A DNA stretch of 44,798 bases, from the NCBI RefSeq assembly GCF_002770725.1, contig NZ_NQVN01000030.1, forward strand, positions 1-44,798. Direction: 5' to 3'. A program made the translations under genes and the position numbers. This stretch comes from Pleomorphomonas carboxyditropha (GTDB lineage: Bacteria; Pseudomonadota; Alphaproteobacteria; Rhizobiales; Pleomorphomonadaceae). Under the pieces are notes generated by a model. The model saw only the letters and a list, made by a program, of their open reading frames with translations. It was not told the origin of the DNA and did not search any database. Shown piece by piece: positions 1-44,798 of the stretch (position 1 is its first letter; the number at the start of each line of letters is the position of its first letter).

Positions 1-166
1 GAAAAATCCTGGTTCCGCATCGGTCTCGACGCTCTCAGAAATTGGATCAGCAACGCTCCGGAAAATGCCGCTGACGCTTGGTTACACAACGCGCCAAATC
101 AACCTCAAGCCAGACCCAAAATATGACGAGTCGTGTACGGTGGAACCTGTTTTCGCCGGAAATGCT

Positions 167-868
167 TTAGGCGTGCAACACCCTGCGGAGCGACGCTTCG
201 ATCTGGCCGCCGCAATAGGCATCGCCATAATCCTGCCGGGCCTTGGCGGCCAGTGCCTTGAGAGGCGGCAAGTCGGCAATCCGCCGGGTCAGCGCCGCCG
301 TCATCGGCGCGGCCTCCCTGAGGATCGCCTCGATCCTGCCGAAGCGGTCGCCCATGGTCGACCACAGGGTGGCGGTCACCACGTCGGCGATGCCCGGTTG
401 CCCGCCGCCGAGCAGGAAGCCGGAATCGGCTTTCAGGCCATGGCGTGCGCCGGTCTCCTCCCAAAGCGACATCCACTTTTCGAGGCGCGGCACGAAGCCT
501 TGCCAGCTCTTGTCCGTCCACATCTCCCGACCGCCGTCCAGCGTGATGTCGTCGATCACGTCGTTGGCGTCGTTGACGACCTTCATGGTCATGGCGCGGA
601 GCGCCGCGGTCCCGGGCAGGAGATTGAGCGTCTCGCCCAGATAAAGGACGATGGCCGGCATTTCGGCGATGGCGAAGCCGGCCTTCTTGTCGACGAGCAA
701 GGGCGGCCCCATGAACGGCACCGGCATCTTTCCCACCGGTCCGCCCATCAGATCCGATATCGCCGCATCGCCGCCCTCGGTCCAGGTTTTTCCGGCATAA
801 GCGAGAACCGCCCGCACGAACTGGCCCCGGAAGGGAACGGACCAGTAGTAGAGATCATAGTCCGACAT
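167..868 (-). CDS. Glutathione S-transferase family protein
   Basis: The 233-residue product has the two-part layout of soluble GSTs: an N-terminal thioredoxin-like half starting SDYDLYYWSVPFRGQFVRAV, with a cis-proline-like 'MPVPFMGPP' near residue 50 and a glutathione-gamma-glutamyl-binding-like 'AIAEMPAIVLYL' near residues 67-78, then an all-helical C-terminal half with 'GGQPGIADVVTATL' near residue 160, the usual N-capping box region. The expected role is conjugation of glutathione to electrophiles or a related thiol reaction in the cytoplasm; the substrate cannot be read. An AAAGGAG Shine-Dalgarno lies 7 bases before the ATG. It is a single gene, with no partner visible downstream within the window. 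The family call is good; the subclass is not determined. Confidence 0.85.
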   Translation of the reverse strand: MSDYDLYYWSVPFRGQFVRAVLAYAGKTWTEGGDAAISDLMGGPVGKMPVPFMGPPLLVDKKAGFAIAEMPAIVLYLGETLNLLPGTAALRAMTMKVVNDANDVIDDITLDGGREMWTDKSWQGFVPRLEKWMSLWEETGARHGLKADSGFLLGGGQPGIADVVTATLWSTMGDRFGRIEAILREAAPMTAALTRRIADLPPLKALAAKARQDYGDAYCGGQIEASLRRVLHA

Positions 869-915
869 CGCAGTGCTCCTTTGGAAGCTCGAGACACCCG
901 GCGATAACGTGTGCT

Positions 916-965
916 CCCCAAATACGACTCGACGGCGACCATGCGATCGCCGTCGAGCTCTGGGG
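916..965 (-). terminator. Strong stem-loop, probable terminator of the membrane-protein gene
   Basis: An 11-bp perfect inverted repeat (CTCGACGGCGA at 928-938, TCGCCGTCGAG at 947-957) sits in an outer CCCCA/TGGGG pairing (916-920 and 961-965). It begins 18 bases beyond the stop of the minus-strand gene ending at 983 and precedes the GST gene. The T-run is short, so it may terminate transcription only partly or mainly protect the 3' end of the mRNA. Confidence 0.5.
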
Positions 966-982
966 AAACGACCTACCTCAGC

Positions 983-1873
983 TTACTCGTCGCGCAGCCT
1001 GCCGCCCAGCGCCGCGGCGGCGCTGGCGATGAAGGCGCCGATCACCAGCGACAGCGCGGCCATCAGGGCAAAGGCGGCCCCGGCCTTGCGGGCGGTGTCG
1101 GCGGCCTCCTGCGCCTTGGTCTTGGCCTGTTCGGCCTGCGCCAGGACGGCGTCGACCCGCGCGGTGGCGTCGGCTTCCGACAGGCCGGTGCGGGCGGCCA
1201 CCAACTGTCCGAGATAGGTCTTGTCGGCGGGCGAGATCTCGCCGGCGGCGGCGCTGGCGATCAGGATGCGCGACGCCTGCGCGGCGGCGGCGGCATCGCC
1301 CTCGGCGCCGGGAGCGGCGAGACGGGTGGGATCGTTGGGCCGGAAAAGATTATCGACGAAATACGAGGTGGCGGCGCTGCCGCTGCCTTCGTCGGCGTTG
1401 GAGGCGGCGCCGGCCGAAGCTCCCATGGCGGCGCCGGAAGCGACGTTGGATGCCGCCTGCACACCGGTTCCGACCGCCGAGGTCAGGCCCGAGCTTGCAA
1501 CGCAGATCACCAGCAGCGTGGCCAGCGCCCAGGCGAGAAAGCCGTGCGCCGTGTCGCGAAAGAAGGTCTCGTCGGTATGGATGCCGACCCACTTCACCCG
1601 CAGCCGGCCGGTCATGTAGCCGCCGAGGGCGGACGACAGCCATTGCACCACGATCATCCAGATGGCGGCGGAAACGGCGAAGGTCGTGACGCTGGCGCCC
1701 TGGTTCGTCCACGGCGAAATCATCGTCAGGCCGAGGCCCGAGCCGAGCAGTATCAGGACAAATGTAAGGGTGGCTGCCGAGAAGGCGCCGGCAATGATTG
1801 CGCTCCAACTGATCGCCGACGAAGAGGATTCGACAGGCGGCGTATTGTCGGGAGCAAGAACGGTGGAAGCCAT
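983..1873 (-). CDS. Conserved multi-span membrane protein of unknown function
   Basis: The 296-residue product has hydrophobic segments at about residues 17-43 (AISWSAIIAGAFSAATLTFV), 57-75 and 105-130. A long Ala/Ser/Gly-rich soluble stretch with a coiled-coil-like 'AQAEQAKTKAQEAADTARKAG' follows, and there is a last hydrophobic segment near residues 265-290. The layout resembles small rhizobial envelope proteins usually annotated only as membrane protein. The start at 1873 was chosen because AGGAGAA lies just upstream; the frame extends 12 codons further without a ribosome binding site. The N-terminal 'SAIIAGAFSAATL' block recurs in this protein type. No enzymatic motif is visible, so no function is assigned. 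Confidence 0.75.
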   Translation of the reverse strand: MASTVLAPDNTPPVESSSSAISWSAIIAGAFSAATLTFVLILLGSGLGLTMISPWTNQGASVTTFAVSAAIWMIVVQWLSSALGGYMTGRLRVKWVGIHTDETFFRDTAHGFLAWALATLLVICVASSGLTSAVGTGVQAASNVASGAAMGASAGAASNADEGSGSAATSYFVDNLFRPNDPTRLAAPGAEGDAAAAAQASRILIASAAAGEISPADKTYLGQLVAARTGLSEADATARVDAVLAQAEQAKTKAQEAADTARKAGAAFALMAALSLVIGAFIASAAAALGGRLRDE

Positions 1874-2117
1874 GATGTTCTCCTGTCGCAGGCGGCAGAG
1901 TGCCCACATCGATGAACGGTCCCGTGCCGCAAGTTCGGCCGCTTCGGTCGCCGATCGCGCCGAGGCCGGCGTCTCGGAGCGACCGATCTTCGCGGCGGCG
2001 GACGGACCATGGCTAATAAGCGTCCGGAAGCGAAAAAGGTTCCGTCTGGTGGTAACTTGGATGCCACCGATGGCTCGATTTTCCGGCGGAGCCTGGCGAT
2101 GCCCGGAACGGCGAGGG

Positions 2118-3038
2118 TCAGACGCCGGCGGGCGGCGAGGCGGGGACCGCCGCCTCGACCCTCAGCCAGTCGCCGAACGAGCGAACGATCCGCGAGCGGA
2201 CCCTGGCCTCGGGATAGACGAACCAGTAGGCCTTGCCGGCGTCGAGCGGCCGCTCGGTGAGCAGCGCGAGGTGTCCGGACGCGAGTTCCCCCTCGATCAT
2301 GAAGCGCGGCATCAGCGCCACGCCCAGGCCGGCCACGGCGGCTTCGGCGATCATCGAAAACTGGTCGAAGCGCGACCCGCGATAGGCGCCGGCGGTCGGC
2401 AGGCCTTCGGCGGCAAACCAGTCGGCCCAGGCGGTCGGACGGCTCGATTGGTGAAGGAGCGGCGCGCGGGGGATGGCCGCGACGTTGGTCAGGCCGAAGC
2501 GGTCGCGCACCATGGGCGCCGCCACCGGATAGACCTCCTCGATGCAGAGAAATTCACAGACCGCCCCCGGCCAGGTCGGTTCGCCGAAATGGATGGCGGC
2601 GTCGAGCGGGACGTCGGTGAAGGAGAACGGCTCGTTGCGCACCGCGAAGTTGACGCTGGCCTGCGGATGGCCGGCAAGAAACTTCGGCAGGCGCGGCACC
2701 AGCCAGCGCGCCGCGAAGGTGGGCAGCACGGCCAGATTCAGCACCTCGGCGCCGCCGGCGCTGGCCATGGTGCGCTCGGTCGCCGCGGAAAGGCCGGCAA
2801 GGATGCGCGCCACCTCCAGCCGATAGGCCTCGCCGGCATCGGTGAGAAAAACGCGCTGGTTGATGCGCTCGAACAGCGGCAGGCCGAGCCGCGTTTCCAG
2901 CTCCCGCACCTGCCGGCTGATGGCGCCTTGCGTCAGGTGCAGTTCGGCGGCGGCGCGCGAGAAACTGAGATGACGCGCCGCGCTCTCGAAGGCGACGAGC
3001 GCGCCGATCGACGGCAGGAGATCACGGGCCATCGGCAT
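2118..3038 (-). CDS. LysR-family transcriptional regulator (GcvA-like)
   Basis: The 306-residue protein has the LysR winged helix-turn-helix at residues 10-68 ('FESAARHLSFSRAAAELHLTQGAISRQVRELE'), followed by a substrate-binding domain of normal length for sensing a small effector. It is divergent from the ALDH7/DapB-like operon, with 136 bases between coding starts, which is the classical arrangement for a LysR regulator and its target. A perfect inverted repeat with a T-N11-A core lies directly upstream of its start (separate entry), so autoregulation and control of the operon are likely. ATG codons at 3038 and 3032 are both possible starts. The effector is unknown; by context it may be a lysine-, pipecolate- or aminoadipate-type compound (inference). 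Confidence 0.9.
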   Translation of the reverse strand: MPMARDLLPSIGALVAFESAARHLSFSRAAAELHLTQGAISRQVRELETRLGLPLFERINQRVFLTDAGEAYRLEVARILAGLSAATERTMASAGGAEVLNLAVLPTFAARWLVPRLPKFLAGHPQASVNFAVRNEPFSFTDVPLDAAIHFGEPTWPGAVCEFLCIEEVYPVAAPMVRDRFGLTNVAAIPRAPLLHQSSRPTAWADWFAAEGLPTAGAYRGSRFDQFSMIAEAAVAGLGVALMPRFMIEGELASGHLALLTERPLDAGKAYWFVYPEARVRSRIVRSFGDWLRVEAAVPASPPAGV

Positions 3039-3042
3039 ATCC

Positions 3043-3065
3043 GGTCATGAGTTTTCCTCATGACC
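3043..3065. promoter_or_regulatory. LysR-type operator candidate (T-N11-A palindrome)
   Basis: A perfect 9-bp inverted repeat, GGTCATGAG at 3043-3051 and CTCATGACC at 3057-3065, is separated by TTTTC. Its centre reads T-N11-A, the core of LysR-family binding sites. It starts five bases upstream of the regulator's ATG and lies in the regulator/dehydrogenase divergent region. A second, looser repeat (CCCTACC 3064-3070, GGTAGGG 3089-3095) lies toward the dehydrogenase and could be the activation half of the site. Confidence 0.55.
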
Positions 3066-3174
3066 CTACCAGAAATCATCGTTTGCAGGGTAGGGGGCTC
3101 GGGACAATAACTTACCGGAAGTCCGCCTCATGCAACGCCGCGCCATTGGCCGGCATCGCCGACGAAAGTGTCCA

Positions 3175-4695
3175 ATGTCCGCTTCGAGCCTTGCCAGGGA
3201 AACCGCCGATCTTCTCGCCCGCCTCGGCGTCGCCGACAGCGCCCATGCGGGCGGCAGCCTCGCCGTCACCTCGCCGATCACCGGCGAGCGCATCGCCGAG
3301 GTGCGCGAAACCGACGCGGCCGGCTGCGATGCCGCCATCGCCGCCGCGGAAGCCGCCTTCCGGACCTGGCGCCTGGTGCCGGCGCCGAAGCGCGGCGAGC
3401 TGATCCGCCTGTTCGGCCTTGAACTGAGGGCGGCCAAGGCCGATCTCGGCCGGCTCGTCACCATCGAGGCCGGCAAGATCGTCTCCGAGGGGCTCGGCGA
3501 AGTGCAGGAGATGATCGACATCTGCGATTTCGCGGTCGGCCTTTCCCGCCAGCTCTACGGCCTGACGGTCGCCACCGAGCGGCCGAGCCACCGCATGATG
3601 GAGACCTGGCATCCGCTGGGCGTCGTCGGCGTCATCTCGGCCTTCAACTTCCCGGTCGCCGTCTGGTCGTGGAACGCCGCCATCGCGCTGGTCTGCGGCG
3701 ACACCGTCGTCTGGAAGCCGTCGGAGAAGACGCCGCTCACCGCGCTCGCCACGCAGGCGCTGTTCGAAAAGGCGGCGGCCAAGGCGGGAGCGCCGGCCGG
3801 CCTTTCCGCCGTGGTCGTCGGCGGCCGGGCGATCGGCGAGGCGCTGGTCGACGATGTCAGGGTCGCCGCCGTGTCGGCCACCGGCTCGACGGCCATGGGC
3901 CGCGCCGTGGCGCCGCGCCTTGCCAGCCGTTTCGCCCGCGCCATCCTGGAGCTCGGCGGCAACAACGGCGCCATCATCGCCCCCAGCGCCGACCTCGACC
4001 TGGTGGTGCGCGGCGTCGCCTTCGCGGCGATCGGCACGGCGGGCCAGCGCTGCACCACGCTGAGGCGCCTGTTCGTCCACGACAGCGTCTACGACAGCCT
4101 GCTGCCGCGCCTCCGGAAGGCCTATGCCTCGGTGACGATCGGCGATCCGCGCGAGGCCGGCACGCTGGTCGGCCCGCTGATCGACAAGGCCGCCTACGAT
4201 CGCATGCAAGCGGCGTTGCAGAAGGCGCGGGCCGACGGCGCCACCGTGCACGGTGGAGAACGCGCCCGCGAGGATCTCGGCGGCAACGCCTTCTATGTCC
4301 GGCCGGCGCTGGCCGAGATGCCGGCCCAAACCGAGGTGGTCAGGACCGAGACCTTCGCGCCGATCCTCTACGTCATGCGCTATACCGACTTCGACGCGGC
4401 GCTCGAGGCGCACAATGCCGTGCCGCAGGGGCTTTCCTCGTCGATCTTCACCAACGACCTGCGCGAAGCCGAGACCTTCCTGTCGGCCAGGGGCTCGGAT
4501 TGCGGCATCGTCAACGTCAACATCGGCCCGTCCGGCGCCGAGATCGGCGGCGCCTTCGGTGGCGAGAAGGAGACCGGCGGCGGCCGCGAGGCCGGCTCCG
4601 ACGCCTGGAAGGCCTATATGCGGCGGGCCACCAACACCATCAATTACGGCCGCGACCTGCCGCTGGCGCAGGGCGTCAGCTTCGACGTGGAGTAA
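3175..4695 (+). CDS. ALDH7-family semialdehyde dehydrogenase (piperideine-6-carboxylate/aminoadipate semialdehyde type)
   Basis: The 506-residue protein is a full-length NAD(P)-dependent aldehyde dehydrogenase. Visible catalytic residues are the oxyanion-hole Asn158 in 'SAFNFP', the general base Glu259 in 'LELGGNN' and the nucleophile Cys293 in 'GTAGQRCTTLRRLF'. The Asn-Asn after ELGG, 'GQRCTT' and 'GGAFGGEKETGGGREAGSDAWK' are typical of the ALDH7 (antiquitin) group, which oxidises L-aminoadipate semialdehyde/piperideine-6-carboxylate in lysine breakdown. The in-frame ATG at 3130, with a GGAAG upstream, is a possible alternative start but would add an arginine-rich tail. The gene is followed after 4 bases by the DapB-like gene, so they form an operon. 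The exact substrate is inferred from the family. Confidence 0.88.
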   Translation: MSASSLARETADLLARLGVADSAHAGGSLAVTSPITGERIAEVRETDAAGCDAAIAAAEAAFRTWRLVPAPKRGELIRLFGLELRAAKADLGRLVTIEAGKIVSEGLGEVQEMIDICDFAVGLSRQLYGLTVATERPSHRMMETWHPLGVVGVISAFNFPVAVWSWNAAIALVCGDTVVWKPSEKTPLTALATQALFEKAAAKAGAPAGLSAVVVGGRAIGEALVDDVRVAAVSATGSTAMGRAVAPRLASRFARAILELGGNNGAIIAPSADLDLVVRGVAFAAIGTAGQRCTTLRRLFVHDSVYDSLLPRLRKAYASVTIGDPREAGTLVGPLIDKAAYDRMQAALQKARADGATVHGGERAREDLGGNAFYVRPALAEMPAQTEVVRTETFAPILYVMRYTDFDAALEAHNAVPQGLSSSIFTNDLREAETFLSARGSDCGIVNVNIGPSGAEIGGAFGGEKETGGGREAGSDAWKAYMRRATNTINYGRDLPLAQGVSFDVE

Positions 4696-4699
4696 AGCC

Positions 4700-5497
4700 A
4701 TGACGATCCGCGTCATCGTCGCCGGTGCGACCGGCTGGACCGGCAGCGCCGTGGCGAAGGGAGTGCGCGCCGCCGAAGATCTCACGCTTGCCGGCGCCGT
4801 CGCCCGGTCGGCCGCCGGCCGCGATATCGGCGAGGTTCTGGGCGAGGCGGCCGCCGGCATCACCGTGGTCGCCACCGTCGCGGAAGCGCTGAAAGCCGGC
4901 GCCGACGTGCTCGTCGACTACACAGCGCCGCAGGCGGTGAAGGCCAATACGCTCCAGGCGGTCTCCGCCGGCGTCGCCGTGGTGATCGGCACGTCGGGCC
5001 TCTCAGTCGACGATTACGCGGAGATCGACGCAGCGGCACGGGCGAACGACGTCGGCGTGTTCGCCGCCGGCAACTATTCGATCACCGCCACGCTGATGAC
5101 CAAGTTCGCGCTGACGGCGGCGAAATACGTCGCCGACGTCGAAGTGATCGACTACGCCTCGGCCGGCAAGGCCGATACGCCGTCCGGCACGGCGCGCGAG
5201 CTGGCCGAACGGCTTTCCGACCTGCGCCAGCCGGCCACCTCGAAGCCGGTGAGCGAACTCGCCGGCATCCGCGAGACGCGCGGTGGCGCCGTCGGCGCCG
5301 TGCAGGTGCATTCGCTGCGCCTGCCGGGATATGTCCTGTCCTGCGAGGCGCAATTCGGCGCGCCGGGCGAACGGCTCCTCATCCGCCACGACGCCGGCTC
5401 CGACGCCACGCCCTATGTCGCCGGCACGCTGCTCGCCGTGCGGCGGGTGCGGGAGCAGGCGGGACTGCGGCGCGGACTGGACCTGCTGATCGAGTGA
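4700..5497 (+). CDS. DapB-like reductase with missing catalytic histidines
   Basis: The 265-residue product aligns by eye over its whole length with 4-hydroxy-tetrahydrodipicolinate reductase: an N-terminal Rossmann nucleotide-binding motif 'VIVAGATGWTG' (residues 6-15), 'VDYTAPQAV' (72-80), 'VIGTSGLS' (95-102), 'AGNYSITATLMTKF' (123-136) and the C-terminal signature 'KADTPSGTA' (157-165). In true DapB the signature begins E-x-H-H-x-x-K; here the two histidine positions are Ala153 and Ser154, while Lys157 and the DxPSGTA loop remain. It is coupled to the ALDH7 gene under a LysR regulator rather than to lysine-biosynthesis genes. A role on another cyclic imine, such as a piperideine carboxylate, is plausible but inferred. 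Confidence 0.8.
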   Translation: MTIRVIVAGATGWTGSAVAKGVRAAEDLTLAGAVARSAAGRDIGEVLGEAAAGITVVATVAEALKAGADVLVDYTAPQAVKANTLQAVSAGVAVVIGTSGLSVDDYAEIDAAARANDVGVFAAGNYSITATLMTKFALTAAKYVADVEVIDYASAGKADTPSGTARELAERLSDLRQPATSKPVSELAGIRETRGGAVGAVQVHSLRLPGYVLSCEAQFGAPGERLLIRHDAGSDATPYVAGTLLAVRRVREQAGLRRGLDLLIE

Positions 5498-5518
5498 ACT
5501 TCGTTGTGCCCCATCGTA

Positions 5519-5549
5519 ATTTCCGGTAACATATCCGGAAATAGGAGAG
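5519..5549 (+). promoter_or_regulatory. Probable operator and ribosome binding site of the toxin-antitoxin operon
   Basis: A perfect 8-bp inverted repeat, ATTTCCGG at 5519-5526 and CCGGAAAT at 5535-5542, has an AT-rich 8-base centre (TAACATAT) that could serve as a -10 element. It is followed at once by the Shine-Dalgarno AGGAGAG (5543-5549) and the antitoxin ATG at 5555. Its position fits the self-repressing operator expected for a vapBC-type pair. Confidence 0.55.
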
Positions 5550-5554
5550 TTGTT

Positions 5555-5839
5555 ATGCTCAAGGCCAGGCAGACTGCGGTCGATCGTTACCGGGCGCGCA
5601 AGCGGACCGAGGGATTGGCCCGCGTGGAACTCCAGGTTCCCAGCGATGATGTCGCTCTGCTGCGGCGCATCGCCAAGGCGCTGGCTGATCCAGCGACCTC
5701 CGCCGAAAGCCGGCGGGCGCTTGCCGAGCGCTTTGGCGAGCAGGCCGTTCCCGATGCCAAGGAGCTGCTTCTTCACGCGCCGTTCGGCGATCTGGAATTC
5801 GATCGGCCGCGCGATTTCGGGCGGCCGATCGATCTATGA
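5555..5839 (+). CDS. Putative antitoxin of a VapBC-type pair
   Basis: The 94-residue charged protein begins MLKARQTAVDRYRARKRTEGLARVE. Its N-terminal part is basic and could bind DNA ('VDRYRARKR', then 'VELQVPSDDVALLRRIAKAL', a possible ribbon-helix-helix: a beta-strand with alternating residues followed by helices). The acidic, flexible C-terminus ('FGDLEFDRPRDFGRPIDL') could thread into the toxin. Its ATG has a good AGGAGAG ribosome binding site, and its stop overlaps the toxin start as ATGA, so the two are translationally coupled. The antitoxin call depends on the PIN-domain partner; the fold assignment is tentative. Confidence 0.75.
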   Translation: MLKARQTAVDRYRARKRTEGLARVELQVPSDDVALLRRIAKALADPATSAESRRALAERFGEQAVPDAKELLLHAPFGDLEFDRPRDFGRPIDL

Positions 5840-6249
5840 GATTCCTGCTCGATACCAACATCATCTCGGAAATCCGCAAGCAGGAGCGCTGCGATGCCAA
5901 CGTCATGCGCTGGTTCCGCGCGGTGGACAGCGGCTCGCTGTTTCTGAGCGTTCTCGTCATCGGAGAAATTCGTCGTGGCGCCGAGATGCTGCGGGAGCGG
6001 GACCTTCGACGGTTCGAGGCCATCGATCATTGGCTTGCCGACGTCAAGCTGGCGTTCGAGGGGCGAATCCTCGATATCGACGCCACCGTTGCCGAGGAGT
6101 GGGGCCGCCTCGGTATGCGTCGCTCCTTGCCGGTGATCGACGGTCTGCTCGCCGCGACGGCCCGAATCCACGCTCTGACGCTGGTTACCCGCAATACATC
6201 CGATGTCGCTGACCTCGATATTGCTTTGATCAATCCCTTCCTCGCTTGA
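5836..6249 (+). CDS. vapC: VapC-type PIN-domain ribonuclease toxin
   Basis: The 137-residue protein has the PIN-domain acidic constellation: Asp6 in 'FLLDTNIISEI', Glu44 in 'SVLVIGEIRRG', Asp102 in 'VIDGLLAATA', and the 'TRNTSDVADLDI' block near residues 118-129 with Asp123/Asp126. These residues coordinate the metal for endoribonuclease cleavage, often of tRNA. Length and motif order match FitB/VapC proteins. It overlaps the antitoxin by 4 bases. The pair sits between two metabolic operons without visible mobile-element borders; its role may be stress response or simply selfish maintenance. Confidence 0.9.
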   Translation: MRFLLDTNIISEIRKQERCDANVMRWFRAVDSGSLFLSVLVIGEIRRGAEMLRERDLRRFEAIDHWLADVKLAFEGRILDIDATVAEEWGRLGMRRSLPVIDGLLAATARIHALTLVTRNTSDVADLDIALINPFLA

Positions 6250-6271
6250 TGATTGTCGGCCCCGGTGGCCT

Positions 6272-7957
6272 ATGCTCGGAGTTCCCATCTTGTCCCCGTC
6301 CATCGCTTCCCGCACCGGCGGCCGGATATTGATCGACCAGCTCGTCCGGCAAGGCGTCGAGCGGCTCACCTGCGTGCCGGGCGAATCCTATCTCGCCGCC
6401 CTCGACGCGCTGCATGACAGCCCGATCGATGTGCTGGTCTGCCGCAACGAGGCCGGCGCCACCATGATGGCCGAAGCCTACGGCAAGCTCACCGGCAAGC
6501 CCGGCGTCTGCTTCGTGACGCGGGCGCCCGGCGCTACCAACGCCGCGCCGGGGCTGCACATCGCCGAGCACGATTCGACGCCGCTGATCCTGTTCGTCGG
6601 CCAGGCCGAACGCGGCGTGCTGGAGCGCGGTTGCTTCCAGGAAATGGATTACAAGGCGGTGTTCGGCTCGATCGCCAAGTGGGTGGTGGAGATCGACGAT
6701 CCTGCCCGCATCCCGGAGCTGATCGCCCGCGCCTTCCGCGTCGCCATGCAGGGCCGTCCGGGACCGGTAGTGGTATCGCTGCCCGAGGACATGCTGACCG
6801 AGACGGCCGAAGTGGCCGACGCGCCGCTGGTCGAGCCGGTGGAGATCTGGCCGGGGCTCGCCGACCTCGCCCGGTTGCAAAAGCTCGTCTGGGAGGCAAG
6901 GCGGCCGCTGGTGATCCTCGGCGGCTCGCGCTGGAGCGAGCGGGCGCGGCGCGAGGTGATCCGCTTCGCCGAACGCTTCGACCTGCCGGTGGCGACCAGC
7001 TTCCGCCGCGCCTCGCTGTTCCCGGCCGACCATCCGAATTATGCCGGCGACCTCGGCCTTGGCCCCAACCCCAAGCTGGCCGCCCGCGTCCGCGAGGCGG
7101 ACGTGCTGCTGGTCATCGGCGGCCGCCTGTCGGAATCGCCGTCGTCCTCCTACACGCTCATCGACATACCCCGGCCGAAGCAGACGCTGATCCACGTCTA
7201 TGCCGACCCGGAGGAGATCGGCCGCGTCTATCAGCCGGCGCTCGGCATCGTCGCCAGCCCGCACGCCTTCGCCTCGGCGCTGTCCACCGTGCATCCGCCG
7301 GTCGAAATCCCCTGGTCGGCCGAGACCAGGGCGGCCCGCGCCGATTTCCTCGCCTGGACCGACAAGCCCACCGTGCTGCCGGGCGACTTCCAGTATGGCG
7401 AGGCCATGGTCTGGCTGCGCGATCATCTGCCGCCCGAGACGATCGTCGCCAACGGCGCCGGCAACTACGCCATCTGGGTGCATCGCTATTGGCGCTACAG
7501 CAGCTTCACCGGCCAGTTGGCGCCGACCTCGGGATCGGTCGGCTATTCGGTGCCGGCCGGCGTCATGGCCAAGCGGCAGTTTCCCGACCGGCCGGTGGTG
7601 GTGTTTGCCGGCGACGGCTGCTTCCTGATGAACGGCCAGGAGTTCGCCACCGCCGTGCAATACGACATTGCCGTCGTGGTGATCGTCGTCGACAATGCCA
7701 TGTACGGCACCATCCGCATGCATCAGGAGCGCGAATATCCCGGCCGCGTCTCGGCGACGTCGCTGAGCAATCCGGATTTCGCGGCGCTGGCCCGCGCCTA
7801 TGGCGGCCATGGCGAGACGGTGCGCACCACCGCCGAATTCGCGCCGGCCTTCGAGCGGGCAATGGCCTCCGGCAAGCCGGCGATCGTCCATTGCTTCCTC
7901 GACCCGCAGGCGGTGACCCCGGCGAAGACGCTGGACCAGTTCGCCGGCCGCGCCTGA
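6272..7957 (+). CDS. Thiamine-diphosphate-dependent enzyme, acetolactate-synthase-like
   Basis: The 561-residue protein has the three-domain layout of the pyruvate oxidase/acetolactate synthase superfamily. The N-terminal PYR domain carries the ThDP-activating Glu60 in 'CRNEAGATMMAEAYGKLTG', a central domain follows, and the C-terminal PP domain contains the metal/ThDP motif 'GDGCFLMNGQEFATAV' ending in 'VVIVVDNAMYG'. It is shorter and more divergent than the biosynthetic IlvB and has no IlvN partner nearby, so a catabolic carboligase or decarboxylase is likelier than branched-chain synthesis. The start is uncertain: the ATG at 6272 has a weak GGTGG upstream, and a TTG lies at 6290. It converges on the MHS transporter, with a shared terminator between them. 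Confidence 0.85.
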   Translation: MLGVPILSPSIASRTGGRILIDQLVRQGVERLTCVPGESYLAALDALHDSPIDVLVCRNEAGATMMAEAYGKLTGKPGVCFVTRAPGATNAAPGLHIAEHDSTPLILFVGQAERGVLERGCFQEMDYKAVFGSIAKWVVEIDDPARIPELIARAFRVAMQGRPGPVVVSLPEDMLTETAEVADAPLVEPVEIWPGLADLARLQKLVWEARRPLVILGGSRWSERARREVIRFAERFDLPVATSFRRASLFPADHPNYAGDLGLGPNPKLAARVREADVLLVIGGRLSESPSSSYTLIDIPRPKQTLIHVYADPEEIGRVYQPALGIVASPHAFASALSTVHPPVEIPWSAETRAARADFLAWTDKPTVLPGDFQYGEAMVWLRDHLPPETIVANGAGNYAIWVHRYWRYSSFTGQLAPTSGSVGYSVPAGVMAKRQFPDRPVVVFAGDGCFLMNGQEFATAVQYDIAVVVIVVDNAMYGTIRMHQEREYPGRVSATSLSNPDFAALARAYGGHGETVRTTAEFAPAFERAMASGKPAIVHCFLDPQAVTPAKTLDQFAGRA

Positions 7958-7969
7958 AACCGCAATGAA

Positions 7970-7999
7970 AAGGCCCGGCCTCGAGGTTGGCCGGGCCTT
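7970..7999. terminator. Bidirectional intrinsic terminator between convergent genes
   Basis: A perfect 11-bp stem, AAGGCCCGGCC (7970-7980) and GGCCGGGCCTT (7989-7999), has an 8-base loop. It lies 12 bases after the stop of the ThDP enzyme and 24 bases before the end of the opposing transporter gene. A-rich and T-containing flanks on each side make it usable from both strands. Confidence 0.75.
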
Positions 8000-8023
8000 G
8001 CATTCGGATCCGCTGGCGAGCGG

Positions 8024-9694
8024 TCAGTAGTCGGCGTGGATGTCGTTGTCCTTGGTCTCCCGGACGAACAGCATGCCGATCACCAGCGTGGCCGCCGCCA
8101 CGACGATCGGGTACCACAGGCCGTAGTAGATGTCGCCGGTGGCCGCCACCATGGCGAAGGCCGTGGTCGGCAGGAAGCCGCCGAACCAGCCGTTGCCGAT
8201 GTGGTAGGGCAGCGACATCGAGCTGTAGCGAATACGCGTCGGGAACATTTCCACCAGGATGGCGGCGATCGGGCCGTAGACCATGGTGACGTAGAGCACC
8301 AGCACGAACAGCAGCAGCGTCACCATGACGATGTTGATCTGTTTCGGATCGGCCTTGGCCGGATAGCCGGCGGCGGTGATGGCATCGGTCAGCGACGTGG
8401 TGAACGCCTGGGCCGGCGTCGCGCCGTCGGCGCTTGCCTCGCTGCCGAAGGCGATCGAGGTGGCGCCGATCTTGACGACAGCCGGCGTGCCGGCCGGCGC
8501 CGTCTCGTTCTCGTAAGGCACGCCCGCCTTGACCAGCGCCGACTTGGCGACGTCGCAGGAGGTGGTGAACTTGGACGTCCCCACCGGGTTGAACTGGAAC
8601 GAGCACTCGCTCGGATCGGCAATGACGGTCACCGGCGCGCTGGCGACCGCGTGCTCGAGCGCGGGATTGGCGTAGTGGGTGATGCCCTTGAAGATCGGAA
8701 AATAGGTGAGGCAGGCGAGCAGCAGGCCGGCCATGATGATCGGCTTGCGGCCGATCCGGTCCGAAAGCGTGCCGAACACCACGAAGAAGGGCGTGGCGAG
8801 CAGCAGCGACGCGGCGATCAGCAGGTTGGCCGTCTGGGCTTCCACCTTCAGCGTCTGCGTCAGGAAGAACAACGAATAGAACTGGCCCGTATACCAGACC
8901 ACGGCCTGGCCGGCGACCAGGCCGAACAGGGCGAGCAGCACGACCTTGAGGTTCTTCCAGCGGCCGAATGCCTCGGTAAGCGGCGCCTTGGAGGTCTTGC
9001 CCTCTTCCTGCATGCGGCGGAAGGCCGGGCTCTCGTTGAGCTTCAGGCGGATCCAGACGGAGATCGCCAGCAGCAGGATCGACACCAGGAAGGGAATGCG
9101 CCAGCCCCAGGAATTGAAATCGTCGGCCGACATCACAGCGCGGCAGCCGAGGATGATCAGGAGCGACATGAACAGGCCGAGCGTCGCCGTGGTCTGGATC
9201 CAGGCGGTGTAGGCGCCGCGGCGATGGTCGGGCGCGTGCTCGGCGACATAGGTCGCCGCACCGCCGTATTCGCCGCCGAGCGCCAGACCCTGCAAAAGGC
9301 GGAGCACGATCAGGATGACCGGCGCCGCCATGCCGATGGCCGCGTAGTTGGGCAGGATACCGACGACGAAGGTCGAGGCGCCCATGATCAGGATGGTGAC
9401 GAGAAAGGTATATTTGCGGCCGATCATGTCGCCGAGCCGGCCGAATACCAGCGCGCCGAACGGCCGCACCGCAAAGCCGGCGGCAAAGGCGAGCAGGGCG
9501 AAGATGAAGGCGGCGGTCGGGTTGACGCCGGAGAAGAACTGAGCGGCAATCACCGCCGACAGGGAACCGTAGAGATAGAAATCATACCATTCGAAGACGG
9601 TACCGAGCGACGAGGCGAAGATGACGCGCCGCTCCTCTTTCGTCATCGTGGTCGAACCAGGCGTCTTCGTCGGGTCGACGGTGACTGCTGTCAT
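8024..9694 (-). CDS. MFS transporter, metabolite:H+ symporter (MHS) family, with a large periplasmic loop
   Basis: The 556-residue protein starts like MHS transporters (ShiA/KgtP/ProP type): 'RRVIFASSLGTVFEWYDFYLYGSL', then 'FAVRPFGALVFGRLGDMIGRKYTF', the MFS loop-2/3 signature, and 'LQGLALGGEYGGAATYVAEHAP'. The second half repeats the signature as 'FGTLSDRIGRKP'. It is longer than the usual 430-450 residues because about 115 residues (340-454), containing Cys364 and Cys380, are inserted between predicted helices 9 and 10, on the periplasmic side. A GGGAGGA ribosome binding site precedes the ATG. The substrate is probably a small organic acid or compatible solute, but it cannot be read. Confidence 0.88.
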   Translation of the reverse strand: MTAVTVDPTKTPGSTTMTKEERRVIFASSLGTVFEWYDFYLYGSLSAVIAAQFFSGVNPTAAFIFALLAFAAGFAVRPFGALVFGRLGDMIGRKYTFLVTILIMGASTFVVGILPNYAAIGMAAPVILIVLRLLQGLALGGEYGGAATYVAEHAPDHRRGAYTAWIQTTATLGLFMSLLIILGCRAVMSADDFNSWGWRIPFLVSILLLAISVWIRLKLNESPAFRRMQEEGKTSKAPLTEAFGRWKNLKVVLLALFGLVAGQAVVWYTGQFYSLFFLTQTLKVEAQTANLLIAASLLLATPFFVVFGTLSDRIGRKPIIMAGLLLACLTYFPIFKGITHYANPALEHAVASAPVTVIADPSECSFQFNPVGTSKFTTSCDVAKSALVKAGVPYENETAPAGTPAVVKIGATSIAFGSEASADGATPAQAFTTSLTDAITAAGYPAKADPKQINIVMVTLLLFVLVLYVTMVYGPIAAILVEMFPTRIRYSSMSLPYHIGNGWFGGFLPTTAFAMVAATGDIYYGLWYPIVVAAATLVIGMLFVRETKDNDIHADY

Positions 9695-9976
9695 CGGAAT
9701 TCCTCCCAGAAGATGATGCTTCGTCCCGGTCCGTCCGGCGGTCGAAGGCGACCGGCGGCTCCACCCAGACTCGGGAACGAGGCGTAATACTACGTATGCG
9801 GGAGTTATGCGTGAAGATACCTATGGCGGAATCTTTAGTCTACAAACGATGCGGATGGAGCATCGCGCGGGAAATGGAGCGGCTTTCGAAAAAACGATGC
9901 CCTGCCAAGGAAATAGCGCGCCGCTTCGCGTTGACCGGAACGCGAATTGCTCCTTGCGAAAACGACACGAGCGGAC
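9695..9976. other. Upstream region of the MHS transporter, no gene supported
   Basis: The 282 bases hold the transporter leader and promoter. Short imperfect symmetry (ATAC-TAC-GTAT near 9788-9798) could be a regulator site but is too weak to call. A 71-codon open frame at 9796-10011 runs into the palindromic repeat, lacks a ribosome binding site and has no recognisable product; it is not called as a gene. Confidence 0.5.
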
Positions 9977-10019
9977 CTAGATCGTCGTGCGTCCTAACGG
10001 ACGCAAGATGACGATCTAG
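9977..10019. repeat. Palindromic intergenic repeat A
   Basis: An outer 10-bp inverted repeat (CTAGATCGTC 9977-9986, GACGATCTAG 10010-10019) encloses a second hairpin, TGCGTCC-TAAC-GGACGCA (9988-10005). Such double palindromes with GCGTCC/GGACGC cores are common intergenic repeats in Hyphomicrobiales. It stands 13 bases from a second, different palindrome, suggesting one composite element. Confidence 0.65.
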
Positions 10020-10031
10020 TCCTTTGTCGTT

Positions 10032-10076
10032 GCATCGGATTTTCCGAAAACCGGAGTCCACTTTTCGGTCCGATGC
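10032..10076. repeat. REP/RIME-like palindromic repeat B
   Basis: GCATCGGA (10032-10039) pairs with TCCGATGC (10069-10076), and inside it CCGAAAA (10044-10050) pairs with TTTTCGG (10062-10068). The inner 'CCGAAAACCGG...CCACTTTTCGG' pattern matches the widespread rhizobial intergenic mosaic elements. It ends one base before the stop codon of the YdcF-like gene, so it may form that gene's 3' mRNA end. Confidence 0.7.
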
Positions 10077-10077
10077 T

Positions 10078-10893
10078 CTAGCCGCCGGCCGGACGCCCCA
10101 GCGCTGCGGTGTCGAACTTGCCCGACCGCATAATGCTGCGCCACGCCGCCTGCACGTCGTCGGGAATGTCGACATGCGGCAGGAAACCCTTGCCGCGCGG
10201 GCCGTAACCGTTTTCGTCGTCGGTGAGACGCTGGATTTCCCCGGTCAGCAGGGACAGGAAGCGTTCGGGCGTCCACTTGCGGCTGTTGGGGCTCTGGAGA
10301 TAGTCGATGCGGTCGTCGCGATAGCCGATGCGCGGCACCTGTACCGGCCAGTTGACGATTGCCGGACACGTCGCGTTCGTCCAGGCTTGCCGGAACGAGG
10401 CGTCGGTGCGCCGCTGCATCAGCGGATCCTGAACGAGCAGCATCGCCGTCGGCGCAAGGCCGATGTCGTCGAGGACGCGCCGGCTGAACAGGCCGTTCTC
10501 GCCGCAGTTGGTGGAAGCGTCTTCCAGCAGCAGCAGCGATTGATCGAGGCCGAGGAACATGGCCGCGATGTCGCCGAGCAGCCGGGCTTCCGAGGTCTGG
10601 CTGGCCAGCGCCTTGCGGTAGACCGGATGGGCGTCGACGGCGGCGGCCAGCAACCGGGTCGAATGGCCGATGCCGCCGGAAATCAGCAGCGGCACATTGG
10701 CCGTCCGGGCCTTTTTCACTGCGCCTTCCAGCGTCCACAGCAGCGCGTTGCCGGCCAGCACCACCAGATCGAAGGCCGGTGCGTTGTGCGTGTCCCGGCC
10801 GCCGAGATCGTCGAACGCCAGGAAGCGGGCGACGGTGTTGATCGCCGCGATGTCGTCGGCGTCGAGCGGGCCATAGGGACCAAAGAAGGACAT
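10078..10893 (-). CDS. YdcF-like DUF218-family protein
   Basis: The 271-residue protein resembles Escherichia coli YdcF (266 residues) in length and layout: 'FDLVVLAGNALLWTLEGAVKKA' (a Rossmann-like first strand), 'VPLLISGGIGHSTRLL', 'LLLEDASTNCGENGLFSRRVLDD' and 'AMLLVQDPLMQRRTDASFRQ', the DUF218 core blocks (ED.S.NT.EN and 'V.D...RR'). YdcF is reported to bind S-adenosylmethionine, but its reaction is not settled. The start at 10893 was chosen because the 23 extra upstream codons look non-coding. It is a single gene, divergent from the RidA-like gene with 263 bases between starts. Confidence 0.8.
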   Translation of the reverse strand: MSFFGPYGPLDADDIAAINTVARFLAFDDLGGRDTHNAPAFDLVVLAGNALLWTLEGAVKKARTANVPLLISGGIGHSTRLLAAAVDAHPVYRKALASQTSEARLLGDIAAMFLGLDQSLLLLEDASTNCGENGLFSRRVLDDIGLAPTAMLLVQDPLMQRRTDASFRQAWTNATCPAIVNWPVQVPRIGYRDDRIDYLQSPNSRKWTPERFLSLLTGEIQRLTDDENGYGPRGKGFLPHVDIPDDVQAAWRSIMRSGKFDTAALGRPAGG

Positions 10894-11156
10894 GAAGAAC
10901 TTTCGCGTGTGCGGTCGCACGGGGAGGGCAGGCCGACCGTTACAACAGCTTGTACGGGTCAAGGTTCCGGCCGACCATCCGTGGCAGCGCTCATGCAGCC
11001 GGATCGAACGACCCTAATCGATCCAGCCGTTCCCGGCGTCCATCGGTCCGGCCGGACTGGCGCATGTTTTCCTGTTGCGGGCCATCTGCCGAGAAGATAG
11101 GCAACGGACAGACCGGTGGGCGGATGGGCCGCCTGCCGCAATCGGAGAGGTCCGCC

Positions 11157-11507
11157 ATGGCGATCACCCGCATCGAGCCCGGCAAGCGCATGAGCAATGC
11201 CGTCGTCCACAACAAGACCGTCTATCTCGCCGGTCAGATCGGCTCGCCCAAGGGCGACGTCAAGTCGCAGGCCATCGAGGCGCTGGCCGAGGTCGATCGC
11301 CTGCTGGCCGCCGCCGGCACCGACAAGACGCGCGTGCTGCAGGCCATCGTCTGGCTGGCCGACATGGCCGACTTCGCCGCCATGAACGAAGTGTGGGAAT
11401 CCTGGGTGTCGCCGGGCAACGCGCCGGCCCGCGCCACGGGCGAGGCCAAGCTGGCCGGCTCGGAATACAAGGTGGAGTTCATCATCACCGCCGCCCTGCC
11501 GGATTGA
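11157..11507 (+). CDS. ridA: RidA/YjgF-family enamine/imine deaminase
   Basis: The 116-residue protein has the Rid fold pattern: 'VYLAGQIG' near residue 22, 'QAIEALAEVDRLLAAAG', the conserved Arg92 in 'GNAPARATGEAKL' and Glu107 in 'YKVEFIITA', which correspond in spacing to Arg105 and Glu120 of E. coli RidA. Such proteins hydrolyse reactive enamines and imines released by PLP enzymes. A GGAGAGG ribosome binding site lies 6 bases upstream of the ATG. It may belong to a Rid subfamily other than true RidA, and no PLP-enzyme partner lies next to it. Confidence 0.88.
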   Translation: MAITRIEPGKRMSNAVVHNKTVYLAGQIGSPKGDVKSQAIEALAEVDRLLAAAGTDKTRVLQAIVWLADMADFAAMNEVWESWVSPGNAPARATGEAKLAGSEYKVEFIITAALPD

Positions 11508-11579
11508 TCCGGCGATCCGGCCAGGCCAGCCTGCCGAAGCCTCGCCCGCCGGCGACCGTTTCGGCAGGCAGCGGCCGGA

Positions 11580-12641
11580 GTGGAAGACCGCCACTCCCGC
11601 ATGTTATCAGGAAAACGGCGGTTCGCCGCGCCTGTCTGGAGTGCCTGGCTCTTGCTCAACACCGAGATTCCCGGTTTCGTCTGGGCCTATCGTTTCGACG
11701 CCGTCACCGGCGCCGGCCGGCCGCTGCCGCCGACCACGCCGCGCGACGATCTGATCGTCGAAGAGGGCTTCGTCTGGCTGCACCTTGCCCTCAGCGACGC
11801 CCGCGTGCCGAAGTTCCTCGAGGGCTTGGCCGATCTGCCCGACGCGGCGCGGGCCACGCTGACCGACCGCGACAATCACGTGGTGCTCGCCTCCGACGAC
11901 GGCGTGCTGCACGGCGTGTTCACCGATATCGAGCGCGCCTTCGACTACGAGACCAACGATATCGGCTGGTTCCGCTTCGCCGCGTCGGAGCGGCTGATCG
12001 TCACCGCCAGGCTGCATCCTTTGCGCTGCGTCGAGGCGACGCGGCTGGCCGTCGACCGCGGCCTCGCCATTCACGAGACGGTCGGCGTGTTCGCCGCCGT
12101 CGTCACCGAGTTCGAGAAGGTGGTGGATGCCCTCATCGTCGAGATGAGCGACGAGCTCGACCGCATCGAGGACTACGTGTTCGAGACGGCGCCGCGCGAC
12201 GAGCGTCGCCGCCTCGGTCCGGTCCGGCGCACCGTCGTCCGGCTGAACCGCCAGCTCAGGGCCTCGGTGGCGCTGTTCCGCCGCTACCAGCGCTGGGACG
12301 AGCCGGATCCCTTGCCGACCGGCACGGTCGAGATGGCCGAAACGCTCGCCGACCTGCTCGGTTCGGCGTCGCAGGAAATGCAGGGCCTGCAGGACCGGGC
12401 GCGCCTGCTGCACGAAGAGATCGACTCCAAGATATCCTCGGAAACCAACCGGCATCTCTACATATTGTCCATCATGACGGCCTTCCTGCTGCCGCCGACG
12501 CTGGTCACCGGCTTCTTCGGCATGAACACCGGCGGATTGCCCTTCGCCGGCGAGCATTTCGGAACGCTGTTGGCATTCCTGCTCGGCGGACTGTCGGTGT
12601 GGGGCGCCTGGTGGTTCCTGAAGAGGGTCGGCATTCTCTGA
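11580..12641 (+). CDS. CorA/ZntB-family divalent metal transporter
   Basis: The roughly 353-residue protein has a soluble N-terminal funnel domain, a long helical stalk ('VTEFEKVVDALIVEMSDELDRIEDYVF' onward) and two C-terminal membrane helices. The selectivity motif GMN is in 'VTGFFGMNTGGLPF' near residue 325. The 'GMNTGGLPF' form, rather than 'YGMNFxxMPE', points to ZntB-type carriers of zinc or other divalent ions, which act as inner-membrane pentamers. The start is uncertain: ATGs at 11580 and 11601 lack a clear ribosome binding site, and the conserved part begins near 'TEIPGFVWAYRFD'. It converges with the agl ATPase gene with a 27-base gap. Confidence 0.87.
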   Translation: MEDRHSRMLSGKRRFAAPVWSAWLLLNTEIPGFVWAYRFDAVTGAGRPLPPTTPRDDLIVEEGFVWLHLALSDARVPKFLEGLADLPDAARATLTDRDNHVVLASDDGVLHGVFTDIERAFDYETNDIGWFRFAASERLIVTARLHPLRCVEATRLAVDRGLAIHETVGVFAAVVTEFEKVVDALIVEMSDELDRIEDYVFETAPRDERRRLGPVRRTVVRLNRQLRASVALFRRYQRWDEPDPLPTGTVEMAETLADLLGSASQEMQGLQDRARLLHEEIDSKISSETNRHLYILSIMTAFLLPPTLVTGFFGMNTGGLPFAGEHFGTLLAFLLGGLSVWGAWWFLKRVGIL

Positions 12642-12668
12642 AGGAACGGAGAAGACGGCCGGATGTCG

Positions 12669-13778
12669 TCATTCGGCGGCCCTGGAGAGGCTGACGCGCG
12701 GGAAAGCCACGCCATTCTCGTCGAAGAGATGCAGCCGTTCGGTCGGCGCCGTCACGGTCAGCGTCTCGCCCTTGGCGATCTCCACGTCGCCGTCGATCTT
12801 GACGGTGATCGGCTCGGCAAGGCCGGTATCGAGATAGACCAGGGTCACCTCGCCGAGCTTTTCGACGATCGACACGGTGCCGGTGAAGAGGCCGGGCCCG
12901 TCCGTCGGCGTCAGATCCTCCGGTCGCACGCCGAAGGTGGCCTTGGCGTCGAGATAGCTGGCGGCGACCTCGGCGTTGATGGTGACCGGGCTGCCGGTTT
13001 CCGGCTGCACCGTTGCCGGCGCGCCGGTGCCGGTAATGGTGGCCGACACGATGTTCATCGCCGGAGAGCCGATGAAGCGGGCGACGAACAGGTTGTCCGG
13101 CCGGTGGTAGAGCTCCATCGGCGTGCCGACCTGCTCGACCACGCCGTAATTGAGCACCACGATGCGGTCGGCCAGCGTCATCGCCTCCACCTGGTCGTGC
13201 GTCACGTAGATCATGGTGGTGTCGGACATGCGTTCGTGCAGCTTGGCGATCTCGAGGCGCGTGGCGACCCGCAGCGCCGCGTCGAGATTGCTGAGCGGCT
13301 CGTCGAACAGGAACACCTTGGGGTCGCGGACGATGGCCCGGCCGATGGCGACGCGCTGCCGCTGGCCGCCGGAAAGCTGCTTGGGGAGACGGTCGAGATA
13401 GGGGGTGATCTGCAGCATCTCGGCGGCTTCCCGCACCCGCCGGTCCTGCTCACCCGGCGCCGCCTTGGCGAGCTTCAGGCCGAAGGCCATGTTCTCGTAG
13501 ACGGTCATGTGCGGGTAGAGCGCGTAGCTCTGGAACACCATGGCGATGCCGCGCTTGGAGGGCGGCAGCGTGTTGACGACGGTGTCGCCGATCTCCAGCG
13601 TCCCCTCGGTGATGTCCTCGAGGCCGGCGATCAGCCGCAAGAGCGTCGACTTGCCGCAGCCGGACGGGCCGACGAACACGACGAACTCGCCGGACTTGAT
13701 GTCGAGGTCGATGCCGTGCAGCACCTGCACGGAACCATAGGCCTTCTTGACTTGCTTGAGCTTCAGTCCGGCTGACAT
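12669..13778 (-). CDS. aglK: Alpha-glucoside ABC transporter ATP-binding protein
   Basis: The 369-residue MalK/UgpC-type ATPase shows Walker A 'GPSGCGKST', the Q-loop in 'MVFQSYALYPHMTV', signature 'LSGGQRQRVAIGRAI', Walker B 'VFLFDEPLSNLD' and the H-loop 'VTHDQVEAM'. A C-terminal OB/TOBE regulatory domain with 'TFGVRPEDL' follows. It energises sugar import through the AglF/AglG channel. GGAGGA lies 6 bases before the second ATG (13778), which was chosen over the ATG at 13784 that sits too close to the Shine-Dalgarno. It is the last gene of the agl operon, 88 bases after the glucosidase, with a hairpin between them. Confidence 0.92.
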   Translation of the reverse strand: MSAGLKLKQVKKAYGSVQVLHGIDLDIKSGEFVVFVGPSGCGKSTLLRLIAGLEDITEGTLEIGDTVVNTLPPSKRGIAMVFQSYALYPHMTVYENMAFGLKLAKAAPGEQDRRVREAAEMLQITPYLDRLPKQLSGGQRQRVAIGRAIVRDPKVFLFDEPLSNLDAALRVATRLEIAKLHERMSDTTMIYVTHDQVEAMTLADRIVVLNYGVVEQVGTPMELYHRPDNLFVARFIGSPAMNIVSATITGTGAPATVQPETGSPVTINAEVAASYLDAKATFGVRPEDLTPTDGPGLFTGTVSIVEKLGEVTLVYLDTGLAEPITVKIDGDVEIAKGETLTVTAPTERLHLFDENGVAFPRVSLSRAAE

Positions 13779-13828
13779 GCGCATTCCTCCCGCAAATTCC
13801 GAAGGGGTCTCCCAACCCGGTTCCCGGA

Positions 13829-13858
13829 ACCCGGCCGGCCCGCCAGGGCCGACCGGGC
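13829..13858 (-). terminator. Intercistronic stem-loop between aglA and aglK
   Basis: A 13-bp GC-rich stem (GCCCGGTCGGCCC and GGGCCGGCCGGGT on the minus strand, two G-U pairs) with a 4-base loop begins 8 bases after the glucosidase stop. There is no T-run behind it, so it is more likely an mRNA stabiliser or partial attenuator that lowers aglK expression than a full terminator. Confidence 0.45.
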
Positions 13859-13865
13859 TTTCTGA

Positions 13866-15527
13866 TCATTTCATCTTGGCGATGAAGGCGCTTTCGGCCG
13901 GCAACGTCACCATGCCCTCGACGACCCGCGACGCGAAACCGACATCGGCCACCGCCGCCACGGAAAGGCCCGGCGGCACCGGGAAACCCGCGCCCATCGG
14001 CCCGAAGTTGAAGACGCAGAGCACCGTCTCGCCGTCCGCCTCGCGCAGGAAGGCGAGGATATCGCCGTCCGACGCGAGGAAGCGCACCGATCCCTTGGTC
14101 AGCGCCCGGCTGGTCTTGCGCCAGGCGATCATCGCCTTGTAGAGCTCGTACTGGCTTCCCGCCTGGCCGACCTGCCGGTCGGTCGCCTTGGCGAGATGGG
14201 TCTGCGGCACCGGCAGCCAGGGCTTGCCGGTGGAGAAGCCGGCGTTCGCGGCCTCAGCCTCCCACACCATCGGCGTGCGGCAGCCGTCGCGCCCCTTGAA
14301 CTCCGGCCAGAAGCGGATGCCGTAGGGATCGACCAGATCCTCGAAGGCGAGATCCGCCTCGGTGAGGCCGAGCTCGTCGCCCTCGTAGATGCAGATCGAG
14401 CCGCGCAGGCTGAGGTGAAGGGCGGCCATCAGCTTGCCCTGCTGCGCCGGGTCGTGGGCAAACGGCAGGTGACGCGTGGCGTGGCGCATGACGTCGTGAT
14501 TGGACAGCGCCCAGCAGGGCCAGGCATCGCCGGCGCCGGCCTCGAAGGTCTTCAGCGTCTTTTCGATATAGGCGCGCGACGGCTCGCCGCCCAGAAGATC
14601 GAAGGTGTAGCTCATGTGCAGCTTGTCGCCGCCCGAGGTGTAGGCGATCATGGTCTTGAGCGACCGGTCGCCGTCGCCGATCTCGCCCACCGTGGTGGAG
14701 CCGGGATACTGGTCGAGCAGCTTGCGCATCCGCTTCAGGAACTCGAGGTTCTCCGGCTGGCTCTTGTCGTAGAGGTGGTCCTGCCGGAGATAGGGATTGA
14801 CCCGCGGCGCATCGATGGCGTCGACCGGCCGCGTCTGCGGCGGGTTGGAGCGCAGCTCCTTGTCGTGAAAATAGAAGTTCGCCGTGTCCAGCCGAAAGCC
14901 GTCGACGCCGAGATCGAGCCAGAATTTCAGCACGTCGAGCAGCGCGTCCTGCACCGCCGGGGTGTGGAAGTTGAGGTCGGGCTGGCTGGCCAGGAAGTTG
15001 TGCAGATAATACTGGCAGCGGCGGGTGTCCCATTCCCAGGCCGAACCGCCGAATACCGACAGCCAGTTGTTGGGCGGCGTGCCGTCCGGCTGGGCGTCGG
15101 CCCAGACGTACCAGTCCGCCTTGGGGTTGATCTGGTCGTGCCGGCTTTCCGAAAACCAGGGATGCAGGTCGGACGTGTGGCTCAGCACCTGGTCGATGAT
15201 CACCTTGATGCCGCGCCGGTGCGCCGCGGCGACCATCTTGCGGAAGTCGTCGAGCGTGCCGAAGATGGGGTCGATGTCGCAATAGTCGGAAACGTCGTAG
15301 CCGAAGTCCTTCATCGGCGACTTGAAGAAGGGCGACAGCCATATGGCGTCGACGCCGAGATCCTCGAGGTAGCCGAGGCGGGCGGTGATGCCGGGAAGGT
15401 CGCCGATGCCGTCGCCGTTGGAGTCCTGGAACGAACGCGGATAGATCTGGTAGATCACCGCGCCGCGCCACCAGTCGGGATCGGCGGCTCGGTCGGCGCT
15501 GGCAGCGGCTTTTTCAAGGGTCGTCAT
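13866..15527 (-). CDS. aglA: Alpha-glucosidase, GH13 family
   Basis: The 553-residue enzyme has the GH13 (beta/alpha)8 regions: 'DWWRGAVIYQIYPRSFQDSNGDGIGDLPGI' at the N-terminus, 'IDQVLSHTSD' (region I), 'GFRLDTANFY' with the nucleophile Asp (region II), 'TVGEIGD' with the acid/base Glu (region III) and 'ALSNHDVMRH' with the transition-state Asp (region IV). It hydrolyses terminal alpha-glucosidic bonds of imported disaccharides such as sucrose, maltose or trehalose. There is no signal peptide, so it is cytoplasmic, as expected for the enzyme encoded inside the uptake operon. The ATG at 15527 was chosen as the first with a normal N-terminus; the ribosome binding site (AAGTGAC) is weak. Confidence 0.93.
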   Translation of the reverse strand: MTTLEKAAASADRAADPDWWRGAVIYQIYPRSFQDSNGDGIGDLPGITARLGYLEDLGVDAIWLSPFFKSPMKDFGYDVSDYCDIDPIFGTLDDFRKMVAAAHRRGIKVIIDQVLSHTSDLHPWFSESRHDQINPKADWYVWADAQPDGTPPNNWLSVFGGSAWEWDTRRCQYYLHNFLASQPDLNFHTPAVQDALLDVLKFWLDLGVDGFRLDTANFYFHDKELRSNPPQTRPVDAIDAPRVNPYLRQDHLYDKSQPENLEFLKRMRKLLDQYPGSTTVGEIGDGDRSLKTMIAYTSGGDKLHMSYTFDLLGGEPSRAYIEKTLKTFEAGAGDAWPCWALSNHDVMRHATRHLPFAHDPAQQGKLMAALHLSLRGSICIYEGDELGLTEADLAFEDLVDPYGIRFWPEFKGRDGCRTPMVWEAEAANAGFSTGKPWLPVPQTHLAKATDRQVGQAGSQYELYKAMIAWRKTSRALTKGSVRFLASDGDILAFLREADGETVLCVFNFGPMGAGFPVPPGLSVAAVADVGFASRVVEGMVTLPAESAFIAKMK

Positions 15528-15608
15528 CGTCACTTGGTCTTTCTCTTCATCGATGCCGGCGGGGAGGGCGTCGGCAGGGTCCGTGCTGTTCGGGCGGCGC
15601 TGGGCGCG

Positions 15609-15630
15609 CAAAGCGTATCGCATCGCTTTG
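15609..15630. repeat. Inverted repeat of AglR-like half sites between aglG and aglA
   Basis: CAAAGCG (15609-15615) and CGCTTTG (15624-15630) are a perfect 7-bp inverted repeat with an 8-base spacer. The arms repeat the half-site of the CAAAGCGCTTTG operator found upstream of aglE, but spread apart. It could be a secondary repressor site or an mRNA hairpin in the 130-base aglG-aglA gap. Confidence 0.35.
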
Positions 15631-15657
15631 TATCGTTTCGAGAGGCCGCGTCCCTTC

Positions 15658-16487
<830 letters not shown>

Positions 16488-16488
<1 letters not shown>

Positions 16489-17480
16489 CACCGGTCTCCC
16501 CCGTCGAAGCGCACCTTGCCGAGCCAGATGTAGAGGATGGTCATCAGCGCGATGATCAGGAACAGCATGGTCGACTGCGCCGAGCCGTAGGCGAACTTGT
16601 CGAAGTCGATCAGGTTCTCGCGCGCCAGCACCGAGATGGTCTTGGTCTGGGAGCTGTTGGGCGTCAGCACGTAGATCAGGTCGAAGATGCGCATGGCGTC
16701 GAGCAGGCGGAAGATCACCGCCACCATCAGCGCCGGCCGCACCAGCGGCAGCGTCACCTTCCAGAAGGTCTTGACCGGGTGGACGCCGTCGATGGCCGCC
16801 GCCTCGTAGATGTCGCGCGGGATCATCTGCAGGCCGGCGAGGATGAGGAGCGCCATGAAGGGCGTCGTCTTCCAGACGTCGACGATCAGCACGGCGATCA
16901 TCGCCGTATCGGCCGAGGCGGTCCAGGCGATCTTGTGGTCGATCAGGCCGAACGTCATCAGCACGTCGTTGATGATGCCGAACTGGTCGTTCAGCATCCA
17001 GCCCCACATGCGGGCGGAGACGATGGTGGGGATCGCCCAGGGAATGAGGATGGCGGCGCGCACGATGCCGCGCCCCTTGAATTCGGCGTTGAGCACCAGC
17101 GCCACGATGGTGCCGAGGATGGTTTCGAGCGTGACCGACAGCACCGAGAAGCGGACCGTGTTCCAGACGGCGTTCCACCAGACGGGATCGGCGAGCAGGC
17201 CCGACCAGACGATGCGGCCGCTCTTCAGCACCGTCCAGTTGAGATAGTTTTTGAAACCGATCAGCTCGGCGCCGTAGAGGTTGGTCAGCGAGGCGTTGGT
17301 GAACGAGAAATAGATCGTCCTGAGAAGCGGCCATCCGGCGACGATGGCGAGCGCAACCAGCATCGGCACCAGGAACCAGCCGGCGGCCCTGAGGCGCTGG
17401 CGCATCAGTTCGGACTTGACCCGTTTGGGGTGCCCCGGGCCGGTCGGCGCGATCCGGATCGTCGATTGTGTGGAGGCCAT
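16488..17480 (-). CDS. aglF: Alpha-glucoside ABC transporter permease 1
   Basis: The 330-residue MalF-type permease has a first membrane helix 'AAGWFLVPMLVALAIVAGWPLL', a long periplasmic loop and the EAA docking loop 'DIYEAAAIDGVHPVKTFWKVTLPLV'. It forms the channel with AglG and receives sugar from AglE. AGGAA precedes the ATG at 17480; an upstream extension of 36 codons has no support. A gap of 236 bases containing a stem-loop separates it from the binding-protein gene, the usual arrangement for making more binding protein than permease. Confidence 0.92.
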
Positions 17481-17584
17481 GGCAATTCCTGCGATCGAGT
17501 GCGGGGCATCGGTCCGCGAGGGGCGGTAACGTCGTGCGCAGCCCGGAAACGAAAAAGTCTCCGGCAGCCGTCTTGCGTGCCGAG

Positions 17585-17632
17585 CCACCCGGACAAGCTG
17601 ACAGTGGTCAGCCCGAAAACAAGTCCGGGCGG
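17585..17632 (-). other. Stem-loop in the aglE-aglF gap
   Basis: CCACCCGGAC (17585-17594) pairs with GTCCGGGCGG (17623-17632) with one G-U pair, and a small inner hairpin CTGAC/GTCAG sits at 17599-17612. A structure after a binding-protein gene commonly protects its mRNA or attenuates the permease genes, as in malE-malF. The rest of the 236-base gap shows no gene. Confidence 0.4.
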
Positions 17633-17716
17633 GCAGGTGGAACGGACCGAACCGCTCCGGAGGGAACCGACCGCCCGGCGTCGAGGGATGCCGGGCGATC
17701 GACGCGCAGAGAGGAC

Positions 17717-18982
<1,266 letters not shown>

Positions 18983-19049
18983 CAAGTCCTCCCTTGAATG
19001 CGGCACTTCTCCCGAATGCCGCAATGGGGTGCGAAGCGCCCGAAACTTC

Positions 19050-19061
19050 CAAAGCGCTTTG
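19050..19061. promoter_or_regulatory. LacI-family operator upstream of aglE
   Basis: CAAAGCGCTTTG is a perfect 12-bp palindrome with the central CG typical of LacI/GalR-family sites. It lies about 3-14 bases downstream of the predicted aglE transcription start, so a bound repressor would block the polymerase. It is in the divergent region with the lacI-family gene, the presumed regulator. Confidence 0.75.
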
Positions 19062-19070
19062 AACGCTCGG

Positions 19071-19099
19071 ATCATCCTTGAAAGCCGTGGCCCTGTCAA
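19071..19099 (-). promoter_or_regulatory. Sigma70-like promoter of the agl operon
   Basis: On the minus strand TTGACA (19099-19094) is followed after exactly 17 bases by GATGAT (19076-19071). The -35 is perfect and the -10 matches 4 of 6 positions. Transcription would start near 19064, just before the operator palindrome. Confidence 0.6.
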
Positions 19100-19290
19100 C
19101 TGGTCAATGTAACCGTTTGCAGGACGGATCCGGGGCTCGCGCGCCCCGCTGCGGGCCGTGCTGATCCTTTGAGCAAGGTGGACAATGGGTGTAACAGTAT
19201 CGCTGCAAATGGTAAGGCTCGCGCATCGGCGACGGCTGCCGGTTTGCGGGGGAACAACGAGGCGGCTTCCGATGACGACGGAAAATGATA

Positions 19291-20316
19291 ATGAATCTTA
19301 AGGAATTGGCCGCCGAGCTGCATCTTTCGCAGACGACCGTCAGCCGCGCGCTCAACGGATATCCCGAGGTCAGCGAAAAGACGCGCGAAATCGTGCTGGC
19401 CGCTGCGCAACGTTTCGGATACCGCCCCAGTCCGGCCGCCCGTCGCCTCGCCACCGGCCGTGCCCACGCTTTGGGCGTCGTGTTCAATGCCGAGCGAAAC
19501 GCATTCATGGATCCGCTTTTCGTCGAATATCTCGCCGGCGTCGCCGAGACCAGCGCCAAGGAGGGCTTCGACATCCTGATCAGTCCGTCGACGCCGCGCG
19601 ACGAGATCGTCAGCTTCGGCCGCCTGGCCCGCGACGGCACGGTCGATGTGGTCATCCTGTCGGCGCCCCAGGTCACCGACGCGCGCATCGCCCTGCTCAG
19701 CGAGCTGAAATTCCCCTTCGTCGTCCATGGCCGGCCACCGGCGCCGGCCGGCATCTCCTATATCGACATCGACAATTTCGGCGCCTTCCAGCAGGCGACC
19801 AGCTTCCTCATTCAGCTCGGCCACCGCCGCATCACGCTGATCAACGGCGAGGAGCACTTCACGTTCGCGCAGGACCGTTCTCGCGGCGCCGCCATCGCCT
19901 TCGCTGCCGCCGGTTTGCCGAACGATCTGCTCGACGAGCATTTCATGTCGATGACGGCCGAAAACGCCTATCGCTGCGCCCGCCAGGCCCTGGAGAGCGA
20001 CGCGCGGCCGACGGCCATCCTGTGCGGCTCCATCCTGGTGGCGCTCGGCGTGCTGCGGGCCGCCGCCGAACTCGGCCTCGAAGTGCCGCGTGACCTTTCG
20101 ATCGTCGCCCACGACGACGAGATGCCCGCCTTTCCCGCCGAGCAGTTCCATCCCCAGCTGACGACCACCCGGTCTTCGATCCGCGCCGCCGGCGCCCGCG
20201 TCGCCGAGATGGCGCTGGCGCGCGTCGCCGGGCAGAAACCCGGCGCGGTGGCCGAGGTCTGGCCGGTGCAACTGATCGTCCGCGGGTCGACGGCGGCTGC
20301 CCCGGAAAAGGTCTGA
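19291..20316 (+). CDS. aglR: LacI-family repressor of the agl operon
   Basis: The roughly 341-residue protein has the N-terminal LacI helix-turn-helix and hinge: 'MNLKELAAELHLSQTTVSRALNGYPEVSEKTREIVLAAAQRFGYRPSPAARRLATG' (residues 1-56). A periplasmic-binding-like effector domain follows ('LGVVFNAERN', 'VDVVILSAPQ', 'TAILCGSILVALGVLRAAAELGLEVPRDLSIVAHDD'). It would repress aglEFGAK until an alpha-glucoside binds. ATGs at 19285 and 19291 are both possible; the second matches the usual LacI N-terminus. It is transcribed divergently from aglE, as in Sinorhizobium. Confidence 0.92.
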   Translation: MNLKELAAELHLSQTTVSRALNGYPEVSEKTREIVLAAAQRFGYRPSPAARRLATGRAHALGVVFNAERNAFMDPLFVEYLAGVAETSAKEGFDILISPSTPRDEIVSFGRLARDGTVDVVILSAPQVTDARIALLSELKFPFVVHGRPPAPAGISYIDIDNFGAFQQATSFLIQLGHRRITLINGEEHFTFAQDRSRGAAIAFAAAGLPNDLLDEHFMSMTAENAYRCARQALESDARPTAILCGSILVALGVLRAAAELGLEVPRDLSIVAHDDEMPAFPAEQFHPQLTTTRSSIRAAGARVAEMALARVAGQKPGAVAEVWPVQLIVRGSTAAAPEKV

Positions 20317-20371
20317 GGCGAGATGCGCCTTGAAAGGTGTAACGGGGTGCAATTAGAATACAAAATCAGTA

Positions 20372-20387
20372 GATAATAGATATTATC
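20372..20387. promoter_or_regulatory. AT-rich palindrome upstream of cysD
   Basis: GATAAT (20372-20377) and ATTATC (20382-20387) form a perfect inverted repeat around AGAT, inside a markedly AT-rich patch in GC-rich surroundings, 185 bases before cysD. It may be a regulator site or part of the promoter of the sulfate-activation operon. The remainder of 20317-20571 shows no gene. Confidence 0.35.
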
Positions 20388-20571
20388 AACCGCATTCGCC
20401 GCTCCGCGAAAGCAAAACGCTCCCGACGGAAAGATTTTCTCTTTTCTCCTTTTGCCGGAGTGTGCGCTTTCTTGAGAGCGCGGGGGGAGCTTGGTACCGC
20501 TTCGTCAGCATCTCCGGTCAGGGGACCGGCAGAAGAAAGCGCGACGGCCGTCGCGCACGAGGTGAGTTCAG

Positions 20572-21480
20572 GTGTCCCAGGATCGTCTGACCCATTTGAA
20601 GCGTCTCGAAGCGGAATCCATCCACGTCATCCGCGAAGTCGCCGCCGAATTCCGCAATCCCGTGATGCTCTATTCGATCGGCAAGGACTCGTCGGTGATG
20701 CTGCGCCTGGCGCTCAAGGCCTTCTATCCGGGCAAGCTGCCGTTCCCGCTGCTGCACGTCGACACCACCTGGAAATTCCGCGAGATGATCGCCTTCCGCG
20801 ACGCGACCGTGCGGCGGGAAGGGCTCGACCTGATCGTCCACACCAACCGGGACGGCGTAGCCGCCGGCATCACGCCGTTCAGCCACGGCTCGTCGACCTA
20901 TACCAACGTCATGAAGACCGAGGCGCTGAAGCAGGCGCTGACCGCCCATGGCTTCGACGCGGCCTTCGGCGGCGCCCGCCGCGACGAGGAAAAGAGCAGG
21001 GCGAAGGAGCGCGTCTTCTCCTTCCGCACCGATACCCACGCCTGGGATCCCAAGAACCAGCGTCCGGAGCTGTGGCGCCTCTACAATTCCCGCGTCCGGC
21101 CGGGCGAGAGCATTCGCGTGTTTCCGCTGTCTAACTGGACCGAACTCGACATCTGGCAATACATCCTGCTCGAGAAGATCCCCATCGTGCCGCTCTACTT
21201 CTCCGCCGAGCGGCCGGTGGTCAACCGCGGCGGCCAATGGATCATGGTCGACGACGATCGCCTGCCGCTCGAGCCGGGCGAGACGCCGGAACTGCGCCGC
21301 GTCCGCTTCCGCACGCTCGGCTGCTACCCGCTGACCGCCGCCGTCGAGAGCGACGCCGCGACCCTGCCGGAAATCGTCCGCGAGATGCTGATCGCCCGCA
21401 CCTCCGAGCGCTCGGGCCGCCTGATCGATCACGACGATGCCGCCTCCATGGAAAAGAAGAAGCGGGAAGGCTATTTCTGA
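20572..21480 (+). CDS. cysD: Sulfate adenylyltransferase subunit 2
   Basis: The 302-residue protein has the adenine-nucleotide alpha-hydrolase PP-motif '[11 protein letters not shown]', '[17 protein letters not shown]', '[20 protein letters not shown]' and a typical end 'KKKREGYF'. With CysN it makes adenosine 5'-phosphosulfate from ATP and sulfate, the first step of sulfate assimilation. The start codon is GTG (20572), fixed by GAGGTGA (20560-20566) 5 bases upstream. Its stop overlaps the cysNC start (TGATG), so the subunits are translationally coupled. Confidence 0.96.
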
Positions 21481-23408
21481 TGACCGTCCTCGACCCGGCC
21501 GCTGCGACCGACGCTTCCACCTTTACCGACTATCTCGGGCGGCACGAGCGAAAGAGCCTCCTGCGCTTCCTTACCTGCGGTTCGGTCGACGATGGCAAGT
21601 CGACGCTGATCGGCCGCCTGCTTTACGATTCCAAGCTGCTGTTCGAGGACCAGTTGCTCAGCCTCGAGAAGGATTCGCGCAAGCACGGCACGGTCGGCGA
21701 CGACATCGATCTGGCGCTGCTCGTCGACGGCCTCGAGGCCGAACGCGAGCAGGGCATTACCATCGACGTCGCCTACCGCTTCTTTTCGACCGACAAGCGC
21801 AAGTTCATCGTCGCCGACACCCCTGGCCACGAACAGTATACGCGCAACATGGCGACCGGCGCCTCCACCTCCAACCTGGCGGTGATCCTGATCGACGCGC
21901 GGCGCGGCGTGCTGACCCAGACGCGCCGCCACTCGTTCATCGTGTCGCTGGTCGGCATCCGTCACGTGGTGCTGGCGGTCAACAAGATCGACCTGGTCGA
22001 CTTCTCCGAAGCCGTGTTCGGCGAGATCGTCGCCGAGTACCGCGCCTTTGCCGCCGATCTCGGCTTCGAGACGCTGACGGCCATTCCGCTCAGCGCCCGC
22101 TACGGCGACAACGTGCTCGAAAGGAGCGCCCGCCTGCCCTGGTATGCCGGCCCGACGCTGGTCGAGCATCTCGAGGACGTGATCGTCGACGACGTCGCCG
22201 CCGACAGGCCGTTTCGCCTGCCGGTGCAGTGGGTCAACCGGCCCAACCTCGATTTCCGCGGCTTCTCGGGCACCATCGCCTCCGGCATCGTGCGGCGCGG
22301 CGACGCCATCGTGGTGGCGAAATCCGGCCGCACCTCGACGGTGAAGTCCATCGTCACCTTCGACGGCGAGCTCGACGCCGCCTCGGCCGGCGAGGCGGTG
22401 ACGCTGACGCTCGCCGACGAGATCGACATCTCGCGCGGCGACGTGCTGTCGGCCGCCGCCGACCGGCCGGAGGTGTCCGACCAGTTCGTCGCCCATCTGA
22501 TCTGGATGGCCGACGAGCCGCTGCTGCCCGGCCGGCCCTATCTCCTCAAAATCGGCGCGCGCCAGGTGACCGCCCAGGTGACGGCGATCCGCCACAAGAT
22601 CGACGTCAATACCGGCGGCGAGCTGCCGGCCAAGAGCCTCGCCCTCAACGAGGTCGGCATCGCCAACCTGTCGCTGTCCGAGCCGGTCGCCTTCGACCCC
22701 TACGCCGTCAACCGCGAGACCGGCGCCTTCATCGTCATCGACCGGCTTTCCAACCTCACCGTTGGCGCCGGCATGATCGACCATGGCCTTCGCCGGGCGG
22801 GCAACATCCATTGGCAGGCGCTCGACGTCGACAAGCGGGCGCGGGCGCTCGCCAAGGGCCAGAAGCCGGCCGTCGTCTGGTTCACCGGCCTGTCCGGCGC
22901 CGGCAAGTCGACCATCGCCAACCTGGTCGAGAAGAAGCTGACGGCGCTCGGCCGCCACGCCTATATCCTCGACGGCGACAACGTCCGCCACGGCCTCAAC
23001 CGCGACCTCGGCTTTTCCGACGCCGACCGCGTCGAGAACATCCGGCGCGTCGCGGAGACGGCCAAATTGTTCGTCGACGCCGGCCTGATCGTGCTGGTGT
23101 CGTTCATCTCGCCGTTCCGCGCGGAGCGGCAACTGGCCCGCGAGCTGGTGGAGGAGGGCGAGTTCGTCGAGGTATTCGTCGACACGCCGCTCGACGTTGC
23201 CGAGGCTCGCGACCCCAAGGGCCTCTATGCCAAGGCGCGAGCCGGCGAGATTGCCCGCTTCACCGGCATTTCCTCGCCCTACGAGGCGCCGGACCGCCCC
23301 GAGATACATCTCGACACCACCTCGGCGGCCGCCGACCTGCTGGCCGAGCAGGTCGTCGCTCACCTGCAGGAGATCGGCATCGTACCGGGCGCCGACGTGA
23401 CTATCTGA
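21480..23408 (+). CDS. cysNC: Bifunctional sulfate adenylyltransferase subunit 1 / APS kinase
   Basis: The 642-residue fusion has an N-terminal CysN GTPase with G1 'GSVDDGKST' (residues 34-42), G3 '[12 protein letters not shown]' and G4 'NKIDLVD', plus EF-Tu-like beta-barrels. The C-terminal CysC kinase starts near residue 460 with P-loop 'GLSGAGKS' and '[20 protein letters not shown]'. GTP hydrolysis drives APS formation and the kinase phosphorylates APS to PAPS. The NodQ-like fusion is common in rhizobia and other alphaproteobacteria. No nod genes are nearby, so a housekeeping role is expected. Only 3 bases separate its stop from the end of the convergent MFS gene. Confidence 0.96.
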
Positions 23409-23411
23409 CGC

Positions 23412-24821
23412 TCACCCGTGCGGGCCGGCCCGATGGAGCCGGCCCATGCGGAGCGCGAAGATGAGCGGCGGCAGCGCCAGGAGCGCGGCGGCCGCGAAGA
23501 CGACGATCATCGCGAAACGCAGACCTTCCGGCGAGCGGTCGGTCGCGAAGCCGGCCAGGTTGGCGACCAGACCGAAGATTGCCGAGCCCGCCGCGTAGCC
23601 GGCCGATTGCAGCGTCGGCAGCAGCGCCGACGCCTTGTCGCGCTCGCGCTCGGGATGGCTTTCCATCACCACCTGGCAGAGGCTGCCCCAGGCGATACCC
23701 ATGCCGAGGCCGATCACCAACTGGCTGAGCATGACCAATGCCAGCAGATGCTGGGCCATGGCGACGAGGCCGACAATGAGCCCGGCCACCACCACCGACG
23801 CGCCCAGCGCCACGAATGCCAGCCGTCTTGCCATGCCGTCGTAATTGGCGACCGTCACCGCGCCGCCGCTCCAGGCGACGGCCAGAATGGCGCCGATGCC
23901 GCCGGCCACCGCCGGCCCGTATCCCCAGAGATGCTGCACGGCGTAGACTAGGAACACGCCGGTCACCGCTTGGGCGAGCGGCAGGAAGAAGACCGCCCAG
24001 AGACCGAGCCCCGGCACGCTGGAAAGGCCGAAGGCGCTCCGCGGCAGGATCGACACGCGGGCGGAAAGGTCGATGCGCACGGCCGCGGTGAGGCAGAGAG
24101 CCGCCCCCGCCACCACGATGGCCGCCTGCCAGGTTTGTTCGAGCGCGACACCGGCAACCGAGATCGCCATCATGGCCAGCGCCACGAGACCGAGCCGCAG
24201 GCCGGGGAAGATGCCGGCGTCGTGGTTGCGCGCTTCCTGCGGCACCGCCAGGTGGACCAGCGTCAGGAATACGGCGACGATCGGCAGGTTGATCAGGAAG
24301 GCGGCGCGCCAGCTCACCATTTCGGTGATGACGCCGGCCAGCACCGGTCCGCCGAAGGCGGCGATGGCCCAGACGATCGCCTCGGCGCCGAACAGCTTGG
24401 CGACCAGCCGCGACGGAAAGAGCTGCGGAATCAGCGCGAAGGCAACGGCGGCAACCAGCCCTTCGCCGGCGCCCTGAACGGTGCGTCCGACCAGTACCAG
24501 CTCCATATTGGGGGACAGCGCGGCGAAGAGCGTGCCGACGGCGAACACGCCGCTCGCCGCGAACAGACAGCGCCGCGCGCCGAAGCGCGCCTTGAGGAGC
24601 GGCGCCGAGGCGCCGGCGGTGATCGAGGCGACGATATAGACGGTGAGCGTCCAGGAGATGTAGGCCTCGCCATGCAATTCGCCCACCGCCGTCGGCATCG
24701 CGGTCGATACCAGGAAGGCGTTGAAGGCGAAGATCGCGGCGGCGAGCATCAGCGTCAGGGAGGCCGCCAGATAGGACGGCGAGACGAGCTCGGACCAGCG
24801 GCCGGAGGAAGTGGAACTCAT
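23412..24821 (-). CDS. MFS transporter, drug:H+ antiporter-like
   Basis: The 469-residue protein has many hydrophobic segments and exporter-type signatures: 'NAFLVSTAMPTAVGELHGEAYISWTLTVYIVA', 'ALSPNMELVLVGRTVQGAGEGLVAAVAFALIPQLFP' (motif C region) and 'AIAAFGGPVLAGVITEMVSWRAAFLINLP'. This is the layout of DHA-group exporters of drugs or metabolites. No partner membrane-fusion protein is encoded nearby, so it probably acts alone in the inner membrane. The ATG at 24821 has only a weak ribosome binding site. The substrate cannot be predicted. Confidence 0.85.
   Translation of the reverse strand: MSSTSSGRWSELVSPSYLAASLTLMLAAAIFAFNAFLVSTAMPTAVGELHGEAYISWTLTVYIVASITAGASAPLLKARFGARRCLFAASGVFAVGTLFAALSPNMELVLVGRTVQGAGEGLVAAVAFALIPQLFPSRLVAKLFGAEAIVWAIAAFGGPVLAGVITEMVSWRAAFLINLPIVAVFLTLVHLAVPQEARNHDAGIFPGLRLGLVALAMMAISVAGVALEQTWQAAIVVAGAALCLTAAVRIDLSARVSILPRSAFGLSSVPGLGLWAVFFLPLAQAVTGVFLVYAVQHLWGYGPAVAGGIGAILAVAWSGGAVTVANYDGMARRLAFVALGASVVVAGLIVGLVAMAQHLLALVMLSQLVIGLGMGIAWGSLCQVVMESHPERERDKASALLPTLQSAGYAAGSAIFGLVANLAGFATDRSPEGLRFAMIVVFAAAALLALPPLIFALRMGRLHRAGPHG
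23422..23445. terminator. Hairpin overlapping the end of the MFS gene
   Basis: GGGCCGGC (23422-23429) and GCCGGCCC (23438-23445) form an 8-bp stem just inside the last codons of the minus-strand gene and 14 bases after the cysNC stop. With only 3 bases between the convergent genes it is the only structure available to end cysNC transcription; no T-run is seen. Confidence 0.3.
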
Positions 24822-24978
24822 GATGAAAAGGCCGAAGCAATGCTTGAAAAGGGTGCTCCCTATAGCAGCCTTCGGCGGTCGCCGATATGGTGGACAACCG
24901 GCGATCGTTTACTTTCATCGGGAAAATCGGCTAACAGACGGAGCCGAATTCCCTCACCGATTTTCGGGAGAACTGCCG

Positions 24979-25272
24979 ATGTCCGGGCTCAGCCGATCGT
25001 CCGACGACCTGTCGCCGCGACGCCGGAAAATTCTCTACCACGCCTGGCACCGCGGCACGCGCGAGCTGGATCTCCTGCTCGGCCGCTTCGCCGACAGCGC
25101 CATCGGCGAGCTGACGGACGCCGAGCTCGACGAGTTCGAGGCGTTGCTGGAGGTCGACGACCGGGAATTGTTCGGCTGGATTCTCGGCAGGTTGCCGGTG
25201 CCGGAGACTGCCCCGAAGGCGGTGTTCTCAAAGGTGCTCGCCTTCGCCCGCGAGCATCCAGTCGCCGGATAA
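24979..25272 (+). CDS. sdhE: Succinate dehydrogenase assembly factor 2 (flavinylation factor)
   Basis: The 97-residue protein carries the SdhE/Sdh5 pattern 'RRRKILYHAWHRGTRELDLLLGRFAD', including the essential RG(T)xE motif, followed by 'LDEFEALLEVDDRELFGWILGR'. It assists covalent FAD attachment to the SdhA subunit. The ATG at 24979 has GGGAGAA 7 bases upstream; 56 additional upstream codons are not supported. sdhE next to mfd is the usual order in alphaproteobacteria, but here a diguanylate-cyclase gene in opposite orientation lies between them and overlaps the last 45 bases of sdhE. Confidence 0.92.
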   Translation: MSGLSRSSDDLSPRRRKILYHAWHRGTRELDLLLGRFADSAIGELTDAELDEFEALLEVDDRELFGWILGRLPVPETAPKAVFSKVLAFAREHPVAG

Positions 25273-26496
25273 GCCGCCCTCGGACAGCGGCGGAGCGGCC
25301 GTCGCGCGCCCTGCCGGCTGGGAAGCCTGCGCGGACTGGCGGTGGACGGCGACACGGTCACGGCCGTCGCTCTTGGCCTTGTAGAGCGCGGTGTCGGCCG
25401 CGCCGTGCAGCGCCTCGTAGTCCGAACCGGCCTCCGCGACGCCGGCGACCCCGCCGCTCACCGTGATGCGAAGGTCGCCGCGGGCGGTAGCCAAGTGAAA
25501 GGCCTGCGTCAACTGGCGGATACGCTCGGCAACGGCCGCCGCCGTCTCGGCGTCGGCGTCCGGCAGGAACAGCGCGAACTCTTCGCCACCGATCCGCGCA
25601 GCGATGGCACGCTGGGGCGCCGCCTTGGCGAGAATGCCGGCAAATTCAACGAGCGCCCGGTCACCCATCAGATGGCCGTGGGTATCGTTGATGTGCTTGA
25701 AGTGGTCGAGGTCGAACAGCACCAGCGCGCCGCGGCCGGGGGACGTGGCAAGCCGCGGCAGAATGTCGTCGAGAAGGCGGCGGCGGTTGGCGAGCCCCGT
25801 CAGCCCGTCGGTTTCCGCTGCGATGCGAAACCGCCGTTCCGAGCGCTGACCGACCAGGGCCAGTTGCAGCAGCCCGAAGAAGACGATGAAGCCGGTCGAC
25901 CCGATCAGCGTCAGCGCTATCGGCATGCCGTCCGGAATAGTGATGGTGGTCGGATCGACCGGCGAGACCATCAGATAGACGATGCGGGCCACCAGCAGGA
26001 CCTGCTGGACGACGATGACCCCCACCGTCAGCAGCAGGGCGGGCAAAGGCTCCTTCCGCCAATGCTCGACGAGATCGATGCCGACGGCCAGGAGGTAGAT
26101 GAACTGGCCGGCCGAGACCACCTGCACCCTGAGGTTGATGTCGGCGAAGAGTTGCCGATCGCTGGCGAAAACCAGCCAGCAAAACCCGCCGAGCAGGGCG
26201 AGCAGGAGGTCATGCCGGCCGGTCTTGCCTATGAAGTGCCGATAGCCGAGCCAGACCAGGCCGACCGCCAGCAGCAGGAAAACGTTGCCGACGATGATGG
26301 ACAGAAACGCCGAAATGTGGCCGCGCAGCCCGACCATCACCATGGAAAGCGTGGCGAGTCCGTAGGCGATACCCCAGAGAAGGACGCAGACCTCGTTCCT
26401 CACCGCCCGCCAGATCAGCAGATGGCTGGCCGAAACGCAGGCGCCGGTCACGGCCGCTGCGATCAGCAGAGACGGAACATCCAGAAACGCGCTCAC
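25228..26496 (-). CDS. Membrane-bound diguanylate cyclase (GGDEF), intact active site
   Basis: The 422-residue protein has six or seven predicted membrane helices in residues 5-215, then a GGDEF domain: 'AETDGLTGLANRRRLLDDIL', metal-binding 'LFDLDHFKHINDTHGHLMGDRAL' and the active-site loop 'RIGGEEFALF' (residues 301-310). It should make cyclic di-GMP from two GTP. The inhibitory I-site (RxxD six residues before the motif) is absent: P294 and A297 occupy those places, so product inhibition may be lost. It starts with GTG behind AGGA. Its 3' end overlaps sdhE by 45 bases on the opposite strand. A related GGDEF gene lies just beyond mfd. Confidence 0.9.
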   Translation of the reverse strand: MSAFLDVPSLLIAAAVTGACVSASHLLIWRAVRNEVCVLLWGIAYGLATLSMVMVGLRGHISAFLSIIVGNVFLLLAVGLVWLGYRHFIGKTGRHDLLLALLGGFCWLVFASDRQLFADINLRVQVVSAGQFIYLLAVGIDLVEHWRKEPLPALLLTVGVIVVQQVLLVARIVYLMVSPVDPTTITIPDGMPIALTLIGSTGFIVFFGLLQLALVGQRSERRFRIAAETDGLTGLANRRRLLDDILPRLATSPGRGALVLFDLDHFKHINDTHGHLMGDRALVEFAGILAKAAPQRAIAARIGGEEFALFLPDADAETAAAVAERIRQLTQAFHLATARGDLRITVSGGVAGVAEAGSDYEALHGAADTALYKAKSDGRDRVAVHRQSAQASQPAGRATAAPPLSEGGLSGDWMLAGEGEHL

Positions 26497-26853
26497 GACG
26501 GGATCCTTTTCGGTATCGCCCGACGATAAATCGCCTGCCGGCAGAAGAGGGCGCCTCGCGACAACCTTTTATAGAATCATCGCTAAATAGATTACTGATT
26601 GGATACGAGAAACAATATCCTTGTTGAAGAATGCGTGAACGGCAGCCGAGCCTTCATGTCGCCACGCCGCTTCGCATAGCCTCCGCGAGGGCGCCGCCGG
26701 GGTGGCCGTACTCGGCCGCCGCCCGGATCGGCCCTGCCGGAAAATTGCTAAGCCATTGGAATTTTTTGATTTTTTGTTTTTGCGCGGGGTTTCCTTTTCA
26801 CCCGGGATGTTTTAGAAGGTCACGTTTCCTCCCTGAGCAGATATCCATTCGCC
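26497..26853. other. Divergent promoter region between the GGDEF gene and mfd
   Basis: The 357 bases contain an AT-rich tract (about 26570-26635) next to the GGDEF gene and a T-rich run (26760-26785) before mfd. Both suit promoters. No convincing gene, repeat or RNA is seen. Confidence 0.5.
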
Positions 26854-30489
<3,636 letters not shown>

Positions 30490-30614
30490 ATCGGCCGAAG
30501 GCCGGAATTCTTGGCTTCGTGCCCTGAATTCTACACGTTTCTGACACAATCGAGTATTGAAGTAGCTATTCTTGAGGAGAGGTGACCCCGCGGTTGGAAA
30601 GCGTGGAGGTCGTC

Positions 30615-31823
30615 ATGAGCGAATTGATCAACGTTTCAACGTTGTTGCTGGTGGGCGTGCTCGGCGGGATGACGGCCGGCACGGCCTTCGGCTTTATCTG
30701 GCTGACCGAGCGACGCAACCCCGCCTTGGGCGTATGGGCCGCCTCGTTGTGGCTCGGCGCCGCCGCCTGCGCTTTCTACATGTTGCGTCCCGTGGTGCCG
30801 GACTGGACGTCGGTGCTGTTCGGCAACGCCGTGCTGGCTTTCGCCTATGGCCTGATCTGGCTCGGCTTCCGGCTTTTTGAGGGCTGCCGGCCGGTTGTTT
30901 GGAAGGCGGCGATCGGCGCGGTCGCCTGGCTGCCGTTCGTCGCCATTCCCCTGCTGCGCGACGAGCCGGCCTTGCACGCGGCACTGGCGGCGCTGGTGAT
31001 GTCGCTTTATTCGCTGGCCATCGCCTGGAGACTGGTCCAACGCCGCCGGATCGAGCCGCTGCCGGCTCGGTTGCCGACCGCCGTGCTGTTCGCCGCCCAC
31101 GGCACGCTCTATGCGTTCCGCGTGCCGTTGCTGCTGCTCCTGCCCGATCTCGGCTTAGGCGCCACCTTCGACCAGTCGCCGCTGTTCATTGCCGGCGTGT
31201 TCGAGGCGCTGCTGTTCACGCTGTTCCTGGTCGTCGCCATGCTGACGCTGATCGCCCAGCGCGACGCTCACTTTCATCGCAAGGCCGCCAATATCGACGC
31301 GCTGACCAGCCTGCCCAACCGGGCGGCCTTCTTTCGCGCCGCCGAGGCGCTGCTGCAGGGCGGCGGCGGGCGCGGCGTGCTGATGGTATTCGACCTCGAC
31401 CATTTCCACTTCGTCAACGACCGGTTCGGCCGCGAGGAGGGTGACCGGGCGCTACGAGCCTTCGCCCAGGTGCTGCATCGCGAGGTGCGGCCGCCCGACA
31501 TCGTCGCGCGGGTCGGCGACGAGGAGTTCGCGCTGTTCATGCCGTCGATCCGGCTCGACGTCGGCCTGTCGATTGCCGAATATCTTTGCCGCCGGACCGA
31601 GGAGTTGAAGCTCATGACCGACGGCGGCGAGCGTATTCCGCTCACCACCAGCGCCGGCGTGGCGGCCGTCGCCGATGTCGGCCCCGACATCGGGGCGCTG
31701 ATGGCCGCCGCCGGCGCGGCGCTGGCCGAGGCCAAGCGCATCGGCCGCAACCGCTGCCGCGCCTATCGCGTCGCGTCGAAGCTGCACGACCGGTTGGTGG
31801 ACGATTGGCTCAAGACCGGCTGA
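30615..31823 (+). CDS. Membrane GGDEF-domain protein with degenerate active site and intact I-site
   Basis: The 402-residue protein has an N-terminal half of about seven hydrophobic segments, like the GGDEF protein at 25228-26496, then a GGDEF domain. 'NIDALTSLPNRAAFF' and 'VFDLDHFHFVNDRFGREEGDRAL' keep the metal-binding aspartates, but the signature loop reads 'RVGDEEFALF' (301-305 GDEEF), with the second glycine replaced by Asp. The RxxD I-site is present at the canonical spacing (R292, D295). This suggests a cyclic di-GMP receptor rather than a cyclase (inference). GGAGG 5-6 bases upstream selects the ATG at 30615. It is 126 bases downstream of mfd. Confidence 0.88.
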   Translation: MSELINVSTLLLVGVLGGMTAGTAFGFIWLTERRNPALGVWAASLWLGAAACAFYMLRPVVPDWTSVLFGNAVLAFAYGLIWLGFRLFEGCRPVVWKAAIGAVAWLPFVAIPLLRDEPALHAALAALVMSLYSLAIAWRLVQRRRIEPLPARLPTAVLFAAHGTLYAFRVPLLLLLPDLGLGATFDQSPLFIAGVFEALLFTLFLVVAMLTLIAQRDAHFHRKAANIDALTSLPNRAAFFRAAEALLQGGGGRGVLMVFDLDHFHFVNDRFGREEGDRALRAFAQVLHREVRPPDIVARVGDEEFALFMPSIRLDVGLSIAEYLCRRTEELKLMTDGGERIPLTTSAGVAAVADVGPDIGALMAAAGAALAEAKRIGRNRCRAYRVASKLHDRLVDDWLKTG

Positions 31824-31836
31824 AACATTTCCGTTT

Positions 31837-32907
31837 TCAGGCGGCGGCGGTCGCTTTCGGCCGGACCGCCATCGTGCCGAGCAGCAACGCGACGTAAATC
31901 GCGATGGCGGCGATGGTCAGCCATGCCGGGAAGTACAGCTTCTCGGTCGCCTCCATGGCGTCGAAGGCGATGCGCAGACCGATCGCCGCCTGCAACAGCG
32001 CCGCCGGCAGATAAAGCACGGCCACGTAGCGGACCGGCGCTCCGGTGACGGCCGGCAGGATGATCGGCGCGTGGGCGAAGACCATCGACAGGATGAAGCC
32101 GACGGCGATGGCGTGAATGGCCGCGTCGTGGCCGTAGACGGTTTCGCCCGGCGGCAGCAGCGCGAGGCTTGCGGCGGCGACGATCAGCCAGCCGTAGCCG
32201 CAGATCAGCAGCAGGGCGGAGAAGCGGGCAAACCCGCGCGTGCGGACGGTGCGCAGCGCGATGTCTTCCCTGAGCAGCCACAGCGCGATGCCGGCGAGCG
32301 ACAGGGACAACAGCGCCGAGCCCTGCCATGGCTGCCCGAGCCCGAGCGCCAGAGCGAAAAGGCCGACCAGAACGACCAGCAGGACGCGGGCGGCCAACGT
32401 CGGCCTCAGCAGCCGCGATAGCTCGATCCGTTCGGCGACGACGGTCAGGATCAGGAAGCCGAGCCAGACATAGCCGACCTCCGGCAAGCTTTGGCCGGAT
32501 ATCCAGAAAATTGTGCCGAGCGGCCACAGCGCGGCGGCGATCGTCATCAATCCGGTGAACAATGTCGGCAGCTTCCAGGCGGCCAGAGCCGTGAGCGCCG
32601 TAAGTCCGAGACCGGCGACGAGGAACAGCGGCGCGGTCGCCTCGGCATAGCCGCAAAGCAGGAGAACGGCGCCCGCCGCCGACACCGCCGGCACCAGAAG
32701 CGCTACGAGGCGGCCATCCGCCACCGCCCGTTCGAGCGAGATCAGCGTGCCGAAAAAGCCCGAGGCCATGATCGCCCCGTGCATGTCCGCCGTGTCGCCG
32801 ACCGGCGCGACCACGCCCAGGCGGGCGAGGCCGCCGGTGAGGCCGGCCACCAGCGATGCCGCCGCGGTCACGGCAAGGGCGATGCGGAGAAACGGGGTGA
32901 GCTTCAT
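31837..32907 (-). CDS. NnrS-like multi-span membrane protein
   Basis: The 356-residue, very hydrophobic protein (about 12 spans) carries the two histidine blocks of the NnrS family: 'DMHGAIMASGFFGTLISLERAVA' near residue 41 and 'AIHAIAVGFILSMVFAHAPIILPAV' near residue 262. NnrS proteins are haem- and copper-containing membrane proteins linked to nitric-oxide stress and denitrification. It is the last gene of an operon with DUF59 and DUF2249 genes, a combination seen with nitrogen-oxide metabolism. The DUF59 gene ends 60 bases upstream. The histidine-based family call is good; substrate and mechanism are unknown. Confidence 0.8.
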   Translation of the reverse strand: MKLTPFLRIALAVTAAASLVAGLTGGLARLGVVAPVGDTADMHGAIMASGFFGTLISLERAVADGRLVALLVPAVSAAGAVLLLCGYAEATAPLFLVAGLGLTALTALAAWKLPTLFTGLMTIAAALWPLGTIFWISGQSLPEVGYVWLGFLILTVVAERIELSRLLRPTLAARVLLVVLVGLFALALGLGQPWQGSALLSLSLAGIALWLLREDIALRTVRTRGFARFSALLLICGYGWLIVAAASLALLPPGETVYGHDAAIHAIAVGFILSMVFAHAPIILPAVTGAPVRYVAVLYLPAALLQAAIGLRIAFDAMEATEKLYFPAWLTIAAIAIYVALLLGTMAVRPKATAAA

Positions 32908-32967
32908 GGTGCAATCCGGAAGGGTGGAGACGGCGGCCAGGCGAATGGATTCTGAACGCGACTGTCC

Positions 32968-33318
32968 TCAGCGTCCGAACAGGCCGGCGGCGAACTTCGA
33001 AACGGCCGCCTCGAAGCGCGACGGCTGCCGCTCGAAACGCGAGCGGACGGCGGGATCGGCGAGCTCCGGCGACCAGACGGCCGATTTGTCGATGGCGACG
33101 GTCACCGTCCACCCCGCTCCGGCGGCACTCTCCACCGCGGCGCGGGCGTTCTCGCCGATCAGGCCGCCGAGCGGGCAGGTCGGCGTCGTCATCATCAGCT
33201 CGACATGGACCGTCCGGTCCTCGATGTCGAGGCGGCGGACGAGGCCCAGCGAGACGATGTCGATGCCGAGTTCGGGATCGTCGACGGTGGCGAGGGCGGC
33301 AAGGATCTGCTGTCTCAT
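32968..33318 (-). CDS. DUF59/MIP18-family metal-sulfur cluster assembly protein
   Basis: The 116-residue protein begins 'ILAALATVDDPELGIDIVSLGLVRRLDIED', the DUF59 hallmark 'V.DPE...DIV.LGL', and contains 'MMTTPTCPLGGLIGENARAAVE' with the reactive-type cysteine. Such proteins help deliver or insert iron-sulfur clusters. In this operon it may help mature a redox enzyme damaged by or acting on nitrogen oxides (inference). The start is 4 bases after the stop of the DUF2249 gene, with a GGAG nearby. Confidence 0.88.
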   Translation of the reverse strand: MRQQILAALATVDDPELGIDIVSLGLVRRLDIEDRTVHVELMMTTPTCPLGGLIGENARAAVESAAGAGWTVTVAIDKSAVWSPELADPAVRSRFERQPSRFEAAVSKFAAGLFGR

Positions 33319-33322
33319 GGCC

Positions 33323-33568
33323 TCATCTCCGGGTCAGCCGGATGCGCCAGATGTCCGGCCCCTGTTCGAGATAGTCCCAGCCGAAGCCGACCAGGGTCCG
33401 TTCCTCGAAATGCTGGCGCAGCGGCACCGGGTCGAAACTGTTGACGATTTCCAGCGCCTGGCCGGGCTCCAGGGCGTCGAAGCTCTCGATGATGGTGGCG
33501 CGACGCAGCTCGCACGGCAGGCGGCGCACATCGAGTACGCTCAGGGGGGCGGTCGTATCAAGGGGCAT
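33323..33568 (-). CDS. DUF2249-family small protein (TusA-like fold)
   Basis: The 81-residue protein reads 'LDVRRLPCELRRATIIESFDALEPGQALEIVNSFDPVPLRQHF', then 'FGWDYLEQGPDIWRIRLTRR', matching DUF2249 proteins, which resemble the sulfur carrier TusA and are often encoded beside denitrification or hemerythrin genes. A cysteine (residue 19) sits near the place of the TusA carrier cysteine. GGAGAG 7 bases before the ATG at 33568 sets the start. It is the first gene of the three-gene operon and lies behind an NnrR/FNR-like box. Confidence 0.82.
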   Translation of the reverse strand: MPLDTTAPLSVLDVRRLPCELRRATIIESFDALEPGQALEIVNSFDPVPLRQHFEERTLVGFGWDYLEQGPDIWRIRLTRR

Positions 33569-33625
33569 CGGTGGGCTCTCCGTTATTCGATAGGCGAAAC
33601 CTATCCGTCCCGCTTCGCGCTCTCG

Positions 33626-33639
33626 TTGTTGTGCCGCAA
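33626..33639. promoter_or_regulatory. NnrR/FNR-like box upstream of the DUF2249-DUF59-NnrS operon
   Basis: TTGTTGTGCCGCAA has the TTG-N8-CAA spacing of FNR/CRP-superfamily sites, and on the minus strand it begins TTGCG, the half-site reported for NnrR-type nitric-oxide regulators; the other half is imperfect. Its centre is about 64 bases upstream of the first start codon, which would suit a -41.5 activator position with a short leader. Confidence 0.45.
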
Positions 33640-33659
33640 ACTCCGGTAATGGAAACGCC

Positions 33660-33683
33660 GGCGGCGCCCCGAAGGGCGCCGCC
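33660..33683 (-). terminator. Intrinsic terminator of the alcohol dehydrogenase gene
   Basis: A perfect 10-bp stem, GGCGGCGCCC (33660-33669) and GGGCGCCGCC (33674-33683), has a tetraloop that reads TTCG on the minus strand. It lies 38 bases after the dehydrogenase stop, and a short T-run follows on that strand. Confidence 0.7.
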
Positions 33684-33720
33684 AGTCTCATTCTCGAACG
33701 CCAGGCGGAGAACCGCCGCC

Positions 33721-34872
33721 TCAGAGGATCGAGCGGTAGAGCGTCTCGATTTCCGGAATGTTGGTGTCGCGCGGGTTGCCGCCGGTGCAGACGTCGGCGA
33801 ACGCCGCCTGGGCGAGCGCCGGAATGTCCTCGGCCTTGACGCCGACTTCCGACAGCTTGGCGGGAATGCCGACATCGGTGGAGAGCTTCTGCACGGCCGT
33901 CACCGCCGCCTTGCGCGCCTCGGCGATCGGCATGGCCTCGGTGCCCGGAACGCCCAGCGCCGCGGCGATGTGCCGGTACTTCTCGCCGGTGAAGTCGGCG
34001 TTGTAGGCCATCAGCGTCGGCAGCAGCACCGCGTTGGCGACGCCGTGCGGCGTGTTGTAGAAGGCGCCGAGCGGGTGGGCCATGCCGTGCACCAGGCCGA
34101 GGCCGACGTTGGAGAAGCCCATGCCGGCCACATACTGGCCGAGCGCCATCTCCTCGACGCCCTTGGCATCGCCGGCGCAGGAGGCGCGCAGCGAGCGGCC
34201 GATGATCTCGATCGCCTTGATGTGCAGCGCGTCGGTCAGCTCCCAGGCGCCCTTGGTGATGTAGCCCTCGATGGCGTGGGTCAGCGCGTCCATGCCGGTG
34301 GCCGCCTTGAGCGGCGTCGGCATGGTGGCCATCAACTCGCTGTCGATGATGGCGACCAGCGGAATGTCGTGCGGGTCGACGCAGACGAACTTGCGGCGCT
34401 TCTCCTCGTCGGTGATCACGTAGTTGATGGTCACCTCGGCGGCGGTGCCGGCGGTGGTGGCCAGCGCGATGATCGGCACCGACGGCTTCTTGGTCGGCGC
34501 GACGCCCTCGAGGCTGCGCACGTCGGAAAATTCCGGATTGCTGGTGATGATGCCGATCGCCTTGGCGGTGTCCTGCGGCGAGCCGCCGCCGATGGCCACG
34601 AGATAGTCGGCCTTGGCGGCGGCGAAGGCGGCGACGCCGTCCTTGACGACGCCGATGGTCGGGTTGGGCATCACCTTGTCGAACAGCTCGTAAGGCAGGC
34701 CGGCGGCGTCGAGCAGGCTCGTCACCTTGGCGACCGTGCCGGCTTTGACCAGCACGGCGTCGGTCACCACCAGCGCCTTCTTGTAGCCGCGGCGCTGCAC
34801 CTCGCCCACCAGCTCGGCACGGGCGCCGGCGCCGAAATAGGACGTCTCGTTGAGAATCATGCGATGGGACAT
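33721..34872 (-). CDS. fucO: Iron-containing alcohol dehydrogenase, lactaldehyde reductase type
   Basis: The 383-residue group III alcohol dehydrogenase closely follows FucO over its whole length. It has NAD-binding 'AIGGGSPQDTAKAI' and 'ATTAGTAAEVTINYVITDEEKRRKFVCVDPHDIP', and metal ligands in 'GMDALTHAIEGY' (Asp, His) and 'GLVHGMAHPLGAFYNTPHGVANAVLLP' (two His). The expected reaction is NADH-linked interconversion of lactaldehyde and 1,2-propanediol, or of a related small alcohol. AGGAGGA precedes the ATG at 34872. No fucose or rhamnose catabolic genes lie beside it, so its physiological substrate remains open. Confidence 0.9.
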   Translation of the reverse strand: MSHRMILNETSYFGAGARAELVGEVQRRGYKKALVVTDAVLVKAGTVAKVTSLLDAAGLPYELFDKVMPNPTIGVVKDGVAAFAAAKADYLVAIGGGSPQDTAKAIGIITSNPEFSDVRSLEGVAPTKKPSVPIIALATTAGTAAEVTINYVITDEEKRRKFVCVDPHDIPLVAIIDSELMATMPTPLKAATGMDALTHAIEGYITKGAWELTDALHIKAIEIIGRSLRASCAGDAKGVEEMALGQYVAGMGFSNVGLGLVHGMAHPLGAFYNTPHGVANAVLLPTLMAYNADFTGEKYRHIAAALGVPGTEAMPIAEARKAAVTAVQKLSTDVGIPAKLSEVGVKAEDIPALAQAAFADVCTGGNPRDTNIPEIETLYRSIL

Positions 34873-35208
34873 GCTCTGTTCCTCCTGAGGCCGGTTTCTC
34901 CCGGCATGTCGATGGTCGCGGCGCACGCGGCCGGGCACCTTGCCGGGATCGGGACCCGACGCACGGAGTGCGCGCGATCATCGCGGAAATCGTTTCCCGA
35001 CACGAAAAGCCGCCCGAGGGCTGAACCATATTGAAAATTATTGGCTCGCAAGGTCGCTCACAACCTCGCACGAACCCCTATTTTTTGACTGAAGATGATC
35101 GATTTTGACAATTTTGCAGGAAAGCTGACCGTCAGCAGAAGGCCTACGAAGCCCGGCCAGGCCTGCGTTGTAAAGTCTTGCGAATAGGTCCCGGCCGGCA
35201 GGTCTTTT
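34873..35208. other. Intergenic region, promoter of the alcohol dehydrogenase
   Basis: The 336 bases between the dehydrogenase start and the end of the MFS gene include an AT-rich part (about 35030-35120) that could hold the dehydrogenase promoter. GC-rich short palindromes near 35140-35200 (such as two AGGCCT copies) could end the MFS transcript. No gene is supported. Confidence 0.45.
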
Positions 35209-36513
35209 TCAGTCGAGCGCCTGGCGGCGGGTTTCCGCGTCGATCCGCGACGCCGCCGCCGCGGCGAGGACCAGCAGCACGGCGAACAGCGCCACCGCCG
35301 CCCCGAAGCTCCAGGCGATCAACAGCGACAGCAGCGACGGCGCCAGAAGACCGCCGAGCCGGGCCATGGCGCCGGCGGCGCCCATGCCGCTCGCCCGCGC
35401 CGCCGTCGGATAGAGTTCCGGCGTGTAGGCGTAAAGCGCGCCCCAGGTGCCGAGCAAGGCAAAGCTCATCAGCAGGATGGCCGTCGCCACCAGCGCCGCG
35501 TTGCCGGCAACAACGAACAGCGCGCAGCCGGCCGCCGACAGCAGCAGGAAGCCGATCAGCGTCGGCCTGCGGCCGATCCGCTCGACGCCCCAGGCGGCCA
35601 GCGCGTAGCCGGGAAGCTGGGCCAGCGCCACGATGACCAGGAAGCCATAGCCGCGCACGAAGCCGAATCCCTCGCCGGCGAGGCGGGCCGGCATCCAGGT
35701 GAAGATGCCATAGTAACTAAGCGATACCAGGAACCAGACGGCCAGCATCAGCAGCGTCCGGCTTCTCAATGCCGGCGACAGCAGGCGGACGGCCTGCGGC
35801 GCCGCGCCCGCCGCGAGCGGCTCGGAAAGCGGCGCCTTGCCGTTGGCCACCAGCACGCGATCGATGACGGCGCGCGCCTCGTCGCCTTGGCCCTTGCGCA
35901 ACAGATAGAGCGGCGACTCCGGCACCATCAGGCGCAGCCAGAAGCCGATCAGCGCCGGAATGGCGGTGACCAGGAATATGACGCGCCAGGCATCGGCAAT
36001 CCCGGCAGAAGCCGCCGCCCAGGCGGCGAGCGCCACGACGACCGTGCCGACCGCCCAGAAGGCTTCCAGCATGACCAGCCAGCGTCCGCGCCGGTCCGAC
36101 GGCAGAAACTCGGCCATCATGGCATAGTCGACCGGCAGCGTGCCGCCGACGGCGACGCCGGTGAAAAAGCGGGCGACGAGCAGCAGCCCGAAGTTCGGCG
36201 CGAACACCGAGGCGAGGCCGAACACGCCGTCGCACGCCACGGTGACCAGCAGCACCCGCCGGCGGCCGATGCGATCGGCGATCCGGCCGAACAGCGCCGC
36301 ACCGATCATCATGCCGAAGAAGAACAGGGTGCCGGTCTGCAGCGCTTCCGGCACCGTCAGACCGAAGCTTGCGGCGATCGACGGGGCCGTGAAGCCGACG
36401 GCCAGTACCTGCATGGCATCCGCCGCCCAGACCAGGCCGAATATGCCGAGAAGCCGCCGCTGAAACGGGCCGATGCCGGCATGGTCGAGGGCAGTGTCAA
36501 TGGCGACCGGCAT
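35209..36513 (-). CDS. MFS transporter, NiaP/sugar-porter-like
   Basis: The 434-residue protein of about 12 helices starts 'IDTALDHAGIGPFQRRLLGIFGLVWAADAMQVLAVGF', the pattern of SV2/NiaP-type carriers. MFS signatures are 'GRIADRIGRRRVLLVTVACD' and 'WGVERIGRRPTLIGF', with 'PESPLYLLRKGQGDEARAVIDRVL' after helix 6 and 'YTPELYPTAARASGMG' before helix 11. Relatives import niacin, aromatic acids or other small organics by proton symport. No catabolic partner is adjacent, so the substrate is not assigned. Confidence 0.87.
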   Translation of the reverse strand: MPVAIDTALDHAGIGPFQRRLLGIFGLVWAADAMQVLAVGFTAPSIAASFGLTVPEALQTGTLFFFGMMIGAALFGRIADRIGRRRVLLVTVACDGVFGLASVFAPNFGLLLVARFFTGVAVGGTLPVDYAMMAEFLPSDRRGRWLVMLEAFWAVGTVVVALAAWAAASAGIADAWRVIFLVTAIPALIGFWLRLMVPESPLYLLRKGQGDEARAVIDRVLVANGKAPLSEPLAAGAAPQAVRLLSPALRSRTLLMLAVWFLVSLSYYGIFTWMPARLAGEGFGFVRGYGFLVIVALAQLPGYALAAWGVERIGRRPTLIGFLLLSAAGCALFVVAGNAALVATAILLMSFALLGTWGALYAYTPELYPTAARASGMGAAGAMARLGGLLAPSLLSLLIAWSFGAAVALFAVLLVLAAAAASRIDAETRRQALD

Positions 36514-36660
36514 GAAGGCACCTCGAGTCGGAGACTGATGCGCTCTTTCTTAGACCAAAGTCGCAAGCGAGAAAACCGCGCCGGATTCTCAGCTTTTGCC
36601 GCACCGGTGATTGCCGTTCACCCGCCTGGAAGCGAACGCGACTTCGTGATCGCCCCGAGG

Positions 36661-36690
36661 GTGACTAATACTAAAGTCGTATGCTATAAT
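36661..36690 (+). promoter_or_regulatory. Extended -10 promoter of the small transcription unit
   Basis: A perfect TATAAT (36685-36690) is preceded by TGC, giving an extended -10. A GTGACT -35-like element lies at 36661-36666 with an 18-base spacer. The expected start is near 36697. It is one of the best sigma70-like promoters in the window and drives only the short unit that ends at 36905. Confidence 0.7.
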
Positions 36691-36729
36691 CTCGCCCAAG
36701 ATAAACGACGACAGAGGCAAGAAGGGATC

Positions 36730-36882
36730 ATGAGCGATTTGTCACAGGACACCGTCAAGTGTCCGTTCATCCGGTGCCGTCACCCGGTACCGCGCGCCTG
36801 GAGCGAGGGATGCGCTTCGAGCTGCTTCCTGCTTCGCAGGGAGCGCCGACGGATTACTGTCCGTCACACTTACGACTTCTAA
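36730..36882 (+). CDS. Possible 50-residue cysteine-containing small protein
   Basis: The frame starts MSDLSQDTVKCPFIRCRHPV and has two CxxxC pairs (CPFIRC is CxxxxC; CASSC is CxxxC) and a basic C-terminal third (LLRRERRRITVRH). AGAAGGGA lies only 2-3 bases before the ATG, too close for a good ribosome binding site. About 73% of third positions are G or C, lower than neighbouring chromosomal genes, and the stop codon abuts the terminator stem. Coding is possible, but the RNA structure of the same segment is the stronger signal. Confidence 0.3.
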   Translation: MSDLSQDTVKCPFIRCRHPVPRAWSEGCASSCFLLRRERRRITVRHTYDF

Positions 36883-36905
36883 GGAGGGCGCGTCCCTCCT
36901 TTTTT
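36881..36905 (+). terminator. Canonical intrinsic terminator
   Basis: AAGGAGGG (36881-36888) and CCCTCCTT (36894-36901) form a perfect 8-bp stem around CGCGT and continue into a run of T residues to 36905. It ends the small transcription unit. Confidence 0.88.
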
Positions 36906-36934
36906 ATTGGATCGCCGAAGCCTGCCGAAGAGAT

Positions 36935-36980
36935 TGGTGAGCGCGATGGGACTCGAACCCATGACCCCATGATTAAAAGT
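36935..36980 (-). other. Attachment site: displaced 3' half of tRNA-Lys(UUU)
   Basis: Read on the minus strand this is the anticodon loop CTTTTAA (anticodon TTT), the 3' strand of the anticodon stem, a variable loop, a perfect T arm (ATGGG-TTCGAGT-CCCAT), the 3' acceptor strand CGCGCTC, discriminator A and CCA. The 5' half is missing: sequence before the loop neither pairs with the anticodon stem nor shows a D arm. This is what remains at the far end when an element integrates into a tRNA 3' half, with the intact tRNA restored at the other junction, which should lie beyond the right end of the window. Confidence 0.85.
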
Positions 36981-37084
36981 TTTGCCAAGGGCCATTTCAT
37001 GGGCAAACAGATCATATCACCGAACAACACATAACCAATTGAAAAATGTAGCCATATAGGAGTATGTTGGAGCGTGTTGCTAAC

Positions 37085-37136
37085 GCGGGGTAACGGCCTA
37101 AGACAGACCGATTCTGTTACCCCTGCGTTACCCCGC
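37085..37136. repeat. GGGGTAAC repeats, candidate integrase arm-type sites
   Basis: GCGGGGTAACG (37085-37095) and CGTTACCCCGC (37126-37136) are an exact 11-bp inverted repeat; a third copy of the GTTACCCC core lies at 37116-37123 in direct orientation with the last. They lie between the tRNA-derived core and the integrase gene, where arm-binding sites for the integrase N-terminal domain are expected. An extra inverted repeat TTTGCC/GGCAAA (36981-37007) adjoins the core. Confidence 0.55.
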
Positions 37137-37166
37137 TCGACCACATGATCTCCACAGGGCGACCCC

Positions 37167-38450
37167 ATGACCTCTGTTATGATGACGGCGAAGTGGCTTC
37201 TGGGGCTCGAACGCAAAGAGCCGCCCGACGCGCGCGAGGAGTTCGCCGACGCAGGCGTGAAGGGCCTCTATCTTGTCCGACAACCGTCCGGCGCGATGTC
37301 ATGGGCCGCCCGCTACCGTCATGCCGGCAAGCCGCGCAAGCTCACTCTGGGTCCGTATCCGCTGCTAGGGCTCGCCGAAGCGCGCCAGAAGGCCACCGAG
37401 GCGCTTCGGGCGGCTTCTGAGGGAAGCGACCCGGCTGGCGAGAAGGCCGCTCAGCGGGCCGCCGTGAGGGCAGGTGAGCCAGTCGTCGACCGCGACCAGT
37501 TCGCTACCGTCGTCGGCGAGTTCCTGAAGCGCGAGATCAGGCCGAAGAATCGATCGCACGATCTGGTGGAAGCCATCTTTAAAAACCACGTCACGCCGAA
37601 GTGGGGCGACCGAAAGATCCAGTCGATCACGCGGCGCGACGTCATCGAAGTGACTGATGGCCTCGTGGACAAGGGGCAACCATACGCGGCCAACCGCACC
37701 TTTGCCCACGTGCGGCGCTTGTTCAACTGGGCGATCAGTCGCGGCATCGTGAACGCCTCTCCATGCGCTGGGATGAAGCTTCCCGGTGCCGAGCAAGCGC
37801 GCGATCGGGTGCTATCGGATGCCGAGATCAGGCTTTTCTGGCTTGCGAGTGAAGAGCTTGAGGAGCCGTTTCGGGGCTTCTTTCGGGTTCTTTTGCTCAC
37901 TGGTCAGAGGCGGGATGAGGTTGCCGGCATGAGGGCAAGCGAGGTTGATGGCGCGGCGTGGATGGTCCCTGGCGATCGCACGAAGAACGCCCGCGCTAAC
38001 CTCGTCCCGATCAGCTCGGAAACGCAGGCTGTCCTGGATGTGGTCCCCCGGATCGCAGGTTCCGCCGGCTATCTCTTCACGACCACCGGCCGGACACCGA
38101 TCAGCGGCTTCAGCCGCGTGAAGGCGCGCCTAGACGCGCTCATGCTCGCCCGGGCGAGGAAGGAAACCGCTGATGACGATGCTGAGGAGGTGAAGTTGCC
38201 GGAATGGCGCATTCACGACCTTCGCCGAACGGCAGCAACCGGGATGGCTCGCCTTCGTGTCGCGCCCCACGTTATCGAGGCGGTTCTCAACCACAAGAGC
38301 GGCCGGATTTCCGGCATCGCTAGCGTTTACAACCGTTTCGAATACGAGGAAGAAAAGCGGTCGGCGCTTGCGGCTTGGGGGCGCTTTGTGCTGGCGCTCA
38401 CAAAGGAAGGGGAGACGTCGAACGTCGTCGAGCTCCGGGCCTCACCATGA
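37167..38450 (+). CDS. int: P4-type tyrosine integrase
   Basis: The roughly 427-residue protein has an N-terminal arm-binding domain (DUF4102-like, 'YRHAGKPRKLTLGPYPLLGLAEARQKA'), a core-binding SAM-like domain ('ATVVGEFLKREIRPKNRSHDLVEAIFKNHV') and the catalytic domain. The catalytic residues are Arg in 'LLTGQRRDEVAGM', His-x-x-Arg in 'IHDLRRTAATGM', the second His in 'VLNHKSG' and the nucleophile Tyr in 'ASVYNRFEYEEEKRSALAAW'. It catalyses integration and excision at the tRNA-Lys 3' end. The N-terminus is uncertain, with ATGs at 37167, 37179 and 37182. The stop overlaps the next gene as ATGA. Confidence 0.93.
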   Translation: MTSVMMTAKWLLGLERKEPPDAREEFADAGVKGLYLVRQPSGAMSWAARYRHAGKPRKLTLGPYPLLGLAEARQKATEALRAASEGSDPAGEKAAQRAAVRAGEPVVDRDQFATVVGEFLKREIRPKNRSHDLVEAIFKNHVTPKWGDRKIQSITRRDVIEVTDGLVDKGQPYAANRTFAHVRRLFNWAISRGIVNASPCAGMKLPGAEQARDRVLSDAEIRLFWLASEELEEPFRGFFRVLLLTGQRRDEVAGMRASEVDGAAWMVPGDRTKNARANLVPISSETQAVLDVVPRIAGSAGYLFTTTGRTPISGFSRVKARLDALMLARARKETADDDAEEVKLPEWRIHDLRRTAATGMARLRVAPHVIEAVLNHKSGRISGIASVYNRFEYEEEKRSALAAWGRFVLALTKEGETSNVVELRASP

Positions 38451-39076
38451 CAGACCAAGCCGCGTTCAGCCGTCGCCTGAGTGAAGGCTATACTGACAAT
38501 GAATGGTCGGTGATCGCCGCAATCATCGGGGACCGAATGCCGCCCGACGTGGAGGCTGTTCGCGTTTGGATGCAGGCCGCGTGTTTCTCGGTCCTGGTAT
38601 ATGAGGTAATCAACGAGCAACGCGACCGATCAGCCGAGGAGAAAAATTATAGAGATGTCGCAACGGCGTCCGCTTATCTACTGGATCTGATTAAGGCACA
38701 GCCAGAATTCTGGCGCATTGCTATGGAGATCAGAACTGCCGAGGAAGGCGCCTCGGATCGTCTCATTGAGGGGCTGGAGCAGCTTGCAGATGTCGCGGCG
38801 AAGAATGCCGCGATCGTGCGCAAACGCGGTCGCCCGGTTCGGGTCGCCCGGCGGATGATCTGGAGCCAGCTGATTGAATTCTGGCGCGATGATCTTGGCT
38901 TGCCAGTTACGCGGTCGATTGATCCGATCACGGGCGCCGTGACCGGCCGGCTTGAAAACTTTTTGGTTGCGGCATTGGCCCCGGCGTGTCCGGCTGATCC
39001 GCCGACGCTTCAGGCGGCGAGTGATTTCGTCAGGAAGTACCGCGCGACGAATGGGCAAATATTCGGCCGAACGTAA
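38447..39076 (+). CDS. Unknown element-encoded protein
   Basis: The 209-residue, mainly helical and charged protein has no recognised family. It starts inside the integrase stop (ATGA at 38447-38450), so it is translationally coupled to the integrase. A basic stretch 'IVRKRGRPVRVARRMIWSQLIEFWRDDLGLPVTRSIDPITGAVTGRLENFL' near residues 125-175 resembles the small, widely shared rhizobial prophage proteins that follow integrases, but that is only an impression. There is no signal peptide or membrane span. Confidence 0.75.
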   Translation: MTDQAAFSRRLSEGYTDNEWSVIAAIIGDRMPPDVEAVRVWMQAACFSVLVYEVINEQRDRSAEEKNYRDVATASAYLLDLIKAQPEFWRIAMEIRTAEEGASDRLIEGLEQLADVAAKNAAIVRKRGRPVRVARRMIWSQLIEFWRDDLGLPVTRSIDPITGAVTGRLENFLVAALAPACPADPPTLQAASDFVRKYRATNGQIFGRT

Positions 39077-39119
39077 AACATATTCCCCATTTTCTCAGGT
39101 CCATATTTGTTGGGCAGCA

Positions 39120-39145
39120 TCACCTCATAGGAAAACATGAGGTGA
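39120..39145 (+). promoter_or_regulatory. Inverted repeat that contains the Shine-Dalgarno of the AlpA-like gene
   Basis: TCACCTCAT (39120-39128) and ATGAGGTGA (39137-39145) are a perfect 9-bp inverted repeat with an 8-base loop. The right arm contains GAGGTGA, the ribosome binding site 5 bases before the ATG at 39151. It may be an operator bound by the AlpA-like protein, or an RNA hairpin that hides the ribosome binding site. Confidence 0.55.
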
Positions 39146-39150
39146 CTTTC

Positions 39151-39348
39151 ATGCAAACTGAAGGCGAATTGATCAGCGCTCAAGACGTGTGCCGCCGCTA
39201 TGGCATCGTCGACATGACGCTCTACCGCTGGCTCAAGGATGCCAACATGGATTTCCCACGCCCGGTTGTCTTGCGCCGCCGGAGGTACTTCTACGCTTCA
39301 GAGGTACAAGCTTGGGAACGCGCTCGGGCGGGGAGGGTGGTGCAATGA
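39151..39348 (+). CDS. AlpA-like helix-turn-helix regulator/excisionase
   Basis: The 65-residue protein has a MerR/AlpA-type winged helix: 'LISAQDVCRRYGIVDMTLYRWLKDANMDFPRPVVLRRRRYFYASEVQAWE', including the 'FPRP' turn and the wing ending in 'W'. Such small proteins act as excisionases or activators of integrase genes in prophages and islands. The GAGGTGA ribosome binding site supports the ATG at 39151 over a GTG nine bases earlier. The stop overlaps the next gene (ATGA). Confidence 0.87.
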   Translation: MQTEGELISAQDVCRRYGIVDMTLYRWLKDANMDFPRPVVLRRRRYFYASEVQAWERARAGRVVQ

Positions 39349-39542
39349 ACGACAAGGTTCTCACCTTTGCCGACCTCAAGGCAGTCTTGCACTTGGCGCT
39401 TTTGCTGAAGGACGACGCGAGCGATGACGAGGGCAATGCGATACTCGCTGCGGATCGGCACGGATCTATGGCTGATCCTCGTGATCTGATCGAAGCTGCT
39501 GAATTGCTCATCACTCTTCTGGATGGGAGGGCGGCGTCATGA
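39345..39542 (+). CDS. Small acidic unknown protein
   Basis: The 65-residue acidic protein starts MNDKVLTFADLKAVLHLALL and appears all-helical. Its ATG lies in the stop of the AlpA-like gene and its own stop overlaps the next start, giving two ATGA junctions. No family is recognised. Confidence 0.65.
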   Translation: MNDKVLTFADLKAVLHLALLLKDDASDDEGNAILAADRHGSMADPRDLIEAAELLITLLDGRAAS

Positions 39543-39838
39543 TCGATAATTCGCTCGTCGCGGTTTCGTTTGAAGTAGTCCGCGCGTTTGGTCTTGAAAA
39601 ATGCGTGAACAAAACGGCAGAATTGATAGCCAAAACCGTGATGGAGTCGGGTTTAGTCAATCTTGAGGCAACGACTGATCTTTTCGTCGAGAATCTGTCG
39701 GCTGCGGCCGGTGATGGATTGATGGAATGGTTCCCCGAAATCACTGATGACGAGGAGATAAAATACTTCCGCCTTGCTTTTTGGACGTCTATTCGAACGA
39801 CAGCGATTGCGAAGTTGCATCAGGGAGGCACGGCGTGA
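39539..39838 (+). CDS. Small unknown protein
   Basis: The 99-residue protein begins MIDNSLVAVSFEVVRAFGLE. It has no recognised motif, signal or membrane span and appears mostly helical. It is coupled on both sides: ATGA with the preceding gene, and GTGA with the following one. Confidence 0.65.
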   Translation: MIDNSLVAVSFEVVRAFGLEKCVNKTAELIAKTVMESGLVNLEATTDLFVENLSAAAGDGLMEWFPEITDDEEIKYFRLAFWTSIRTTAIAKLHQGGTA

Positions 39839-40029
39839 AGATCGATCCCCGCACCTCAGAGGCGATGCGCCTCGCCTCGATTGCCGCCGACGTGGAAGAG
39901 AGGTTCCGCACTGCCATCGCCAGCGGTCGGTATTCGCGAAGCGCGATTGACCGGCTGGAGCGGCAGGTTTGGGCCGCCAAGTCCGCCGCTGAAGACGCCC
40001 GCCTGGCTCTCGGTGGCCGGAAGGGGTGA
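39835..40029 (+). CDS. Small basic unknown protein (GTG start)
   Basis: The 64-residue protein, read from GTG at 39835 inside the previous stop, is 'MKIDPRTSEAMRLASIAADV' then a helical, Arg/Ala-rich sequence 'SGRYSRSAIDRLERQVWAAK', a likely coiled coil. The overlap chain continues into the next gene with another GTGA. An upstream ATG in the same frame (39781) would overlap the previous gene deeply and is less likely. Confidence 0.6.
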   Translation: MKIDPRTSEAMRLASIAADVEERFRTAIASGRYSRSAIDRLERQVWAAKSAAEDARLALGGRKG

Positions 40030-40409
40030 CGTCGGTGAAGCTCCGCGGGCGGTTCAGTACTATCCATCGTCGCAATGGCTGGCCAGAGGAGTTTGCTCTG
40101 GCCAGCCAGCGCTTCGGCGAGGACTGGCGCGCAGCTCGTGAGGACGACGCGGCGGCCATACTGGCTGTCGAGTTCATTGAGCGCCAGTGCCATGAAGAGG
40201 ATTTTGAGTATTTCGTTCTCTGGGCGGTTCACGGCGTCAGTTTCTCCGAGATGCACAAGCGCGGATGGGGCTCAACGGCGGCTATTTCTGCGGCCGTGTT
40301 CCGAGCGGCCGAAGCGGCGCATGCCATATATTCTGGAAACGAAAAGAAAGAGCCTTCAAGATTTCAAATCGAGGCGACGAAGCTGCTGCGTGAGCTGACA
40401 AGAGACTAA
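40026..40409 (+). CDS. Unknown protein, last of the coupled cluster (GTG start)
   Basis: The 127-residue protein contains 'WPEEFALASQRFGEDWRAAREDDAAAILAVEFIERQ' and 'FVLWAVHGVSFSEMHKRGWGSTAAISAAVF', the latter resembling a helix-turn-helix. A GTG in the previous stop is the probable start, and a GTG at 40035 is possible. No family is assigned. It is the last of the run of 4-base overlaps that starts at the AlpA-like gene. Confidence 0.65.
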   Translation: MTSVKLRGRFSTIHRRNGWPEEFALASQRFGEDWRAAREDDAAAILAVEFIERQCHEEDFEYFVLWAVHGVSFSEMHKRGWGSTAAISAAVFRAAEAAHAIYSGNEKKEPSRFQIEATKLLRELTRD

Positions 40410-40537
40410 AGACAGTCACAAATTATAAGGGATGATTCGCCATGACCGCGATGGTAATGCTTCGCGAGCGGAGATTTGTACGCTCAAATGGGCGTGCGCT
40501 TGACATAGACTCAAACGTCAGGCATGAAATGACTAAT

Positions 40538-40553
40538 GGTCATAAATGTGACC
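40538..40553. promoter_or_regulatory. GGTCA-N6-TGACC palindrome, candidate operator
   Basis: A perfect 5-bp inverted repeat in an AT-richer stretch is preceded by further GTCA/TGAC motifs (40517-40534) and by a TTGACA at 40500-40505 that could be a -35 box. It lies between the coupled cluster and the gene starting near 40616, so it may be a promoter-operator of the rightward genes. Confidence 0.35.
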
Positions 40554-40615
40554 GACGGGCCGCAGCGTTCAGACGCACGCGGCTTTTTTCATGCTCTCAT
40601 CCTGAGATATTGCCC

Positions 40616-41314
40616 ATGACGCCCGCGAATCTTATTCGTGCCGCGGCCTCTGTGCTGCCATGCGACAAGCACACACAGACTGTCGCGTGGGTCGAGATCG
40701 GCCGCGCCGGTCTGCGGAGCATCCGGGCGAAGGGCAAGAACCAATCCCCCCTTACTGCCCGCGAGTTTGGCGCCTTTGTTCTTGGTCGCCTCGTCAGCGA
40801 CAGCCGGCCCGACGTCCGCCGCCTTGCGCCCTTGGCTGCCGGCTTGCGGTGCGTATCGCCGTGGGTGGTTTCTGCCGGTTCGGACGGGCTGGCGACGGTT
40901 ACCGGCGTGCCGATGTGGTGGCGCTCCATGGCGGCCCTGCCGGTCGGCCATAGTGCGCTTGATCTGCTCAGCGCCATCGCTGATGACGCCATGCACAACC
41001 GGTTCGATGCCGGTGCGGCTTGGCTGCGCCACATCGTGCTGAGCTTCTCGACGCCAGCGATAGCGATTAATCTTTCCGTGACCGACGAAGCGCGGCAGGT
41101 GCTCGAGGCCGGCGGAACGCTTGCCGAGGCCGTCGCGCCGTTCATCGGGCTGAGGGCGCACTATCAGGTTGAGCCGGCACGGCTCCATCCGGATATCAAA
41201 TCGGCGGTGGTCGCATCCATGCGTGCAGTGCCGATTTCGTCGCGGATCGGCACAGCGCGGACGATCGACCTTTCCGTGTTCGTTGAGTTGATGGAGGAGA
41301 TGCATCATGGATGA
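40616..41314 (+). CDS. Unknown element-encoded protein
   Basis: The 232-residue protein (from MTPANLIRAAASVLPCDKHT) shows no recognised family. It includes 'TVAWVEIGRAGLRSIRAKGKNQSPLTAREFGAFVLGRLVSD', a predicted helical middle and an acidic end 'LSVFVELMEEMHHG'. The frame is open from 40442, but the extra 58 codons look like promoter sequence, with a possible TTGACA and a palindrome, so the later ATG was chosen despite a weak ribosome binding site. It overlaps the next gene by 8 bases. Confidence 0.6.
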   Translation: MTPANLIRAAASVLPCDKHTQTVAWVEIGRAGLRSIRAKGKNQSPLTAREFGAFVLGRLVSDSRPDVRRLAPLAAGLRCVSPWVVSAGSDGLATVTGVPMWWRSMAALPVGHSALDLLSAIADDAMHNRFDAGAAWLRHIVLSFSTPAIAINLSVTDEARQVLEAGGTLAEAVAPFIGLRAHYQVEPARLHPDIKSAVVASMRAVPISSRIGTARTIDLSVFVELMEEMHHG

Positions 41315-41609
41315 TGACCTCCCCTTCACGGGCGTTGTGTATCACGAACACGAGGCCGAGGAAGCCGGGCGCCATCACGCGCGGTCTATCGCCGCGAAAC
41401 ACGGTCCCGTCTATCTCGTCGAGCATCTGAAAACGAACCGGGAGAGCCTGCGACGATTCCTTCGCGTCCTCGTCGGTTCGCCCGCGATGGACGACGGCGC
41501 CGGTCGTAAGTTCGTAGCAAAGCTCACCAATATTGCGTGGCGTGCGTTTGTCGACGAAGCGACCATCATCGCCGCCAACACAGCCGATCCGGCCCGGCCG
41601 GCAAACTGA
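41307..41609 (+). CDS. Small unknown protein
   Basis: The 100-residue protein starts MDDDLPFTGVVYHEHEAEEA and has a basic middle ('LKTNRESLRRFLRVLVGSP'). No domain is recognised. It overlaps the end of the preceding gene, so it is probably made from the same mRNA. A hairpin follows 8 bases after its stop. Confidence 0.6.
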   Translation: MDDDLPFTGVVYHEHEAEEAGRHHARSIAAKHGPVYLVEHLKTNRESLRRFLRVLVGSPAMDDGAGRKFVAKLTNIAWRAFVDEATIIAANTADPARPAN

Positions 41610-41617
41610 TAAGAAAA

Positions 41618-41647
41618 AGGCCGCTCCGGCGCCAACCGGAACGGCCT
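41618..41647. terminator. Stem-loop terminator, possibly bidirectional
   Basis: AGGCCG-C-TCCGG (41618-41629) pairs with CCGGA-A-CGGCCT (41636-41647) with one mismatch. On the minus strand it is followed by CTTTTTCTTAT, a good T-run; on the plus strand the run is missing. It could end transcription entering from the right or act as a weaker plus-strand terminator. Confidence 0.5.
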
Positions 41648-41681
41648 GAAGACATGAACCCATCCCCACATCACCGAGGAT

Positions 41682-42332
41682 GTGCAGAATATGCCTCATG
41701 GTGTTCAGAAAGTCAAACGTGCTCATGTTTTGTCGCCGCGCCGGGGGCGTGCTCTACGGCGCCGCGGAGAAATCGAGCGCCTGATAGCCTTCCGTGCTGA
41801 GTTTGGGTTGCCTTGGCCCGATTTGCAGGGCTTGTCCGACGTTTGGTGCAACAGCCTGTTCGTAGCGATAGGAATGGCGCCAGACCTCCCTATGATGCAG
41901 CAATCCGGAATCGTAGGCATCGTCGGCGAGAGGACCGCACTTAGCTCCTGCCACCGGCTGGAAGAGTTTCTAGAGCGGGTCGGCGGGCGATATCAGCCGC
42001 TGACCGGCCCCAACGCTGGAAAGCTGCTCCATCTAACAGCGGAAGAGCGCTGGGCTTGCTCGATTACCACCATGATGGCGATCGACGAGACCAAGGCGGA
42101 ACGACTTGCGGCCGTCGCGGAAGACCGACGCCAGCGCGACCGGGAGCGCAAACGACGGGAGCGGGCCGGTACGGTCAAGAAGCAACGGACCATTTATGAG
42201 GCTGGAAGCATCAGCCGGGCAAAACCATGGGAAGCACTCGGCATGTCACGGGCGTCTTGGTATCGGGCTGGCAAGCCTGAACCGACTGTTGCGGAACACC
42301 GTGAGACAAGTATGTCCGCGCTCAGTATATAA
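41682..42332 (+). CDS. Putative DNA-binding protein of the element
   Basis: The roughly 216-residue protein (start 41682, or ATG 41691) has an N-terminal part with 'WCNSLFVAIGMAPDLPMMQQSGIVGIVGERTALSS', a very charged linker 'LAAVAEDRRQRDRERKRRERAGTVKKQ', and a C-terminal homeodomain-like helix-turn-helix 'SISRAKPWEALGMSRASWYRAGKPEP'. The KPWEALGxSRASWYR pattern is frequent in small phage and island proteins of Hyphomicrobiales. Its last codons lie in the left arm of a 25-bp inverted repeat, and its stop is in the loop of that repeat, so it could bind there (inference). Confidence 0.7.
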   Translation: MQNMPHGVQKVKRAHVLSPRRGRALRRRGEIERLIAFRAEFGLPWPDLQGLSDVWCNSLFVAIGMAPDLPMMQQSGIVGIVGERTALSSCHRLEEFLERVGGRYQPLTGPNAGKLLHLTAEERWACSITTMMAIDETKAERLAAVAEDRRQRDRERKRRERAGTVKKQRTIYEAGSISRAKPWEALGMSRASWYRAGKPEPTVAEHRETSMSALSI

Positions 42333-42368
42333 TATATGGGAGTGGACACACTTGTCTCACGGTGTTCC
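42293..42368. repeat. 25-bp inverted repeat with an AT-rich loop
   Basis: The left arm (42293-42317, starting GGAACACCGTGAGACAAG) and right arm (42344-42368, ending CTTGTCTCACGGTGTTCC) match as inverted copies at 24 of 25 positions, the one difference being in TATGTCC versus TGTGTCC. The 26-base loop holds TATATAATATAT, a good -10-like sequence. The left arm encodes the end of the preceding protein. It is the longest inverted repeat I found in the window and has no T-run to make it a normal terminator. Confidence 0.85.
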
Positions 42369-42400
42369 AAGGCTGAAACGCCTTTCCAGCTAAGCACTTG

Positions 42401-42522
42401 AGAGCCTATAGGCTCTTTCAATCATCAAATCACAAATCCGGTCCCGAAAGGATCTCGACGCGGAACGTCGAGCGAACCCGCTCAACGGCCCGCAGGGCCA
42501 CTGAGGCGGCGCCGCGCGCCGC
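42401..42522. repeat. Cluster of short palindromes before the tape-measure gene
   Basis: A 16-bp perfect palindrome AGAGCCTATAGGCTCT (42401-42416, followed by TTTC) is followed by hairpins CTCGACG/CGTCGAG (42454-42472), GGCCC/GGGCC (42487-42499) and GCGGCGC/GCGCCGC (42506-42522). Together with the 25-bp repeat they fill the 212-base gap 42333-42544, which contains no gene. The first could be a terminator and the others may structure the leader of the tail gene. Confidence 0.6.
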
Positions 42523-42544
42523 TCACGAAGAAGGATTTCGCATC

Positions 42545-44798
42545 ATGGCTGCACGCGTCGGAGGGCTGTTCCTCGAACTAAACGCCGATGCTAGTGGTCT
42601 CGCCGCAGGCTTAGGCGCGGTTGATATGAAGATCGCTGCGTACGAGCAGAAAATGAAGCGGGCGGCGACCACGTCCGATGTTGCGTGGACTGCTTCGTTC
42701 GGCCGTATCGCTGCATCGGCTAGCATGGCGGCGGCTCGGATCGCCGCGTTTGGCGTTCCCGCTGTAACAGCCGGCCTTGCCGGCGCCGCTGCCGCCGCTC
42801 AGGCCTTTGCGCGCTCGCTGGCTGAAGTCGGCGACAAGGCGAAGATGTCAGGCCTGTCAAACCGTGCGTTTCAGGAACTCGCCTACGTCGCCAAGGTCAA
42901 CCGCATCGAGGTCGACGCGCTCGCCGACGGCATGAAAGAGCTATCGCTCCGCGCCGATGAGTGGATCAAGACCGGTGGCGGCTCGGCAGCCGAGTCATTT
43001 CAGCGCCTTGGCTTCACCGCGTCCGACTTGGCTGAACGCCTCAAAGACCCATCGGCGCTCCTGATAGAAATCACCGGCCGCGTCCAGCAGCTCGACAAAG
43101 CGGCGCAGATCCGCATCTTCGACGAGTTGTTCGGCGGCCAAGGCGGCGAACGGTTCGTTCAGCTCATCTCCCAAGGCGCCGATGGCCTCCGGCGTACGGT
43201 GGCCGAAGCGCATGCGGTCGGCGCGGTTCTCTCCGACGAGGTGCTTGCCAAGGCCGATGAGATCGACCGGAAATTTACAGCGATCACCACCACCATCGGA
43301 ATGGGCATGAAAGGCGCGATCGTCGAAGCCGTCAGCGCGGTTGATGATCTGATTGAGAGCCTCAAAAGCGTCGACGAACAGGGCACGAACCGTCTTCAAG
43401 ATCGCCTCGCCGGCATCGGTGCTGAGCGGGTCGATATCGAGAACAAGATCCTCGCCTTGAAGGCGGAGGACCGGGAAGGCATTGGCGGCGCGTGGGGGGC
43501 GGATAACAGCGCGATCATTTCGACGCTGGAAGACCAGATGAAAGCCCTTGCCGAGGAGGAGTCTCGCATCCTCGGTGTGCTCGAAAAGCGCCGGAACACG
43601 ACGAGCACGCCCGCCAGCGCAGCACTTGAGCCGATCCTCGTTCCATCGACCAGCGCAGTTGCCGTCACGCCGCCAACTCCAGTTCCCGATCCCCGCAAAA
43701 GCCTCGGCTATGTCTCCGCCTATGACGAGGTGATGAAAAAGGCTCGCGAGGCGTCTGCTCAGCTCGAAATGGAGCGCCAGGCACTACGGCTCACGACGGT
43801 CGAAGCGGATGCGCTACGCCGCGCCTTCGAACTGCTCAATCAGGTGCAGTCACAGAACGGCGAGGTCACGCCGCAGCAGCGCCAGGCCATAATCAAGCTC
43901 GCCTCGGATCAGGCCATTCTCGCCGATGAGATCGACCGGGCGAAGATGAAGACGGACGATTTCGCCAAGTCGGCGCAGGAAGGATTCGAGCGCGTTGCCT
44001 CGTCGATCGGCTCTGCCTTGGCGCGGACCAAGGATTGGCAGTCCGTGCTCTCCGAAGTGATCATGCTGCTAGTCGATCTGGCGGCCAAGTGGATCGGTCC
44101 TAAGATCGCATCGGCGCTTGGCGTCGCCAACCAGACCACCGCCACCACCGAGTCCGTTGCCGCGACGGTGTCAAAGACGCTCGCCGGTTCGGTGGCGAAC
44201 GACAACGTGTCGACGGCGGCAGCGAGCAGCGTTGCCAATCTGGCGGCCTATCGCGAGGCTATCGGCTCGATTGAGAGCAGCGGCAATTATTCCGCCCTTG
44301 GTCAGGTTCTCTCCAGCGGCGATCGCGCCTATGGCAAGTATCAGGTCATGGGCAACAACATCGGCCCTTGGACGCAGAGCGCCGTCGGCTACCAGATGAC
44401 GCCGCAGCAGTTCCTGAATTCGCCATGGGCTCAGGATGCCGTGTTCAATCAGCAGTTCGGGAATTCGCTTGCCCGCTACGGCAACGCCAACGACGCGGCG
44501 AGTGTTTGGTTCACCGGCCGGCCCATGGCCACTGGTTCCAGCGCTGTGGATGCGCTCGGGACTTCCGGCTCCCAGTATGTGACCAACTTCAACTCTGCGC
44601 TGGAGAAGACGACGGGCTCGCTGGGCAACATGAATAGCACCGTCAGCGAAGCGGTGGGCTTGATCGGCAAACCGGCGAACAACGCGACGTGGCTTGGTGG
44701 CAGTTCCACGGCGAGCGTGGCTCAGTCTGCATCCAGCGGCCCCCTGGATCTTGGCCAGTTCACCGGTGGCGGGACATCAGGCGGCTTCCTGACCAGCA
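42545..44798 (+). CDS. Phage tail tape-measure protein with lysozyme-like domain (partial)
   Basis: The reading frame is open from ATG 42545 (AAGAAGGA ribosome binding site about 10 bases upstream) to the window end, at least 751 residues. The N-terminus 'VGGLFLELNADASGLAAGLG' then 'KIAAYEQKMKRAAT', an Ala/Gly-rich hydrophobic stretch and long helical regions are typical of tape-measure proteins, which set tail length. Near residues 575-670 is 'AIGSIESSGNYSALGQVL', 'GDRAYGKYQVMGNNIGPWTQ' and 'NDAASVWFTGRPMA', a transglycosylase/lysozyme-like domain with a likely catalytic Glu in 'IESSGNY'. This would open peptidoglycan during DNA entry. The C-terminus is outside the window. Confidence 0.82.
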   Translation, partial: MAARVGGLFLELNADASGLAAGLGAVDMKIAAYEQKMKRAATTSDVAWTASFGRIAASASMAAARIAAFGVPAVTAGLAGAAAAAQAFARSLAEVGDKAKMSGLSNRAFQELAYVAKVNRIEVDALADGMKELSLRADEWIKTGGGSAAESFQRLGFTASDLAERLKDPSALLIEITGRVQQLDKAAQIRIFDELFGGQGGERFVQLISQGADGLRRTVAEAHAVGAVLSDEVLAKADEIDRKFTAITTTIGMGMKGAIVEAVSAVDDLIESLKSVDEQGTNRLQDRLAGIGAERVDIENKILALKAEDREGIGGAWGADNSAIISTLEDQMKALAEEESRILGVLEKRRNTTSTPASAALEPILVPSTSAVAVTPPTPVPDPRKSLGYVSAYDEVMKKAREASAQLEMERQALRLTTVEADALRRAFELLNQVQSQNGEVTPQQRQAIIKLASDQAILADEIDRAKMKTDDFAKSAQEGFERVASSIGSALARTKDWQSVLSEVIMLLVDLAAKWIGPKIASALGVANQTTATTESVAATVSKTLAGSVANDNVSTAAASSVANLAAYREAIGSIESSGNYSALGQVLSSGDRAYGKYQVMGNNIGPWTQSAVGYQMTPQQFLNSPWAQDAVFNQQFGNSLARYGNANDAASVWFTGRPMATGSSAVDALGTSGSQYVTNFNSALEKTTGSLGNMNSTVSEAVGLIGKPANNATWLGGSSTASVAQSASSGPLDLGQFTGGGTSGGFLTS

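Follow-up and report, generated by a model that had tools for sequence, protein, structure and literature searches.

A cysteine-rich protein of 50 residues as the probable product of an apparent structured RNA in Pleomorphomonas carboxyditropha

Introduction

Frames for small proteins are known in bacterial RNAs that had been taken for non-coding, as related in the accessible part of PMC5521070, where dual-function sRNAs such as SgrS/SgrT are also named. The unit described here resembles those dual-function sRNAs in being one short transcript with a frame and a possible second role, and differs from them, as far as that part of the source describes them, in having no covarying helix. Unannotated bacterial small-protein genes are a wider class with which it has several traits in common: a short gene with its own promoter and terminator, a frame of low dN/dS, a weak Shine-Dalgarno sequence and a narrow taxonomic range. 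Unlike that general class, the gene carries an extra constraint on codons 1–16 and a promoter motif that is common to one other small gene. At the protein level, among the closest described systems are the C4 zinc-finger proteins of the DksA/TraR type, whose cysteine spacing is given as CxxC-17-CxxC in the accessible part of PMC9239242 and which are likewise short, with four conserved cysteines.

The locus lies in a 44,798-nucleotide stretch of DNA (contig NZ_NQVN01000030.1, assembly GCF_002770725.1), which is called the window in what follows. Its source, Pleomorphomonas carboxyditropha, belongs to a genus placed in the Hyphomicrobiales. A preliminary description made from the letters of the window had proposed a compact orphan transcription unit encoding a highly structured RNA, and had offered a regulatory RNA, a small-protein mRNA or a dual-function RNA as possible readings. 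Comparison with homologues indicates that the unit most likely yields a short mRNA for a cysteine-rich protein of 50 residues. In a GC-rich genome, as this case illustrates, a small-protein gene can pass convincingly for a structured RNA, and a dozen relatives suffice to tell the two apart. The analysis also yields a genus-wide 50-residue candidate for metal binding and a promoter motif suggestive of a set of two genes; this motif and a stretch of 16 codons, in which selection appears to act on the letters as well as the amino acids, are the parts most worth attention. A search for literature on small proteins of Pleomorphomonas, covering titles and the beginnings of abstracts, found none on this subject.

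The transcription unit

The sequence is consistent with the compact transcription unit that had been proposed, made of a promoter, a short leader, a frame and a terminator. The putative promoter is of the sigma-70 type and occupies positions 36661–36690 of the plus strand. The extended -10 element of the preliminary description (TGC at 36682–36684 and TATAAT at 36685–36690) was located in its place and is preceded, across an 18-bp spacer, by a -35-like hexamer, GTGACT (36661–36666). The promoter scan gave the two hexamers 10 of 12 consensus letters, and found two promoter-like sites on both strands of 36500–37100, compared with a mean of 0.5 in shuffled sequence. When 12 genomes were aligned, columns 7–28 (CTAATACTAAAGTCGTATGnTA) turned out to be nearly invariant, with a mean identity of 95%, and the final letters of the -10 element were variable. 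The 5′ leader, whose beginning is deduced from the position of the -10 element, would span 36697–36729 and is poorly conserved until the ribosome site (mean identity of 57% in columns 29–64). Read directly, a weak Shine-Dalgarno-like GAAGGG (36721–36726) precedes the ATG; GAAGGGATC stands upstream of the start in seven of the 12 genomes and the remaining five carry variants.

At the other end of the unit, the textbook terminator that had been noted is indeed present: an intrinsic terminator, AAGGAGGGCGCGTCCCTCCTT with its T-run (36881–36905, plus strand), has its stem at 36881–36901 and overlaps the stop codon. A hairpin with a T-run follows the stop immediately in five of the 12 genomes, and the 3′ region as a whole has a mean identity of 35%. 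In this alignment the covariation score of the terminator helix was matched by none of 500 shuffles, with one slid version coming near. Expression would run from the extended -10 promoter as a monocistronic unit, with transcription stopping at the terminator hairpin over the stop codon.

A conserved frame restricted to the genus

The 50-codon frame that had been noticed, together with its poor ribosome binding site, is present at 36730–36882 of the plus strand and encodes MSDLSQDTVKCPFIRCRHPVPRAWSEGCASSCFLLRRERRRITVRHTYDF, in which C11, C16, H18, C28 and C32 are invariant. The nucleotide tests were performed on 12 full-length frames; a thirteenth homologue, from genome G007, is 42% identical and was excluded because it is too diverged for confident codon alignment. 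None of the 12 aligned frames contains a frameshift or an internal stop. Pairwise differences at codon positions 1, 2 and 3 numbered 257, 88 and 1015, respectively, so that the third position takes a share of 0.746 (about 75%), a value that was not reached by any of 20,000 permutations of the columns. Further, dN/dS against the frame of the window ranged from 0.027 to 0.221. This codon-level comparison favours the small-protein mRNA among the three readings that had been offered, and the unit is, with good confidence on these comparative grounds, a protein-coding small gene under purifying selection as protein.

Searches at several taxonomic depths showed that the 50-residue family is restricted to the genus; a conserved small-protein gene is in itself an ordinary kind of thing. 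A profile search found the frame in 13 of 20 genomes of the family, which are 13 of the 14 Pleomorphomonas genomes, and in none outside the genus; G006 was the only genus genome in which it gave no homologue. The protein search placed the frame in 13 of 100 relatives, every one of them a Pleomorphomonas. Two of the 385 genomes of a class sample gave matches, one being that of the window itself and the other a match of 14 residues that contains a stop and was rejected. The order sample was searched at a loose limit (E 0.05), at which 74 of 397 genomes matched. The 13 genus genomes did so at E 1.1e-27 or better, and because the best of the other 61 was a match of only 20 residues at 7.6e-4, these were discarded as noise, as was, likewise, a 20-residue match in L032 (Rhodospirillales). 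One member of the family has an altered beginning: in G003 (L012, G003:C16) the position of the start codon reads ATC, which implies either initiation at the ATG of codon 4 or a damaged gene. Codon 4 is ATG in L012, L006 and L009 and TTG in the remaining nine sequences.

Helices and genomic neighbours

A structured regulatory RNA that acts through its helices and contains a frame only by chance was the reading that the title of the preliminary description conveyed. The two strands of its closing helix, AAGTGT (36757–36762) and ACACTT (36866–36871), are where they had been placed, and the last hairpin (GACGGA/TCCGTC, 36848–36865) does lie flush with the ACACTT strand; the closing helix is nevertheless missing from the minimum-energy fold of 36697–36905. 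That fold was stronger than those of dinucleotide shuffles (z -3.64, 0 of 200), which speaks for structure, although the stretch includes the terminator. The consensus matches of promoter and terminator point the same way, as does the behaviour of the proposed structure when it was tested as 20 pairs, comprising the closing helix and two inner hairpins: its covariation score was reached by only 27 of 500 shuffles, a borderline value, and slid versions scored lower. In the 12 sequences, 82.1% of the cells of this structure are paired (76 of 500 shuffles reach that figure), a share that rises to 93% in the last hairpin, and three pairs are doubly changed, as happens in 54 of 500 shuffles. Against this reading, however, 10 of the 12 sequences cannot form pair 2 of the closing helix, and nine cannot form two pairs of the hairpin CTTCCTGC/GCAGGGAG. 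The covariation score of the window's full minimum-energy structure (66 pairs) was reached by 161 of 500 shuffles, and RNAalifold returned an unfavourable covariation term of +0.56 with one of 48 pairs compensated. Folding of the frame was also compared with controls in which the protein is fixed and the codons are redrawn. It was unremarkable in 10 of the 12 sequences (z -0.79 to +0.36), mildly low in L007 (z -1.38) and somewhat better than the controls in the window (z -1.80, 5 of 200). The Rfam search gave no hit at the gathering score in the whole window; at relaxed E-values, three sub-threshold matches all fell over a tRNA fragment, one of them extending back across the terminator, and were rejected as chance-level. 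The claim of a highly structured RNA was therefore not sustained, since what the homologues conserve is the protein sequence and not the pairing, which is the outcome that the description itself had set down as contrary to it. The structure seen there is the product of a GC-rich coding sequence and a terminator, and a regulatory RNA with an incidental frame is very improbable. Hardly more credible is that the unit belongs, as cargo or regulator, to an adjacent integrated element, a reading that draws on its position, the frame ending 53 bp from a tRNA-Lys fragment at the element's edge. The phage attachment tRNA that had been reported nearby proved to be 46 nt from the 3′ end of tRNA-Lys(UUU) (36935–36980, minus strand) and not an intact gene, with ARAGORN finding none in the window; it is read as an attachment-site remnant, and another contig (G000:C16:9252-9327) carries the tRNA at full length, with 95% identity to the query tRNA-Lys. 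The tyrosine recombinase (integrase) gene next to the fragment (37167–38450, plus strand) and the unit stand on opposite sides of it. Phage and plasmid records gave no match, and among viral contigs 20 stretches fitted a pattern, none being confirmed as a relative. The divergent left neighbour, an MFS transporter gene (35209–36513, minus strand), is found in 13 of the 14 genus genomes and adjoins the 50-codon gene in 12 of those 13; in G007 the two genes are on different contigs. In eight of the 12 loci where it adjoins the MFS gene, the 50-codon gene is followed by a full tRNA-Lys no more than about 2 kb downstream. The conserved neighbour and these tRNA genes place the unit in the chromosome, outside the integrated element.

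Another of the loci offers a side observation. In G012 (L114 4797-4829), about 190 bp behind the small gene, there is an 82% match to positions 31–63 only of tRNA-Lys, and ARAGORN finds no tRNA in the 10-kb locus; the match may be what decay has left of an attachment sequence at the corresponding position.

Constraint on codons 1–16

The beginning of the frame departs from the rest in its synonymous changes. Codons 1–16 (36730–36777, plus strand) show a mean synonymous difference of 0.105 compared with 0.378 in the remaining frame (permutation p ~1e-4 for similar cuts), and the block 36721–36777, which includes the ribosome site, has a mean identity of 91.5% against 83% for the remaining frame. 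The expectation was drawn from amino-acid-matched codons of the MFS gene, aligned across these 12 genomes. It amounts to 0.370 for codons 1–16, with none of 20,000 draws as low as the observed value. Codons 17–50 are ordinary (0.369 against 0.413 expected, 1712 of 20,000). Leaving out L134, which has one extra MFS codon, the result stands (0.101 against 0.341, 0 of 20,000). None of the 420 windows of 16 codons in the MFS gene is as low as 0.105, the minimum being 0.223, and the first 16 codons of that gene show no dip (0.383 against 0.422). Low synonymous change at the start of genes is a general tendency, on which the literature search returned general papers only. A second gene-start control, the 70-codon gene described below, has a slight dip (0.259 against 0.322 in 11 of 12 sequences, L111 being left out for a deletion), so that the controls consist of one long gene and, more weakly, one short gene. 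As codons 1–16 lie far below the matched expectation and the MFS gene lacks a dip, the letters of 36730–36777 appear to be under selection along with the amino acids, a nucleotide-level constraint beyond the protein. A gene under selection as protein only does not account for the low rate.

This constraint keeps in consideration a dual-function mRNA, in which the frame is translated and 36721–36777, the ribosome site together with codons 1–16, also serves as a recognition element, either as the target of a base-pairing RNA or of an RNA-binding protein or as a hairpin controlling translation by masking the ribosome site and the start codon. In its favour, besides a synonymous difference beneath that of every MFS window, a hairpin in which codons 10–14 pair with the ribosome site and the start codon retains 96% of its cells. 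This hairpin, however, contains no double change, its scores are reached by 500 of 500 shuffles, and single-sequence folds of the start region differ among species, for which reasons it is not claimed; the alignment tests revealed no covarying helix behind the constraint. The general tendency towards low synonymous change at gene starts and the small number of controls also weigh against a dual function, which we hold as a tentative possibility. A DNA-level element in the gene start, with codons 1–16 forming the site of a DNA-binding regulator or an antisense promoter, would fit a constrained block located behind a promoter with an operator-like motif, and CTTGAC can be read directly on the reverse strand of the block. 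The scan, on the other hand, detected no minus-strand promoter of the sigma-70 type at its thresholds, and a search of the 14 genus genomes for the 26-base core of the block, with up to three mismatches allowed, turned up no further copy, which leaves this reading a clearly unlikely one.

The cysteine-rich protein

Under the preferred reading, that of a small-protein messenger, the product, a basic protein, can be described from its homologues. The protein alignment has 11 rows taken from the 13 homologues, down to 42% identity, L003 and L004 having been omitted because their protein is identical to that of L002. Twelve columns are invariant (C11, C16, R17, H18, P19, P21, R22, W24, E26, G27, C28 and C32), giving the pattern C-x4-C-R-H-P-x-P-R-x-W-x-E-G-C-x3-C followed by a basic tail (RRERRR), and the cysteine spacing C11-x4-C16-x11-C28-x3-C32 is kept in all 11 rows. 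The invariance of four cysteines and one histidine down to the 42%-identical homologue suggests that C11, C16, H18, C28 and C32 bind metal, most likely zinc. The metal site would fold a short knuckle, followed by the basic tail, in a protein that would be cytoplasmic. It might tentatively be pictured as a small adaptor that acts on nucleic acid or on another protein.

No family in Pfam, NCBIfam or PHROGs matched the 50-residue protein of the window. When 11 members were searched against Pfam, the only match was to PF11823 (putative Se/S carrier protein-like), a weak one shared by six of the 11, with a best E of 0.053; it was rejected as non-significant, the window's own protein being unmatched. 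Six TFIIB chains returned by a profile search of solved structures (E 0.28–0.31) were taken as chance. AlphaFold, run with the 11-row alignment, gave a mean pLDDT of 52 and a single helix at residues 22–38, a model too poor to use. As no family matched and the structure prediction was uninformative, the conservation of the cysteines is what points to metal binding and to the role. The Pro-x-Pro soon after the second cysteine is a feature that we take to resemble the DksA/TraR-type class. Membership of that class was rejected, the spacing being C-x4-C-x11-C-x3-C instead and a match to its Pfam or NCBIfam profile being absent. The literature search on small cysteine proteins returned general papers only.

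A promoter motif shared with a second small gene

The promoter spacer holds a 14-bp motif, ATACTAAAGTCGTA (36668–36681, plus strand), that forms an imperfect palindrome, TACnAnnnTnGTA. In the 14 genus genomes the exact motif has 17 copies, nine of them before the 50-codon gene and eight before a 70-codon gene (MSRFAPTTATSYRSG..., L102, G000:C11:78924-79133; relatives L100, L101 and L103-L111). All 13 genomes with the 50-codon gene carry the motif before it when a single mismatch is allowed and, when two are allowed, all 13 also have it ahead of the 70-codon gene; in the window's own genome the motif of the 70-codon gene has two mismatches (G000:C11:78803). The diverged homologue in G007 has ATACTTAAGTCGTA upstream. 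Sites with one mismatch number 18 in the 14 genomes, seven at the two small genes and 11 elsewhere. Summed over 0–2 mismatches, a reversed control pattern gave more matches than the motif (25 against 9 in G000), and the claim is limited to the exact-match set for this reason. A wider regulon was rejected: sites with one or two mismatches precede fba-, proS- and nifH-like frames, names that are our own reading of start sequences and not a database result, yet the reversed control matches more often. G021, from another family, has one match to a looser 13-base form of the motif, TACTAAAGTAGTA; the 13-base motif was not found in the literature text searched.

Centred near -22, between the -35 and -10 elements, the operator-like motif would seat a repressor or an activator that distorts the spacer. 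We infer that it is the binding site of a regulator and, from its presence upstream of both small genes, that one regulator is common to them. A fuller scheme would combine a dual messenger, with its 57 nt of 36721–36777 read by a dedicated RNA or protein partner, and a regulator that binds ATACTAAAGTCGTA and couples the 50- and 70-residue proteins in a two-gene, genus-specific circuit. Taken as a whole, this scheme is rather doubtful. The 70-codon gene has the same distribution as the 50-codon gene (13 of 14 genomes). G006 lacks the 50-codon, 70-codon and MFS genes alike, a joint absence more suggestive of a diverged genome than of a specific tie between the small genes.

The 70-codon gene has no significant Pfam match. 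The core of its leader, GTTCGGAGGGCTGGTTTCGCGTCCCATGAGGATAACGGCGCTTTT, is nearly invariant over about 45 nt in 12 genomes; this leader showed no covariation, and no Rfam match was found in the five loci searched. Some minor observations were also made. Upstream of the nifH-like frames L082 and L091 (G000 and G010) stands ATACTAAAGTCGTG, whose last two bases overlap TGGCACG-N4-TTGC, by our own reading a sigma-54-type promoter. In G002, the 70-codon gene adjoins a frame that, again by our reading, resembles Xaa-Pro aminopeptidase. A further, diverged match to the 70-codon gene lies in the window's own genome (L113, G000:C44:17526-17663; 46% over residues 10–55), and the other 12 genomes with this gene have one match each.
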